From NCBI GenBank assembly GCA_030148505.1, contig JASBTI010000041.1:62001-126000 (forward strand): 64,000 nt of DNA, in the 5' to 3' direction. The stretch's first letter is position 1; every line of letters starts with the position of its first letter. The notes under the pieces are model-generated. The model ran no database searches, was not told the origin of the DNA, and saw only the letters and a program-made list of their open reading frames with translations. This document shows positions 1 to 64,000 of this stretch, piece by piece. The stretch is from Rhodanobacter sp. Lineage in GTDB: Bacteria > Pseudomonadota > Gammaproteobacteria > Xanthomonadales > Rhodanobacteraceae. Position numbers and translations under genes: made by a program.

Positions 1-2
1 AA

Positions 3-179
3 CGATTTATCCGCGATCACTCCGGTCGTATCCAGAATCGTCGAAATGGGCCGCCGGTGCAGTCTGCGCCGACGCGTCTGGTCGCGATTGGCAAGGCGCA
101 GTTTCCTTCGGAAGCCGAGCTGGCGGTGAACCCGCGTTCGCGCTCGGCAGTATTGCGCGTGGCGGAGAAGCTGTCATGA
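3..179 (+). CDS. rsmH: 16S rRNA (cytosine-1402-N4)-methyltransferase RsmH, C-terminal end (partial)
   Basis: This is the last 58 codons of an open frame that enters from the left edge and ends with TGA at 177-179. The residues include a basic stretch, a QNRR segment and the closing residues RVAEKLS, which resemble the tail of RsmH (MraW). RsmH methylates C1402 of 16S rRNA and is the usual gene directly before ftsL in dcw clusters. Its stop overlaps the ftsL start in an ATGA, as expected for a coupled operon. The assignment rests mainly on position, because the catalytic SAM-binding part lies outside the window. Confidence 0.8.
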
Positions 180-448
180 GGCTGGTCGGCATCATGGCCG
201 TGCTGGGCCTGTTGGCCGCGGTACTGGTCAGCGCGCTCGGGGTGGTATGGACGCGCAACCAGAGTCGCGTACTGTTTGTCCAGCTCACCTCGCTGCAGAA
301 TCAGCGTGATGCGCTGAACATCGAATACGGCAAATTGGAGCTGGAGCAGGCGACCTATGCCGAACCGCGACGGGTAGACAGTGAGGCGCGGCTGAAATTG
401 GGCATGGTCGACCCGCAGCCGCAAGATATCCGGTTGCTGCGTCAATGA
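176..448 (+). CDS. ftsL: Cell division protein FtsL
   Basis: A 90-residue bitopic protein. A short N-terminus is followed by a hydrophobic segment at about residues 3-24 and then a periplasmic heptad-like coiled coil (about 28-65) rich in Q, L and E. FtsL forms a trimer with FtsB and FtsQ at the septum and helps activate FtsW-FtsI. The family is poorly conserved in sequence, so the call rests on size, topology and its place between rsmH and ftsI. The start overlaps the rsmH stop by four bases (ATGA), and its own stop overlaps the ftsI start in the same way. Confidence 0.85.
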
Positions 449-2244
449 GCTGGCGCAACCACACCCAGCCCGCAATTCAGGGCCGCCATCGCGGGGTAGG
501 TCCAAGTGCCCGCAAGCGCATGGTGCTGGTGGTCGGATTGCTGGGCCTGACCTCGGTGGGCCTGGTGGCGCGCGCGTTTGACCTGCAGGTGGTGCGCAAG
601 CAGTTTTACCAGCGCCAGGGCGATGCCCGCTTCTTGCGTGTGGTGCCGATCCCGGTATCGCGCGGCAGCATCTTCGATCGCAATGGCGAGCCGTTGGCGG
701 TGTCGACACCGGTGACGTCGATCTGGGCCAATCCGTCCGAAGTGCTGGAAAACGAAGACCGCATTCCCCAGCTGGCCAAAGCGCTGGGAGTCGACCCGGG
801 CGATTTGAAGAATCGTCTGGCACAGCGGTCGGATCGTGAGTTCGTCTATCTGCGCCGGCAGATGCCGCCGGCGGCTGCCAAGGCAATATTGGATCTGAAC
901 ATTCCCGGCATCAACGGCCAGCGTGAATTCAAGCGGTTCTACCCTTCCGGCGAGGTGACGGCCCATGTCCTGGGTTTTACCAATATCGACGACCACGGCC
1001 AGGAAGGGCTGGAGCTGGCCTATGACGACTGGCTTTCCGGCAAGCCGGGTGCCAAGCAGGTTATCCGTGATCGGATGGGACACGTGGTCGAGGATGTCGA
1101 GCAGGTACGTGCGCCGAAGCCGGGGCGCAACCTTACCCTGAGCATCGACCGACGTATCCAGTTTCTGGCCTATAGCGAACTGAAGAATGCGGTGGAGAAA
1201 TTTCAGGCCGACTCCGGTTCGATGGTGGTGCTTGACGTGCAGACCGGTGAAGTGCTGGCGATGGTCAACATGCCGACCTACAACCCGAACGCGGTGGGCG
1301 AGAGCAAGTTGTCGCAGCGGCGCAACCGGGCGATGACCGATGTGGTCGAGCCCGGTTCGACGATGAAGCCGATCATGATGGCGGCAGCACTGTCCAGCGC
1401 TCAGTTCACTCCGACCAGTCCGGCCATCGATACCTCGCCGGGCATCTGGCATTTCGCCGGTCACCTGATTCGCGACGATCACGACTACGGCGTGTTGACG
1501 CCAACCGGCGTTTTGACCCGCTCCAGCAATGTGGGTGCGGCCAAAATTGCCGATCAGCTCAATACCGCGTTGATGTACGACACCTACCGCGCCTTCGGCT
1601 TCGGAAACAGCACCAACAGCGGTTTCCCCGGCGAGGCATCGGGCTACCTGAAAATAGGCCACGACTGGCGACCTTTCGAAAAGGCCACCATGGCCTTCGG
1701 CTATGGCGTCAACGCCACGGTGCTGCAGCTGGCCAACGCCTACGCCACGATCGCCGACAACGGCGTGATGCACGACCCCAGCTTTATCAAGGGCGATGAC
1801 AATCCGGCCCGGCAGGTGATTTCGCCGAAGGTGGCACACGAGTTGGTGCGCATGCTGGAAACCGTGACTGCACCAGGGGGTACCGCTGTGAGTGCCGATA
1901 TCGCCAATTACAGTGTGGCTGGCAAGACCGGTACGGCGCACAAGGCCATTGCCGGCGGCTACGCCAAGCACCAGTACAACGCGCTGTTCGCCGGCATCGT
2001 GCCGGCCAGCCATCCCCGGCTGGTCGGCGTGGTAGTGGTCAACAACCCCACCAAGGGTAGCTATTTCGGTACCGCGGTCGCGGCGCCGGTATTCGCCAAG
2101 GTGATGGAAGGCGCCGTGCGCCTGCTCGATATCCCGCCGGACAACATCGGCCGCTGGTATGTCGGCGGTCCGCTGCAGAACGCCGGTGGGCTGGTCAGCA
2201 GCAAGCCGCCCCCCGACGATCCGAACGTGGGTGATACGCCGTGA
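445..2244 (+). CDS. ftsI: Peptidoglycan D,D-transpeptidase FtsI (penicillin-binding protein 3)
   Basis: A 599-residue class B penicillin-binding protein that crosslinks septal peptidoglycan in the periplasm with FtsW. An N-terminal membrane anchor (about residues 24-44) precedes a PBP dimerisation domain and a C-terminal transpeptidase domain. All three penicillin-binding motifs are visible: STMK at 305-308 (Ser305 is the acylated nucleophile), SSN at 360-362 and KTGT at 494-497. Length and order fit FtsI rather than PBP2. The start is fixed by the ATGA overlap with ftsL, and the gene ends four bases into murE. Confidence 0.97.
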   Translation: MSWRNHTQPAIQGRHRGVGPSARKRMVLVVGLLGLTSVGLVARAFDLQVVRKQFYQRQGDARFLRVVPIPVSRGSIFDRNGEPLAVSTPVTSIWANPSEVLENEDRIPQLAKALGVDPGDLKNRLAQRSDREFVYLRRQMPPAAAKAILDLNIPGINGQREFKRFYPSGEVTAHVLGFTNIDDHGQEGLELAYDDWLSGKPGAKQVIRDRMGHVVEDVEQVRAPKPGRNLTLSIDRRIQFLAYSELKNAVEKFQADSGSMVVLDVQTGEVLAMVNMPTYNPNAVGESKLSQRRNRAMTDVVEPGSTMKPIMMAAALSSAQFTPTSPAIDTSPGIWHFAGHLIRDDHDYGVLTPTGVLTRSSNVGAAKIADQLNTALMYDTYRAFGFGNSTNSGFPGEASGYLKIGHDWRPFEKATMAFGYGVNATVLQLANAYATIADNGVMHDPSFIKGDDNPARQVISPKVAHELVRMLETVTAPGGTAVSADIANYSVAGKTGTAHKAIAGGYAKHQYNALFAGIVPASHPRLVGVVVVNNPTKGSYFGTAVAAPVFAKVMEGAVRLLDIPPDNIGRWYVGGPLQNAGGLVSSKPPPDDPNVGDTP

Positions 2245-3743
2245 CTACCGTGCACCTCGACCAACTGCTGCTGGGCATCGCCGATGACGCGGTTTCCAGC
2301 GCCGCCGGTGCCTCGCGCATAGTGGTGTCTGGCTTGACCCTGGACTCGCGGCGGGTGCGCCGCGGGGATGCATTCTTGGCGCTGACTGGCGTGCGTTCGC
2401 ATGGCATCGCATTTGCCGCCGAAGCGATCCGGCGTGGTGCCCAGGTTGTGCTGGCCGAAGGCCCGGCGGTAGAGACTGCCTTGGATGTGCCGGTGCTGTG
2501 GGTCGACGGGTTGCGCAGCCAGGTCAGCGAGATCGCCGCACGTTTCTACGGCCGCCCGGCCGAAGCGCTGCGGGTGATCGGCGTCACCGGCACCAATGGC
2601 AAGACGTCCTGCGTGCAGTTGCTGGCACAAGCGTTGACCTTCCTCGGCCACCCCACGGCCAGCATCGGCACCCTGGGCGCTGGCCTCCATGGGGCCTTGC
2701 GCGAAGGGGAGCGCACCACGCCCGACGCCATATCGGTACAGCAGTTGCTTGCCGATTTCCGCGCTGCCGGTGCCACTCACGTAGCGATGGAAGTGTCCTC
2801 CCATGCGCTGGAGCAGGGTCGCGTGGCGGCGGTGGATTTCGAGGTCGCCGCCTTTACCAACCTCACTCGCGACCATCTGGATTACCACGGCAGCATGGCG
2901 GCCTACGGAGCAGCCAAGGCGAAACTGTTTGCCTCGCCGGGGTTGCAGTCGGCTGTGGTCAACATGGATGACGCCTTCGGCGCGAAGTTGGCGGAGACAT
3001 TGCCTGACGGAACACAGCTCGTGCGCTTCAGCATGGCGAAGGACGAAGGCGCCGACATTGCCGCGAGCGAAATTGTCACCTCGACGCAGGGGATCAGCTT
3101 CCATCTGCGCACGCCCTGGGGTAGTCGGCGTCTGGAAAGCCAGCTCCTGGGCCGTTTCAATGTGTCCAACCTGGTGATGGTGGCAGCCTGCCTCGGGGCG
3201 CTGGGTGAGCCGTTCGAGCGCCTGGTTGCAGCGCTCGAAAGCTTACAGCCCGTGCACGGCCGCATGAGTCGTCTCGGTGGAATCGATGGTCTGCCGCTGC
3301 TCGTCGTCGACTATGCGCATACACCTGACGCGCTGGAGCAGGCGCTGACCGCCTTGCGTGCTCATTGCCCGGGTCGCTTGATCTGCGTGTTTGGTTGCGG
3401 TGGCGAACGCGATGCCGGCAAGCGTCCGTTGATGGGCGCCATTGCCGCCCGCCTGGCCGATGTGGCGATTGTCACCGACGACAACCCGCGCGGTGAGGAC
3501 GGCGATGCCATCGTGGCGCAGATCGTGGCGGGAATGACGGATTCACCGGCGATGGCCATTGAGCGCGATCGCGCGGCGGCGATCGCCTGTGCGCTGGCGA
3601 TGGCCAGGGCGGGTGACGTGATTCTGATTGCCGGCAAAGGGCATGAGACCTACCAGGAAGATCGGCAGGGTAAGCGCCCGTTCGACGACCTGGCGGTGGC
3701 GACCAAGGCAATTGATCGAATGAAGCGGGAGGCGCGCACATGA
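2241..3743 (+). CDS. murE: UDP-MurNAc-L-Ala-D-Glu:meso-diaminopimelate ligase MurE
   Basis: A 500-residue cytoplasmic Mur ligase that adds the third residue of the peptide stem. The ATP-binding GTNGKT motif is at 117-122, followed by the central ligase domain with a conserved EVSSH segment near 184. The DDNPR motif at 413-417 is the signature of ligases that use meso-diaminopimelate rather than lysine, so this organism should have meso-DAP peptidoglycan. It overlaps ftsI and murF by four bases each and is clearly part of the dcw operon. Confidence 0.97.
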   Translation: MTTVHLDQLLLGIADDAVSSAAGASRIVVSGLTLDSRRVRRGDAFLALTGVRSHGIAFAAEAIRRGAQVVLAEGPAVETALDVPVLWVDGLRSQVSEIAARFYGRPAEALRVIGVTGTNGKTSCVQLLAQALTFLGHPTASIGTLGAGLHGALREGERTTPDAISVQQLLADFRAAGATHVAMEVSSHALEQGRVAAVDFEVAAFTNLTRDHLDYHGSMAAYGAAKAKLFASPGLQSAVVNMDDAFGAKLAETLPDGTQLVRFSMAKDEGADIAASEIVTSTQGISFHLRTPWGSRRLESQLLGRFNVSNLVMVAACLGALGEPFERLVAALESLQPVHGRMSRLGGIDGLPLLVVDYAHTPDALEQALTALRAHCPGRLICVFGCGGERDAGKRPLMGAIAARLADVAIVTDDNPRGEDGDAIVAQIVAGMTDSPAMAIERDRAAAIACALAMARAGDVILIAGKGHETYQEDRQGKRPFDDLAVATKAIDRMKREART

Positions 3744-5101
3744 TGCGACTGAGCGCCATCGCTGTGTGGACCCACGGACGTCTGCTGGGTGAGGATACCG
3801 AGGCCGGTGGTGTGGCTATCGATAGCCGCCTGCTGAAGCCGGGCGACCTGTTTGTGGCGATCAAGGGCGACCGCGTGGATGGCCACGACTATCTGGCCGA
3901 TGCCGCAGCGCGTGGTGCAGTGGCGGCGCTGGTGACACGCAGGGTCGACAGTTCGCTGGCGCAGATCGTGGTTGATGATGCAACGCTGGCGCTGGGTGAT
4001 CTGGCCAGCGCAGTGCGCGCCCAACATGCGGCGCGAGTCATCGGAATAACGGGCTCCAATGGCAAGACTACGGTGAAGACGCTGGTCGCCGCGATTCTCT
4101 CGCGCCACGGCCGTACCCATGTCAATGCCGGCAACTACAACAACGAGATCGGCTTGCCACTGACCTTGCTGGCCATGCCCGACGATACCGAATACGCAGT
4201 GCTGGAAATGGGTGCCGGAAAACCTGGCGACATTGGTTATCTTGCCGCCATCGCCCGGCCCGATATCGGCCTCGTCACGCTCATCGCACCGGCGCATCTT
4301 GAACGCATGAAGAGTGTCGAGGGCGTGGCCGAAACCAAGGGGGCGCTTTATCAGGCGTTACCCGCAGACGGCGTGGCGATCGTCAATGCGGACGACGCTT
4401 TCGCGAGTTTCTTTGTCGGTCTCGCGGCGGGTCGCCGGGTCATCCGTTTCGGGCTGGAGCATCGGGCCGAGGTAGGCGCGGCTATCCTGGACCTGGCCGC
4501 CAGCGGCTCGCGTTTTGTACTCAGTACGCCGGTTGGCGACGCCGAAGTTTCATTGCCGATGCCTGGACGCCACAACGTCGTCAATGCGTTGGCCGCAACC
4601 GCGGTCGCGCTGGCGCTGGAGGTGCCGCTGGCGCAGATCGTGACGGGACTGGAGCAGGTCGATGGCGTGGCCGGCCGATTGCGCCGCATCACATCGCCGA
4701 CGGGCGCCGTGCTCATCGACGACAGCTACAACGCAAATCCGAGCTCGACGAAGGCGGCTATCGATACCTTGCTGCTGGCCACTGGCGAACGTTGGCTGGT
4801 GCTTGGCGACATGGCCGAACTGGGGGCGGACGCGACCGAACTCCACGCGGATATCGGTCGCTACGCCCGGGAGCAGGGCGTCGAACGACTTTTTGCCGTG
4901 GGACCGCTGGGCGCCGCCACCGCCGCTGCGTTCGGTGCAAACGCCAAGCACTTTACCGGACAGGCGTCATTGATTGCCGCGTTGCGGGTGCAATTGCATG
5001 AAGGGGTCACCTGCCTGATCAAGGGTTCTCGTTCAGCCGGCATGGAACACGTCGTCAACGCACTCGCGCGCGATCAGGGAGGGGCGACCGATGTTGCTTG
5101 A
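3740..5101 (+). CDS. murF: UDP-MurNAc-tripeptide:D-Ala-D-Ala ligase MurF
   Basis: A 453-residue Mur ligase that joins D-Ala-D-Ala to the UDP-MurNAc-tripeptide, giving the pentapeptide precursor in the cytoplasm. The ATP-binding GSNGKT motif is at about 105-110, and a DDSYNANP segment typical of MurF lies in the C-terminal domain. The length is normal for the family. The ATGA overlap with murE sets the start, and the last eleven bases overlap the start of mraY. Confidence 0.97.
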
Positions 5102-6173
5102 GCTGGCGGACTGGATGGCACGGCACTACACCGGAATGCATCTGTTCCAGTACATCACGTTTCGCACCATCATGGCGGCGCTGACGGCGCTGGCGATGTC
5201 ATTGCTGCTGGGCCCGGCATTGATCAACAAGCTCGGCGTCCTGAAGGCGGGGCAAGTGGTGCGGAGCGATGGTCCGCAGACCCACCTGATCAAGGCCGGG
5301 ACACCGACCATGGGCGGTGTCATGATTTTGCTCGCGGTGATCATTGCCACGCTGTTGTGGGCGGATCTGCATAACCGCTACGTATGGGTAGTGCTCGCAG
5401 TATTGGTGGCGTTCGGCGTAATCGGCTTCTACGACGACTACAAGAAGCTGGTGCTGAAGGACAGTCGCGGGCTGGCTTCGCGCTGGAAGTACCTCTGGCA
5501 ATCTCTATTCGGTCTGGCGGCAGCGTGGTTTCTCTACCACACGGCGGTGCTGCCAGCGGAAACCGCCTTGTATGTGCCGCTGTTCAAGCAGGTGGCAGTG
5601 CCTCTGGGTCTGCTGTTCGTGGCCGTGGCCTATTTCATGATCGTCGGCTTCTCCAACGCGGTGAACCTGACCGATGGCCTGGACGGCCTCGCGATCATGC
5701 CGACCGTGCTGGTATCCGGTGCATTGGGTGTGTTCGCCTATCTGGCCGGCAACCGGGTGTTTTCCGAATACCTGGGCATTCCCTCGATCCCCGGTGCCGG
5801 CGAGCTGTCGATTTTCTGCGGTGCGCTTTCCGGTGCCGGCCTCGGCTTCCTGTGGTTCAACACCTATCCGGCGCAAGTCTTTATGGGTGACGTCGGGGCG
5901 CTGGCCATCGGTGCAGCGCTGGCGGCGATTGCGGTGATCGTGCGGCAGGAAATCGTGTTGATCGTGATGGGCGGGGTATTTGTGATCGAGACGTTGTCGG
6001 TGATGTTGCAGGTGGCCAGCTTCAAGCTCACCGGCAAGCGCATCTTCCGGATGGCGCCGATTCACCACCACTTCGAGTTGAAGGGCTGGCCCGAGCCGCG
6101 GGTTATCGTGCGTTTCTGGATCATCAGCGTCGTGCTGGTGCTGATTGGCCTGGCCACGTTGAAGGTGCGCTGA
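5091..6173 (+). CDS. mraY: Phospho-MurNAc-pentapeptide transferase MraY (lipid I synthase)
   Basis: A 360-residue polytopic inner-membrane enzyme that moves phospho-MurNAc-pentapeptide onto undecaprenyl phosphate to make lipid I. About ten hydrophobic segments are seen. The family motifs are present: the DDYKK pair near 115-119, NLTDGLDGL at about 192-200, and the histidine-rich HHHFE near 325. The size matches MraY exactly. The ATG at 5091 sits inside the 3' end of murF, giving an 11-base overlap, and the N-terminal residues after it look like a normal MraY start. The gene shares one base with ftsW. Confidence 0.97.
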
Positions 6174-7408
6174 TGGGCTTCTTCGACAACAACCAGGCGA
6201 AGCGAAGGCAAGGGCCGCGTGGCCATTTCGATCAATGGTTGCTGCTCGGCTTGATCGGCTTGGCCAGCATCGGTGTGGTGATGGTGGCCTCCAGCTCGAT
6301 TGCGGTCGCCGACAGCCACCATCTAGGCCCCTTCTACTACCTCAAGCGGCATCTGGTGTTTTTGGGCCTCGGCCTGGTTGCGGCTGCGGTGGTAATGCGT
6401 ACCGAACTCAAACTGTTCGAGAAATACGCTTTCCATCTCATGTTGCTGGCGTTTCTGCTTCTGCTGGCGGTTTTCGTGCCACACCTCGGCATGCGCATCA
6501 ACGGTGCGCGGCGTTGGCTCAACCTGCTGGTGACGAGCTTTCAGCCGGTTGAGGCGGTCAAGCTGATTCTAGTGGTGTACATCGCCAGCTACCTGGTACG
6601 GCATCGGGAGAGTGTGGAGACGCGCTTCCTCGGGCTGATCAAGCCAATCGCCGTGGCAGGCGTGATCGTAATCCTGCTGCTGCTGCAACCGGATTTTGGC
6701 TCGGCGACCCTGGTGATCGGGGTGACGATCGCAATGGTCTGGCTGGGCGGCGCGCGACCACTCTTCCTGTTCATCATGGGGCTTCCGCTGATGCCGCTGC
6801 TGTATATCGCGGCAACTGGCGAAAGCTACCGAATGAAGCGGCTGACCTCGTTCATGGACCCTTGGAAGGACCCGTTCAATGATGGCTTCCAGCTGACTCA
6901 GTCGTTGATGGCGATCGGTCGCGGCGAATGGACCGGGGTCGGGCTCGGCTCAAGCGTGTTGAAATTGTCCTACCTGCCGGAAGCCCATACCGACTTCATC
7001 TTCGCTGTGATCGGAGAAGAGCTTGGTCTGGCTGGCATCGTATTGGTGATCAGTCTGTTTGCGCTGGTGGTAGGGCGCGGCCTGTATTTGGGACTCAAAG
7101 GGGTTGAGGTTGGGCAACGCTTTGCCGGCTATATCGCCTTCGGGGTGTCGCTGATGCTGGCGATGCAGGCAACCGTCTCGGTTGGGGTGAATCTGGGTGC
7201 TTTACCGACCAAGGGCTTGACCTTGCCGCTGATCAGTTACGGTGGCTCTTCGATGGTGCTGACCTGTGCCATGGCGGGCGTCTTGCTGCGCGCAACCTAT
7301 GAGATCAGTCGCGCGCTCGACGCGCGTCAGATGGCCACGCGAATGCCTGCGATGGCGGTGAACGACGCAAACCTCGCGGCAAATCCCCGCGAAGCGGAGG
7401 CCGCATGA
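6173..7408 (+). CDS. ftsW: SEDS peptidoglycan glycosyltransferase FtsW
   Basis: A 411-residue membrane protein of the SEDS family with about ten hydrophobic segments. FtsW polymerises lipid II into septal glycan strands in complex with FtsI. The long central loop with an EAHTDFIFAVIGEELG segment, which includes the catalytic Asp region, and the C-terminal LPLISYGGSS motif are clear. A basic cytoplasmic N-terminus precedes the first helix. Its position between mraY and murG separates it from the paralogue RodA. Confidence 0.96.
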   Translation: MGFFDNNQAKRRQGPRGHFDQWLLLGLIGLASIGVVMVASSSIAVADSHHLGPFYYLKRHLVFLGLGLVAAAVVMRTELKLFEKYAFHLMLLAFLLLLAVFVPHLGMRINGARRWLNLLVTSFQPVEAVKLILVVYIASYLVRHRESVETRFLGLIKPIAVAGVIVILLLLQPDFGSATLVIGVTIAMVWLGGARPLFLFIMGLPLMPLLYIAATGESYRMKRLTSFMDPWKDPFNDGFQLTQSLMAIGRGEWTGVGLGSSVLKLSYLPEAHTDFIFAVIGEELGLAGIVLVISLFALVVGRGLYLGLKGVEVGQRFAGYIAFGVSLMLAMQATVSVGVNLGALPTKGLTLPLISYGGSSMVLTCAMAGVLLRATYEISRALDARQMATRMPAMAVNDANLAANPREAEAA

Positions 7409-8493
7409 ATTCGTCACGGCCCGTGCTGATCATGGCTGGGGGTACCGGTGGGCACATTTTCCCGGGCCTGGCCGTCGCCGACAGACTGCGTGCGCGGAAT
7501 GTACCGGTGGTGTGGCTGGGTGCGGTAGGTGGCATGGAGGAAACCGTGGTCCCAGCGCAGGGCATCGAACTGCACGCCATTCCGGTCAGCGGGTTACGCG
7601 GCAAGGGGATCAAGGCGCGGTTACTGGCACCGTGGATGCTGGCGCGTGCTCTGCTTGGCGCTCTGGCCGTTGTACATCGAATCAAGCCACGCAGCGTGCT
7701 CTCGATGGGTGGGTATGTTGCCGGCCCGGGGGGCGTCGCGGCATGGCTGTTGCGGCGGCCGTTGCTGGTGCACGAGCAAAATAGCGTGGCCGGATTTACC
7801 AATCGCAAGCTGGCCGCCCATGCAAGGCGCGTACTGCTCGGCTTCGCCGGTACCTTGCCGCGCGGCGAGTGGGTGGGGAACCCAGTTCGTGGTTCAATCG
7901 GCGCCTTGTCGCCGCCGCAGCAGCGGATGGCCGGCCGCGAGGGCAAACCGCGCCTGCTGGTCCTGGGTGGCAGCCTGGGGGCGCGGGCGCTGAACCATGC
8001 GTTGCCTCGCGCACTGGCGCAATTGCCCCCGACCCAACGACCCGAGGTATTGCACCAGGCCGGTTCGCGTGGTCTCGATGAGGCGCGTAGCGCGTACGCA
8101 CAGGCCGGCGTTCAGGCCCAGGTGGTGCCGTTCATCGATGACATGGCGGGCAGCTACGGCTGGGCCGATCTGGCCGTCTGTCGGGCCGGTGCGTTGACGC
8201 TCGCCGAACTCGCCGCCGCCGGGCTGGGCGCGCTGCTGGTGCCCTACCCCCATGCCGTGGACGACCACCAGACCCGTAACGCTGAAGTGCTGGTTGCCGC
8301 TGGCGCCGCCGAACTGATTCAGGAAGATGATTTGAACGAAACCTCCCACGACGCCAGACGGCTGCTACAGCGGCTGGCAGCCCTGCTGTCAGATCGACCG
8401 CGGATGCTTTCCATGGCGACGGCCGCACATGCCTTGGCGAAGCCGGATGCGGCACGCAGCATCGCCCGGATGTGTATTGAGGTGGCTGCATGA
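7405..8493 (+). CDS. murG: UDP-GlcNAc:lipid I N-acetylglucosaminyltransferase MurG
   Basis: A 362-residue GT28 glycosyltransferase that adds GlcNAc to lipid I on the inner face of the cytoplasmic membrane, producing lipid II. The N-terminal glycine-rich loop GGTGGH is at 12-17. The C-terminal domain has the GGSLGA loop and an [18 protein letters not shown] donor-binding region. The start overlaps the ftsW stop (ATGA), and the stop overlaps the murC start. The length is normal. Confidence 0.97.
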
Positions 8494-9938
8494 CATCCCG
8501 TCGGCTATTACCTCATGAGGATCTGATGAGTACCTTTCGCCAGGTGCATTTCATCGGCATTGGTGGCGTGGGCATGAGCGGCATCGCCGAAGTGCTGCAT
8601 AACCTCGGCTATGCTGTGTCCGGCTCGGACCGCGTCAGTTCGCCTACGGTCCAGCGGCTGCAGAAGCTGGGAATCCGCGTCTCCATAGGACATGCCGCAC
8701 AACATGTCGGCGATGCCGACGTATTGGTCACTTCAAGCGCGATTCCGCCCGACAACCCAGAGCTGGTTGCTGCCCGCGCTGCCCGTATTCCGGTGATTCC
8801 GCGGGCGGAAATGCTTGGTGAGCTGATGCGCTTCCGTCGTGGCGTGGCGATAGCCGGCACTCACGGCAAGACCACCACCACCAGCCTGGTGGCCAGCGTG
8901 CTGGCCGAGGCCGGGCACGATCCAACCTTCGTCATCGGTGGGCAGCTCAATGCAGCCGGCGCCAATGCCCGTCTTGGCACCGGCCAGTATCTGGTGGCCG
9001 AAGCGGACGAGTCCGATGGTTCATTCCTGCTGCTGTCCCCGGTTATTGCGGCCGTCACCAACATCGACGCAGACCACCTGGAGAACTATGGCGGCGACTT
9101 TGTCCAGTTGAAGAAGGCATTTGCCGACTTCCTGCACCGTCTGCCGTTCTACGGACTGGCGGTGCTGTGCATCGATGACGACGAGGTTGTCGAGCTATCG
9201 CGCAATGTGGCACGTCGCGTGCTGACCTATGGCATCGATGCCGAAGATGCCGATGTGCGCGCGGTGGATTTGCGCCAGCACGCGTTCGAGATGCATTTCG
9301 GCCTGGTGTTGCCGGGTCGCGACGCCCCGCTGCCGGTCAAGCTGAACCTGCCCGGACGGCACAACGTGCTCAATGCGCTGGCGGCGGCGGCGATCGGTTG
9401 GCAGCTGGGCGCTGACGCCGAGGCGATAGCCAGGGCGTTTGAGCGTTTTGAGGGGGTGGGTCGCCGTTTCCATCGTCGTGGTGAACTTGCACTGGATCAG
9501 GGGCATGTGTTGCTGATCGATGACTACGGCCATCATCCACGCGAGCTTGCAGCGGTGTTCGCAGCGGTTCGCGGCGGCTGGCCCGATCGCCGGTTGGTGG
9601 TGGGTTTTCAGCCTCACCGCTACAGCCGCACTCGTGATCTCCTTGACGATTTCGCCAATATTCTCGCCGAGGCCGATGTGCTGGTGTTGACCGATGTCTA
9701 CCCGGCCGGTGAGGCGCCCATTGCCGGGGCCGACGGTCGTGCGCTGGCGCGGGCGGTGAGGGCGCGTGGCAAGGTCGATCCGGTGCTGATCGACCATCCG
9801 CGAGACTTCAGCGAGGCGTTGCCCACCCTACTGCGCGACGGCGACGTGCTGCTGCTGCTCGGGGCTGGCGATATCGGCGCGGCGGCACTGGAGCTGGCGC
9901 GGGCGGCCGAGCTGAGAAGCAAGGGAGTGTCGCGATGA
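8490..9938 (+). CDS. murC: UDP-N-acetylmuramate:L-alanine ligase MurC
   Basis: A 482-residue Mur ligase that adds L-alanine to UDP-MurNAc, the first step of stem-peptide assembly. A Rossmann-like [11 protein letters not shown] segment is at about 23-33, the ATP-binding GTHGKTTT is at 123-130, and DDYGHHP lies in the C-terminal domain. The ATGA overlap with murG supports the start at 8490. An in-frame ATG at 8526 is a possible shorter start, but homologues in this order usually carry a comparable short N-terminal extension. Confidence 0.96.
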
Positions 9939-10897
9939 CCATCTCGCCCTTGGCCGCGACCGCACGCGTTATCGACCCCGCTCAATTCGGCCGCGTGGCG
10001 GTGGTCATGGGTGGCAGTTCGGCCGAGCGCGCGGTATCCCTGGATTCCGGTCGTAATGTGCTGGCAGCACTGCAGGCGCGCGGGATCGATGCGCACGGGA
10101 TCGATGGTATTCCTGCGTTGCTCGATGCGCTTCGGGCCGGTCACTTTGCGCGAGTCTTCAACATCCTTCATGGTCAGCACGGTGGCGGCGAAGATGGTGT
10201 GTTGCAGGGCGCTCTGGAATCGCTCCATGTTCCGTACACCGGCTCGGGGGTACTCGGTTCTGCGCTCTCGATGGACAAGACCCGCTCCAAGAGGGTGTGG
10301 CAATCGTTGGGCTTGCCAACACCGGCATTCATGGCCTTGCCGCGTGGCGCCGATGTGCACGAGGCCGCACGCCAGTTGGGTTTTCCGTTGATCGTCAAGC
10401 CAGCTTGCGAAGGCTCCAGCGTCGGTGTTACCCGCGTGTTCGCGGAAAAGGATCTCGATGCGGCGGTGGCACTGGCGGCCAACTATCCCGGCGATCTGCT
10501 GATGGAAACCCTGATCGAGGGCGACGAGCTGACCGTTGCCATCCTGGGTCGAGAAGTATTGCCCAGTATCCATATCGTGCCGAGCGCGGCATTTTATGAT
10601 TACGACGCCAAATATGTCGCCGACGACACCCGCTATATATGTCCGGGGCTCGAAGGTGCTGCGGCCGATGAACTGAAGACCTTGTCGATGGCTGCCTTCG
10701 ACGCGCTCGCCTGCAGTGGCTGGGGACGTGTCGATGTGATGCGCGACCGCGCCGGTCGCAACTGGCTGCTCGAGGTCAATACCGCGCCCGGCATGACGTC
10801 GCACTCACTGGTGCCCAAAGCGGCAGCTGCGGTGGGCATCGACTATCAGGCGCTGTGCTGGCGGGTGCTGGAAACCAGTATGCGGGAGGCCACATGA
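9935..10897 (+). CDS. ddlB: D-alanine--D-alanine ligase DdlB
   Basis: A 320-residue ATP-grasp enzyme that makes D-Ala-D-Ala, the substrate of MurF. The N-terminal [17 protein letters not shown] segment, the ATP-grasp lid with [11 protein letters not shown] near 154, and the C-terminal EVNTAPGMT metal-binding motif are all present. The start overlaps the murC stop by four bases, and its stop overlaps ftsQ. Position inside dcw favours the name ddlB over an unlinked ddlA. Confidence 0.96.
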
Positions 10898-11628
10898 GAG
10901 GCTCCATTCGACTGCTTGCATGGTCGCTCGCACTCGCGCTGGTCGCCTTGCCTATCGTCGGCGTGCTGCGCGGATGGTTTGCGGTCAACCGCTGGCCGGT
11001 TACCCAACTGACGGTGCAGGCAGAATTCAAGCATGTAAGCGCTGCCGCTATTCGCGCTGCGGTAGTGCCGCGACTGAACAAGGGTTTTTTCGCGCTGAAT
11101 CTCGATGCGGTACAAAAATCGGTAGCGGCCTTGCCCTGGGTCGAGTCGGTGGAAGTACGCAAGCGCTGGCCGGGGACGTTGCTGCTGACCGTACAAGAGC
11201 GCAAGCCATTTGCCGTGTGGAACGGCAAGCAACTGATCAGCCGCCAGGGCAAACTCTTCGACGCGCCGCTTTCGGACGTCCACCACGTGTTGCCCGATTT
11301 GCATGGTCCGGATTCCCGGCTGGCCGAGGTAGCGAGTTTCTACGCCGAGACGCACAAGGCGTTCGCCAGGAACAAGCTGCAAATCACCGGTGTGGCATTG
11401 ACCGAGCGGGGCAGCTGGAGCGTAACCACGGCCGGCGGCGCACGGATCGTGATCGGCGACCGGGATCAGGCAAACAACCGCTTGCGTCGCTTTCTTGATG
11501 TCTACCCGCAATTGATGGCCGGGCATGCCGACGGCTTTGCCTACGCCGATCTACGTTACACCAACGGGTTTGCCGTGCGCTGGCCGCAAGCGGCTGCCGC
11601 TCATGCTGGAGGTTCGCCCCGCACATGA
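10894..11628 (+). CDS. ftsQ: Cell division protein FtsQ
   Basis: A 244-residue bitopic protein with one transmembrane helix at about residues 8-28, then a periplasmic POTRA domain and a beta domain containing a [18 protein letters not shown] segment typical of FtsQ. It links FtsL and FtsB to the early divisome. The start at 10894 is chosen because its ATG overlaps the ddlB stop and a GGGAGG ribosome-binding site lies just upstream. The frame stays open to 10855, but that extension would sit inside ddlB. Confidence 0.95.
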
Positions 11629-11638
11629 CTACTCAGCT

Positions 11639-12871
11639 ATGAAAACGCGCAACGACAAGCAATTGGTGGTCGGTCTCGACATCGGTACCTCGAAGGTGGT
11701 GGCGATCGTCGGTGAATACGAGCCGGGCGAGCCGATCACGGTGATTGGCATTGGCACCCATGTGTCACGCGGCATGAAGCGAGGCTCGGTAGTCGACATC
11801 GAGTCGACTGTTCACTCTATTCAGCGTGCGGTGGAAGAGGCGGAGTTGATGGCCGGCTGCGACATTCGCTCGGTCTACGCATCCATCTCCGGCAGTCATC
11901 TGGAAACCCGCAACTCGCATGGCAATGCGGCGATTCGCGACCGAGAGGTCACCCCGGGCGACCTGGAGCAGGTGCTGGAAGCGGCCAGTGCGGTAGCGAT
12001 TCCCGCCGATCGCAAGCTGCTCTACAAGGAGTCGCAGGAGTATCGCATCGACGGCCAGGACGGCATCCGCTCGCCGGTGGGCATGAGCGGGGTCCGCCTG
12101 GAGGCGAATGTCCACCTGGTTACGGGTGCGGCGGCCGCCGTGCAGAACATCAGCAAGTGTATCCAGCGCTGCGGCTTGTCGGTAGACGAACTGGTGCCAT
12201 CAGCGCTGGCCAGCGCGAGGGCGGTGTTGACCGACGACGAGCGCGAGCTTGGCGTCTGCCTGGTCGACATCGGTGCTGGCACGACCGATATCGCGATCTA
12301 CACCCAGGGCTCGATCCGCCACACTGCCTCGTTACCGATCGGCGGCGATCAGGTCACCAGCGACATCGCCTATGGCGTGCACACCCCGACCGCGCATGCG
12401 GAGGAAATCAAGATCAAGTACGCCTGCGCCCAGACCGGCTTGGCGCACGCCGAGGAAACCATTCAGGTGCCGAGCGTCGGTGACCGACCGCCGCGCCGTC
12501 TCGCTCGCCAGTCCTTGGCGCAGAGCGTGCAAGCACGGTACGAGGAAATCTTCGAGATGGTGCAGGACCAGCTGCGCCGCTCCGGCTACGAAAACCTGGT
12601 GGCCGCCGGTGTGGTGCTGACAGGGGGTGCCTCGCGGATGGAGGGCGCGCTGGAGCTGGCTGAGGAGATTTTCCACAAGATGGTGCGCATCGGTATGCCG
12701 CAACAGGTAAGTGGCCTGGGCGACGTGGTCGCCAGCCCCTTGCACGCCACCGGCGTGGGCTTGCTGCTGCATGGCGCGCGCGCGGCAAGTACGCGCAGCA
12801 ACGGCCCGGTCGGCGGCAGTGTTGGCGGTCTGATCGAGCGCGCCCGCAGCTGGCTGGCGAGAAATTTTTGA
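11639..12871 (+). CDS. ftsA: Cell division protein FtsA (actin-like FtsZ tether)
   Basis: A 410-residue actin-fold ATPase that anchors FtsZ to the membrane and recruits later division proteins. The start of the actin fold (VVGLDIGTSKVV) lies directly after the ATG at 11639. The 1C domain, the second phosphate loop (VDIGAGTTDIAIY) and a C-terminal amphipathic helix (about residues 397-410, IERARSWLARNF) for membrane binding are visible. The frame extends upstream to 11525, but only by overlapping ftsQ, so the internal ATG ten bases after the ftsQ stop is preferred. Confidence 0.97.
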   Translation: MKTRNDKQLVVGLDIGTSKVVAIVGEYEPGEPITVIGIGTHVSRGMKRGSVVDIESTVHSIQRAVEEAELMAGCDIRSVYASISGSHLETRNSHGNAAIRDREVTPGDLEQVLEAASAVAIPADRKLLYKESQEYRIDGQDGIRSPVGMSGVRLEANVHLVTGAAAAVQNISKCIQRCGLSVDELVPSALASARAVLTDDERELGVCLVDIGAGTTDIAIYTQGSIRHTASLPIGGDQVTSDIAYGVHTPTAHAEEIKIKYACAQTGLAHAEETIQVPSVGDRPPRRLARQSLAQSVQARYEEIFEMVQDQLRRSGYENLVAAGVVLTGGASRMEGALELAEEIFHKMVRIGMPQQVSGLGDVVASPLHATGVGLLLHGARAASTRSNGPVGGSVGGLIERARSWLARNF

Positions 12872-13005
12872 TGACACCGAATCGGGACTTTCAAGGGTGA
12901 TGCAGGAGGCGTCACCAAGGGCGACAGGATGTTCGCCCACCACCATGAACGGACAGGAGTCGGGTTTCGTGGTTACAACGACAACAACTCTACGGAGGAC
13001 GGGAA

Positions 13006-14193
13006 ATGTTTGAATTAATTGATAAACTAGCACCCAATGCGGTGATCAAGGTGATTGGTGTGGGCGGTGGCGGCGGCAATGCCGTAGCGCACATGCTCAA
13101 CGCCCATATCGAAGGCGTGGAATTCATCGTTGCCAACACCGATGCCCAGGCCATGAGCAGTTGCGGCTCGCAGATCCATCTGCAGCTGGGTGGCAATGTC
13201 ACCAAGGGACTTGGCGCTGGCGCCAATCCGGAGGTGGGTCGTCAGGCAGCCCTGGAGGATCGCGAACGCATCGAAGCGATGCTCGAAGGTGCCGATATGG
13301 TGTTCATTACCGCGGGCATGGGTGGCGGCACGGGCACCGGGGCCGCTCCGGTCGTGGCGCAGCTGGCCAAGGAGAAAGGCATCCTCACCGTAGCCGTGGT
13401 GACCAAGCCGTTCCCATTCGAGGGGCGCCGTCGTATGCAGGTCGCGCTGAAGGGCATCGAGGATTTGTCCCAGCACGTCGATTCGCTGATTACCGTGCCG
13501 AACGAAAAGCTACTGAGCGTATTGGGCCGAGAAGTTACTTTGCTCAACGCATTCAAGGCTGCCAATGACGTGCTGCAGGGCGCGGTTCAAGGCATTGCCG
13601 ACTTGATTACGGCGCCAGGCCTAATCAACGTCGATTTTGCCGACGTGCGTACGGTGATGTCGGAGATGGGTCTGGCCATGATGGGCTCGGGGACCGCACG
13701 CGGCGACGATCGGGCGCAAGCGGCCGCCGAAGCTGCGATCAAAAATCCGTTGCTGGAAGACGTCAACCTCAACGGTGCCTGCGGCATTCTGGTCAACGTC
13801 ACTGCGGGTACCAACCTGACCATGCGTGAATTCGACGAAATTGGTCGGGTTATTCACGATTTTGCCAGCGAGGACGCCACCGTGGTGATCGGTACATCAC
13901 TGGACCCGGAGATGAAGGATGACGTGCGGGTCACCGTGGTGGCCACGGGACTCAATCGTGCCGCCGCTTCGCGCTCGCCGATTCGCATGGTGGAAACGCC
14001 GCAGGTGCAGATGCGTCCGCGCCCGGTGATGTTGCGTACCGGTACCGGCAACGAAGTCGTGGACTATGCCCAGCCTGAGGCGAATGGCAACGTCCAGAGC
14101 CGTGTTGAGCCCGGTTCCAGCCCGGGTAAAAATGCCGAGCCGGGCTTTGACTACCTGGATATCCCGGCTTTTCTGCGTCGTCAGGCCGATTGA
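13006..14193 (+). CDS. ftsZ: Cell division GTPase FtsZ
   Basis: A 395-residue tubulin-like GTPase that polymerises into the Z ring. The GTP-binding signature GGGTGTG is at 106-112 and the T7 synergy-loop region (NVDFADVRTVM) is present. After a flexible linker from about residue 320, the protein ends in the conserved peptide DIPAFLRRQAD, which binds FtsA and ZipA. A 134-base gap with a GGAGG site just before the ATG separates it from ftsA, so ftsZ may also have its own promoter. Confidence 0.98.
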   Translation: MFELIDKLAPNAVIKVIGVGGGGGNAVAHMLNAHIEGVEFIVANTDAQAMSSCGSQIHLQLGGNVTKGLGAGANPEVGRQAALEDRERIEAMLEGADMVFITAGMGGGTGTGAAPVVAQLAKEKGILTVAVVTKPFPFEGRRRMQVALKGIEDLSQHVDSLITVPNEKLLSVLGREVTLLNAFKAANDVLQGAVQGIADLITAPGLINVDFADVRTVMSEMGLAMMGSGTARGDDRAQAAAEAAIKNPLLEDVNLNGACGILVNVTAGTNLTMREFDEIGRVIHDFASEDATVVIGTSLDPEMKDDVRVTVVATGLNRAAASRSPIRMVETPQVQMRPRPVMLRTGTGNEVVDYAQPEANGNVQSRVEPGSSPGKNAEPGFDYLDIPAFLRRQAD

Positions 14194-14638
14194 ATGGGCC
14201 CGTCGAAGAGTGAAGTGGCTTGAACAAACGTCCATGACATAGGTCTTATGTCGAATACGATGCCTCCCGAGGCTTGCGAGCGTTAAACTGCGCGTTTACG
14301 GGCATCTTGGCGCTTTTGTGCCGAGCGCTCTCCGATTCGGCGTTTCGATGCCGAGAGGGGGCGCCGCAGGAGCGAGGTGCGGCCAGTATGCCGGGATGGT
14401 GTACTGGCGGAGCATGGCGTGATGCCTGTGCCGGACTCCCGTCCCTGGCGCAGGCATCGGTTCGGAAAGTGCGATGGGTTGTCAGGGGAGGCGTTGCCGT
14501 ACACCGTTCGCTTTCATGCATGAAGGAAACATGAAAGTTTAATAAGACTGTACGGTACGGTTTGCTTTTATCGCAGGTTAAAACTGTGTTAGCATCCGCT
14601 CCGAATTGGCTGCTGCCTACACTCAGGTACCAACAACA
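14194..14638 (+). promoter_or_regulatory. ftsZ-lpxC intergenic region with palindromes and putative lpxC promoter
   Basis: No convincing gene was found in this 445-base gap. Near its 3' end a perfect 12-base palindrome TTCATGCATGAA (14513-14524) overlaps an inverted repeat CTTTCATG / CATGAAAG (14511-14518 and 14530-14537). This is followed by an A+T-rich stretch (14537-14585) and a TAGCAT hexamer at 14590-14595, about 43 bases before lpxC. The A+T-rich tract contrasts with its surroundings and is the likely lpxC promoter region, but no textbook -35/-10 pair at 17-base spacing was found. Confidence 0.4.
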
Positions 14639-15553
14639 ATGATCAAGCAGCGTACGCTCAAAAACATCATCCGGGCTACCGGCGTGGGTTTGCACACCGG
14701 TGACAAGGTGTACATGACGCTGCGTCCAGCAGCCCCGAATACCGGCATCGTGTTCCGTCGAACCGACCTGAATCCTCCGGTGGACATCCGCGCGCGCCAG
14801 GATCATGTGGGGGACACGCGCCTGTCCACTACGTTGGTCAATGGCGAGACGCGCGTTTCCACGGTAGAGCATTTGCTTTCCGCCATGGCGGGACTCGGCA
14901 TCGACAATGCCTATGTGGACCTGTCCGCACCCGAAGTGCCGATCATGGACGGCAGCGCCGGTCCGTTCGTATTCCTGCTGCAATCGGCGGGAATAGAGGA
15001 GCAAAATGTGGCCAAGCGCTTCATCCGTATCAAGAAGCCGGTCAAGGTGCAGGATGGCGACAAGTGGGCGAGCTTTGATCCCTTCGAGGGCTTCAAGGTA
15101 GGTTTTTCGATCGATTTCAATCATCCGATCATCAGCAAGCGGACATCACGAGCGGAAATCGACTTCTCCACCACATCCTTTGTCAAGGAGGTCAGCCGGG
15201 CGCGCACTTTCGGGTTCATGCGGGACATCGAGATGCTGCGTGAGCATAATCTTGCTCTGGGTGGCTCGATGGACAACGCCGTCGTGCTCGATGACTACCG
15301 GGTATTGAACGAAGACGGTCTGCGCTACGAAGACGAGTTCGTCAAGCACAAGATTCTCGATGCGATCGGCGATCTTTACCTGCTCGGCCACAGCCTGATT
15401 GGCGCCTACCATGCGCACAAGTCCGGGCACGAATTGAACAATAAATTGTTGCGCACCTTGATGGCTGACGTCACAGCATGGGAAGAGGTCAGCTATCAGG
15501 ATGATCCAGCGACCTCGCCCATCTCCTACGCGCACCCTGCGCAGGCGATCTGA
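14639..15553 (+). CDS. lpxC: UDP-3-O-acyl-N-acetylglucosamine deacetylase LpxC
   Basis: A 304-residue zinc amidase that carries out the committed step of lipid A synthesis in the cytoplasm. The zinc-binding [17 protein letters not shown] region and the [15 protein letters not shown] region, which supplies further zinc ligands and the catalytic Asp, are both present. The length equals that of typical LpxC when translation begins at ATG 14639. The frame stays open to 14606, but the extra residues are not family-like. Its position after ftsZ follows the common gammaproteobacterial order. A strong terminator follows. Confidence 0.97.
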
Positions 15554-15588
15554 TTTCGCTGCCACCAAGAAACACGCCATACCCCACG

Positions 15589-15622
15589 AAAGGCCGCGTT
15601 GATAAACGCGGCCTTTCGTTTT
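15589..15622. terminator. Rho-independent terminator after lpxC, probably bidirectional
   Basis: A perfect 12-base-pair stem is formed by AAAGGCCGCGTT (15589-15600) and its complement (15605-15616) around the four-base loop GATA, followed by CGTTTTG. It lies 35 bases after the lpxC stop. The outer A-T pairs supply T-rich tails on both strands, so it can also stop transcription coming from the opposite strand through the dciA-like gene. Confidence 0.9.
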
Positions 15623-15750
15623 GTGATGGCCTTCCCGTTGGGTGATTTCTGCGGCGCCAGAGGTCGCTCATCTCGGACATCGGAGCGTTTTGCGTGGTAT
15701 AAACGCCCTTCGTGAATATTGCGTGATTGACAGCGAATTTTCACGTCGAT

Positions 15751-15789
15751 GAAAACGCCGACTCATGCGGTGCCCTACGTGGGCCGCAT
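15751..15789 (-). terminator. Possible terminator of the dciA-like gene
   Basis: Directly at the stop codon of the minus-strand gene, ATGCGG-TG-CCC (15765-15775) pairs with GGGCCGCAT (15781-15789) with a two-base bulge and a five-base loop. A TTTT run on the minus strand follows about ten bases later (15752-15755). The stem is imperfect and the T run is short and displaced, so the assignment is tentative. Confidence 0.35.
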
Positions 15790-16283
15790 CAGGAGTCAGC
15801 AGGTTCGGCGAGGGACGCCAGCTTAAGAAACAAGATCTGCAGTTCGGGATCGGAGAGTGAGGCGGCGCTCGCCCGAAGATGGGCGGCGGCGGCGGGGGAA
15901 AGTGGTTTTTGTCGGTCCGGGGCGCTGGTGGCTGCCGGGGCTTGGGGAACCACTTTCACGGTGACGGAACTGGCGCAGGTGCCAATGGCACGTGCGGTAT
16001 CAAGGATTTGTGCCTGCACCAGGCGCAGCCGTGATGCCCAGGCCGGTGAAGACGCCAGAAAGATGAGGCGCTCGTTGCGCAGGTTGGCGAATCTCACCTG
16101 CTCGCGTAGCGGTAATGGCAGCGTCTGGCGCAGGGCTCGATCCAGCGCCTCCAACACGCTGGCTTTTTGGGCCAGCGTGGCGAAGGAGCCACATTCGACG
16201 ATGGATTTGGGTCCATGGTCAATGCGGCGGGACGCGGGAAGCGCGCCGCGTTGCGTGGTGCCTGAATTCGACTTTGGAAACAT
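15789..16283 (-). CDS. dciA: DciA-like DUF721 family protein
   Basis: A protein of about 164 residues of the DUF721 type. The N-terminal two-thirds has a basic, KH-like region with a VRFANLRNERLIFLASSPAWASRLRL segment characteristic of the family. The C-terminal part is alanine/proline-rich and then helical. DciA loads the replicative helicase DnaB in bacteria lacking DnaC, and in Xanthomonadales it commonly lies next to lpxC/secA. The start is taken as the ATG at 16283, which abuts the ATG of the divergent peptidase gene. An upstream TTG at 16289 would overlap that gene. The function is inferred from the family. Confidence 0.8.
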   Translation of the reverse strand: MFPKSNSGTTQRGALPASRRIDHGPKSIVECGSFATLAQKASVLEALDRALRQTLPLPLREQVRFANLRNERLIFLASSPAWASRLRLVQAQILDTARAIGTCASSVTVKVVPQAPAATSAPDRQKPLSPAAAAHLRASAASLSDPELQILFLKLASLAEPADS

Positions 16284-17213
16284 ATGCAAATCATACTCGT
16301 CTCGCGTGCCAGAAAATTACCCAGAATTTTTGATCTGGCCGATCGCCGCATGCAGTGGAAGCTCTTCCCGCTGGTCGCTGTGGCGATGATCGGGCTGGTC
16401 GGGCTGGGAGCGGCGCTGGCGATGACAGTAGCCGGCCCGCGTGATCGGGCCCTGAGTGAAATTCGGGATCTGCAACAGCAGATCAGTCAGCAGAAGGCGC
16501 AGCTCGGCGGAGTCAGTCAGGACGCGCAGCGGAGCATTGACGCACTAGCCGTCAAACTGGGGCAATTGCAGGCGCAGTCGACTCGACTGGATGCGCTTGG
16601 CGAGCGGCTGGCCGAAGTCGGCAAACTGGACGTCAGCGAGTTCGATTTTGGCCAGCAGCCTGCCGTGGGTGGTATCGAGGACCTTGGCAGTACGGCGTAT
16701 GCGCTGCCACAGACGCTGAATGCCGGCATCGGCCAATTGACACGGCGCTTCGATACCCAGCAGGCTCAGTTGTCGGCGCTGCAGAGTCTGTTGCTCGATG
16801 CCAAGATCGAATCGAATCTGAAACCGACCGGGATGCCGGTACAGGGTTACATATCGTCATATTTCGGGGTTCGGACGGATCCCTTCGACGGTCATACCGA
16901 GCGACATACCGGAATCGACATTCCCACACCGTATGGAACGCCGGTACACGCCGTAGCTGAAGGCATGGTCACCTTCGCCGGGGTGCGTCATGGGTATGGC
17001 AATGTGGTCGAAATCGACCATGGCAACGGCTATATGACGCGCTATGCGCACAACAGCAAGTTGGTCGTGCATCCGGGCGAGCACGTCCAGGTGGGCCAGG
17101 TGATCGCCAAGGCTGGCTCGACGGGGCGATCGACGGGTCCGCACGTTCACTTCGAGGTCTGGTACAAGGGCCGCGTGATCAACCCATTGGCATTTGTGCG
17201 CAACCATCGGTAG
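16284..17213 (+). CDS. M23 family metallopeptidase, membrane-anchored (LytM/EnvC type)
   Basis: A 309-residue protein with a short basic cytoplasmic head, one transmembrane segment (about 27-48), a periplasmic coiled coil (about 55-115) and a C-terminal M23 domain. The zinc motif HTGID (His208, Asp212) and the HVH motif (287-289) are intact, so it may be an active peptidoglycan endopeptidase and not only an amidase activator. The gene lies between the dciA-like gene and secA, as in related genomes. The start at 16284 is chosen because the residues just before the membrane helix look conserved in type. A methionine at residue 23 is an alternative. Confidence 0.85.
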   Translation: MQIILVSRARKLPRIFDLADRRMQWKLFPLVAVAMIGLVGLGAALAMTVAGPRDRALSEIRDLQQQISQQKAQLGGVSQDAQRSIDALAVKLGQLQAQSTRLDALGERLAEVGKLDVSEFDFGQQPAVGGIEDLGSTAYALPQTLNAGIGQLTRRFDTQQAQLSALQSLLLDAKIESNLKPTGMPVQGYISSYFGVRTDPFDGHTERHTGIDIPTPYGTPVHAVAEGMVTFAGVRHGYGNVVEIDHGNGYMTRYAHNSKLVVHPGEHVQVGQVIAKAGSTGRSTGPHVHFEVWYKGRVINPLAFVRNHR

Positions 17214-17418
17214 CACAAGGGTGCGTCACCCCTTGAATCCAGTCGTAGATGCCGCCATAGCCATGATCTGGACGGTCCGCGCCGACGGGTCGGTCTTTTC
17301 ACCGGTGGCCCGGCGAGCTGCAATGCCTTCCCGGGTCCGTGCGTCGCCGAGCATGTAGTAAGATGCCCGTTTGGCCCGTGTCAGTTGCGGGCAACCCGTT
17401 ACCCAATCCGGAATATCG

Positions 17419-20157
<2,739 letters not shown>

Positions 20158-20177
20158 TGTCGCGTTGAATCCCGATA

Positions 20178-20200
20178 GAAAAATCCCGTTTCGGCGGGTC
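20178..20200 (-). terminator. Probable terminator of the lptD-apaH operon
   Basis: On the minus strand a CCCG...CGGG stem (20185-20188 with 20195-20198) around a six-base loop is followed directly by ATTTTTC. It lies ten bases beyond the apaH stop and 30 bases beyond the convergent secA stop. The stem core is short, so confidence is moderate. Confidence 0.5.
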
Positions 20201-20209
20201 TTCCTCGGT

Positions 20210-21061
20210 TCAGTCGGCGACGCCAGCGGGACGTTTGCGATGTGACTCGGCGTTGACGGTAATGTAGCGCGGCTCGTCGCCATCCAGTTGTAGCGCGGTA
20301 AGTTGTCCGCCCCATACGCACCCGGTATCGATGGCATGTACCCCGAGGCCGGCAAAACGTCCCAGCGCCGACCAGTGACCACAGACGATACGCATCTCCC
20401 GACGGCGCATGCCGGGTACTTCATACCATGGGTACAAGCCCGCACGCTGGGTACCGGGCACGTCCTTGGCGTCAAAATCAATCCGCCCGTTGACGTCGCA
20501 GTAACGCATGCGCGTCATGAAATTGATGGTGGCACGCTGGCGGTCGAGACCCTGCAGCCGCGGTGACCATGCTGCTGGTCGATTGCCGAACAGATTCCGC
20601 AGTAGCCGTGGATGACGTGGGCTGGACAGCTCCCGCTCCACCTCCTGGGCGGCGCGCAATGCCTGTCGCAGGGTCCACGAAGGCGCCAGTCCCGCATGCA
20701 CCATGCTCCAATTCAGCTGCTCATCATGATGCAGGAGCTTTTGCGAACGCAGCCATTCGAAAAGTACCGGCGCATCATCGGCAAACAACACTTCGCGCAG
20801 TTCAGGGTTTACCCGCGCCTGGGCATCCGGACGGCGCTGTGCGATGGCCAGCAGACTCAGATCATGGTTGCCCAAGGTGATTACGCAGCTCTCGCGCAAG
20901 TCATGGATTAGCCGCAGTGTCTCCAGTGACTGCCCGCCCCGGTTGACCAGATCGCCGCAGAACCATAACCGGTCGCTTGCTGGGTCGAAACGCAGCTTGT
21001 CGAGCATCCGCTGCAGTTCGGGATAGCAGCCCTGCACGTCGCCGATGGCATACGTGGCCAT
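20210..21061 (-). CDS. apaH: Symmetrical bis(5'-nucleosyl)-tetraphosphatase ApaH
   Basis: A 283-residue metallophosphoesterase that splits Ap4A into two ADP and also decaps Np4-RNA. The metal-binding motifs are GDVQGC (7-12), GDLVNRG (36-42) and GNHD (64-67), with a further HAGLAP and a C-terminal DTGCVWGGQLTAL. It is the last gene of the lptD-surA-pdxA-rsmA-apaG-apaH run, the same order as in E. coli, with 15 bases after apaG. A terminator-like hairpin follows. Confidence 0.96.
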   Translation of the reverse strand: MATYAIGDVQGCYPELQRMLDKLRFDPASDRLWFCGDLVNRGGQSLETLRLIHDLRESCVITLGNHDLSLLAIAQRRPDAQARVNPELREVLFADDAPVLFEWLRSQKLLHHDEQLNWSMVHAGLAPSWTLRQALRAAQEVERELSSPRHPRLLRNLFGNRPAAWSPRLQGLDRQRATINFMTRMRYCDVNGRIDFDAKDVPGTQRAGLYPWYEVPGMRRREMRIVCGHWSALGRFAGLGVHAIDTGCVWGGQLTALQLDGDEPRYITVNAESHRKRPAGVAD

Positions 21062-21076
21062 GTCAGTGTGAGGCCA

Positions 21077-21460
21077 TCAGTGCAAGGTACGGGGAATGGA
21101 CAGGGTGAACGCCGGAATTGGAGCCTCGAACTCGGTACCATCGTCGGCCAGCATCCGGTAGCTGCCGCTCATGGTACCCACCGGCGTTTCCAGCACGGCG
21201 CCGGAGGTGTACTCGAAGTCGTCGCCGGGCCGCATCCATGGTTGCTCACCCACGACCCCATCCCCGCGAACCTCCTGCACCTTGCCGTTGGCGTCGGTGA
21301 TCAGCCAGTGGCGGCCAAGCAAACGCGCGGCCATAGTGCCTGCGTTGCGTAGGGTTATGGAATAGGCAAAAACGTAGCGATTGTCACCGGGTTTCGATTG
21401 ATCGGAGACGAACCGGGTTTCGACCTGCACGTCGATCGTGTAGGAAGATTTTTCATTCAT
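21077..21460 (-). CDS. apaG: ApaG protein (Co2+/Mg2+ efflux-associated, DUF525)
   Basis: A 127-residue all-beta ApaG-fold protein. The central YSITLRNAG, the DGVVGEQPWMRPGDDFEYTSG block and the GTMSGSYRM strand are characteristic. The molecular role is not settled. It is co-conserved with apaH and rsmA and has been linked to divalent metal resistance. It lies between rsmA and apaH in the operon. Confidence 0.95.
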   Translation of the reverse strand: MNEKSSYTIDVQVETRFVSDQSKPGDNRYVFAYSITLRNAGTMAARLLGRHWLITDANGKVQEVRGDGVVGEQPWMRPGDDFEYTSGAVLETPVGTMSGSYRMLADDGTEFEAPIPAFTLSIPRTLH

Positions 21461-21508
21461 GTTCTGATTGTAAGGCCTGCAGACATGAATGGGGCGGCCC
21501 GGGCAAAT

Positions 21509-22315
21509 CTATACGCTATCGTTGTTTAAGGCGGCGCCGTAAATCTTTGCCAATCGCACGAAGTCAGCGGGAGCCAGCGCTTCTGCGCGGGCTTTCGGGT
21601 CGATGTCGGCGCGACGGATCGCGTCGCTGTCGAGCAGTTGCTTCAGTGCGTTGCCCAGGGTCTTGCGACGTTGTGCGAACGCGGCTTTGACTACCGCGTA
21701 AACGTCCGCCGGGTTGGCGTCATGCCGTTGGTGAGGCGGTATCGGCAGCAGCCTGACCACCGCGGAGTCCACCTTGGGTGGGGGGCGAAACGCTTCGGGT
21801 GGCACGTGGAACAGGGGTTCGACGCGGCAGGCCAGTTGCAGCATCACCGAAAGCCTGCCGTAGACCTTGCTGCCGGGTTCGGCTGCCATGCGCTCCACCA
21901 CCTCTTTCTGCAACATGAAATGCATGTCCTCGATCACTTCGGCATGCTGGACACAATGGAACAGGATGGGGCTGGAAATGTAGTACGGCAGGTTGCCGGC
22001 GATGCGTATACGCTCCACGCCATGGCTATGCGCCAGTGCGGCGAAGTCCACTTTCAAAACGTCGGCATGGATGACGTGCAGTGCTCCTGTGGAGGCAGCG
22101 CGCGTCCGCAAGGCGGGGATCAGATCGGTATCCAGTTCGATCGCGGTGAGCTTGCCCGCCGCTGACAGCAGCGGCAGGGTCAGCGCGCCTTCCCCAGGGC
22201 CGATCTCGACCATGAAATCAGTAGGGCGGGGGGCTACGGCGCGAACAATATTCTGGATGTAGCGGGTGTCGTGGAGAAAGTGCTGGCCGTAGCTCTTCTT
22301 GGGCCGGGCGTTCAT
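21509..22315 (-). CDS. rsmA: 16S rRNA dimethyladenosine transferase RsmA (KsgA)
   Basis: A 268-residue methyltransferase that dimethylates A1518 and A1519 near the 3' end of 16S rRNA during 30S assembly. The N-terminal KKSYGQHFLHD, the SAM-binding VEIGPGEGALT and the catalytic NLPYYISSP motifs are clear, followed by the helical C-terminal domain. The size is normal, and the gene lies between pdxA and apaG as in E. coli. Confidence 0.97.
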   Translation of the reverse strand: MNARPKKSYGQHFLHDTRYIQNIVRAVAPRPTDFMVEIGPGEGALTLPLLSAAGKLTAIELDTDLIPALRTRAASTGALHVIHADVLKVDFAALAHSHGVERIRIAGNLPYYISSPILFHCVQHAEVIEDMHFMLQKEVVERMAAEPGSKVYGRLSVMLQLACRVEPLFHVPPEAFRPPPKVDSAVVRLLPIPPHQRHDANPADVYAVVKAAFAQRRKTLGNALKQLLDSDAIRRADIDPKARAEALAPADFVRLAKIYGAALNNDSV

Positions 22316-22367
22316 AGGGGCAGTAACGAGCGGAAAGGAGCGAGAAAAGAGTCAATACCGTGATGGT

Positions 22368-23381
22368 TCACCCGCGGCTCACTCCTTTTGACGAGTTTTG
22401 GCGCAGAACCAGCGCCAGCGCCATTCTGGCGGCGGCAATCAGGCTGGCCGGGTCGGCTTTGCCGGTGCCTGCCAGGTCAAGGGCGGTACCGTGGTCGACC
22501 GAGGTGCGAATAAAGGGAAGGCCGAGCGTGAGGTTCACAGTGCGGTCGAAGGCTTCACTTTTCAGCACGGGCAGTGCCTGATCGTGGTACATCGCCAGCA
22601 CAGCGTCGTACTGGTTGCGCATCGCGGGCACAAACGCCGTGTCGGCGGGCAGGGGACCCAGCAGCTGCAGACCTTCTGAACGCAACTTCTCCAGTACGGG
22701 AATCACGGTATCGATTTCCTCGCGACCGAGGTACCCGCCTTCTCCGGCGTGCGGATTGACCCCGAGTACAGCAATGCGGGGATGACGGATCCCGAATTTT
22801 ACGCGCAACTCGGAATCCACAAGCTTGAGGATGCGGTGCAGCATGGCTGGCGCAATGGCGCCAGGCACCGATGCCAGCGGCAGGTGCGTAGTCGCCAGCG
22901 CCACCCGCAGCTCCGGGCTCGCCAGCATCATCACCACCTCCGCCCGCGCACGCTCGGCGAAGAATTCGGTATGTCCGCTGAAACGGATGCCGGCGTTGTT
23001 GATGGAGGATTTCTGCAGCGGGCCGGTAACGATGGCATCGTAGCGGCCCATCATGCAGCCATCGGCAGCCTCGGCAAGGGTAGCCAGCACATGGGCGGCG
23101 TGGCGCGGGTCGGGCTCGCCGGGTGTTTCCGCGAAGGGAAGCGGCACCTGGTGCAGGCGCAACACACCGGGCGCCGAAACAAAGGCGGGTTCGCCATCGT
23201 CTTCGAGCAAGGTGATCTGCTTGCCGCAACGCAACGCTGCGCGCTCAAGCAGACCGCGATCGGTGACCGCCACCAGGCAGGCGTCCAGGGGAGCACTCGC
23301 CAGCTGAATCAGCAGTTCAGCGCCTACGCCCGCCGGCTCACCAGCGGTGATGGCGAGCCGCGGCAGAGGGGTAGCGTTCAA
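22368..23381 (-). CDS. pdxA: 4-hydroxythreonine-4-phosphate dehydrogenase PdxA
   Basis: A protein of about 337 residues that oxidises 4-hydroxythreonine phosphate in the DXP-dependent pyridoxal phosphate pathway. An N-terminal RLAITAGEPAGVGAELL segment, TGPLQKSSINNAG with FSGHTEFFAER, and a C-terminal MYHDQALPVLK metal/substrate region match PdxA. The start is inferred to be a TTG at 23379-23381, one base after the surA stop. The frame is open further upstream (to 23636), but those residues are not PdxA-like and would overlap surA by about 250 bases. Confidence 0.93.
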   Translation of the reverse strand: MNATPLPRLAITAGEPAGVGAELLIQLASAPLDACLVAVTDRGLLERAALRCGKQITLLEDDGEPAFVSAPGVLRLHQVPLPFAETPGEPDPRHAAHVLATLAEAADGCMMGRYDAIVTGPLQKSSINNAGIRFSGHTEFFAERARAEVVMMLASPELRVALATTHLPLASVPGAIAPAMLHRILKLVDSELRVKFGIRHPRIAVLGVNPHAGEGGYLGREEIDTVIPVLEKLRSEGLQLLGPLPADTAFVPAMRNQYDAVLAMYHDQALPVLKSEAFDRTVNLTLGLPFIRTSVDHGTALDLAGTGKADPASLIAAARMALALVLRQNSSKGVSRG

Positions 23382-23382
23382 G

Positions 23383-24738
23383 TCAGCCAGCGGTCGCGCT
23401 GCTGCCGGAGGCCTGATTGTCGGTTTCGCGCAATGCGGGCACCAGAATCCGGACATAGGCGTTGGATCGGAGGTCACGCAGATAGTCGTCATACACCTGG
23501 GCAGCCTTGCGATTGCCGATCGCCTGGCGAGCCTGATTGCGGGCGATTTCCTGGGTGACGTCGCTCTGCCGCTTCCCTTCCAGTTGCAGGATATGCCAGC
23601 CGGCCTCGCTCTTGAACGGTGGCGATACCTCGCCATCCTTCAGCTTGGTCAGCTCATTGCCAATCGTTGAACCCCACGCCTGCTGCTGGAACCAGCCCAT
23701 GTCGCCACCCGCATTCGCGGTGGTGTCGTCCTTGGAATACTCCTTGGCCAGCGTGGCAAAATCCGCGTGCTTGTTGACGATACGGTTGTACAGGTCCTTG
23801 GCTTTTTGTTCCGCCTGGGCCGGGCTGACCAGCTCGCTGGGCTTGATCAAGATTTGCCGGGCATGGAATTCAGTAACCATGGTGCGGGGTTGCTTGCGCT
23901 CACCGATCAGCTTGATGATGTGGAAACCGGTCGGGCCCCGCAGCGCCGGACTTACCTGGCCGGGCTTCATGGTAGCGATGGTGTCGGCGAATGCGGGTGG
24001 GATCTCGTCGAGCCGTCGCCAGCCGAGGTCTCCGCCATCGAGCGCGTCCGGTGCATCGGAGTAACGGATAGCCGCAGCGTGAAAATCCATGCCGCCCTTG
24101 ATCGCTGCCAGGGCCTGCTCCGCTTTGGCCTGACTGGCTTGGATGGCCGCGGCGTCGGCACCACTGGGTGTGCTGATCTGGATGTGCGCCAGATGAACTT
24201 CGCCGGCCTTGTAGATCGGGCTGTTGAGCAAGTTGTCGATCTCGCTATCAGTGATCGAGACGGAATCCCGGACGACATTCTGATGCAAGCGCTGCACGGT
24301 GATCTGGTCGGCCAGCTGCTGACGGAAGGCAGCCCAACTGGTACCGCTGTGCTCCACTTCCGCACGTAACTGATCGGGGGTCAACTTGTTCTGTTGTGCC
24401 ACCCCATTCACGGCCTGGTCGACGTCCGCCTCGGAAACCTGGATGCCCTGATCCTGCGCCTTCTGAATCTGCAGTCGCATCAGGATCAACCGGTTCAGCA
24501 CCTGTTTGCGCAGCAGGTTGATGGGCGGCAGCTGTCCGGGCTGGCTTGCGTATTGCTGCTGGACCGAGCGGACAGCCTCATTCAAATCGCTTTGCAAGAT
24601 CACGTCATCGTTGACCACGGCGACAATGCGGTCCAGCGGCTGCATGGCCGGCGCGGTTGGGGCCAGCAACTGAGCGTGGCCGGAAATAGGAAGTGCTATC
24701 GCCAGCGCGAGCAGCAGGAGTGCAATGGATTGCTTCAT
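23383..24738 (-). CDS. surA: Periplasmic peptidyl-prolyl isomerase/chaperone SurA
   Basis: A 451-residue periplasmic chaperone for outer-membrane proteins. A Sec signal peptide (about 1-22, ending GHA) is followed by the SurA N-domain (IVAVVNDDVILQSDLNEAV near 33) and two parvulin domains, the first around residues 175-280 and the second around 285-385, each with the expected GGDLGW or GGDMGW segment. LptD, encoded next door, is a known SurA client. It lies 35 bases after lptD. Confidence 0.96.
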   Translation of the reverse strand: MKQSIALLLLALAIALPISGHAQLLAPTAPAMQPLDRIVAVVNDDVILQSDLNEAVRSVQQQYASQPGQLPPINLLRKQVLNRLILMRLQIQKAQDQGIQVSEADVDQAVNGVAQQNKLTPDQLRAEVEHSGTSWAAFRQQLADQITVQRLHQNVVRDSVSITDSEIDNLLNSPIYKAGEVHLAHIQISTPSGADAAAIQASQAKAEQALAAIKGGMDFHAAAIRYSDAPDALDGGDLGWRRLDEIPPAFADTIATMKPGQVSPALRGPTGFHIIKLIGERKQPRTMVTEFHARQILIKPSELVSPAQAEQKAKDLYNRIVNKHADFATLAKEYSKDDTTANAGGDMGWFQQQAWGSTIGNELTKLKDGEVSPPFKSEAGWHILQLEGKRQSDVTQEIARNQARQAIGNRKAAQVYDDYLRDLRSNAYVRILVPALRETDNQASGSSATAG

Positions 24739-24773
24739 ACGGTGAAAAGCCTGGATCGCCTGGGCGAATACAT

Positions 24774-27188
24774 TTATTGATAGCCGAGAATATCACGGCG
24801 CAGCAGCGGATCGATTTGACCGCCAGATGAGCCGAGGCCCTTGAACACCACTTCGAACATCACCGCGTTGTCGCGGTAATTGACGTTGCCACCTGGAGGG
24901 ACCGGTCCGATGCCGTAATTGCCTTGGTTTATGTAGTTCCGGTCCACCAGCCGCAGGGTCACGCAGCAACTGTCGAATTCCACGCCGGCGAGGGCCTCGA
25001 CGGTGCGCTTGTCCAGTGCGGAATACGCCCAGGCGCCAATCAGGCGCCAATTCTCCGACAGTGGGTAGACCGCCGATGCGCTGTATTGTTCCAGTAGTCC
25101 GCGACGGAAGTAGTAGGAGAGATTGAGCACACCATCGCTGCCGATGCGCCGCTGCAGCTGCAGCGTGCCGAGATCGACGCGGCGTGTGTTCGGACTCCAC
25201 TGGTAGGCGCTGTTGAGACGCCAGCGGTCGTTGAGTTGCACATCGAGCTGCGCCACGTAATCGGATCCCGCCCAGTTGGTAACGGGCGACACCGTGTTCT
25301 GGCCGTTCGGCACCTGCACGCGCTGGGGGCTGAAGTAGCGGATCTGCCCGAAGCTTGCCGAGATCCGTTCCACCCCGCCATCGTCAAGCAGGCGCGTGGT
25401 GATCGCGGCGGTCAGGTTGTTGGCGTTCATCTGCCTGTCCGCGCCGGAAAACTGATTCGGCGAGAACAGTTGCCAGTAGTCGAACGACATCAGTCGCGTG
25501 TCGAACAGCGGCAGGTTGTCCTGATTGCGATAAGGCACGTACAGATAGTAGAGCCGGGGCTCCAGCGTCTGGGTATAGCTCTGGCCGAACAGGGAGAGGC
25601 CTCGATCGAACACCAGGCCGCTGTCCAGGCTGACAACCGGTAACGACCGGCTTGGCGCAGTCTGCGTGAAAGGTGAACTGATGCCGCTGCCAAGCAACCC
25701 GTAATAGCCGTACTTTTGCGGATTGTCGCGCAACTGGTAGGCGGTATAACGGTAGGCCAATCTGGGTCTGACGAACCATGCGGGGGTGCCGAAGTCCGCG
25801 GCCAGGTAAGGGTAGAGGTCTTCGCGCCGACCCTCGACATATCCGGGCTTGCGGAAGACGGCCGCCTGGCTGTCCATGCCGAAATCCAGCCACGGCGCAA
25901 GCGGCACGTCCATGCTGAAATTGGCGTACGGCAACTGCCGGTAGGGCAAGGCGCTGTCGGTCCCGAACGGGTTCAGGTTCTGATAGACGGTGGCGCCGAC
26001 CGACGCGTTCCACCAGTTGCCACTACCGCTCACGGCAACATTGGACGCCAGCGTGTACACGGCGATATTCGACAGGCCATTGCCGTAGTCATACAAATAA
26101 CTGCTGTCCGAGGCCCGGTTGAGCGAGCTGACCAGGCTCCAGCTCTGCCACAGGTGGGTGCTGTTGGCGAAGTTCACCAGATAGCGGCGGGTACCCTTGG
26201 TAGGGATCAGCCCACTGTTGTCGCCGTGGTCGTTTGGTACATATTGCAGGTTGAGCGTGCCGGCGCTGACAGGCAGCAGGTAGCGGAATTCGCCTGCGAG
26301 CATCGGCCCACGCAGACTGTAGAAGCGCGGGTCCAGCGTGGCATCGTAGTTCGGCGCCAGGTTCAGATAGTACGGCGTGCTGAGCTCGAAACCTGAGCGA
26401 CTGGTATTGCCGATGGTCGGATACAGGAAACCGCTCTTGCGTCGGTGATCGACCGGGAAGGTGAAGTATGGCAGGTACAGCAGCGGCAACTTGCCGACCC
26501 TCAGCGTTGCATTGCGTGCCACCCCGACGCCCGTGTCCTGATTGATGGTGATCGAACTGCCCCGGAATTCCCAGACATGGTGACCGACGTCGCACGTGGA
26601 GTAGGTCGCCATCGAGTAACGGGAGTGTTGGGCGTCGAACATCTGCCCTTTCTGCGCCACGCCATTGCCGCGGGCGTCGAGCATCTGATAGCGCACATCG
26701 TCGGCCGTACCACGGCTGGCATTGGTATTCCCGCGCATCGTGCTGGCCGACAGCAGCTGGCTGGCCGACTGGTAACGCACGTGGCCGCGGGCATCGTAGT
26801 CGGTGCTGGTGTCGTTGTAGTCGACCTGGTCCGCCTGCAATTGCTGGTCGGCGCGGCGCAGCTTCACCTCGCCCGACAGGTGGTAGATCGATTTGTCGGA
26901 ACTGTCGACATGTTGTGCCTGGACGTGCGTGGGGCTGGTGGCGCGCAGAAGCGGATCGGTACCCAGGGTGGGATCGTAGAATTCAAGCAGCGCATTGGGG
27001 CTGCACATGGCGTAGTTGTACGGTCTGGGCGGGCAATGGAAGGTACCTAGCGGGCACACAGGCGCCGATCCATCCAGCGAGGTTTTCGGACGGCTCTTGC
27101 CCGCCTGGGCCTCACCGGGGCTGATGATGCCCAGGGCGACGGCGGCGGCGAGCACCAACAGGCGGCGCGGAGGAAACTTGGACGTCAC
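24774..27188 (-). CDS. lptD: LPS-assembly outer-membrane protein LptD
   Basis: A protein of about 804 residues. A signal peptide (RRLLVLAAAVALGIISPGEAQA) is followed by an OstA/LptA-like jellyroll domain (about residues 90-250) and a large beta-barrel. LptD with LptE inserts lipopolysaccharide into the outer leaflet. The start is uncertain: a GTG at 27186-27188 places the signal peptide correctly, while the frame is open to 27278 with residues that do not look like a leader. Cysteines occur near the N-terminus of the mature protein and in the barrel (CCVTLR), as needed for the LptD disulfides. Confidence 0.93.
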   Translation of the reverse strand: MTSKFPPRRLLVLAAAVALGIISPGEAQAGKSRPKTSLDGSAPVCPLGTFHCPPRPYNYAMCSPNALLEFYDPTLGTDPLLRATSPTHVQAQHVDSSDKSIYHLSGEVKLRRADQQLQADQVDYNDTSTDYDARGHVRYQSASQLLSASTMRGNTNASRGTADDVRYQMLDARGNGVAQKGQMFDAQHSRYSMATYSTCDVGHHVWEFRGSSITINQDTGVGVARNATLRVGKLPLLYLPYFTFPVDHRRKSGFLYPTIGNTSRSGFELSTPYYLNLAPNYDATLDPRFYSLRGPMLAGEFRYLLPVSAGTLNLQYVPNDHGDNSGLIPTKGTRRYLVNFANSTHLWQSWSLVSSLNRASDSSYLYDYGNGLSNIAVYTLASNVAVSGSGNWWNASVGATVYQNLNPFGTDSALPYRQLPYANFSMDVPLAPWLDFGMDSQAAVFRKPGYVEGRREDLYPYLAADFGTPAWFVRPRLAYRYTAYQLRDNPQKYGYYGLLGSGISSPFTQTAPSRSLPVVSLDSGLVFDRGLSLFGQSYTQTLEPRLYYLYVPYRNQDNLPLFDTRLMSFDYWQLFSPNQFSGADRQMNANNLTAAITTRLLDDGGVERISASFGQIRYFSPQRVQVPNGQNTVSPVTNWAGSDYVAQLDVQLNDRWRLNSAYQWSPNTRRVDLGTLQLQRRIGSDGVLNLSYYFRRGLLEQYSASAVYPLSENWRLIGAWAYSALDKRTVEALAGVEFDSCCVTLRLVDRNYINQGNYGIGPVPPGGNVNYRDNAVMFEVVFKGLGSSGGQIDPLLRRDILGYQ

Positions 27189-27290
27189 AGTCGGAGTCTG
27201 TCGGCATGGAGGGCTGGTTACGCTAGCAGAAAGCCCCCCTATACGGCAGGTTGGTCGATGGGGTGGGCGCATTGTCAACGCGTCACCTGA

Positions 27291-28223
27291 TCATGCCATG
27301 AGCGCATCGACGTGGGCTGTGGCGCTGGCCGCCAGCGCACCCAGGTCGTAACCGCCCTCCAGGGTGGAGACCAGTCGGCCGGCGGCATGACGGCGAGCCA
27401 GGGTCACCAGCTGCTCGCTGATCCACGCATAGTCCTCGTGGCCAAGGCGTAAATCCGCCAGCGGGTCGTTGCGGTGCGCATCGAAACCCGCCGAGACCAG
27501 CACCAACTGCGGCTTGAAGGCATCCAGCTGCGGTAGCAGTATCTCCCGCCAGAGTTCGCGAAATTCGTGTGAGCCGGCGCCGGGCGACAAGCTCGCGTTG
27601 ACGATATTGCCAACGCCGTGCTCCCGCTCATCTCCGGTTCCCGGATACAGTGGTGACTGGTGACTGGAGACAAACATCACCCGTGGCTCGCGCTCGAAGA
27701 TGGCTTGCGTGCCATTGCCGTGATGGACGTCGAAATCCGCGATCGCAATGCGCTTCAGGCCGTGAATGGCCAGCGCATGGGCTGCTGCCACGGCGATGTT
27801 GTTGAACAGGCAGAACCCCATCGCTTGATCGCCGGTGGCGTGATGTCCGGGCGGGCGTACCGCGCAGAATGCGTGCCGGCCATGACCACTCATCACCGCA
27901 TCCACGGCGGCAACGGCGGCGCCGGCGGCGCGAAGCGCGGCCTCGGCGGAGCCGGCGGACATCACGGTATCCTCATCCAGCCGAACCGTGCCCTCGGTCG
28001 GCGCGCTGCCCAGAATGCGGTCGATGTGTTCGGCACGATGCACCCGCAACAACTGTTCGCGGCTTGCTCGCGGCGCTTCGACACGATCGATCGCCGCGTA
28101 GCGGTCATGATCCAGCGCCATCAGGACAGCTTGCAGACGCGCCGCGCATTCGGCATGTCCGGTGCCCGGCTGGTGCTGCAGACAGGCGGGGTGGGTGTAT
28201 AGGCGAAGCATGCTGGCGCTCAT
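27291..28223 (-). CDS. Histone deacetylase family protein (acetoin utilisation/APAH-like deacetylase)
   Basis: A 310-residue arginase-fold zinc hydrolase. The family motifs are intact: RPPGHHA, DFDVHHGNGTQ (zinc Asp and His), SAGFDAH (zinc Asp) and EGGYD. Bacterial members remove acetyl groups from small amines or lysines; the substrate here cannot be told. The ATG at 28223 overlaps the stop of the upstream cobalamin adenosyltransferase gene (ATGA). A longer frame to 28262 would lie inside it. Confidence 0.88.
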   Translation of the reverse strand: MSASMLRLYTHPACLQHQPGTGHAECAARLQAVLMALDHDRYAAIDRVEAPRASREQLLRVHRAEHIDRILGSAPTEGTVRLDEDTVMSAGSAEAALRAAGAAVAAVDAVMSGHGRHAFCAVRPPGHHATGDQAMGFCLFNNIAVAAAHALAIHGLKRIAIADFDVHHGNGTQAIFEREPRVMFVSSHQSPLYPGTGDEREHGVGNIVNASLSPGAGSHEFRELWREILLPQLDAFKPQLVLVSAGFDAHRNDPLADLRLGHEDYAWISEQLVTLARRHAAGRLVSTLEGGYDLGALAASATAHVDALMA

Positions 28224-28792
28224 TCGGCGGGCGGAGTTTTGCGCCGTCGTTGGTGCTGCCACAGTACTTCGCCGTGGCCGCTACTGCGGGCCAGTACGCG
28301 GGAGATCACGAACAGCAGATCGGACAGGCGATTGAGGTAGCGTTGCGGCTGGGGTCGAAGTGCTTCCGCACCGCTCAGCGCAATCACCTCGCGTTCGGCA
28401 CGGCGGCATACGGTGCGCGCCAGATGACCACAGGCCGCCGCCATGCCCCCGCCGGGCAGGATGAACTCTTTCAGCGGCGGCAACGTCTCGTTGAGCTGAT
28501 CGAGGATCTTTTCCAGCCGGTCGATATCGCTGTCCTCGACCATTGCCATGCCCGGGATGCACAGCTCGCCGCCCAGGTCGAACAAGTCATGCTGCACCTG
28601 GAGCAGTGCTTCGCGCACGGGATCGGTGACACCGTCACAGGCCAGTGTCATGCCGATCGCGCTGTTGAGCTCATCGACCGTGCCATAGGCGCTTACACGT
28701 AATGAATCCTTGCTGACGCGGGTGCCATCACCCAGTCCGGTGCTGCCATCGTCGCCGGTACGCGTATAGATCTTTGAGAGCCGGTTACCCAT
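28220..28792 (-). CDS. Cob(I)alamin adenosyltransferase, PduO type
   Basis: A 190-residue five-helix-bundle ATP:cob(I)alamin adenosyltransferase, which makes adenosylcobalamin. The N-terminal YTRTGDDGSTGLGDGTR ATP loop, the YGTVDELNS segment, FILPGGG, and the C-terminal RTVCRRAERE and YLNRLSDLLFVISR motifs are all present. No cobalamin synthesis genes are nearby, so it probably serves salvage or activation for B12-dependent enzymes. It is followed by an overlapping deacetylase gene and preceded by a DUF6580-type membrane protein gene. Confidence 0.94.
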   Translation of the reverse strand: MGNRLSKIYTRTGDDGSTGLGDGTRVSKDSLRVSAYGTVDELNSAIGMTLACDGVTDPVREALLQVQHDLFDLGGELCIPGMAMVEDSDIDRLEKILDQLNETLPPLKEFILPGGGMAAACGHLARTVCRRAEREVIALSGAEALRPQPQRYLNRLSDLLFVISRVLARSSGHGEVLWQHQRRRKTPPAE

Positions 28793-28810
28793 GCCGGAGG
28801 TGAGCTGAGC

Positions 28811-29419
28811 TCAGGCTGCCTGCGGCGCGGCAGCGAGTACGGCATAACGACGCGACAACAGCGCGAAGGTGCCGAACATGACTGCGCTCCACAGCAGCGT
28901 GCCCGGCAGGGAGCCGTATTGGTAGAACGGCAGCGCGGCCACATAGCAGGCCACCAGGCCGTTGAGGCTGGTGGCATACATGCCCGAACCCAGCCAGACG
29001 AAGAAGTTGGTGATCACGAAAAACCCGGTGGCGCTGGCGATCGCTGCGACCACCACACGGAGGGGCTTGACCCGGCCACGCAGCGCAAAACCGGCGAATC
29101 CGGTGAGCGCGATGCAGGCGTAGATTATCGGCGCCATCGTGATCCAGTCGCGAAGCTGTGCGGCAGGCAGGGATAAGGCAATCACCCCATCGGCAACCGC
29201 CATTGCCGCGAGCGGAATCAGGATGGCCAATCGGCGATCGGCGAAATAGGCGCCGCCGAACAACGCCATGGCTTCCACGGGAGTGAAGTTCCATGGCAAC
29301 AGGCCGGGTACGAAATACACCACCAACCGGTAGCCGACTGCGAACGCGACCATGGCAAAAAGCACCAGTGTGCGCGGCGTCACAAGACGGGAGGTGGAGT
29401 CGATCTTGCTGCGGTTCAT
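28811..29419 (-). CDS. DUF6580-like integral membrane protein
   Basis: A 202-residue protein with about six hydrophobic segments and an EAMALFGGAYFADRRLAIL segment plus TNFFVWLGSGMY, which I associate with the DUF6580 membrane family. No enzymatic motif is seen. The topology resembles small substrate-binding (S) components of ECF vitamin transporters, but that is only a suggestion. It starts the minus-strand operon with the cobalamin adenosyltransferase (18-base gap), so a link to cobalamin handling is possible. Confidence 0.7.
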   Translation of the reverse strand: MNRSKIDSTSRLVTPRTLVLFAMVAFAVGYRLVVYFVPGLLPWNFTPVEAMALFGGAYFADRRLAILIPLAAMAVADGVIALSLPAAQLRDWITMAPIIYACIALTGFAGFALRGRVKPLRVVVAAIASATGFFVITNFFVWLGSGMYATSLNGLVACYVAALPFYQYGSLPGTLLWSAVMFGTFALLSRRYAVLAAAPQAA

Positions 29420-29515
29420 CGGTTATCCAGGAAAGCTCGCGGAACAGGCGCACAGGATACTTCAAATTGTTTGACATGACCCAGACACGCCCAGTACCCC
29501 GAGCCTGCGGGTATC

Positions 29516-30733
29516 ATGCCCGGCATGAGCGCAGGTACCAACATTCTGGTTATTGGTGGTGGTCTGGTCGGGGCGAGTCTGGCGATCGCCCTGGACGCGG
29601 CGGGCGTCGAGGTGACCCTGGTCGAGACGGCGGTGCCGCGTGCCGATGCCCAGCCCAGCTATGACGAACGCAATCTGGCACTGGCACGGGCTACGGTCAA
29701 TGGATTGGCCTCGATCGGTGTATGGCAGCATGCGGTGGAGGCGGCGACACCGATCCGCCACATCCACGTGAGCCGCGCCGGCGAATTCGGCAGTGCGCGA
29801 ATTGACGCCGACACGCAGGGCGTCGCAGCGCTGGGCTGGACGTTGCCGGCGCGTGAGCTGGGTGCAGCGCTGCTGCGCCGTCTGGATGAATGCACTCATC
29901 TGACGCGTTTCGCCCCGGCTACACTGACCGGACTGGCGTCCCGGGAAACGGGTTGGTGTGCCCAGCTGAGCACGGCTGAGGGAGGGTGCAACATCGACGC
30001 GCGATTGCTGGTAGGGGCTGATGGCAGTGATTCATTCGTGCGTTCGCAGCTGGGTATCGGCAGCGAGCGTCACGATTACCGTCAGACCTTGTTTGTCTGC
30101 ACGGTGACGCCGGAACGCGATCATCGACAACGCGCCTACGAACGGTTCAGCGATGACGGCCCGGTGGCGCTGCTGCCGCTGGCCGATCGCCGTTGTGGCC
30201 TGGTGCTTACCGTTCCCGTCGAGCAGGCCGAGAAGGTTGCAGCATTGGACGATGCCGGTTATCTCGAGCTGGCGCAGCGCCGGTTTGGCTGGCGGCTCGG
30301 TCGGTTGGAGCGACCCGGCAAGCGTCACCCGTACGCCATTCATCGGGTCGCTGCCGAACGGCTGATCGCGCGTCGGGCGGTGCTGGTAGGCAATGCCGCC
30401 CAGACCGTGCATCCGATCGGCGCCCAGGGCTTCAATCTCGGCTTGCGCGACGCGCTCACGCTGGCGGAGCTGGCGGCCCAGGCCGTCGACCCCGGGGCCG
30501 GTGAGCTACTCGCCAACTATGCCGCGCGCCGTGCCGCGGATCGCGATGGCACCATGATGATGAGTCACGGACTGGTGACCCTGGCCTGCCTGTCCCAACC
30601 TGCGCTGGCGCCGCTGCGTTCGCTGGCGTTGCTGGCCTTCGATCGGCTGCCGTCCTTGCAGCGTGGTCTGGCACGTCGCGGCATGGGGTTTCGTGGGGAA
30701 CCGCCGCTGGCTGTGCTGGAGCGTTTGCCATGA
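29516..30733 (+). CDS. ubiH: FAD-dependent 2-octaprenyl-6-methoxyphenol hydroxylase UbiH
   Basis: A 405-residue flavin monooxygenase of the UbiH/UbiI/UbiF family, acting in aerobic ubiquinone ring hydroxylation. The N-terminal FAD motif GGGLVGASLA, the middle VGADGSDS (DG motif) and the C-terminal VGNAAQTVHPIGAQGFNLG are present. The GNAAQ form is typical of UbiH. The start is ATG 29516, and an in-frame ATG at 29525 is equally possible. It is translationally coupled to the next hydroxylase gene. Confidence 0.93.
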   Translation: MPGMSAGTNILVIGGGLVGASLAIALDAAGVEVTLVETAVPRADAQPSYDERNLALARATVNGLASIGVWQHAVEAATPIRHIHVSRAGEFGSARIDADTQGVAALGWTLPARELGAALLRRLDECTHLTRFAPATLTGLASRETGWCAQLSTAEGGCNIDARLLVGADGSDSFVRSQLGIGSERHDYRQTLFVCTVTPERDHRQRAYERFSDDGPVALLPLADRRCGLVLTVPVEQAEKVAALDDAGYLELAQRRFGWRLGRLERPGKRHPYAIHRVAAERLIARRAVLVGNAAQTVHPIGAQGFNLGLRDALTLAELAAQAVDPGAGELLANYAARRAADRDGTMMMSHGLVTLACLSQPALAPLRSLALLAFDRLPSLQRGLARRGMGFRGEPPLAVLERLP

Positions 30734-31941
30734 GCGTCGCCTCGAGGGACGTAGCGGGTCGTCGCCGTCCCCCCGGCTTGGACGTGGCCGTAGTGGGCGG
30801 TGGCATGGTCGGGGCCGCCACTGCGTTGGCGTTGGCCCGGGCGGGCTTCGCCACGGCGCTGCTGGAGGCGCGTGCGCCGCAACCGTGGTGTGCGCAGGAC
30901 GAGGTGGACCTGCGCGTGGTCGGACTGGCGCCGTCATCGATCGAACTGCTGGACGAGTTGGGAATCTGGGCGTCGGTCCGTGACGCGCGTGCAGGCCCGT
31001 ATGCCCACATGCACGTATGGGATGCGGCCAGTGGCGCTGCAATCGATTTTGCCGCGGCGAGCATGGGGCAACAGGTGCTTGGCTACATCGTCGAGAACAA
31101 GCTGTTGCAGTGGCGTCTTTGGCAGGCGCTGGAGGCCGCCGGTGTACGGTGTCGGTGTCCCGCCGACGTCCGCGGCTTCGAGGCAAGAGAGGATCGCATC
31201 CAGCTCGAGCTGGCAGACGGCGAAACCTTGGCTGCCAGTGTGCTGGTAGCCGCTGACGGTGCTGGCTCGCCGCTGCGCCAACTCGCCGGTATCACCACCG
31301 GCGGGCGTGATTATGCGCAACGTGCGGTAGTGGCGCATTTGCAGACCGCGCGGGCCCATGAAAGCACGGCGTGGCAGCGGTTTTTGCCGAGTGGACCGCT
31401 GGCGCTGTTGCCGTTGGCCGACGGCCGCAGCTCGCTGGTGTGGTCATTGCCGGAAGCCGAAGCGCAGCGGGTGCTGGCGCTCGATGATCGGGCGTTTCTC
31501 GACGAGGTCGGTGTTGCCAGTGACTTTCGCCTGGGGCGGATCGTGGCCAGCACGTCGCGAGCGGCGTTTCCGTTGAAGCTGCAGCTGGCAAGCCGGTATC
31601 AGGGCGAACGTCTGGTACTGCTGGGCGATGCCGCTCATGCGGTGCATCCGCTGGCCGGGCAAGGGGTCAACCTGGGCCTGCGCGATGTCGTCGAGTTGCG
31701 CGATACGCTGCTTGGGGCACGCGTGGCGGGATGTGACCTCGGCGCGGCGCACGTGTTGCGTCGTTACGCACGTCGGCGCCGCAGTGCCGATACCCTGGAT
31801 GCGCTGGGCTTTGACGCACTCGCGCGAATCTATGCCTGGCAATCGCCCGCGCTGGTCGCCGCCCGCGGCCTGGGGATGGGTTTGCTGGGTCGTCTTGCGC
31901 CGTTGAAGCGGCGTATTGCGGAGCATGCAGCTGGGCGCTGA
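30730..31941 (+). CDS. UbiI/VisC-like FAD-dependent ubiquinone hydroxylase
   Basis: A 403-residue paralogue of the preceding protein. The FAD motif GGGMVGAATALALA, the DG motif (AADGAGSPLRQ) and a C-terminal LLGDAAHAVHPLAGQGVNLG are clear. It probably hydroxylates another position of the ubiquinone ring (UbiI-like C5 or a broader-range enzyme). The exact position cannot be read from motifs. It overlaps ubiH by four bases, so both are made from one message. Confidence 0.85.
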   Translation: MSVASRDVAGRRRPPGLDVAVVGGGMVGAATALALARAGFATALLEARAPQPWCAQDEVDLRVVGLAPSSIELLDELGIWASVRDARAGPYAHMHVWDAASGAAIDFAAASMGQQVLGYIVENKLLQWRLWQALEAAGVRCRCPADVRGFEAREDRIQLELADGETLAASVLVAADGAGSPLRQLAGITTGGRDYAQRAVVAHLQTARAHESTAWQRFLPSGPLALLPLADGRSSLVWSLPEAEAQRVLALDDRAFLDEVGVASDFRLGRIVASTSRAAFPLKLQLASRYQGERLVLLGDAAHAVHPLAGQGVNLGLRDVVELRDTLLGARVAGCDLGAAHVLRRYARRRRSADTLDALGFDALARIYAWQSPALVAARGLGMGLLGRLAPLKRRIAEHAAGR

Positions 31942-32001
31942 AATTTTGTCGTTTTGCGGTGCAGGGTAGAGCGTCATTACTGCCAATGAGAGGACGAAGC
32001 C

Positions 32002-32790
32002 ATGCGTATTGCCCGACTTGGTTGTCTGTTGTTGCTCTTCGGTTGTTCTGTCACCGCTCAGGCAAAGATGGTGCGGCATGCGGTGGTCTGGAGCCAGGGC
32101 GGCGTGCATTTTCACAGTGTGCTGATTTATGACGATGCCACCCCGGCGAAGCGGCCAGGCCTGCTCATGGTGCCGAACTGGTATGGCGTCAACGCGGCAG
32201 CGATAAAAAAGGCCGAGATGATCGCCGGCAGGCGCTATGTGATTCTGCTCACCGATATGTACGGGCAGCATGTGCGGCCGGCCAGCACGGCGCAGGCGCA
32301 GCTTGCGGTCAAGCCGTTGTACGGCGACCGGACACTGATGCGCAAACGAATGGCCGCTGCGCTGGGGCAGTTGAAGGCGCAGGCGACCAAGGCGCCGATC
32401 GACCTGCATCGGCTGGCGGCCATCGGGTTTTGCTTTGGCGGTTCGGCAGTGCTGGATCTCGCGCGCAGTGGCGCGGCGATCGCGGCGGTGGTTTCTTTCC
32501 ACGGTGCACTCACTACCGACAATCCGGCCCTGGCAAGGCACATCAAGGCTCGCGTACTGGCCATGAACGGTGCCGACGACACGTGGACCATGCCCGATGT
32601 CGGCAAATTCATGGATGAGATGCGCGGTAGCCCAGCCGACTGGGAGTTCGTGGTACTCGGCCACGCCCAGCACTGCTTCACCGAGGTAGGGGAAAATTCA
32701 CCCGGCTGCCGTTATGACGCGGCGGCCAGTGCGCGCAGCTACCGTTTGATGCACGACTGGCTGGCGCATGCCTTTGCGGGTACGCCCTGA
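32002..32790 (+). CDS. Secreted dienelactone hydrolase-family protein
   Basis: A 262-residue alpha/beta-hydrolase with a signal peptide (about 1-21, ending TAQA). The nucleophile elbow GFCFGG places Cys144 as the nucleophile, as in dienelactone hydrolases. A GADD segment (Asp192/193) and LGHAQHCF (His221 or His224) supply the rest of a Cys-Asp-His triad. Family members hydrolyse esters or lactones. The natural substrate is unknown. It stands alone, 60 bases after the ubi pair. Confidence 0.82.
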   Translation: MRIARLGCLLLLFGCSVTAQAKMVRHAVVWSQGGVHFHSVLIYDDATPAKRPGLLMVPNWYGVNAAAIKKAEMIAGRRYVILLTDMYGQHVRPASTAQAQLAVKPLYGDRTLMRKRMAAALGQLKAQATKAPIDLHRLAAIGFCFGGSAVLDLARSGAAIAAVVSFHGALTTDNPALARHIKARVLAMNGADDTWTMPDVGKFMDEMRGSPADWEFVVLGHAQHCFTEVGENSPGCRYDAAASARSYRLMHDWLAHAFAGTP

Positions 32791-32901
32791 GCTCGCCGGC
32801 TCGGGCCCGCCAGTGTTGTTGCCGACACGACATACGACACCACCGATTTCCCCGCACAGTCATGCGAAGATTGGCCCAACCAACCCTCAACAGGTCATTT
32901 C

Positions 32902-34233
32902 ATGACTATGCGCATGTCGAAATCCGCCCTTCATGAAATCGTGATTGTAGGTGGGGGCGCGGGTGGACTGGAGCTCGCGACCCGGCTGGGCGATCGCCTG
33001 GGTCGGCGGGGCAAGGCCCGCATTACCCTGGTCGACGCGGCCCGTTCGCACCTGTGGAAACCGTTGTTGTTCGAAGTGGCCGCGGGCAGCCTGGACTCTT
33101 ATGCGGATCGCCTTGAATATCTTGCCCAGTCGCACTGGCATCACTTTCGCTTTCACCTGGGGCGTATGGACGGGCTTGATCGCGCCCGGCAGGAGATCCA
33201 GCTGGCACCTGTGCATGACCAACGTGGTGTCGAGATCCTGCCACGGCGCAACGTGCGCTATGACAGCTTGGTGATCGCGGTCGGGTCAGTGGCCAACGAC
33301 TTCGGTGTGCCAGGCGTGCGCGAGCACTGCGCCATGCTCGACACGCCGGAGCAGGCCCGCGATTTTCATCGACGCCACATCAATGCCTGCCTGCGCGCGC
33401 ACACGAAGCCGGATGCCGTACAGCCTGCGCAGTTGACGGTGGGCATTGTCGGTGCGGGCGCCACCGGTGTCGAACTGGCAGCGGAATTGCACGACACCAC
33501 GCGTGAGTTGTCCACCTACGGTCTGGAAGATATCGACCCGGACAAGAATCTGCGCCTGGTGATTGTGGAGGCGGCCGATCGCATCCTGCCAGGCCTGCCG
33601 CAGTCCCTGTCGGCCTCGGTCATCACGCGCTTGAATGATCTGGGTGTCGTCGTGCATACCGGTGAGCGCGTAGTCGAGGTTCGCAGCGACGGCTTGCTCA
33701 CCGCCAGCGGAAAATTCATCGCTGCCGGCATGATGGTCTGGTCGGCAGGCATCAAGGGGCCGGATTTTCTCGCCGGGCTCGATGGGTTGGAAAGCAATCG
33801 CAGCAACCAGTTGCTGGTGCGGCCTACGCTGCAGACCACCCGCGATGACGCCATCTTTGCCTTTGGTGACTGTGCGGCCTGTCCGCTGCCGGGCGGTGAA
33901 GGCAATGTGCCGCCACGGGCGCAGGCCGCGCATCAGCAGGCGGCATTGCTGGTGCGTTCGTTGCGCCGACGGTTGCACGGAAAAGCGTTACCCGTTTACC
34001 GCTATCGGGACTACGGATCCCTGGTGGCGCTGGGCTTGTTCAGCCCAGTGGGTAGCCTGATGGGTGCCTTGATCGGTGGCAGCGTGATGATTGAGGGGGC
34101 CCTGGCGCGGTTGGTGTACTGGTCACTGCATAAGATGCACCAGGTGGCGCTGCACGGGTACTACAAGACAGCTCTCGCTACCTTGGCCAATCTTATCAAC
34201 CGACCCAACCGGGTGAAGATCAAGCTGCATTGA
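32902..34233 (+). CDS. ndh: Type II NADH:quinone oxidoreductase-like FAD/NAD(P) protein
   Basis: A 443-residue two-Rossmann flavoprotein. The FAD site IVGGGAGGLELA begins at residue 15, the second dinucleotide site IVGAGATGVELAAEL is near 180, and FGDCAACP lies near 325. A C-terminal amphipathic region (about 395-435) would attach it to the membrane. NDH-2 enzymes pass electrons from NADH to quinone without pumping protons. The surrounding ubi and polyprenyl synthase genes fit this role. The gene converges on ispB with only 11 bases between stops. Confidence 0.87.
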   Translation: MTMRMSKSALHEIVIVGGGAGGLELATRLGDRLGRRGKARITLVDAARSHLWKPLLFEVAAGSLDSYADRLEYLAQSHWHHFRFHLGRMDGLDRARQEIQLAPVHDQRGVEILPRRNVRYDSLVIAVGSVANDFGVPGVREHCAMLDTPEQARDFHRRHINACLRAHTKPDAVQPAQLTVGIVGAGATGVELAAELHDTTRELSTYGLEDIDPDKNLRLVIVEAADRILPGLPQSLSASVITRLNDLGVVVHTGERVVEVRSDGLLTASGKFIAAGMMVWSAGIKGPDFLAGLDGLESNRSNQLLVRPTLQTTRDDAIFAFGDCAACPLPGGEGNVPPRAQAAHQQAALLVRSLRRRLHGKALPVYRYRDYGSLVALGLFSPVGSLMGALIGGSVMIEGALARLVYWSLHKMHQVALHGYYKTALATLANLINRPNRVKIKLH

Positions 34234-34244
34234 GTGTGTGTGAC

Positions 34245-35264
34245 TCAGGAGCTGCGTTGTACCGAATAGTCCGCGAGGTCGGCCAGCGCGTCGCGGTAGG
34301 GCGATGCAGGTAGTGTGAAGAGAGCCTGGCGGGCTGCGTCGGCGTGGGCTACCGCACGCGCTCGGGTGCGCTCCAGCGCGCCCGAATCTCGGATCGACGC
34401 GATGATGCGATCGAGCGAATCGAGGCCACCTTTTTCGATGGCATGGCGCAACGAGTGCGCTTGCGCGGCGCCGTCCGGATCGGATCGGGCATGCTCAAGA
34501 GCGTAGATGATAGGTAGCGTCGGTTTGCCCTCGGCGAGGTCGTCGCCGATGTTCTTGCCGAGCGTACCAGCGTCGCTTACATAGTCGAGCAGGTCGTCGG
34601 CAATCTGGAATGCATAGCCGAGTTGCACGCCGTACTCGCGCAGCGCGGCGGTCTGCGCTTGCGGCAGACCGCCGAGGATGCCGCCGAGCTCGGTGGCGGC
34701 CGCGAACAATACGGCAGTCTTGCGCTCGATGACTGCCAGATAGGAAGCCTCGTCAACGTCGGCGTTGCCGATGTTCAGCAACTGCAACACCTCGCCTTCG
34801 GCGATGGTGTTGGTGGTGTCGGCAAGAATGCGCATGATGCGCATGTTGTCCAGTTCGACCATCAACTGGAACGAACGCGAATAGAGGAAATCGCCGACCA
34901 GGACGCTGGCCGCATTGCCCCAAAGTGCGTTCGCCGTCTCGCGGCCGCGGCGCAGACCGGATTCATCGACCACGTCATCGTGCAACAGGGTCGAGGTATG
35001 GATGAACTCGATCACCGCGGCGAGCTTGATGTGTTGTTCGCCTGTATAGCCGGCTGCGCTGGCGGCCAATACATGCAGCATCGGCCGCAGCCGCTTGCCG
35101 CCGCTGGCGATGATGTGATCGGCAATCTGGTTGATCAGCACCACATCCGACGATAGACGCTGGCGGATCAGTGCATCGACCCGCTGCATGTCGGCGGCGG
35201 CGAGCTCGCGCACATCGACGAAGTTGCGTGAGGGTCCGTTAAGTTGTTCGGCGGGCTGGCTCAT
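34245..35264 (-). CDS. ispB: Octaprenyl (polyprenyl) diphosphate synthase IspB
   Basis: A 339-residue all-helical trans-prenyltransferase that makes the ubiquinone side-chain precursor. The first aspartate-rich motif is LLHDDVVD (Asp96, Asp97, Asp100), the second is DDLLD (223-227), and GGKRLRP lies near 55-61. The start at 35264 (MSQPAEQ) gives normal length; the frame is open to 35462 without family similarity. Chain length cannot be read from sequence alone. The quinone genes across the way support the assignment. Confidence 0.93.
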   Translation of the reverse strand: MSQPAEQLNGPSRNFVDVRELAAADMQRVDALIRQRLSSDVVLINQIADHIIASGGKRLRPMLHVLAASAAGYTGEQHIKLAAVIEFIHTSTLLHDDVVDESGLRRGRETANALWGNAASVLVGDFLYSRSFQLMVELDNMRIMRILADTTNTIAEGEVLQLLNIGNADVDEASYLAVIERKTAVLFAAATELGGILGGLPQAQTAALREYGVQLGYAFQIADDLLDYVSDAGTLGKNIGDDLAEGKPTLPIIYALEHARSDPDGAAQAHSLRHAIEKGGLDSLDRIIASIRDSGALERTRARAVAHADAARQALFTLPASPYRDALADLADYSVQRSS

Positions 35265-35292
35265 GGGGCACTTCGTAAGGTCATGTCGGTTG

Positions 35293-35298
35293 ATTATA
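35293..35298 (-). promoter_or_regulatory. Candidate -10 element for ispB
   Basis: On the minus strand a perfect TATAAT lies 29 bases before the ispB start codon. No good -35 hexamer is seen at 16-18 bases, so this is only a candidate. Confidence 0.4.
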
Positions 35299-35443
35299 GG
35301 GGGTTGTAGCCGACCATGATGCGGGCTTCCCCACTTAGGCTGCCGACGTTGGCTGAGGGTCCGCTGCGCCCGAGCGAGCCTGGAGCGATCAGCCCGACCA
35401 AACTCGTGGCGTTGTGTCGCAGGGGTTTGGACGGCCGCAGGTC

Positions 35444-35449
35444 TATAAT
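35444..35449 (+). promoter_or_regulatory. Candidate -10 element for the YajR-like MFS gene
   Basis: A perfect TATAAT hexamer lies 33 bases before the inferred GTG start. The -35 region at the usual spacing is G-rich and unconvincing. Confidence 0.4.
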
Positions 35450-35482
35450 GGCCTCTCGTCATTATCCAGGTGGTCAGTAGCC

Positions 35483-36682
35483 GTGAGCAAACTCAGCAAG
35501 CGTGAATTGAACACGGCTTTCGCCTTGTCCAGCGTAGTCGGCCTGCGCATGTTCGGCCTGTTCCTGATCATGCCGGTGTTCACTGCCTATGCGATCCATT
35601 TGCCTGGAGCGACGCCTCTGCTGGTGGGGCTGGCGATCGGTATCTACGGCTTTGCTCAGGCCTTGCTGCAAGTGCCGGTCGGGCTGTTGTCCGATCGTAT
35701 CGGAAGGCACCTGACGATCACGATCGGATTGCTGGTGTTTGTGGTTGGCAGCGTGGTGGCGGCGATGGCACATGGTATTGTCGGAATCATTGTCGGGCGT
35801 GTACTGCAAGGCATGGGTGCGGTGTCCGGGGCAAGCCAGGCGCTGGCCGCCGATCATTCCCGCGATGACAATCGCAGCAAGGTGATGGGCATCATCGGGG
35901 TCAGTATCGGTCTGGCCTTTGTATTGGCAATCATTCTCAGCGCGCCGCTGGCAGAGATTTCCGGCCTGTCCGGCTTGTTCGGGTTGACCGCGCTGCTGGC
36001 GGTGGCGGCGATCGGTCTGCTGTGGATGTTGGTGCCCAGGCCGGCCCAACGCACGGCGCCTGCCGCGGCACGATCAGGGGCGGTATTGCGCATGCTGGTC
36101 AAGCCCCAGTTGATGGTATTGAACGTATCCGTCTTCATGATGCATACCATGTTGACCGCGGCATTCGTGGCCCTGCCGTTGATGCTGATGCGCGACACCG
36201 GTTTCGCGCTCGATCGTCAATGGGAGCTCTACCTGCCGGTGATGCTGATTTCCGCCGTGGTGATGGGAGGTGTGTTGCGCCGGGTGACATCAGTTTCCGG
36301 CAGCATGCACTTGATCCTCATCTGCGCATTGGGATTGGCGCTTGCGCTGTACGGCTTCAGTGCTGCCAACCATGGCCAGCTGATCCTGTGGCTGGCCGCC
36401 ATCGTGTTTTTCAGTGCTTTCAATCTGCTGGAAGCCAGCCTGCCTAGCCTGGTGTCGCGACTGGCACCCCCGCATATGCGTGGCGCGGCGCTCGGCGCCT
36501 ATGCGACTAGCCAGTTCTTCGGTGCTGGCGTCGGTGGCGTGCTCGGTGGCGCGATGTTGCAGCACGTCGGGATCTCGGCCGTCTTTGCAGTCGCCGCCGC
36601 CCTGATCATTCTGTGGCTGCCCCTGTTGCTGTGGGGACGCTCCCGGGTGGTCGCGGCAGATGTGGCGGTAGCCACCGCCTGA
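35483..36682 (+). CDS. MFS transporter, YajR-like
   Basis: A protein of about 399 residues with twelve hydrophobic segments. The N-terminal LRMFGLFLIMPVF, the motif A loop GLLSDRIGRHLT and a RVLQGMGAVSGAS segment resemble the YajR drug/proton antiporter group. Unlike E. coli YajR, no C-terminal YAM domain is present; the chain ends soon after the last helix. The GTG at 35483 is chosen because it directly precedes the family-like SKLSKRELNT residues. Upstream residues to 35414 do not look coding. The substrate is unknown. Confidence 0.85.
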   Translation: MSKLSKRELNTAFALSSVVGLRMFGLFLIMPVFTAYAIHLPGATPLLVGLAIGIYGFAQALLQVPVGLLSDRIGRHLTITIGLLVFVVGSVVAAMAHGIVGIIVGRVLQGMGAVSGASQALAADHSRDDNRSKVMGIIGVSIGLAFVLAIILSAPLAEISGLSGLFGLTALLAVAAIGLLWMLVPRPAQRTAPAAARSGAVLRMLVKPQLMVLNVSVFMMHTMLTAAFVALPLMLMRDTGFALDRQWELYLPVMLISAVVMGGVLRRVTSVSGSMHLILICALGLALALYGFSAANHGQLILWLAAIVFFSAFNLLEASLPSLVSRLAPPHMRGAALGAYATSQFFGAGVGGVLGGAMLQHVGISAVFAVAAALIILWLPLLLWGRSRVVAADVAVATA

Positions 36683-36790
36683 GGAGGCGCCCGACGACCG
36701 GCAGCCTCTCACGCGTTTTGTCCTTTCACTGGCATTTGAGTTGCGCGCGAGCGCTACGCCCTATCACGGATGGGAAAATAGCCTGTCTCC

Positions 36791-36814
36791 CGGGTACGGG
36801 TTGCGGGTACGGGT
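36791..36814. repeat. Direct repeat CGGGTACGGGT, two copies
   Basis: CGGGTACGGGT occurs at 36791-36801 and 36804-36814, separated by TG, and is followed by another GTAC. It lies in the gap before ssb and has no assigned role. Confidence 0.6.
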
Positions 36815-37190
36815 ACAAGGCGAGGCGAGGGATCGCCGTGGTTTTGCAGAGTCGGCGGGATTCTAGGTAGATGGAATGCGTAGCGGAGACAGCAAATGCC
36901 GCGTCCTTACATCGGCGTAGCATCTCCGTTTTTGTAGGGCGAGCGGCAGAGATTGGCTAGGGTCACGACCCTCGCCGATGTCAGCGCCCCAGACGATCGG
37001 CGGCGAACATGATGAAAGCTGCATCGAAGATGGTTTCCCGTGGCATCAGTGCCTGTGGGCTCCGCGGTGGCGATAAGTGCACTGGCGGGACTGTTGGCAA
37101 GTTCGGGTGGACAGCGCCGAAAGGAGGCCTTGCTGTTCACTGTGGCCGCGAACCGCGGGACAGTCAGGCCGGTTATGATAGAAGCCTGCA

Positions 37191-37210
37191 GGGGGTCGAA
37201 CGCGACCCCT
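37191..37210 (+). other. Hairpin upstream of ssb
   Basis: GGGGTCG (37192-37198) pairs perfectly with CGACCCC (37203-37209) around an AACG loop, with a possible extra G-T pair. There is no T run, so it is more likely a structured 5' leader of ssb than a terminator. It ends 57 bases before the ATG. Confidence 0.5.
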
Positions 37211-37266
37211 AACCACGATCACTAGGCCGGATATGCTTCATCGGCCACGCATAGCGAGGTAGTCAC

Positions 37267-37764
37267 ATGGCACGCGGTATCAACAAAGTCATTCTGGTGG
37301 GCAACCTGGGCGCAGATCCGGAGATGCGCCATACCGGTGGCGGTACGGCGGTAACCACGCTGAACGTTGCGACCTCGGAAAGCTGGACTGACAAGCAGAG
37401 CGGTGAGAAGGTCGAGAAGACCGAATGGCACCGGGTGAAGATGTTTGGCCGGCTGGCTGAAATCGCCGGTGACTATCTGAAGAAAGGTCGGCAGGTCTAT
37501 ATCGAAGGTTCGCTGCGTACCGACAAATACACCGGTAAGGACGGCATCGAACGTTACAGCACGGACATTATCGCCAACGAGATGCAGATGCTGGGGGGGA
37601 ACGAGGGTGGCGGCGGGCAGCGCGAGCGCCCGCAAAGCGCCAGTAGTGGCCAGCGCAGCAACTACGGTGGCCAAAGCCGTGGCGGAAGCGAATCCGGCGG
37701 TGTGCCGAGCCATGCACCCGCGCCCGCCGATACGGGTTTTGCCGACGACGATATTCCGTTCTGA
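37267..37764 (+). CDS. ssb: Single-stranded DNA-binding protein
   Basis: A 165-residue SSB. The N-terminal OB fold (about 1-110) starts [19 protein letters not shown] and has [22 protein letters not shown] flexible Gly/Ser/Gln-rich linker follows, and the acidic tip DDDIPF binds replication and repair partners. It coats single-stranded DNA as a tetramer. It follows the YajR-like transporter gene after a long gap. Confidence 0.97.
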
Positions 37765-37802
37765 GAGACCCTGGGTTCCGTCCTTGGCGCGGCCGCGTAA
37801 GA

Positions 37803-38189
37803 TCAGCCAGTAGGTCGCTTGGGTCCCGTTCCGCGGAAAGTTAACAAGAGGTTCAGAGCATCGAGGACCGCCTTCATGTGGTAGGGTTTCAATAGCAGGC
37901 GTGCATTCTGGAAACGTGCCGGCAGCGCCTCCGCGCCGTGGCCCGAAGAGAACAAAAAGGGAATTTCTCGGCGCTGGCACTCGTCGGCAACAGGAAAACT
38001 GGAGTTTGGGCCCAATCGGATGTCGAGAATGGCAGCGTCGACGGGGTGCTCGGTCAGCATGGCCAACGCTTCTTCTACCCTTGTCGCGATGAGTACGCGA
38101 TAACCGACGCTACCGAGCAGATCTTCCAGGAGCATCGTGACCAAAGGTTCGTCTTCGGCCACGAGGACGCAGTATGCGGGTTCATTCAT
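37803..38189 (-). CDS. Single-domain response regulator (receiver), end of the kai operon
   Basis: A protein of about 128 residues that is one CheY-like receiver. VLVAEDEP gives the acidic pair, AAILDIRLG the phosphoacceptor Asp, SSGHG the switch Ser region, and LLLKPY the conserved Lys. No output domain is present, so it likely passes phosphate on or acts by protein contact. The start is uncertain: ATG 38189 gives a compact receiver, and an in-frame ATG at 38225 adds twelve residues. It lies 69 bases after the hybrid kinase gene and is the last gene of the kaiC-kaiB-kaiB-kinase run. Confidence 0.8.
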   Translation of the reverse strand: MNEPAYCVLVAEDEPLVTMLLEDLLGSVGYRVLIATRVEEALAMLTEHPVDAAILDIRLGPNSSFPVADECQRREIPFLFSSGHGAEALPARFQNARLLLKPYHMKAVLDALNLLLTFRGTGPKRPTG

Positions 38190-38258
38190 CAAGGTACGGC
38201 TCAATAGGGTAGGGGCGACGAGCATGATTTTTGGATCGGCAGGGCTGGTGCTGGTCGC

Positions 38259-40331
38259 TTACGGTGATGCGGGTGATTGCAAAGCGGCGCTTACGGCGAT
38301 CGATAGGTCAATCTGGCTATAAGGCTTGCGTAGAATCCTCGCGGCGCCGTTGCCCTCTTCCAGTGACCCGGCATGGCCGGTATAACCCGAAGTCAGCAGT
38401 ATCGGAATTTGTGAATACTTGGCCTCTATTTCGCGAGCCAGATCGAAGCCGCTCATTTCGCCTGGCATGATCACATCACTAAAGACCAGATCCACTGATC
38501 TGTGCTGCTCGATCATTTCCAGAGCAGCATATCCCCGGTCTGCCTCCAGCACGCCGTAGCCCAGGTTACGGAGCATGCTGCTAGCGATCTGGCGGACATC
38601 ATGGTCGTCCTCCACCACGAGTACAGTGCCGCGGCCCTTGACTTCTTGCCGTATGGAATTGTCCTGCGCTTGTTGGGTTTGCTCGATCGCGCGGGGCAGG
38701 AAAATAGAGACCGTAGTCCCTTGCCCGAGCGCGCTCGCGATTGAAACAAAGCCGCCCGACTGTTTGGCAAAACCATATACCTGACTGAGTCCCAAGCCAG
38801 TGCCTTTGCCGATTTCCTTGGTGGTGAAAAATGGCTCAAAAACTTTTGTGATCAGCTCGGGCGAGATCCCGGTGCCGGTATCAGTGACGGAAACAACAAC
38901 ATAGTTGCCAGCTTCTCCGCCAAGCAGCGCGCCCTCCCCTTGGTCAAGGGTTCGTGTAGCAGTGGCGATGGTCAACGTACCGCCTTGGGGCATGGCGTCC
39001 CGCGCATTGATAGCCAGGTTGAGAATGGCCGTTTCCAATTGATGGGGGTCGGTCTGGCACAGCCACTCTCCTGCGGCGGGAGCTATCTTCAGGATTACCG
39101 TTTCGCCGATGGCACGGTCAAGAAGGTTCTGGAATGTTGCCATCAGCTCATCAAGGGATACGGCCTCGACGCGGAGATCCTGGCGGCGTGCAAAAGCGAG
39201 CAGCTGTTGGGTAAGTTTGGCACCACGGCTCACCCCTTGCCGCGCCGTCCTTAGATATAACTGCGCCCCAGGGTTGTCGGCTACCCTGATTTCAAGAAGA
39301 TCAAGACTGCCCGCGACGATCATCAAAAGATTATTGAAGTCATGGGCGATGCCACCGGTCAACTCGCCGATCGCTTCCATTTTCTGGGCTTGCCGCAATT
39401 GCTCGTCGAGCAAGCGACGTTCGGTGATATCCGATACGACACCGGCAATACGTATGGGCGTCGCGTTGCGATAATAGGTCAGCCCTCTGACCTGGATCCA
39501 GCGAAGGGCATTGTCGGTAGGGCGCCGAATGCGTTTTTCGAAGTCGACGACACCGGTGAGTCGCGCTCGTGCGAATGCTTCGGTTACGGCAGGGCGATCC
39601 TCGGGTAAAAAGCGCGAGAGCGTAATGCGCGGATCCCATGTTGTCGCGGTATTGAAATGGCCGAAAATCTGGTTGTAGCGGGAGGATCGAATCAGGTTGC
39701 CCGTGACCAGGTCAAGGTCCCAGTTGCCCATGTCCGCGGCATCCAGAGCCAACTGAAGACTGGCCTCAGCGCGAGTGCGTACCTCAATCTCATTGGCCAG
39801 CAAAATATTGGCACTAGCCAGTTCGTCCCGGCGTTTCCGGATGACAGTCAGATCCGTGACCACGCAGCAAATGATCCTCGACTGCTCGGGTTCGACGGCG
39901 AGCTCTACCATGGAGATCGTCACCGGCACTTCGAGCGAGTCCTGCCGGATCATGTTGAACTCTGCCGAACGGCTGGCATCGAGCATCAGGAAATCGTCAA
40001 AGCGAGCTCGCTCGGAGGGAGCCAGCAAAGCCTGAATATGTTGCCCGATAAGTGTGTTTCTAAGTCGGCCAACCAGTGTGGCCAGACGCTGGTTGCAGTA
40101 TAAAATGGTACCGTCGCAGCCAAGAGTTACAGCGCTTTCCTGCATCTGCTCGATCAGCACGCGATAAGGACGATCGGCGCTCTCGAGCGTATAAACCTGC
40201 TGGCCCGAGGTGCCTGCGCCGACGACAACGGCATCGACATCTCCGTTGCGAATTGCATCGAGGGTTTCTTCGGCTTCCCGAAGTCGTTGCTCCAATTCGG
40301 CGATGCGGTCTTGGGGAGTGACTTGGACCAT
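38259..40331 (-). CDS. Kai-associated PAS/PAS hybrid histidine kinase
   Basis: A 690-residue soluble kinase. Residues 1-50 hold a helix and a DAIRNGDVDAVVV segment leading to a QVYTLESADRPYRVL stretch, a head seen in many PAS kinases linked to kai genes. PAS domains follow at about 55-165 and 190-305, then HisKA with AHDFNNLL (His330), HATPase with NARDAMP and GTGLGLS, and a receiver from about 567 with Asp619 as phosphoacceptor. It starts 11 bases after kaiB, so KaiB/KaiC state may control it. No membrane segment is present. Confidence 0.88.
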   Translation of the reverse strand: MVQVTPQDRIAELEQRLREAEETLDAIRNGDVDAVVVGAGTSGQQVYTLESADRPYRVLIEQMQESAVTLGCDGTILYCNQRLATLVGRLRNTLIGQHIQALLAPSERARFDDFLMLDASRSAEFNMIRQDSLEVPVTISMVELAVEPEQSRIICCVVTDLTVIRKRRDELASANILLANEIEVRTRAEASLQLALDAADMGNWDLDLVTGNLIRSSRYNQIFGHFNTATTWDPRITLSRFLPEDRPAVTEAFARARLTGVVDFEKRIRRPTDNALRWIQVRGLTYYRNATPIRIAGVVSDITERRLLDEQLRQAQKMEAIGELTGGIAHDFNNLLMIVAGSLDLLEIRVADNPGAQLYLRTARQGVSRGAKLTQQLLAFARRQDLRVEAVSLDELMATFQNLLDRAIGETVILKIAPAAGEWLCQTDPHQLETAILNLAINARDAMPQGGTLTIATATRTLDQGEGALLGGEAGNYVVVSVTDTGTGISPELITKVFEPFFTTKEIGKGTGLGLSQVYGFAKQSGGFVSIASALGQGTTVSIFLPRAIEQTQQAQDNSIRQEVKGRGTVLVVEDDHDVRQIASSMLRNLGYGVLEADRGYAALEMIEQHRSVDLVFSDVIMPGEMSGFDLAREIEAKYSQIPILLTSGYTGHAGSLEEGNGAARILRKPYSQIDLSIAVSAALQSPASP

Positions 40332-40342
40332 GAAACCATGCC

Positions 40343-40660
40343 CTACCGGGGAACGCTGGCCAATAGGCTGAGGCCAGCCAGTACGCGATCCGGATCGGAC
40401 ATGTCACCGATGGTACGTCGCGATGGTTCGGGCAAGAGCTTGATCAGGGTGGGAGTTGCAATCACCTGCAAGTCGCGGGTTGCCTCCGGATTTTCATAGA
40501 CGTCGATGATCTCCAGGTCGTATTGGCCATGCAGACGCTCTTCGCAAATGCGCTGCAGGTTTTCGATAGCTCGCGTCGATCGGGGGCTCGAGCCGGAAAT
40601 GAACAGACGAAGCCTGTATGGGGCCATCATGCGCGTGGCATCGCCTGCGTCGATACTCAC
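40343..40660 (-). CDS. kaiB: KaiB-like protein (second, more divergent copy)
   Basis: A 105-residue thioredoxin-like KaiB family protein. [55 protein letters not shown] and DRVLAGL follow the KaiB pattern closely, but VAG is ISG and PPP is PEP. KaiB proteins switch fold and bind KaiC. The start is a GTG at 40660 that overlaps the stop of the first kaiB in GTGA. ATGs ten and eleven codons in would give a compact product of about 95 residues. Confidence 0.9.
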
Positions 40661-41013
40661 GATGAGGCTGTCTCTCGTGGACAGATATCCAGGCCGACGA
40701 GCACGCGGTCGGTATTGGACAGATCGCCAATGACACGTTTGAGCGGAGGCGGCAATCGCCGTATCAAGGTAGGTAGAGCGATGATCTGGTCCCCCGCTGC
40801 CAACTGGGGTGTAATGGTAAGGTCGATGATCTCGATGAAATAGCGGCCGGTCAGATAGTTCTCACAAATGGTCTTCAGATTGCCGATGGCCGCCAATGAC
40901 TTCGGCGTTTGTCCCGCCACGTAGAGGCGCAGATTGTACGCGTCCGGTTCCGCTTGACCGATCTCCACGGAACAACCCTCAGCCACCTTGTGCTGTGCAC
41001 TTTCACTGGTCAC
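40657..41013 (-). CDS. kaiB: KaiB-like protein (first, canonical copy)
   Basis: A 118-residue KaiB with a short acidic N-terminal extension. The core is close to cyanobacterial Kai[19 protein letters not shown], an IEIIDL strand, [19 protein letters not shown] and [14 protein letters not shown]. KaiB binds KaiC in its thioredoxin-like fold and, in cyanobacteria, sequesters partner proteins. The start is a GTG at 41011-41013, which overlaps the kaiC stop by 11 bases. The frame is open to 41226, but that part is kaiC coding sequence in another frame. Confidence 0.93.
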
Positions 41014-42739
41014 GATGATGTCTCCGAATGGCTTCCATCGCGTCCCGCTCCGACCTGCGTGTCGTTTCCCGGATACCTTCCTCGTCGACGAACATCTGGA
41101 ATTCGTTTTCCTCCATTTCCAGTTCCGCTCGCATTTCGGCAATACGGAGTTCCACCAGCTCGCGCTTGCGGACCATCTCGCGGTGGCGACGTGCGGCGAG
41201 ATGCTGGCGTTGGAGCGAAGCATCATGTTCCCTTGCCTCCTGCGCTATCCGGGCGGTACCGGTAAGAACGCCCTCTGGCCCTACGTAGACATCAACCAGC
41301 TGGATGCCCCGACTGCTCAGCTGATATTCGCGCAGTTGCTTGGAATGGTCCATGCCCCGCGATTTAAGCAGGTATAGGACACGATTACGCTCTCCGTTCG
41401 CCTCGACATCGGCCAATGAGACCCAGGTATCCATCAAGGAAGAGACGCTTCGCTGGTTTTCGTTCAGAGGATCGTCGGGGGATGAAAGCGTGGTGAAGAT
41501 CGCCGTGATCCCGCGGCTCTTGCAGATGTCGGCTAGTCGTACCAGCGTGGCATGGATTTCGGATGACGGGCCGCGAAAGGCGGAAATCGGATCGACCACA
41601 ATGGCATTGGGCCTGAAACGTTCGATATCGCGATTCATCCGTGCCAGGTGCATCTCGAATCCGTAGAGGCTCGGACGAGCGGCTTCAAACTTGAGCAGCC
41701 CCGCATCGACATGCCGTTTGAGCTGAATGCCGACCGAATTCATGTTCCGGATGACCTGTTCCGGCGATTCCTCGAAGGCGAAGAAGAGGCATCGTTCTCC
41801 CCGTTCACACGCTGCGTTCACAAAGGAAGCGGAGAATGTCGACTTTCCGGTACCGGCCAGGCCCGAAATCAACACACTGGAGCTGCGATAGTAGCCTTGG
41901 ATGCCGAGCATGTCGTCCAATCCCGCAACGCCGGTCGGAACCGCTTCATTGGAGACGCAGTGCTCAAGGCCGGCCGAGGTGATCGGCAAAACACTGATCC
42001 CCTCCTGATCGATAAGGAACGGATACTCGTTGGTGCCATGCGCAGAGCCGCGGTATTTGACCACGCGCAGACGGCGTGTCATCACTTGATCCTCGACCCG
42101 GTTGTCCAGCAAGATCACGCAGTCGGACACATACTCCTCGATCCCATACCGCGTCAATTGACCTTCGCCGCGCTCACCGGTGATGATCGCAGTAACGCCT
42201 TTGTCCTTGAGCCATCCAAACAAACGGCGAAGTTCGGCGCGCAGCACGGCGCCGTCCGTGAAGCCAGAAAAGAGGGCTTCGATGGTGTCTAGAACAACGC
42301 GCTTGGCGCCGACCCTGTCGATGGCGTAATTGAGGCGTACAAATAGCCCTTCCAGATCGTACTCGCCGCTTTCCTCGATTTCGGATCGTTCGATATGAAC
42401 GTGGTCGATGACGAGTTTGCCGGCGGCAACCAGGTCGGTGAGGCGGAAACCAAGAGAGGCCACATTGGCATCGAGATCCTCGGGGCGCTCCTCGAAACTG
42501 ACAAAAACGCCTGGCTCACCGAATTCTGTCACCCCATTGACCAGGAAGGTCACGCCGAACAGGGTCTTGCCGCAACCGGCCGAGCCACATAGCAAAGTTG
42601 GCCTGCCACGAGGGAGGCCACCCAGCGTCAGGTCGTCCAGACCTGTGATACCGGTAAGAGCTTTCGAAAGCCGTGCGGCCGCGGCCTCATGTCCCTCCAC
42701 GATGCTGGGGATTGTGTGTTTACCCACGAGTTGCTCCAT
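41003..42739 (-). CDS. kaiC: KaiC-family double-RecA ATPase/kinase
   Basis: A 578-residue protein with two RecA-like domains. CI has Walker A GSAGCGKT (52-59) and a catalytic Glu pair (83-84). CII has GLAGTGKS (293-300) and a Glu pair (323-324). The cyanobacterial phosphorylation pair Ser-Thr aligns with Ser433-Ser434 in SVSSLMDT, so autophosphorylation is possible. Residues from about 497 to 578 form a charged, probably coiled-coil tail longer than in the cyanobacterial protein. No kaiA is present. It heads the minus-strand operon with two kaiB genes, a hybrid kinase and a receiver. Confidence 0.95.
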
Positions 42740-42961
42740 TTTTCAGATCGGACCAGACGTTGACGGCCTTGAAAGTCTATACCGTCTGGGGAAGTCTTCC
42801 CTCTCGAGAAGTCGGTGTGGAAGGGTACAGGCACGCTCCCCTGGCGTGCCTTTAGCCACAGGACCCTGGTCAGCTATTCCAGCATGCGTCCGGCGGTCCA
42901 AAAGGCACATATCATGCAAAAATGATAGCGCTCCAATGATAGCCAAAGGTGGCATCAATCC
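42740..42961. promoter_or_regulatory. Divergent regulatory region between kaiC and the CHASE3-like kinase gene
   Basis: This 222-base gap must carry promoters for both directions. It contains a perfect 13-base palindrome GGGAAGTCTTCCC (42789-42801), an inverted repeat CCAGACG/CGTCTGG (42753-42759 and 42783-42789), a seven-base-pair hairpin GGCACGC/GCGTGCC (42830-42850), and a direct repeat AATGATAGC (42921-42929 and 42935-42943). A TATCAT hexamer at 42910-42915 could be a -10 for the rightward gene. No complete sigma-70 promoter was recognised on either strand. Confidence 0.5.
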
Positions 42962-44764
42962 ATGATGAAGATGCACGATATAGCGCGATGGCGCATTGTG
43001 GGCTTGCTGCTCGCCGTGCTGGCGATTGTTGGGTTGCCCTATATCGTCACACTTTCCAATACACGCGACACGCAGCAGGCCGTGGGTCTGGTCATTCATT
43101 CCAATGCCGTCAAAACACTCACTTACAAAATCGCCTACGTGGTCAATGATAGTGAGGCGGCGAGCTATCGGCTGTTGACAGGGGACAGCGACCAACGGAC
43201 GCAGAAACGCGCTGCACGAGCAATCGGCGAGGTTTCTGGACTGCTTCAACGGCTGCGGGGAATGACACGGGATGATCCGGATCAGCAGATGTTGATCGGG
43301 GCACTCAGCACCAGCGTCAATGGCCGCATTATCCTGATCAGCCAGGCGTTAACCCGGCTGCACAAGGGAGATCGGGCGGGTGCCAGGCAATCACTGCGGG
43401 ATGCCTTCAACCTGTTCCAGATGAATGGGCAGGTCACCGCCATCGTGGAAAATGAGGATAATTTGCTGCGGACCCGACAGGTGATCGCGCAGCGGCAGGC
43501 CTTCGAGGCCCGCACCATACTCACGGTTACCGCCCTCGCCCAGATCCTGTTGTTGACGGTTATTGTGATCATGTCCGAAAGGCAGATCGGCAGGCGACGC
43601 CTGGCGGAGATCCGCGAGAATCGAGCGGTGCATCGCTCGCAATTGATCCTGCATACCTTGCGCGAGCCGATTGCCTTGTTCGATGAGGATTTGCGATGCC
43701 TGCTGGCGAACGAAGCATTTGCCGAGTTGTATGGACTGGATGCACAACAGCCCTTGCAGCCCTTGGCCAAGCTCGGCAACGGTGCCTGGAGCGACAGCGT
43801 GCTGTTGCAGCGTCTTAGCGACGTACTTCTGCGTGACCGCGAGCTATGGGACTACGAAATGACCCAACGGACGGTCGATGGATCGGACCGGCGAGTGATG
43901 ATCAATGCGCGTCGCTTGAAGTCGAGGGAAGTCGACACGCCGACGTTGTTATTGACGGTCAGCGATATCACCGCTCGTGCACTGGTCGAGCAACGGGTGA
44001 ACGAGCTCAATCGGCAACTGGAGGGTAAGGTATCCAAAATCTCCGACGTCAACCGTGAATTGGAGGCCTTCAGTTATTCGGTGTCTCACGATCTACGCGC
44101 GCCGCTGCGGCACATTGCCGGCTTCGCGCGCAAGCTTGATCAGCATATGGGCGACCAGCGCGATGACAAGTCGGCGCACTATATCGAGGTGATTGCCAGC
44201 TCCGCTCAGCGGATGGCGATGCTGATCGACGATCTGCTGGTGTTCTCGAGGCTTGGTCGCGGCGCCTTGCGCATGCAGGCGGTGGACATGCAATCGCTGG
44301 CGGAGGAGGTGCGTGCCGAGGTTGACTCCGCCATCCAGGGCCTGGATCGCCGCATCCGGTGGAATCTGGCTCCGCTGCCGATGGTGATTGGTGACGAGAA
44401 CATGCTGCGGACGGTATGGCAGAACTTGCTTGGAAACGCCGCCAAATACACTAGCCAGCGCGAGATTGCCCATATCGACGTGAGCGTACGCCAGGACCAG
44501 CGTGGTGACTATGAGTTCACCGTCACCGATAACGGCGCCGGCTTCGACATGCAGTACGTCGACAAACTGTTCGGCGTGTTTCAGCGCTTGCACCGCGCCT
44601 CGGAATTCGAGGGCAATGGCATCGGCCTTGCGAACGTTCGCCGGATCGTGACGCGCCATGGCGGCCGGGTCTGGGCCGAAGGTAAACTTGGAGAAGGCGC
44701 TTCCTTCCATTTTTCGCTACCGGCCACTGACCTGGCGGGAGCACAGAGTAGAGACCTGGCATGA
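42962..44764 (+). CDS. Membrane histidine kinase with CHASE3-like sensor and PAS
   Basis: A 600-residue sensor kinase. Transmembrane helices at about 11-31 and 186-204 flank a helical periplasmic region of CHASE3 type. A PAS domain lies at about 225-340, then a coiled linker, a HisKA of the phytochrome-like kind (FSYSVSHDLRAPLRHI, His376) and a HATPase with NLLGNAAKYT and EGNGIGLA. It lacks a receiver. It diverges from kaiC and overlaps the next receiver gene by four bases (ATGA), which is probably its phosphotransfer partner. Confidence 0.9.
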   Translation: MMKMHDIARWRIVGLLLAVLAIVGLPYIVTLSNTRDTQQAVGLVIHSNAVKTLTYKIAYVVNDSEAASYRLLTGDSDQRTQKRAARAIGEVSGLLQRLRGMTRDDPDQQMLIGALSTSVNGRIILISQALTRLHKGDRAGARQSLRDAFNLFQMNGQVTAIVENEDNLLRTRQVIAQRQAFEARTILTVTALAQILLLTVIVIMSERQIGRRRLAEIRENRAVHRSQLILHTLREPIALFDEDLRCLLANEAFAELYGLDAQQPLQPLAKLGNGAWSDSVLLQRLSDVLLRDRELWDYEMTQRTVDGSDRRVMINARRLKSREVDTPTLLLTVSDITARALVEQRVNELNRQLEGKVSKISDVNRELEAFSYSVSHDLRAPLRHIAGFARKLDQHMGDQRDDKSAHYIEVIASSAQRMAMLIDDLLVFSRLGRGALRMQAVDMQSLAEEVRAEVDSAIQGLDRRIRWNLAPLPMVIGDENMLRTVWQNLLGNAAKYTSQREIAHIDVSVRQDQRGDYEFTVTDNGAGFDMQYVDKLFGVFQRLHRASEFEGNGIGLANVRRIVTRHGGRVWAEGKLGEGASFHFSLPATDLAGAQSRDLA

Positions 44765-45207
44765 AAAGGCGTGATTTGAGAACTATCCTCCTGGTTGAGG
44801 ATAGCCAGGCCGACGCCGAAATGACGATCGACGCGTTGGGAGAGGCGCGGTTGGCGAATCCGGTCGTCCATCTTGAAGACGGTGTCGATTGCCTGGATTA
44901 TCTGTACGCTCGCGGAGCATGGGCCAACCGTGAGCCTGGTGATCCGGTGGTGGTGCTGCTGGACATCAAAATGCCCCGCATGAACGGTCTGGATGTACTG
45001 GCGCGTATGCGTGCGGATGAGCATCTGCGGCGGATTCCGGTGGTCATGCTGTCGTCGTCCCGCGAGGAGAGCGACCTGATGCACAGTGCCGATCTGGGCG
45101 CCAATGCCTATGTGATCAAACCGGTGGATGTCGACCAGTTTTTTGATGCCATACGTACACTCGGGCAGTTTTGGGCACTGCTCAATCAGCCGCCCGAACT
45201 GACATGA
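44761..45207 (+). CDS. Rcp1-like single-domain response regulator
   Basis: A 148-residue receiver of the type that partners phytochrome-like kinases. ILLVEDSQADAE gives the acidic pocket, VVLLDIKMP carries the phosphoacceptor (Asp68), MLSSSREESD is the switch region, and YVIKPVD has the conserved Lys. The long loop between strands, with LYARGAWANREPGDP, is typical of this group. It has no output domain. It is coupled to the preceding kinase and followed after 84 bases by a second kinase. Confidence 0.92.
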   Translation: MKRRDLRTILLVEDSQADAEMTIDALGEARLANPVVHLEDGVDCLDYLYARGAWANREPGDPVVVLLDIKMPRMNGLDVLARMRADEHLRRIPVVMLSSSREESDLMHSADLGANAYVIKPVDVDQFFDAIRTLGQFWALLNQPPELT

Positions 45208-45291
45208 TGGCGACATTGAATGTGGTAGTCGATCTCCATGGTGAGGTTGGGAAAGACAAGCGTCATTGCAGGGTAGTACCTAAGGATTCAG

Positions 45292-46878
45292 ATGCCACAA
45301 CGGCAACCACATTCAAGCTCGGCCATTCGCGTATTGCAGGTCGAGGACAGTCAGCTTGACGCCGAACTGATCCAGGCGGCACTCGATGAGGATGGTATCG
45401 AGTACGAGGTCATATTGGTCGATAGCGAGCCGGACTATGTTGCCTCGTTAAGCCATTTCAGGCCGGATATCGTATTGTCCGATTTGAGCCTGCCCGGTTT
45501 TTCAGGTGAGCGTGCGCTGCAGTTGCTGCGCCAACAGGACGAAGATCTTCCTTTTATTTTCGTCTCTGCCACTCTGGGCGAAGAGGCGGCAATCGAGGCG
45601 CTTCGCAAGGGTGCAACCGATTACATCCTGAAGGAAAAGCCGGCACGGCTGGCCACGGCCGTGCGCCGGGCACTGAGCGAAGCCTCGGCGCGACGTGCCA
45701 ATCGCCGCGCCGAGGTGGAGCTGATTCGGGCACAGCGCTTCGAGAGTCTGGCGATGCTTGCTGGCGGTCTTAGTCACGATCTGCGCAATCTGCTGCAACC
45801 CCTGTTGTTGGCGGGTGACAGCTTGCAGGACTACCAGAACGATCCGCGGCTGGCGCGGCTTGGCAAGCTGGTACGCGACTGTGGCAAGCGCGGCCTGGAC
45901 ATGGTGCAGTCGATGCTGTCTTTTGCACGGGGCGCGCGACGGGCTGAGCAAGTCCGGCTGGGTGCGTTGCTCAAAGCACTCGATCTGTTGATGCAGGGTA
46001 GCGTGCCACGCTCGGTATCCCTGGAACTGGTCATTGATGACCCGGAATTGTCTTTTGAGGGAAACCATACCGAGCTGCAGCAATGTTTGCTCAATCTGTG
46101 CCTGAACGGAATCCAGGCGATGCCAGACGGGGGCTGCCTTCGCATTGAGGCGACAAAACTGCAGCTGGCGGAAGATTTTTTCCGGCCAGACGAAGATGCG
46201 CGTGGCGGCCAGTATTTGCGCCTGAGCGTGATCGACAGCGGTATGGGTATGGATCAGGACGTGCTCGCGTGCCTGTTCGAGCCGTTCTTCACCACCAAGG
46301 ATGCCGGCACCGGGCTGGGACTGGTATCGTGCCAGCGAATCGTCAACAGCCATGGCGGTTTTATGCGGGTAGACAGCGCTCCGGGCAAAGGCACCCGCTT
46401 CGATCTCTACATACCGTTGCTGGACCAGGTGGCGGATGCCGAGCAGCTGCTTGAACAGGATGATCTGGAAGGTTCGGCCGAAAAGGTCCTGATCGCGGTA
46501 GAGGAGGCCGGGCAGCTGTCGTTGCTGGTCGATACGCTGGATGCCTACGGTTACCAGGCCCATGCCAGTCAGAGCGGAACAGCGGCGCTACAGTGGATCG
46601 AAGCTTTCGGATTGCCCGATCTGGTGGTACTGGATGCCGACATGAACCTGTTTACCGGTGTACGTACGATGGCCGCTCTGCTCGACTATGGCTACACCGG
46701 CGGGGTTGTGTTGCTGGCTCGCCCCGATGCTCCGCAGGATATCAGCGAATTGCCGCCAGTCAGGTCCATCTATATGGTGGACAAACCGGTTGACAGTCGA
46801 CTCCTGCTGGTGACGGTTCGACGGGCGCTAAAAGCCACTGGTACAGACGCTCCTGCTGGCGGCGAACCATCGGACTGA
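45292..46878 (+). CDS. Hybrid kinase, REC-HisKA-HATPase-REC
   Basis: A 528-residue soluble protein. The N-terminal receiver (about 12-128) has VEDSQLD and LSDLSLPG with Asp64. A HisKA-type segment with GGLSHDLRNLL (His162) follows, then a HATPase (NGIQAMPDGG, GTGLGLVSC). The C-terminal receiver-like domain (about 397-518) keeps a candidate Asp448 (VVLDADMN) and Lys (VDKPVD), but its acidic pocket is changed to IAVEEAG, so it may be partly degenerate. It could receive phosphate from the kinase and receiver upstream. An AAGGA site precedes the ATG. Confidence 0.88.
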   Translation: MPQRQPHSSSAIRVLQVEDSQLDAELIQAALDEDGIEYEVILVDSEPDYVASLSHFRPDIVLSDLSLPGFSGERALQLLRQQDEDLPFIFVSATLGEEAAIEALRKGATDYILKEKPARLATAVRRALSEASARRANRRAEVELIRAQRFESLAMLAGGLSHDLRNLLQPLLLAGDSLQDYQNDPRLARLGKLVRDCGKRGLDMVQSMLSFARGARRAEQVRLGALLKALDLLMQGSVPRSVSLELVIDDPELSFEGNHTELQQCLLNLCLNGIQAMPDGGCLRIEATKLQLAEDFFRPDEDARGGQYLRLSVIDSGMGMDQDVLACLFEPFFTTKDAGTGLGLVSCQRIVNSHGGFMRVDSAPGKGTRFDLYIPLLDQVADAEQLLEQDDLEGSAEKVLIAVEEAGQLSLLVDTLDAYGYQAHASQSGTAALQWIEAFGLPDLVVLDADMNLFTGVRTMAALLDYGYTGGVVLLARPDAPQDISELPPVRSIYMVDKPVDSRLLLVTVRRALKATGTDAPAGGEPSD

Positions 46879-46912
46879 TTCAGGTCATCGGGTGTGACGC
46901 GCCCAGGTTGCC

Positions 46913-48298
46913 TCAATCGATGCCGAGTTTTTTCAGCTTGTAACGCAGTGCCCGGAAGGTGATGCCCAGTTTCCGGGCCGCGGCTGTCTTGTTGTAACGC
47001 GATTCTTCCAGCGCTTTGACGATGGCGGTGCGCTCGATATTACTGATGTAGTCGTCCAGCCCCCCATCGGCGGTCGTGGCAGGTGAGGCGTTGCCGGATT
47101 GCTGTGGACTGGTCGTCGGCTGGTTGAAACGGGAAGTCTGTTGGGGGAGCATCAGATCGTCGGGCTCAATACTGCCACCGTCACACATTGCCATCGCGCG
47201 TTCGAGGATATTCTCCAGCTCGCGCACGTTGCCGGGAAAGTCATAGCTTTCCAGCGCCTGCAGCGCCGCCGCTGACAACTGGCCGACCTCTTCGCCGCTC
47301 TTGCCTGCAAGCGACCTGAGAATGAAGTTGGCCAGCAGCGGAACATCGCCGCGCCGTTCGCGTAAGGGGGGGACGCGCAATTCGATCACGTTGATGCGGT
47401 AGAACAGATCCTGTCGAAATTGGCCTTGCTCGACCAGTTGACCGAGGTTTTTGTGGGTGGCCGAGAGAATCCGCACGTCCACCGGTATTTCGTCGCGCCC
47501 TCCAATCGGGCGAACCGCTTTCTCCTGGATCGCACGCAGCAATTTCACCTGCATGTGCAATGGCAGTTCGGCCACCTCGTCGAGAAACAGCGTGCCGCCT
47601 TCGGCTGCCTGAAACAGTCCCTGCTTGTCGGCGCTGGCGCCGGTAAAGCTACCCTTGCGATGCCCGAAAAATTCACTCTCCATCAATTCGGACGGGATGG
47701 CGCCACAATTGACCGGCACGAACGGACCATTGGCGCGGGGGCCTTGCTCGTGAATCAGGCGGGATACCAGTTCCTTGCCGACGCCCGATTCACCCGCGAC
47801 GTAGACCGGCGCCTGATTGCGCGCGAGTTTGGTGATTGTCGCGCGAACCTGCTGCATCGCCGGCGAGTTTCCGATCAGCCGCTCACTGGATCCGGCGTCT
47901 TCCCCCGCGCCGCCACCGTTGCGCTTTTCCTCGGCCAGCCGCAACGCCGTGCGAACCAGCCCGCGCAACATCTGGATATCGACCGGCTTGGAAACGAAAT
48001 CGAAAGCGCCGGCCTTGAGTGCGCTCACTGCGGCATCGACATTGCCGTAGGCGGTAATCATCGCCACCGGAGTATCCGGACAGTTTTCGGCGATCAACTC
48101 GATCACCTCCTGACCGTTGCCATCCGGTAGCCGCATATCGGTGAAACACAAGTCGTAACTGCGCTCGGTCAGCGCGCGCCGGGCTTCGGCGACCGTGCCT
48201 ACGGATTCGACCTGAAGATCCATACGCCCCAGCGTAATGGTCAGCAGTTCACGGATGTCGCGTTCGTCGTCGATGACCAGGACGGTCTGCAGGCTCAT
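46913..48298 (-). CDS. pilR: Type IV pilus response regulator PilR (NtrC family)
   Basis: A 461-residue sigma-54 activator. The receiver has Asp54 in FTDMRLPDG. The AAA+ domain has Walker A GESGVGKE (169-176) and the sigma-54 contact loop as GSFTGA (216-221). A Fis-type helix-turn-helix ends the protein, with NKTAAARKLGITFRALRY typical of PilR. It activates pilin (pilA) transcription with PilS. Here pilS is over 10 kb away on the same strand. The start at 48298 gives the family N-terminus, and the frame open to 48652 is not family-like. Confidence 0.93.
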   Translation of the reverse strand: MSLQTVLVIDDERDIRELLTITLGRMDLQVESVGTVAEARRALTERSYDLCFTDMRLPDGNGQEVIELIAENCPDTPVAMITAYGNVDAAVSALKAGAFDFVSKPVDIQMLRGLVRTALRLAEEKRNGGGAGEDAGSSERLIGNSPAMQQVRATITKLARNQAPVYVAGESGVGKELVSRLIHEQGPRANGPFVPVNCGAIPSELMESEFFGHRKGSFTGASADKQGLFQAAEGGTLFLDEVAELPLHMQVKLLRAIQEKAVRPIGGRDEIPVDVRILSATHKNLGQLVEQGQFRQDLFYRINVIELRVPPLRERRGDVPLLANFILRSLAGKSGEEVGQLSAAALQALESYDFPGNVRELENILERAMAMCDGGSIEPDDLMLPQQTSRFNQPTTSPQQSGNASPATTADGGLDDYISNIERTAIVKALEESRYNKTAAARKLGITFRALRYKLKKLGID

Positions 48299-48362
48299 GG
48301 CACGTCGCGTGGCTGATGATGAAGCAGAGAATACTCTGTCCGCGGCGTATGGGGCAAAGGCT

Positions 48363-50642
48363 TCATGGATTACCGTGGGTGCCGGGGGCCGGGGCTCGCA
48401 GCAGGGTACGGCGCAATTGCGGTTTGCCGCTGGGATCGCGATCGACGGTGATGTCGTAGTGCTTGCCGCGGAAGCTGATGTGGCGGAGTGTGACCGACGT
48501 CCAGCCCGGTGGAAGTACCGGCGGGTAGGCATCGACCAGGCCATTCCTTTCGATACGCAGGCCGGACAGGCCATAGACGAAGCTCTGCACGAAGCCGGCC
48601 GAGGTCGCCAGAATGTAGCCTGCGTTGTTGGCGACGGTCTCGGTACGTACATTGAATGGCGGCTTCAGGAAGCCGGTCAGGTTGCGTTGGATCCATGTAC
48701 CAGCAGCTTCGCCATTGCCCAGCTCGGCCTCGCCGACCGCAAGCATCACCATCATCATCTCGTTGGGGTCGTCGCCATGGGTGCGCAATTCGTGCAGCTG
48801 GAAGTCGAAGTCGTTGCGCCGCACCCGCGCCGACATCGGCATATCGAGATTCGGGTACATCAGCCAGGCCAGCGACGAACCCATCCAGGTGATCTTGTCG
48901 TGCGGTACCGATGCGTCGAAATCGAGATGCCGTTGCTCTTTAGGGTCGAACGGGATGTACATCTTCGCAGCGATCTCGGCCCATTTCGGGTTAGGCTTGG
49001 CCCCGACCAGCTTAGCCGCGGCGGTGGCGATATCCAGTGCCTTGCGGGCCGCCGCGTTGGTGAATGAATCGTTCGGCACATCGTCATACGCCTCGTCCGG
49101 TGAGGTGACGTGCAGTATTTCGTAGCGGGCATCCGCGGGATTCCAGGTCACACGGCCAGTCCAGAAGCGTGCGATGTCCCGGATCACCGGCCAGCCGTGC
49201 TGCTTCAGCCATGCGGTATCTCCGGTGGCCAGGTAGTACTGCCATTGTGCAATGGCAATATCGGCGTTGACGTGGATCTCGCGATGGACGCCATAGGCAA
49301 AATGCGGGGTGTTGTCGACGCCGGTTTCAGGGTCCGCTTCCCACGGATACATGGTGCCCTTGGCCCCAAATTGCTTCGCGCGTTCGCGCGCCGGTTGCAT
49401 GGTGCGGTCACGAAACATCACGATCGGCTTGGCCCGTTGCGGATGCAGCAACAGCAGCGCAGGGAATACCCAGGAGTCGCTGTCCCAGAAGGCATGTCCG
49501 GCGTAGTTCGGCGTCAGTGCGCAGGCTCCCATCGGCCAGGCGGTCCCGACGGTGGTGTTGGACAGCAGATAGTACAGATCCGAATGCAAGGCTTGCTGCA
49601 CCTTGGGATCTCCCTTGACGATGATGTCGGTCCTCCACAGCCTGTGCCAGGCTGCGACATGCCTCGCCAGCAGGGCCTCGAAGCCGGTCTGGCGTGCTGC
49701 CTCGGCCAATGCCGTGTCCTTGCGTGCGTCACCGCCCCAGTTCTGGCGCGAGATCGCGATGTATTTGGTGAAGGTGTAGGTCTTCCCCTTCTGCACCCTT
49801 GCGGTCAGGTCCAGCGACAACTTGTAAGCCCCTTTTTCGAGCTTTACATTCGCCACCGTGAGACCCGGCGGCAGACTGATCGCGGCTGCCTCCGCCATAC
49901 GCAGCCCACGTACCGCCTGGCCATTGAGCCACAGGGTCAAGGTGTGGACATTGCCACCGCTGGACAGGACCCGGGTGTAACCCGGGTACCACACGGCGGC
50001 GCGATCGGGCGTCGGCACCGGCTTGTTCTGCAGATTCTGCCCGCTGGCGATGACCGCGTTGGTCATCTGCTTGCCGGTCATGCTGCCGATCGGAAAGCGG
50101 GGTTGGTGTTCTGCCCATAGCCTGATTGGAAAAGTCAGTCGTACCTTGCCATCGAATTGCGGTGTGATGGTAATCCGAGTCGCCGCCAGATGCGGGTCGG
50201 CCTGGCTGACGAAGGTGATGACCCGGACATCGGTGATCGTGTTCGCATAGGTAAAACGGTAGCGGGTCGACAATGTGGCGTCGTGCATGTTCAAGGTCTG
50301 CGCGTAACCGGCGAAAATATTGCGGTCCAGGCGCGTCGAGTTGAGCCAGCCGCCGCCGGGGTTGTAGTCGATTTCGCTCCAGCCGGGAATCGCTGCGGGA
50401 CGGGATATATCCCCCTTGGCATAATCCATGAACGCGACCATGTAGGCCATGTCGGGTTCGGTGCCACGCGGCGAGGTCATCGTTGAGAAGTAGCCGTTGG
50501 CCAGGTAGCCCGGAAAGTAGCTGTTGAAATTCTTCGCCGTCGCGGTGAGCACAAAGCTCGGATCGGTGGTGGCGGATGCGGAAGCGGCAAGCGCGCACAG
50601 GAGTAAGAGCAGGCAAGCGGTGCGGGATCGGTGGAATCGCAT
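48363..50642 (-). CDS. Secreted GH65-like glycoside hydrolase (acid trehalase/maltose hydrolase type)
   Basis: A 759-residue protein with a signal peptide (about 1-24). An N-terminal beta-sandwich is followed by an (alpha/alpha)6 barrel with FWDSDSWVFPALLLL (385-399) and HVTSPDEAYDD, where Glu517 matches the GH65 catalytic acid. The phosphorylase motif KQAD is absent, so hydrolysis rather than phosphorolysis is likely. It would split an alpha-linked glucose disaccharide in the periplasm. It is the last gene of the sugar operon, 26 bases after the MFS gene. The exact substrate is unknown. Confidence 0.75.
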   Translation of the reverse strand: MRFHRSRTACLLLLLCALAASASATTDPSFVLTATAKNFNSYFPGYLANGYFSTMTSPRGTEPDMAYMVAFMDYAKGDISRPAAIPGWSEIDYNPGGGWLNSTRLDRNIFAGYAQTLNMHDATLSTRYRFTYANTITDVRVITFVSQADPHLAATRITITPQFDGKVRLTFPIRLWAEHQPRFPIGSMTGKQMTNAVIASGQNLQNKPVPTPDRAAVWYPGYTRVLSSGGNVHTLTLWLNGQAVRGLRMAEAAAISLPPGLTVANVKLEKGAYKLSLDLTARVQKGKTYTFTKYIAISRQNWGGDARKDTALAEAARQTGFEALLARHVAAWHRLWRTDIIVKGDPKVQQALHSDLYYLLSNTTVGTAWPMGACALTPNYAGHAFWDSDSWVFPALLLLHPQRAKPIVMFRDRTMQPARERAKQFGAKGTMYPWEADPETGVDNTPHFAYGVHREIHVNADIAIAQWQYYLATGDTAWLKQHGWPVIRDIARFWTGRVTWNPADARYEILHVTSPDEAYDDVPNDSFTNAAARKALDIATAAAKLVGAKPNPKWAEIAAKMYIPFDPKEQRHLDFDASVPHDKITWMGSSLAWLMYPNLDMPMSARVRRNDFDFQLHELRTHGDDPNEMMMVMLAVGEAELGNGEAAGTWIQRNLTGFLKPPFNVRTETVANNAGYILATSAGFVQSFVYGLSGLRIERNGLVDAYPPVLPPGWTSVTLRHISFRGKHYDITVDRDPSGKPQLRRTLLRAPAPGTHGNP

Positions 50643-50668
50643 AATGACTCCGGAGCGTTGACGTTGAA

Positions 50669-51928
50669 TTATTTTGCCGCGAGCGAAAGAGCGACGGCGC
50701 GCTCAGTGCGATCCGTTTCGCGCTTGAAGAAGAACAATGCAATCAGCACCAGGCTCATCGGTATCAGTGAGAAGTAAAACGCATCAATGCCATTGAATCG
50801 CGAGAACACGATGGCAGTGATGCGCGAACCGAGGGTGCCGCCGAGCGCGGAAAAGATCACGATCAAGCCGGTCATCGCAGCGTGCGCCGGTTTCGGCAGC
50901 GAGCTGAGCGCGACCGAGTTGATTACCGGGTAGATCGGTGCCATCAGCAGGCCGATAAGGGGGATCAGGTAGGCGGCGATCGGCGCGTTGAACCAGCCAA
51001 CGTCGGGTCTGGCGACTACGTTCTCGGCCAGCGGCAGGGTCAGCACGACTAGCAGCGCCATCCCGATTACGCATACGTTCAACAGTACATACCAGTGCAT
51101 GCGTCGCAACACCTGGCCCGCGCCAAGCCGTCCAATCGCTGTCATGCCGGCGAGGATGCTGGCGAGCTGGATGCTCATTGCATTGGGAAGTTTGAGAACT
51201 TCGTTGTTGAAGGTCGGCAGCCAGGTGCCGAAACTCTGCTCGATCAATACGTACAGAAAGGCCGAAATCAGAAACACGTAAACCAGCGGACGTACAAACA
51301 GGCTCATCATTTCCAGCAGCGAACCCTGGATCGTATTTGTCTGGTCGGTATGCGCCGCCGATTCATCCAGTTGGGCGGTCGCCAACAATACGATGATCGC
51401 GGCGCAAAGGGCCGCCAGCAGCCAGTACACGTTGAGCCATACCAGATCGGCCGGCGCAGCGTGATTGATAAAGGCACTGAAAATCCAGCCGCCGACCAGC
51501 ACGCCGACCATGAACAGGCCTTCGATGGTATTGGTCATGCGGCCGTGCTCGGCCTTGTCGCGGGTAAGCAGGCCAATCGAGGAGTACACCCCCACCTTGG
51601 CCAGCGCGAAGGAAATGCCGATGCAGGTAAACAGCAATTCGGTGGTATGAAAGCCGGGGTACAGCGGCATCAACACGCAGGCGCTGCCGACAATCGCCAG
51701 CGCCAGCATCATCGCGCGACGGTAGCCGAGAAGGGGCAAGAATGAGGCAACCAGGAACGAGGTGATCGCGATCGGAAGATCCTTGAACAGCTCCAGCAAA
51801 CTGGCTTGCGGCTTGCCCACACCGAAGCTGTAGATCGACTGCAGGATCACCGTGCCGACACTGTTGAGCAGGATCGCGAAGATCATGTAGATCAGCGCCA
51901 GGGCGACAATCATGCGGTATCGGGTCAT
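50669..51928 (-). CDS. MFS sugar permease of the sugar-utilisation operon
   Basis: A 419-residue protein with about twelve hydrophobic segments and a charged C-terminus. The pattern resembles FucP-like or other sugar/H+ symporters, without a clear motif A. Its place between the TonB receptor and the secreted GH65 enzyme points to import of the disaccharide, or of glucose released from it, across the inner membrane. A strong hairpin lies just upstream of it. The substrate is inferred from context only. Confidence 0.82.
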   Translation of the reverse strand: MTRYRMIVALALIYMIFAILLNSVGTVILQSIYSFGVGKPQASLLELFKDLPIAITSFLVASFLPLLGYRRAMMLALAIVGSACVLMPLYPGFHTTELLFTCIGISFALAKVGVYSSIGLLTRDKAEHGRMTNTIEGLFMVGVLVGGWIFSAFINHAAPADLVWLNVYWLLAALCAAIIVLLATAQLDESAAHTDQTNTIQGSLLEMMSLFVRPLVYVFLISAFLYVLIEQSFGTWLPTFNNEVLKLPNAMSIQLASILAGMTAIGRLGAGQVLRRMHWYVLLNVCVIGMALLVVLTLPLAENVVARPDVGWFNAPIAAYLIPLIGLLMAPIYPVINSVALSSLPKPAHAAMTGLIVIFSALGGTLGSRITAIVFSRFNGIDAFYFSLIPMSLVLIALFFFKRETDRTERAVALSLAAK

Positions 51929-51964
51929 GGCGCTCTCTACGGATATGCATGGAACGGGTGAAGC

Positions 51965-51998
51965 GGCGCCCCGGAACCCGTGACTGATCCGGGGCGCC
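51965..51998 (-). other. Strong intercistronic hairpin between the TonB receptor and MFS genes
   Basis: GGCGCCCCGG (51965-51974) pairs perfectly over ten bases with CCGGGGCGCC (51989-51998) around a 14-base loop. It begins 19 bases beyond the receptor stop on the minus strand. No T run follows, so it is more likely an mRNA-stabilising or attenuating stem that keeps receptor mRNA high relative to downstream genes. Confidence 0.7.
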
Positions 51999-52017
51999 CA
52001 TCAAGTAACGCGTCAAC

Positions 52018-54543
52018 TCAGAACAGATACTTCACCTGGAAATTGACCTCGCGCCCCTGGATCGAGCGGGCGAGAATCACCCCGTTGCTGCTGGCGAAGC
52101 CGAACAGGCGGGCGTTGCCCTCCGTGATGCCGATCTGGTTGGTGATATTGGTGCCTTGCAGCCTCAACTGCCAGTTCTGACCGATGTTGGCCATGGCGCC
52201 GATCGCCAGATCGTAATAGTTGCCCAGCGGCTGCTGCTGGATGAGATCGCCATAGCGGTTGCCGACGTACTCATAGGTGAACCAGAACTTCATGTTGCCC
52301 CAGTCCGTTGGCACCTCATAGGCCGGCGTGAAGCGTGCCTGGAACTTCGGTTGCCGCTGCAACTGCATGCCATTGATGCTGGTGCATTGGGTACTGCCAT
52401 TCTGGGCGACATACTGCACGCAGTCGTTGTAGTGGGTGTAGTGGCCGTCCATGTAGTCGCCGGTCAGGGCCAGCGAGAGGTGGTCGAACGGCTTGATCAC
52501 CGTGTGGAAGTTCAGGCCCTTGGTGTTCGAGCCGTAAACGAACGACTGCTGGCCCGTACTGGTGGTGATGGTGTACGGCACGCCATCGAACTGGCGCAGA
52601 TAAGCGCTGATGTCCGCGTAGATCCAGTCGTTCTGGAACTTGAAGCCGACTTCGGTGTTGTGAATGGTCTGCACCGGCGTGCTGGGCAGGCCGCGCAAAT
52701 CATCGAAGCCGGGGAAATGCACGCCATGATTGAGCCGCAGGTAGGCGCTCATGTTGTCATTGAACTGATAATTGGCGCCAAACGTCCACGAGGGTGCTGT
52801 CTTCGAGTACGGGATGTTGGTACCGCCGGAGGTCAGGTACGACGCGTTGTTGTTGTACAGGGTATTCGGGTTGTTATCGAGATCGCCCGAGGTGTTGTTC
52901 TGGATGAAGCCCGTCGCATTCTGGTGTTCCACACGAACACCTGCATCAAGCAGCCAGTTGTTGAGCTTCCAGGAATCGGTGGCAAAGAATGCCGTGTTCA
53001 CGGCGTTCCATTTCTCATGCAAGGTATAGAACGAACTGCCGGAGAAACCCTGTGGGTCAGTCAGCGCGTAGGTGTTGGTGCCGTTGCTCAAGGAAACCAC
53101 GATGGGATTCGGATTGTTCCTGGCCTGCAGCAACATGCTGTTGCCCAGATACCACTGGTCCTCGGCCGAATACACCGCGGTGTAGTTGCCCACCGTCAAC
53201 GTGTTGCCGTCAAAAAGCTGCGTGCTCAGGTGCAGTTCGTTGGTGAACGCCTTGATCTTCTTGTGGACGTACCACAGACCCTGGTCGTTGACGTTTTCAT
53301 TCATGTTGGCCGCGCCGCCGTTGCGGTAGGTGGCGGTGGCGGTCAGCCCCGCCGGCAGGCCATACGAGGTTTCGGCGTTGGCGATGTAGTTGGCCAGCGT
53401 CGTGGGGTTGTTGCCGGTGCTGAAGAAGGACGTCGTGTCCATCTGGCCACCGGTCAGATTGAACTTGTCGGACAGCGACCAGCCGGAATCGAAATCGAGA
53501 TCGAGGTTGCCGCCGAAGATGTGGATATCGGCGCCGCGGCCATTTGCCAGATCGACTGGCATGCTGCCCGGGGTGCAGCCGGCGGTGGTGCAGGGTGTGA
53601 TCGCGAGGGTGGAGTGGCGATCGGCGTTGCTGCCGAAGGTGCCAGTCAGCGGGCTGAAGCCGGGATAGGCCGAGAACTGGCCCGACGACGGATTGAGGAT
53701 GGGGGTGTCGGTGACGAATTGGTTCTTGTCCTTCAGCCGGCGCGCGTAGAACATCACGTCGCCGTTATCCAGGTCATGGCTCAGAGTCGCTGTCAGCTGC
53801 CCGCCATTGTCGGATGGGAACTGCGGCGAGCGTACACCATCGGACTTGCGCCAGAAGCCGCCGATGCTGCCGTACCAGCCATCGGCGACCTTGAAGCCGA
53901 GGAAGCCGTCCAGCCGTTCCTTGCCTTCGGAGCCGTAGGTCAGGCCGATGTCGCCCGAGGGCACGGCGGTGCCCTGCTTGAGCATGAAGTTCGCGGTCAC
54001 GCCAGGCTGGCCTGTGCCGTACAGCACCTGAGGGCCACCCTGCACGATTTCCACGCGGTCGACCGTGTCATCGAGGCGGAACATCGAGGAGTTTTCCATG
54101 AACGACAGCGTCGACATGGGATACAGCGGTGAGCCGTTCATCTCGAACGTGGCATACGGCGCGTCACCACCGCCGGGGAAGCCGGCAACCTCGATGTTGG
54201 CACCGGTTTCACCGCCGGACGATTCCGGATAGACGCCGGGTGACATTTTCAGAAGGTCGGCCGAGCTGACCGGATTGGCTTCCTTGATCTGTTCGGCGTT
54301 GGCTGCCGTGATCGAGTAGCTGGCGTCGATCTTTTTCACGCCACCGTACGTGGCCGTGCCGGTGACCACGACCTGTTGGAGCGACGTGGGGCTGCTGGAA
54401 TTGGGTGGTGGCGTCGCGGACTTCTTGGCGCCGGCGGCAGTACTTTGCGACTGTCCGTTGTCCTGGGCCAGTGCTGTGCCGGAAAACAAGGTGGCGGCAA
54501 TAGCCGTGGACAATGCCAATCGGGTCAATTGTTTGGTATTCAT
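52018..54543 (-). CDS. TonB-dependent outer-membrane receptor (sugar uptake type)
   Basis: An 841-residue outer-membrane protein. A signal peptide (about 1-26, ending TALA) is followed by a Pro/Ser-rich linker, a TonB-box-like LQQVVVTGT, a plug domain with DLLKMSPGVYPESSGG and VEIVQGGPQVLYG, and a large barrel ending in the aromatic YLF. Receptors of this kind in Xanthomonadales import oligosaccharides. The gene sits with GH65 enzymes and a LacI regulator, so a disaccharide ligand is likely. A metal chelate is less likely given the context. The start at 54543 gives the signal peptide. Confidence 0.88.
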   Translation of the reverse strand: MNTKQLTRLALSTAIAATLFSGTALAQDNGQSQSTAAGAKKSATPPPNSSSPTSLQQVVVTGTATYGGVKKIDASYSITAANAEQIKEANPVSSADLLKMSPGVYPESSGGETGANIEVAGFPGGGDAPYATFEMNGSPLYPMSTLSFMENSSMFRLDDTVDRVEIVQGGPQVLYGTGQPGVTANFMLKQGTAVPSGDIGLTYGSEGKERLDGFLGFKVADGWYGSIGGFWRKSDGVRSPQFPSDNGGQLTATLSHDLDNGDVMFYARRLKDKNQFVTDTPILNPSSGQFSAYPGFSPLTGTFGSNADRHSTLAITPCTTAGCTPGSMPVDLANGRGADIHIFGGNLDLDFDSGWSLSDKFNLTGGQMDTTSFFSTGNNPTTLANYIANAETSYGLPAGLTATATYRNGGAANMNENVNDQGLWYVHKKIKAFTNELHLSTQLFDGNTLTVGNYTAVYSAEDQWYLGNSMLLQARNNPNPIVVSLSNGTNTYALTDPQGFSGSSFYTLHEKWNAVNTAFFATDSWKLNNWLLDAGVRVEHQNATGFIQNNTSGDLDNNPNTLYNNNASYLTSGGTNIPYSKTAPSWTFGANYQFNDNMSAYLRLNHGVHFPGFDDLRGLPSTPVQTIHNTEVGFKFQNDWIYADISAYLRQFDGVPYTITTSTGQQSFVYGSNTKGLNFHTVIKPFDHLSLALTGDYMDGHYTHYNDCVQYVAQNGSTQCTSINGMQLQRQPKFQARFTPAYEVPTDWGNMKFWFTYEYVGNRYGDLIQQQPLGNYYDLAIGAMANIGQNWQLRLQGTNITNQIGITEGNARLFGFASSNGVILARSIQGREVNFQVKYLF

Positions 54544-54637
54544 CTGATGACTCCCCGGAAGTTGCTTGATCGTGCTGTGTTGTCGTGATGGTTGGTAAAG
54601 AAGCCAGCGCTTCGGCCGGCATGCAACGGTTCGCCGC

Positions 54638-57600
54638 TTACCCTGTTGTGAACATGCGAATGTCGAACGCGGCGACGTTCGGCAGTAGCACATCGGCATC
54701 GGACAAGGCCTCGGCCATTCCGACCCCGACTGCCGTCATTCCCGCGGCATGAATGCTGGCGATGCCAGCGGCGGCGTCCTCCACACCGAGACACTCCCCT
54801 GGTGCCACGCCGAGTGCGTCCGCCGCGGCCAGGAAGATCTCGGGATCCGGCTTCGAGCGGCTGATTGTGTTTGCATCGACGACGTAGTCGAACAACGGGG
54901 CGATGCCGAGGCGCTCAAGCAGCATTGGCGCATTGCGACTGGCTGAGGCCAGTCCGGTTTTGAGCCCGGCGCGACGGACCGATTCGATGGCATCGCGTGC
55001 GCCGGGCAGCAGGTCCTGGGGCCCAAAGTGCTCGATCTGCTGGCAGTAGTAGTCGTTCTTGCGTGCGGCAAGCACCTGTTTTTCTTTTTCCGAATAGGTG
55101 TGCGTACCGGCTTCCAGCAGGATATCCAGGGAACCGCGACGATCGACACCCTTCAGTCGGTCGCCGAGGGAGTCATCGAACGGTACGCCGATCTCCCCGG
55201 CCAGTTTGCGCCAGGCCGCATCATGTACGGCGGCGGTGTCGGCGATGACACCGTCAAGGTCGAAGATCACCGCCTTGAGCGGACGTGGCAGCGGGTAGCC
55301 GGGTGTGAATGAACCGGCGTGCGGCAAGTGTACGGATTCCCCAGCCTGCAGCTGCTGGGGCTTGCCGTGATGGAGGAACGTGAGCTGTGCCCCGGAGGTA
55401 AGCGTGTAGCCAACGCCCTTGTCGTCGACATCCACTCGCAAGTTCGCATCTCGCCACCGTAGGCCAAAGCGGTAGCTCTTCCACGAGTCTGGCAATTGCG
55501 GTGCCAGCGCGGGCTTGCCGTCACGTACGCGCAGGCCACCGAAACCCCAGGTCAGTGCCAGCCAGCTGCCGGCCATGGCCGCCAAATGCACGCCATGGGA
55601 TGCGTTGCCGTGCAAGTCGTCGAGATCGACCCGCAAGGTGTCGAGAAAGTAGCGGTACGCTTTTGCTGCGTGCCCCACTTCTGCCGCCATCACTGCGAAG
55701 GTCGACGCCGATAGCGTAGAGTCGTGGATCGTGACGCCCTCGTAGTAATCGAAATTGCGACGTTTGACCGCGACGTCGACGTGATCGCCAGCGAGCATCA
55801 GCGCCAGCAACGTGTCGGCCTGTTTGCAGACCTGGTGCCGATAAATGCCCAGTGGATGCATTCGCAGCAGCAGCGGCTGTTTGCCGGATACCTGGGCAAG
55901 TTCCGCGGGGAGACGCGGTTTGTCGAGAAAGCCGTCGTCCTGGGGGAAAATATCCAACCTGCTGTCGACCGGTAGATGCATCGCTTGCGCAGCGCGTTGC
56001 CATTGTGCGGGTTCATCGGTATGCAGATGGATGCGCGTCGCGAGGGTGGCGTACTCCGACGGATGGTCGGCGGCCATCCATGCGGCGACAGCAGCGGCAT
56101 CCTGCAAGTGTCGCTGTGCCATGCGGTTGGTGTAGTGATTGTTGTCGACCAGCGCGGAATACTCATCCGGCCCGGTCACTTCGTGGATACAGAAGTCGCC
56201 GTTGCGACGTTCGCTGAAGTGGCCGATGTCGATCCAGATGCGGGCGGTTTCGAAAAGCATTTCGGCGCCCTGCGTCAACAGGAACGCCTGGTCGCCGCTG
56301 GCGTCGACATAAAGGCGTAGCGCCCAGGCAATGGCGGCATTGATGTGGTATTGCGCCGAGCCGCTGGGAAAATAGGCGGAACATTCGGTGCCGCTGATCG
56401 TGCGCCAGGGATATAGCGCACCTCGCGGATGGCCCATTTCGCGCGCATGCAGGCGAGCCTGCTCCAAGGTGCGATGGCGAAAGGCCAGCATGGCGCGTGC
56501 CAGATCTGGTGCGCTGGTCACGAGCGCGGGCAGCATGAAAACTTCCGCGTCCCAGAAGTAATGGCCTTCGTAACCTTCACCTGTGAGGCCCTTGGCGGCC
56601 GTGCTGCTGGCGCTATCGCGGCTGCTGGACTGGAACAGATGAAACAGGTTGAGGCGCAATGCTTGTTCGACACCCGGGTCGGCGGCGATCGCCAGATCGG
56701 TCTCGCGCCAGAAGCTTTCCAGGGTATGGGCCTGGCGTGTGAGCAGGGTGGGGTAACCGGTTGCGACTGATTTTTCCAGGAGCTTTTCGACACGGTCGAG
56801 AAGCGTGTGGTCGGGCTCGTTGCCGCCAGGCGTCGACCATGCATAGGCGACGTGCTTTTCCAGTGCGACGTCCTCGCCCGGTTTCAGCGTGCCAACAAAC
56901 GACTGAGCGACACCGTGGGGCATGTCCATCGGTCCCCGCATGCGCAACCGGGTATCGAGCAGCCGGTGACGCTGGCCGCAGACCAGCCGTATGGCGCTAT
57001 GCGTGGTTTGCTGCGCGACCCAGGCAAGGGTTTCTCCGGCGCGGGAGCCATGCGTCTGGAGGCCGCCATCGAGGTGCGCACCGATGCGCGGATCGGCGCC
57101 CTGTCCCGCTGCGCCGCGCGAGGTGTCGATCGCGGATTCCAGGGCGATCGGGCCGGTGTAGTCGATAGACCGTACCCGATAATGAATTACCAGCAGACCG
57201 GGCTCGTCGAAGGCGACAATACGCTCCGATTCGATCTCGAGGGTGGCGCCGTCGGGGGCGCGCCAACGCAGGGTTCGTTTATAACACCCACGGCGCAGGT
57301 CGAGCCGTTGTTCAAAGGCCAGCCACTCGCCTTCACTCAGGCGAACCGCCGTGTCGCCAAGGCGGACGCGGATCCGTGAGCCATCGGCGACGGGAATGCG
57401 AGTGTCGGTGTGGCTGGCGAATCCCGGAAAGCGCTCGTGATAGCCAAGCGGCGAGCGCTCCCAGACGCCGGACAGAAAACAGCCCTGACTCGGACTGGGG
57501 TCCTCCTCCAGGCCACCGCGGACGCCGAGGGCGCCATTGGCGAGGGCGAACAGACTTTCGTTTTGCGCAAAGCCATTCGGGTCAATGTCGTGGCACACCA

Positions 57601-57679
57601 GTTGCCAGGGATCTGTCACCCGCTCGTCAGCAAGGGGTGTCGTCGGGTTGGGGGTCAGGTTTGCCAATTCTTCGTCCAC
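54638..57679 (-). CDS. GH65 disaccharide phosphorylase fused to beta-phosphoglucomutase
   Basis: A 1013-residue cytoplasmic fusion. The GH65 part (about 1-790) has an N-terminal beta-sandwich, YEGHYFWDAEVFMLP (370-384), the catalytic Glu506 in VTGPDEYS, KQAD (619-622) and HDSTLSAS, all typical of maltose, trehalose or kojibiose phosphorylases. The HAD part (about 800-1013) has FDLDGVIADT (Asp807, Asp809), SRNAP, SKPDPEIFL and GVEDAAAGI, typical of beta-phosphoglucomutase. One chain could therefore turn a disaccharide plus phosphate into glucose and glucose 6-phosphate. The preferred disaccharide cannot be read from motifs. Confidence 0.92.
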   Translation of the reverse strand: MDEELANLTPNPTTPLADERVTDPWQLVCHDIDPNGFAQNESLFALANGALGVRGGLEEDPSPSQGCFLSGVWERSPLGYHERFPGFASHTDTRIPVADGSRIRVRLGDTAVRLSEGEWLAFEQRLDLRRGCYKRTLRWRAPDGATLEIESERIVAFDEPGLLVIHYRVRSIDYTGPIALESAIDTSRGAAGQGADPRIGAHLDGGLQTHGSRAGETLAWVAQQTTHSAIRLVCGQRHRLLDTRLRMRGPMDMPHGVAQSFVGTLKPGEDVALEKHVAYAWSTPGGNEPDHTLLDRVEKLLEKSVATGYPTLLTRQAHTLESFWRETDLAIAADPGVEQALRLNLFHLFQSSSRDSASSTAAKGLTGEGYEGHYFWDAEVFMLPALVTSAPDLARAMLAFRHRTLEQARLHAREMGHPRGALYPWRTISGTECSAYFPSGSAQYHINAAIAWALRLYVDASGDQAFLLTQGAEMLFETARIWIDIGHFSERRNGDFCIHEVTGPDEYSALVDNNHYTNRMAQRHLQDAAAVAAWMAADHPSEYATLATRIHLHTDEPAQWQRAAQAMHLPVDSRLDIFPQDDGFLDKPRLPAELAQVSGKQPLLLRMHPLGIYRHQVCKQADTLLALMLAGDHVDVAVKRRNFDYYEGVTIHDSTLSASTFAVMAAEVGHAAKAYRYFLDTLRVDLDDLHGNASHGVHLAAMAGSWLALTWGFGGLRVRDGKPALAPQLPDSWKSYRFGLRWRDANLRVDVDDKGVGYTLTSGAQLTFLHHGKPQQLQAGESVHLPHAGSFTPGYPLPRPLKAVIFDLDGVIADTAAVHDAAWRKLAGEIGVPFDDSLGDRLKGVDRRGSLDILLEAGTHTYSEKEKQVLAARKNDYYCQQIEHFGPQDLLPGARDAIESVRRAGLKTGLASASRNAPMLLERLGIAPLFDYVVDANTISRSKPDPEIFLAAADALGVAPGECLGVEDAAAGIASIHAAGMTAVGVGMAEALSDADVLLPNVAAFDIRMFTTG

Positions 57680-58028
57680 AAGGCATGCGCGCTGTATTTT
57701 CTAAGTTTGAGAGCGGGTCGCCATGGGCCCCTCCCGGTTGACTGCGGTCCGGAGCTTGCCAGCAAATGATATCGATATCAAGTTATCGATATCAGTTATC
57801 GATACCATCTCCCCCTTCCGGAGTCAGCTGCGCCACACTGACGGTTGCCCAGAGTCAAATGTCCACCAACCCGGTGGGGACCTCGATTTTGGGTTGGACG
57901 CGTGGCTGCTAAATGGCCACACTGGGCATGTCTAGCGGTCCGTCGGTGCCTCGGTCATGAAGTCGCTGCATGGATCCGGGGCGGCACTGGGTCGGGGTGG
58001 GTATTTTCATTGATGAGAGGTTGGGCCG
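57680..58028. promoter_or_regulatory. Divergent control region between the sugar operon and the LacI-family gene
   Basis: This 349-base gap holds no convincing gene. Its key feature is the operator-like cluster at 57767-57807. The rest shows only short, weak inverted repeats such as GTGGC/GCCAC near 57902-57920. Promoters for both directions are expected here, but no full -35/-10 pair was recognised. Confidence 0.6.
57767..57807. promoter_or_regulatory. Three tandem LacI-type operators
   Basis: A perfect 14-base palindrome TGATATCGATATCA (57767-57780) is followed at once by AGTTATCGATATCA (57781-57794) and, sharing one base, AGTTATCGATACCA (57794-57807). The core TATCGATA recurs every 13-14 bases. 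The palindrome with central CG and TG...CA ends fits the usual LacI-family operator form. The cluster lies 88 bases before the phosphorylase start and 222 bases before the regulator gene. Confidence 0.75.
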
Positions 58029-59042
58029 TTGAGTCGCACAGGGAAAAAAAAGGCGCCAGCTCATGGCTCGACCAGTCTGACCATGGCGGATCTGGCAGAG
58101 CTGGCGGGATTGTCGAAAATCACCGTTTCAAGGGCGCTGAGCGATAGCCCTCTGGTCAATGTCGCCACCCGCGAGCGGATTCAATTGTTGGCGCGGGAGC
58201 ATGGCTACAAGCTCAATGTAAACGCGCGCAATTTGCGCCTGCGTCGCAGCCACACGGTGGCGGTGATTGTGGAGATGAAGCCGTCGAGCGATCGCAGCAT
58301 GTTCGATCCTTACCCGCTGGTGTTGCTTGGCGGCATCTCGCAAGAGCTGACCGCTGCCGGTTTCAGCGTATTGCTGACCACGCGCCAGGGGGCCAGTACG
58401 GCAGCGGTGCAGGCCGCCGACGGATTGATCCTGCTGGGTCAGGGCGTGCATCAGGATGCGGTACGCCGATTCGACAAGATGGGTCTGCCAATGGTGGTTT
58501 GGGGGGCGGGTTCGACCACCGATAGCCATGTGGTGGTCGGTAGCGACAACCGTCGTGGTGGTGCTGCGGTGGCTGACCATTTTGTGGCGATCGGCCGTCG
58601 TCGTCCGGTATTTATCGGTAACCCCAGCCATCCGGAGATTTTCGAACGACTGGATGGCTTTGTGGACGCACTAGGTGTTCATGGGATCAAGCCGTTGTTG
58701 ATGCGCCGCGACGAATTCACTCCTGATTCGGGAATGGACGCTGTGCATTCGCTCTATGCGCGCAAGGTCGATTTCGACGCGATCTTCGCGTGCAGCGATC
58801 TTTTGGCCATGGGCGCGATTCGTGCCACGCTGGAACTCGGGCGCTCGGTGCCCGGTGATGTCTCGGTGGTGGGCTACGATGATATGCCGTTGAGCGCGAG
58901 TTTCCTGCCGCCGCTGAGTTCGGTACGGCAGGATTGGCAGGAAGGCGGCATTCTGCTGGCACGCAAGGTGCTGGCCTTGATCCGCGGCGAATCGACCGAT
59001 TCGGAAACGCTTGGTGTCAAACTGATAGTACGTTCTACCTGA
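58029..59042 (+). CDS. LacI-family transcriptional regulator of the sugar locus
   Basis: A 337-residue repressor-type protein. The helix-turn-helix lies at about 19-40 (MADLAELAGLSKITVSRAL), followed by the hinge region and a periplasmic-binding-protein-like sugar sensor with VVGSDNRRGG, IFACSDLLAMGAIRA and VPGDVSVVGYDD. It probably binds the three operators upstream and responds to the disaccharide or a product. The start is a TTG at 58029 with GAGAGG upstream. An ATG at 58083 would begin exactly at the DNA-binding helix. It converges on pilS with 21 bases between stops. Confidence 0.9.
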   Translation: MSRTGKKKAPAHGSTSLTMADLAELAGLSKITVSRALSDSPLVNVATRERIQLLAREHGYKLNVNARNLRLRRSHTVAVIVEMKPSSDRSMFDPYPLVLLGGISQELTAAGFSVLLTTRQGASTAAVQAADGLILLGQGVHQDAVRRFDKMGLPMVVWGAGSTTDSHVVVGSDNRRGGAAVADHFVAIGRRRPVFIGNPSHPEIFERLDGFVDALGVHGIKPLLMRRDEFTPDSGMDAVHSLYARKVDFDAIFACSDLLAMGAIRATLELGRSVPGDVSVVGYDDMPLSASFLPPLSSVRQDWQEGGILLARKVLALIRGESTDSETLGVKLIVRST

Positions 59043-59063
59043 ACGGTCCGGTCCCGGGTCGTT

Positions 59064-60707
59064 TCAGGCGGTGGCGGCATCTTCGGCGACGGACAGGCCG
59101 CCGTGCGCAGGCGTAAGTGTCAGTCGGAAGCAGCTGCCACCGCCGGCGACCCGGACATACTCCAGCGCCGCCTGGTTGGCTTCGCTCATCTGGCGAGCCA
59201 GGTATAGCCCCAGCCCGGTACCGTATTCGTGCGTGGTGTAGAACGGTTCGAAAATCTGTGCGGCCACTTTTGGGACGATTCCCGGGCCGCGGTCGATCAC
59301 TTCGAGGATGGGCGCTCCGTGCTCGCCCTGGCGCGCTACCACCAGGACACGCGCAGGCTCTCCGGGCATGCGTCCATAACGCAATGCGTTCTGCACCAGA
59401 TTCCACAGTACCTGTTGCAGTTGTTGTGGGTCAGCAACCGCGGTAACCGGCGTTGGGCTGTTGGCGATCACGCGCAAGGTGTCGGCGCCGAGATCGTTGC
59501 CTTCGCTGTACTCCGTCACGAAATCCTGCGCCCAGTTGCCCAGATCAAGGCTTTCCGGGCGCGACCGCTCGCGCCGCGAGAGCTGCAGGATATTCTCGAT
59601 AATCTCGTTGAGGCGGATGCAGTGGTTGTTGATGATTTCGACCATACGCTGGTCGGTGCCGTCCATGCTCTTGGATTCAGCCAATAGCTGGGCGGAATAA
59701 CGGATAGCCGCCAGCGGGTTGCGGATTTCATGCGCTATCGATGCGGAAAGTCGCCCCAGCGACGTCAACGTCAGTTCCTCGGCCCGTCGCGACAGCAGCG
59801 AGGTATCGTCGAGGAAGATCAGCACGTGGGAGTCGTCATTCGGCGCCAGCCGGGTGAATCGTGGCACCACCTCGGGAACCCCGTCTGCGAGCTGGGTAGC
59901 GGTTTCATCCAGCTTCCCCGAGGTCATCCAGTGGTACAGGCGGCGCGAGAGCTCGGGTGCGAGCTGTCCCAGGTCGCGTTGATCGGCGCCGGGGTTACCC
60001 ATCAGCATCCAGGCCGATTCGTTGATCTGGTGGATCCGATTGGCGTCATCGACCAGCAGCACCCCCGTTTTCATGCGCCGGATGATCAGTTCGCTGACTT
60101 GGGCCATGTTCGCCAGGTCGGTGCTGCGTTGCTCAGCTAGCGCCTCGGTGGCGCGCAGTTGGCGGCCAAGCACATGGCAAAGTGTGGTTGTCGCGAAATA
60201 GGCCAGGCCAAACAGCGCGCCCTCCATTAGATCGCGATCGCCCGGTGAACTCCCTGGACTTGTGCCCAGAAAGGTGTGGCCGAGAATACCCAGCGTGGCC
60301 AGAGCCGCGAAGAAGCTGGACAGCCGCAATGGCAAGATCAGCGCGCCGGCGCTCAGGTTTACCGCCAGCATCATGGCGATACCGATGCGGGCGTCATACA
60401 TGGCGGTTATTGCCAGCACGGCGGCGACGATGTCGACAACCAATGAGGCAGACACCGCCATGGTGACGTAGGCCATGCTGCGTCTGTTGAGCAGCAGCAT
60501 GATCAAGGCAAACAGCAGGTAGAGCACGGCCACGCCGCGAGCGAAGTCAGCCGCTCCCAGGTGCGGTCGCCCCAGCCATGCTGGGCTGAAAGCCAAGCCT
60601 ACATAGACCAGCGCCTGCACGATCCGGAAGACGTTGAGAAACGAGAGCTCGTGGCGAACTGCTGCGCTGCCTGCGCTTTGCATGGAAAGAGGGGCGGTAC
60701 TGGACAC
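59064..60707 (-). CDS. pilS: Type IV pilus sensor histidine kinase PilS
   Basis: A protein of about 547 residues. Roughly six hydrophobic segments (about 25-180) precede a PAS domain (about 205-300), a HisKA with SASIAHEIRNPLAA (His326) and a HATPase with NLVQNALRYG and GTGLGLYLA. This layout is that of PilS, which senses pilin in the membrane and signals to PilR. The GTG at 60705-60707 is preferred over the ATG at 60683 because a GGAGTGA site lies eight bases upstream. pilS stands next to sucC, as in related genomes, but apart from pilR. Confidence 0.88.
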   Translation of the reverse strand: MSSTAPLSMQSAGSAAVRHELSFLNVFRIVQALVYVGLAFSPAWLGRPHLGAADFARGVAVLYLLFALIMLLLNRRSMAYVTMAVSASLVVDIVAAVLAITAMYDARIGIAMMLAVNLSAGALILPLRLSSFFAALATLGILGHTFLGTSPGSSPGDRDLMEGALFGLAYFATTTLCHVLGRQLRATEALAEQRSTDLANMAQVSELIIRRMKTGVLLVDDANRIHQINESAWMLMGNPGADQRDLGQLAPELSRRLYHWMTSGKLDETATQLADGVPEVVPRFTRLAPNDDSHVLIFLDDTSLLSRRAEELTLTSLGRLSASIAHEIRNPLAAIRYSAQLLAESKSMDGTDQRMVEIINNHCIRLNEIIENILQLSRRERSRPESLDLGNWAQDFVTEYSEGNDLGADTLRVIANSPTPVTAVADPQQLQQVLWNLVQNALRYGRMPGEPARVLVVARQGEHGAPILEVIDRGPGIVPKVAAQIFEPFYTTHEYGTGLGLYLARQMSEANQAALEYVRVAGGGSCFRLTLTPAHGGLSVAEDAATA

Positions 60708-60715
60708 TTGGCAAG

Positions 60716-60722
60716 TCACTCC
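60716..60722 (-). promoter_or_regulatory. Ribosome-binding site that fixes the pilS start
   Basis: GGAGTGA on the minus strand lies eight bases before a GTG in the pilS frame. The alternative ATG at 60683 has no such site. Confidence 0.65.
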
Positions 60723-61092
60723 GCGGAGAGTTCCGGCAAGTATAGGGGGCAACTCGATGCCATATCGGTGATTCGGCCGATGTAGCCGTGCTGAGCGCGC
60801 CCCTGGGCGATGACGGCAGGGATGCGGATTGGCGTGGTTTTTTGCGGGGCCAGTGAAGCACATCGGCCGGCGATGAACCGGCAAGCGGGGCCTGTTGCGG
60901 GTCGTCTGCGCAAGTTGCCCTTTCCATCCTGACCCGCTTCCATGAAAATAGGCGGCCGTATTGCGCGGTTTTTGCCAAGTCCCCTGGCAGCGCACTGCAC
61001 GCCGGCAGCGCGTTATTCCGCCGTCCGACCCTCATGCCTCACGTCGCGTTCCAGCGTGCGGCCGTCCTGTTTCCATTCGCTCGAGGTATCGA
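60723..61092. promoter_or_regulatory. Divergent non-coding region between pilS and sucC
   Basis: About 370 bases without a supported gene. Promoters for pilS (left) and sucC (right) should lie here. A GAGG site at 61083-61086 serves the sucC ATG. No clear sigma-70 pair, operator or terminator was recognised. Confidence 0.5.
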
Positions 61093-62253
61093 ATGAATTT
61101 CCACGAATACCAGGCCAAAGAACTGTTCGCGCAGTACGGTATTGCCGTACCGCCGGGCAAAACCGCCAATTCTCCCGACGCCGCCGTCGATGTCGCCAAG
61201 CACCTCGGTGGCTCGCAATGGATGGTCAAGGCCCAGATTCATGCGGGCGGCCGCGGCAAGGCGGGAGGCGTCAAATTTTGCCGCAGCCTGGATGACGTCC
61301 ATGCCGCCGCCAAGGCCATGCTCGGCACCCACATGGAGACCTATCAGTCCGCGGGCCGTGCGCTGCCTGTGAACCTGGTGCTGGTAACCGACGCGACCGA
61401 CATCGCGCGGGAGCTGTATCTCTCGATTCTGGTCGATCGCGACAGCAAGGCAATCTCGTTCATTGCCTCCAAGCACGGTGGCGTGGATATCGAGCAGGTC
61501 GCCAAGGAAACCCCGGAAGACATCCACACCATCGTGATCGATTTCGTCGAGGGCCTCCAGCCATATCAGTGCCGCCAGCTCGGTTTCGCGATGGATCTGA
61601 ATGCGAAGCAGGTCGGTCAACTGACCAAGATCATGCTGGGCTTGTACAAGCTGTTCAACGAGAAGGACCTGGCGCTGGTCGAACTCAATCCGCTGGCGAT
61701 CCTCGAAGACGGCAACCTCGCCGCGCTCGATGGCAAGGTCAACTCCGACGACAACGCCGAGTTCCGTCATGCCGATCTGGCCGCGATGCGCGACCTGACC
61801 CAGGAAGACGCCGCCGAGGCCGCGGCTGTGCAGCACAATCTCAACTACGTGACCATGGACGGCACCATCGGCTGCATGGTCAACGGTGCCGGCCTGGCGA
61901 TGGCTACCATGGACGTGATCAAGCTGGCGGGTGGCGAGCCGGCCAACTTTCTCGACGTCGGCGGCGGTGCCACCAAGGAGCGCGTCACCGAGGCGTTCAA
62001 GCTGATCCTGTCCTCGGACAAGGTGAACTGCATCCTGGTCAACATTTTTGGCGGCATCGTGCGTTGCGACCTGATTGCCGAGGGCATCATCGCCGCGGTC
62101 AAGGAAGTGGGCCTGACGATTCCCGTGGTGGTGCGCCTGCAGGGCACCAATGTCGAGAAGGGCCGCGAACTGCTGGCCAACTCCGGTCTGGCGATCACGC
62201 CGGCCGACGATCTCAACGACGCGGCGCAGAAAGCCGTGGCTGCGGCCCACTAA
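61093..62253 (+). CDS. sucC: Succinate--CoA ligase [ADP-forming] subunit beta SucC
   Basis: A 386-residue ATP-grasp subunit of the TCA-cycle enzyme that couples succinyl-CoA cleavage to nucleotide triphosphate formation. The N-terminal [16 protein letters not shown], the [15 protein letters not shown] nucleotide-binding segment, ELNPLAI and [10 protein letters not shown] are typical. The start at 61093 matches SucC length, and the frame open to 60961 is not family-like. sucD follows after a 105-base gap that contains a REPIN-like element. Confidence 0.97.
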
Positions 62254-62260
62254 TCACCCC

Positions 62261-62339
62261 GTAGGAGCGCACCTTGTGCGCGATTGTCTTTTTGGCGCAT
62301 GTGAAAAGCAAAAGCATCGCGCACAGGGTGCGCTCCTAC
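62261..62339. repeat. REPIN-like inverted repeat between sucC and sucD
   Basis: A 24-base arm at 62261-62284, beginning GTAGGAGCGCAC, is matched in inverted orientation at 62316-62339 in 23 of 24 positions, with a 31-base spacer. Each arm also contains its own hairpin (GCGCAC/GTGCGC around three bases). This two-hairpin form is that of REP doublets, which are common in Xanthomonadales and Pseudomonas genomes. No other copy was noticed in this window. Confidence 0.85.
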
Positions 62340-62358
62340 ACAGATACGGGATATTTCA

Positions 62359-63231
62359 ATGAGCGTTCTGGTCAACAAGAAAACCAAGGTGATCGTGCAG
62401 GGCTTCACCGGCCAGCAGGGCACCTTCCACGCCGAACAGGCGATCGATTACGGCACCCTGATCGTCGGCGGCGTGACGCCGGGCAAGGGCGGCAAGGAAC
62501 ACATCGGCCTGCCGGTATTCAATTCGGTCGACGAGGCCGTGCTGGAAACCGGCGCCGACGCGTCGGTGATCTTCGTGCCGCCGCCGTTCGCGGCCGATTC
62601 GATTCTCGAGGCGATCGACGCCGGCATCAAGGTGATCGTGGCGATTACCGAGGGTATCCCGGTGCTCGACATGCTGCGGGTAAAGAACGTACTGCAGCAG
62701 CATCCGGAAACCGTGCTGATCGGGCCGAATTGCCCCGGCATCATCACCCCCGGCGAGTGCAAGATCGGCATCATGCCCGGTCATATCCACCAGCCGGGCA
62801 AGGTCGGCATCGTGTCGCGTTCGGGCACGCTGACCTACGAGGCGGTGTTCCAGACCACCAATGAAGGCCTGGGGCAGTCCACGTGCATCGGTATCGGTGG
62901 CGACCCGATCAATGGCCTGAGCTTCATCGACTGCCTCAAGCTGTTCCAGGACGATCCGCAGACCGAAGGCATCATCATGGTCGGTGAGATCGGCGGCTCG
63001 GCAGAGGAAGATGCGGCCGATTTCATCGCCGAATACGTGACCAAGCCGGTGGTATCGTTCATCGCCGGAGCCTCGGCCCCGGCAGGCAAGCGCATGGGCC
63101 ATGCCGGTGCCATCATCTCCGGCGGCAAAGGCACGGCGGAGGCCAAGTTCGCTGCGCTGGAGAAGGCGGGCGTGACCACGGTCAAGTCCCCTGCAGACCT
63201 GGGCAAGACGCTTGCCAAACTGATGAAGTAA
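62359..63231 (+). CDS. sucD: Succinate--CoA ligase [ADP-forming] subunit alpha SucD
   Basis: A 290-residue subunit that binds CoA and carries the phosphohistidine. The N-terminal CoA-binding [16 protein letters not shown], the [20 protein letters not shown] segment and the active-site GHAGAI with His248 are present. It forms the enzyme with SucC. The length is normal for the family. Confidence 0.97.
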
Positions 63232-63303
63232 GTTGCTCGGCAAAGGGTAAAATGCGAGGGCTGCGGCGGGTGCCGTGGCCTTCGTTATTTCTGGAGGTAT
63301 TGC

Positions 63304-64000
63304 ATGGCAAGCCTGCGTCTGGCACTGGCCCAGTTTGATTTTCCGGTGGGTGCGGTGGCGGCCAATGCAGCCCGGATCGCCGATCTTGCGGCACAAGCGC
63401 GCTGTGGCGGCGCCGAGCTGGTGGTTTTTCCCGAGTTGGCGCTGAGCGGGTACCCACCGGAGGACCTGTTGCTGCGACCGAGCTTTCTCGCGGCCTGCGA
63501 GAGCGAACTCGAGGCACTGGCCGGCAATTTCGGAGAGATGGCCGCGTTGGTGGGTCATCCGCACAGCGAAGGCGAGGTCTACAACGCGGCCAGTCTGTTG
63601 CACCAGGGGCGGGTCGAACGCGTCACATACAAGCAGATATTGCCGAATTACGGCGTCTTCGATGACAAGCGTTATTTTCGACCGGGACATGCTACGGCAG
63701 TGGCAGCGATCGCCGGAGTGCAGGTGGTGCTGCTGATCTGCGAGGACGTGTGGCGGCCGGAGCCGCTGATGCAGGTTGCTGCGGCAGGGGCGGAGCTAGT
63801 CGTGGTCATCAATGCGTCGCCATGGGACGGCGCCAAGCAGGCCGAGCGCGAAGCGGTACTGAAGGCGCGCGCCGCTGAAAGCGGCTGCGCGATGGCTTAT
63901 CTCAACTTGGTCGGCGGGCAGGATGAGGTGGTGTATGACGGCGCTGCCATACTGGTCAATGGCGATGGCTCGATTGCAGCGCGCGCGCCGGCGTTCCTCG
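63304..64000 (+). CDS. nadE: Glutamine-dependent NAD+ synthetase, N-terminal part (runs off the window)
   Basis: The first 232 codons of a frame still open at the right edge. The visible part is a nitrilase-like glutaminase domain with the Glu-Lys-Cys triad: Glu44 in FPELALSGYPPEDLLLRP, Lys110 in TYKQILPNYGVFDDKRYF and Cys146 in LICEDVW. These phrases are characteristic of two-domain NadE, whose synthetase domain would follow outside. The enzyme amidates nicotinate adenine dinucleotide with ammonia from glutamine. A strong GGAGGT site precedes the ATG. Confidence 0.93.
   Translation, partial: MASLRLALAQFDFPVGAVAANAARIADLAAQARCGGAELVVFPELALSGYPPEDLLLRPSFLAACESELEALAGNFGEMAALVGHPHSEGEVYNAASLLHQGRVERVTYKQILPNYGVFDDKRYFRPGHATAVAAIAGVQVVLLICEDVWRPEPLMQVAAAGAELVVVINASPWDGAKQAEREAVLKARAAESGCAMAYLNLVGGQDEVVYDGAAILVNGDGSIAARAPAFL

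Follow-up and report, generated by a model that had tools for sequence, protein, structure and literature searches.

In the Rhodanobacter genome analyzed here, kaiC and two kaiB genes share an operon with a hybrid histidine kinase and a receiver gene, and we favor, with moderate confidence and on the strength of sequence comparisons, the view that these five genes make up a KaiBC timer resembling that of R. sphaeroides, complete in itself and equipped with a dedicated reader kinase, the divergently transcribed three-gene set beside it being a chance neighbor. The operon kinase begins with a short module which, in the genomes searched and at E < 1e-4, was found only behind kaiB. The window, by which we mean the whole 64,000-nucleotide stretch of DNA that was analyzed, comes from a 3.68-Mb genome in 49 contigs. 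Rhodanobacter is a soil-type bacterium, and among named relatives the closest one found, Rhodanobacter sp. FW106-10_bin.24, has a KaiC identity of 92%. The features of the locus are as follows.

37803..38225, minus strand: single receiver, last gene of the operon (Pfam shows a receiver domain only)
38259..40331, minus strand: hybrid kinase of 690 aa, module-PAS-PAS-HisKA-HATPase-REC (open reading frame and Pfam)
40158..40310, minus strand: putative N-terminal "Kai-reader" module of the operon kinase, aa 8-58 as compared (profile A1, alignment and model)
40343..40660, minus strand: kaiB2, outside the canonical KaiB clade, product predicted in the fold-switched, thioredoxin-like state
40657..41013, minus strand: kaiB1, canonical KaiB clade, inferred GTG start inside the end of kaiC
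41003..42739, minus strand: kaiC, 578 aa, double-domain, KaiC2 / R. sphaeroides type
42740..42961, no strand: intergenic region between the divergent arms, with no excess of promoter- or terminator-like patterns over shuffled sequences
42962..44764, plus strand: CHASE3-like-PAS-HisKA-HATPase kinase, near-universal in the genus
44761..45207, plus strand: single receiver, second gene of the divergent triad (Pfam)
45292..46878, plus strand: REC-HisKA-HATPase-REC protein, third gene of the triad (Pfam)

The coordinates, strands and domains of the eight genes claimed in a preliminary description of the locus were all borne out by the open reading frame and Pfam analyses, as was the assignment of kaiC, the two kaiB genes, the PAS-PAS hybrid kinase and the receiver to one tight minus-strand operon with overlaps or short gaps. 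The most likely start of kaiB1 is the GTG at 41013, giving an 11-bp overlap with kaiC (the 189-aa open reading frame of kaiB1 runs back into kaiC, the true gene having approximately 118 codons), the GTG start of kaiB2 at 40660 lies in a 4-bp overlap with the kaiB1 stop, and gaps of 11 bp and 33 bp separate kaiB2 from the kinase and the kinase from the receiver. A receiver of the operon type also lies behind the kinase in 4 other kai-bearing Rhodanobacter genomes (G167, G165, G172, and G171). The second kinase, receiver and hybrid kinase do diverge from the operon as described, but the shared control region proposed for the 2 arms found no counterpart in the pattern counts: between 37700 and 47000, there were 3 promoter-like patterns versus 4.1 in shuffles and 7 terminator-like patterns versus 7.3, with no excess of either.

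The product of kaiC is the only KaiC with both domains in the whole genome, where other PF06745 matches reach at most 44 bits a stretch and lie on other contigs. It matches PF06745 in two stretches (365 bits), and alignment places Walker A motifs and EE pairs in both CI and CII, two serines at the CII phosphorylation site (RSVSSLMDT) and a C-terminal tail of 97 residues downstream of the SSRGIQL motif. Among solved structures, R. sphaeroides KaiC (8dba, E 1.5e-196) matches best, with residues 23 to 574 of the Rhodanobacter protein aligned to residues 4-556 of 8dba and the C-terminal extension of approximately 50 aa paired with the coiled coil. Judged by its tail and two serine sites, the protein is of the KaiC2 / R. 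sphaeroides type; according to the available text of PMC10076222, most such tails belong to the KaiC2 subgroup, whose members carry two serine sites, and the same paper describes R. sphaeroides KaiC as an autophosphorylating, KaiA-free dodecamer at the core of an ATP/ADP-driven hourglass. The SS pair is general among module-linked KaiCs, being present in all 42 with a readable site in the alignment (G940 is absent from it, and L137 and L051 are unreadable). The preliminary description had reported no kaiA, and PF07688 indeed gave no match in the genome at E ≤ 0.1 in a search which recovered the S. elongatus control and which does not extend to the divergent KaiA3 type; in this respect, the locus differs from the cyanobacterial KaiABC oscillator. 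An orthologue of KaiA3 has been reported for R. rubrum (PMC10931921, in the text available). In the family, kaiC is present in 15 of 233 genomes, 8 genomes having it in Rhodanobacter, and no kaiC was found in phage records at 1e-20.

The resemblance to the R. sphaeroides KaiBC hourglass (PMC10076222, in the part available; structures 8dba, 8fwi, and 8fwj) thus extends over a near-full-length KaiC with its tail, the SS sites, KaiB and the lack of KaiA, and it includes the gene next to kai, which in both cases encodes a kinase with the same N-terminal module. By contrast, R. sphaeroides has one KaiB and an HWE kinase, whereas the Rhodanobacter operon has two KaiBs, a HisKA hybrid kinase and a receiver.

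Both Rhodanobacter KaiBs match PF07689 (79.7 and 89.1 bits), and these are the two KaiB stretches of the whole genome. Phylogenetic analysis of 72 KaiBs over 100 columns (several of the second copies sit on long branches, and the seven loci of distant KaiC, L053 and L138-L143, were left out) placed every first copy (28) and all single KaiBs but one (15 of 16, the exception being L126) on a single branch (support 99/83) that contains zero second copies. Window KaiB2 falls outside this canonical clade and occupies the second place, as do the second copies in the 27 other two-KaiB loci of the tree, and second-position KaiBs outside the canonical branch come from Pseudomonadota, Bacteroidota, an Acidobacteria MAG, and an Omnitrophota MAG. 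Many alignment columns distinguish the first-position from the second-position set. The second KaiB is likely to be old, although the second-position KaiBs need not form one clade or share one origin. AlphaFold2 puts KaiB2 in the fold-switched state, and the first thirteen Foldseek matches of the model are KaiB structures (fold-switched, R. sphaeroides, and Legionella) together with the SasA N-terminal domain; this model cannot separate KaiB1 from KaiB2, since KaiB2 alone was modeled.

The module occupies the first approximately 55 residues of the operon kinase, which is soluble as judged by eye. It consists of a helix with the consensus LRxRLxEAEETLxAIRxGEVDAL and a strand pair ending in VYTLxxAD, after which the PAS region begins; the consensus was taken from kinases behind kaiB, 41 rows being chosen for the alignment. 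AlphaFold2 modeling of kinase residues 1-180 (33 rows) yielded a confident helix (residues 6-28), a weaker hairpin (residues 34-48, block pLDDT 61-76) and a PAS fold, the last resembling the PAS folds of FixL and DosP. The module matched no Pfam family at E ≤ 1e-3, and when a profile of residues 1-180 was compared with solved structures, the matches listed (best 60 of 114) started at profile position 48 or later, nearly all at 52 or beyond. The module is better conserved than what it precedes: in all 37 rows compared with the window kinase, the identity of the module exceeds that of the PAS domain after it, with medians of 56% versus 29%. The catalytic ends differ, Pfam assigning 19 of 30 module proteins to HisKA (including L036, L126, and L132, which are under the Pfam cut-off), 1 to HisKA_2, 5 to HWE, and 2 to GGDEF-EAL, with 3 lacking a known catalytic domain, one of which (L039) is cut by a contig end.

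To follow the distribution of the module, we used profile A1 (22 rows and 59 positions, the window kinase included, which scores 102 bits). In whole-genome searches, 38 of the 40 genomes that have the window KaiC type contain the module, each a single time. The 40 comprise 27 genomes with exactly one match each, 17 of which contributed no row to A1, and thirteen further genomes reached via named loci, 8 of which contributed rows; among the latter, 11 have one match and 2 have none (L033 and L034, both MAGs, where the next gene is, by eye, CRP-like and transporter-like, respectively). None of 7 kai-less Rhodanobacter genomes has the module, with all candidates scored there and in the 27. Across 398 genomes of the phylum, with up to 16 candidates scored per genome, A1 matched in at least 13; the ten matches at E ≤ 4.3e-8 coincide exactly with the ten genomes whose KaiC is at least 48% identical to that of the window, and the 23 other phylum genomes with a KaiC (34-40% identity) have no module among the candidates scored. 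One genome with a KaiC of 54% identity, G128, in which the module is present (L052), lay outside the whole-genome A1 search. A1 was built from kai-linked proteins, so that its sensitivity is partly given by construction; its specificity is not.

Among 72 genomes without this KaiC type (for G229 and G390, 89 of 108 and 110 candidates were scored), 9 match at E ≤ 0.01 and only 2, G940 and G340, fall below 1e-4. Matches above 1e-3 were taken as noise, as were those in G432 and G357 (approximately 20 bits), where KaiB and KaiC are absent from the surrounding 20 kb. G940 has two module matches (about 3e-8 and 4e-8), each directly behind a kaiB, and its KaiCs are just 36-39% identical to window KaiC, which ties the module to KaiB rather than to KaiC2 alone. 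In G340, the match (1.6e-6) is to a module short by about 35 residues, preceded by an 84-aa in-frame remnant composed of approximately the first 50 residues of KaiC and the last 30 of KaiB; this is one natural case (n = 1) of kaiBC loss together with decay of the module.

At the level of individual loci, all 47 module matches in the 74 loci examined lie 3-69 bp behind a KaiB stretch or its remnant on the same strand (36 bp behind the KaiB2 domain in the window), and ten of these loci have KaiB without the module (L033, L034, L053, L138-L143, and L179). L024, L035, and L038 were dropped as duplicates of the contigs of L040, L051, and L042. Most of the 74 loci were picked by kaiC, so that the specificity of the association rests on the whole-genome searches and not on the 47/47 count. 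A single-sequence search of plasmids found the kai locus of Pararhizobium alone and missed the R. sphaeroides locus, which makes it a weak test. A point against the reader interpretation is that adjacency to kaiB could also select a private linker.

The linkage of kaiCB to a following kinase gene is already known. Outside cyanobacteria, kaiC-kaiB is almost always followed by a kinase or GGDEF/EAL gene (PMC3164672), and the published kaiCB-kinase and GGDEF-EAL loci (PMC3164672, PMC4794148, and PMC10931921) have, in the portions available, a similar gene order. A PAS kinase next to kai is noted for R. palustris and R. rubrum (PMC4794148 and PMC10931921), and a PAS protein of the kai operon is mentioned in PMC6627678, all in the portions of these papers available. 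Neither these portions nor the open-licence literature searched (titles and abstract starts) describes the shared N-terminal module or a constant order of two KaiB clades, and no paper in that literature contained both "kaiBC" and "Rhodanobacter". RtaNt is a different N-terminal domain, defined in the available text of PMC3164672 for kaiB-less loci; the operon kinase, with kaiB present twice in its genome, is set apart from RtaNt kinases by the presence of kaiB.

Based on these comparisons, the timer might work as follows. KaiC would autophosphorylate without KaiA at high ATP/ADP, and fold-switched KaiB1 would bind the CI ring of phosphorylated KaiC, both steps being modeled on the R. sphaeroides work, including that on the KaiB fold switch. 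The module would then dock on the assembly of KaiB with KaiC, or use KaiB2 as its adaptor, and could thereby set the balance between kinase and phosphatase activity in the protein that carries it, with phosphate presumably passing to the REC domain of the kinase and on to the operon receiver. The KaiC tail was considered as the docking site for the module and rejected, because three loci with short-tailed KaiC (L037, L039, and L134) retain the module. In such a scheme, the module would act like the KaiC- or KaiB-reading domains of SasA and CikA, attached by evolution to different outputs. As in the case of SasA, the kinase is presumed to read the Kai complex; however, the operon kinase has no N-terminal KaiB-like domain (no PF07689 by Pfam), and the module has no solved-structure match ahead of the PAS part among the matches listed. 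CikA binds fold-switched KaiB and uses a pseudo-receiver and a GAF domain, and it would be a possible parallel if the module binds KaiB. We tentatively propose, short of even confidence, that the helix-hairpin module is a new dedicated KaiB-KaiC docking domain, not related to SasA's KaiB-like domain, and that it may connect timers lacking KaiA, in Pseudomonadota, Bacteroidota and others, to exchangeable outputs (HisKA, HisKA_2 and HWE kinases and c-di-GMP enzymes), the old KaiB2 fixed beside the reader serving as an adaptor.

This proposal bears on how the state of a Kai timer without KaiA reaches the rest of the cell, an output route not defined in the literature read. It names one 55-residue piece, present behind kaiB in several phyla, as a candidate Kai-binding element, also in R. 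sphaeroides, for which KaiBC structures and kinetics are known, and it offers a sequence handle for distinguishing kinases coupled to Kai from a genome's numerous other PAS kinases. The constant order of the two KaiB clades, in turn, raises the question of the role of the second KaiB.

The kinase could instead serve as input rather than output, its PAS domains sensing redox or oxygen and setting the Kai timer. To our knowledge, phosphorylation of KaiC by a histidine kinase is without precedent, which we count against this reading. Its appeal lies in the likeness to FixL and DosP noted above and in the redox-input idea reported for R. sphaeroides (PMC5520375, where it is cited, and PMC10931921, both in the portions available). 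However, it is the module that stays constant while the catalytic end varies, and the module, not the PAS domain, is the better conserved part in every row compared, so that we consider an input role unlikely.

Alternatively, the module could be a mere dimerization helix and PAS cap, with KaiBC and the kinase co-inherited without contact through common descent of a mobile operon. In favor of this view, a helix and hairpin stand directly ahead of a PAS domain, and the identities of KaiC and of kinase residues 1-175 are correlated (r 0.88, 630 pairs from 36 loci, short or doubtful kinases left out). Yet the catalytic ends have been swapped behind a retained module, the module decayed in the one genome where kaiBC was lost (G340), and none of the proteins of the 27 + 11 module-bearing genomes gave a second match, which together render this explanation quite improbable.

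There remains the claim of the preliminary description that KaiC and the two KaiBs steer a soluble phosphorelay encoded by a nine-kilobase island, of which the operon and the divergent triad would both be parts. One half of this claim stands: kai genes with a hybrid kinase are a recurring unit, the order kaiC-kaiB-(kaiB)-kinase being found in Rhodanobacteraceae, Bradyrhizobium, Sphingomonadaceae, rhizobial plasmids, Bacteroidota, and others. The island as one system did not hold up. The divergent kinase, found once each in 42 of 45 Rhodanobacter genomes (E ≤ 1e-80), accompanies kaiC in only 8 of them, so that related genomes do have the divergent genes without kai, and the right half of the locus is that of nearly the whole genus, whereas the left half is an accessory operon. 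The triad kinase and kai adjoin only here and in the close relative G167; in the six other kai-bearing Rhodanobacter genomes, they are separated by 34 kb (G172), 43 kb (G165) or about 700 kb (G171), or lie on separate contigs (G173, G174, and G189). The three triad genes, by contrast, keep together and in the same order in 16 of 16 other Rhodanobacter loci, with or without kai in the genome. The divergent kinase also lacks the module, the one A1 match of the genome being the operon kinase. Nor is the whole relay soluble, as two hydrophobic segments seen by eye make the divergent kinase, a PAS-HisKA-HATPase protein with a CHASE3-like stretch below the Pfam cut-off (26.5 versus 28 bits), probably a membrane protein. 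The triad receiver (44761..45207) is presumably Rcp1-like. The distribution of the triad and of kaiC, together with synteny across Rhodanobacter, rules out the nine-kilobase stretch as one conserved unit, a single phosphorelay island steered by KaiC and the KaiBs is correspondingly very unlikely, and the three-gene set is probably a separate genus locus outside the Kai unit.

What speaks for a possible connection, besides direct adjacency in the window and in G167, is that orthologue-level kinase and receiver genes stand beside kai in other arrangements in two other lineages. In G642, a kinase gene accompanies the best receiver match, which lies approximately 2.4 kb from kaiC. The chance expectation was computed from genomes carrying an orthologue-level receiver (E ≤ 1.4e-20), 24 in all and 23 after the near-copy G167 was dropped, with a receiver on another contig scored as not adjacent: about 0.11 cases of a triad-type receiver beside kai were expected by chance and two lineages were seen (P about 0.006, post hoc). 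A third case, on a plasmid and outside this count, is that of Sinorhizobium sp. B11, in which relatives of the three triad genes lie 3-4 kb upstream of kaiC, with identities of 56% for the receiver, 50% for the kinase core, and 49% for the third gene, in its receiver part alone.

Across window positions 38001-46000, which include the kai genes and the first two divergent genes, G+C content falls to 0.57-0.59, compared with 0.60-0.63 in the flanking stretches. An ssb gene lies near the kai genes of the window and, with reversed orientation, 2-4 kb from those of 2 other kai-bearing Rhodanobacter genomes, G165 and G172 (loci L041 and L043); in the kai-less genome G155 (L145), an ssb gene is located 9 kb away from the divergent kinase gene. 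These putatively orthologous ssb genes match at 67-72%, and the region between ssb and the divergent kinase may be a variable one.

Two genomes devoid of R. sphaeroides-type KaiC, G340 and G940, yielded matches below E 1e-4 to the module, the N-terminal stretch, modelled as a helix and a hairpin, of proteins encoded behind kaiB. In G340, an 84-aa frame (L173:8577-8828) in which the start of KaiC is fused in frame to the end of KaiB is immediately followed by the gene for a 1039-aa PAS protein with a shortened module; this frame is what remains of a kai pair that has been lost. G940 encodes an 802-aa module-PAS protein downstream of a kaiB (L177:113-2518), for which Pfam matches are restricted to PAS, and a second copy follows another kaiB (L178). 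The L177 protein could possibly represent an output type so far not known.

A single cluster of G703 (L139) carries 2 kaiC genes, and a gene for a HisKA-HATPase-REC kinase lies behind the second one; searching this genome with the module profile, A1, returned no match. On plasmid p2 of Sinorhizobium sp. B11, the annotation splits the kinase downstream of kaiB into 2 overlapping genes (L068:7892-9374), and stop codons are present in one frame of this stretch. In Telluribacter (L028 and L029), the order is receiver-kaiC-kaiB-kaiB-kinase, with the receiver immediately 5' of kaiC and codirectional with it; thus, single receivers have been added at either operon end in different phyla.
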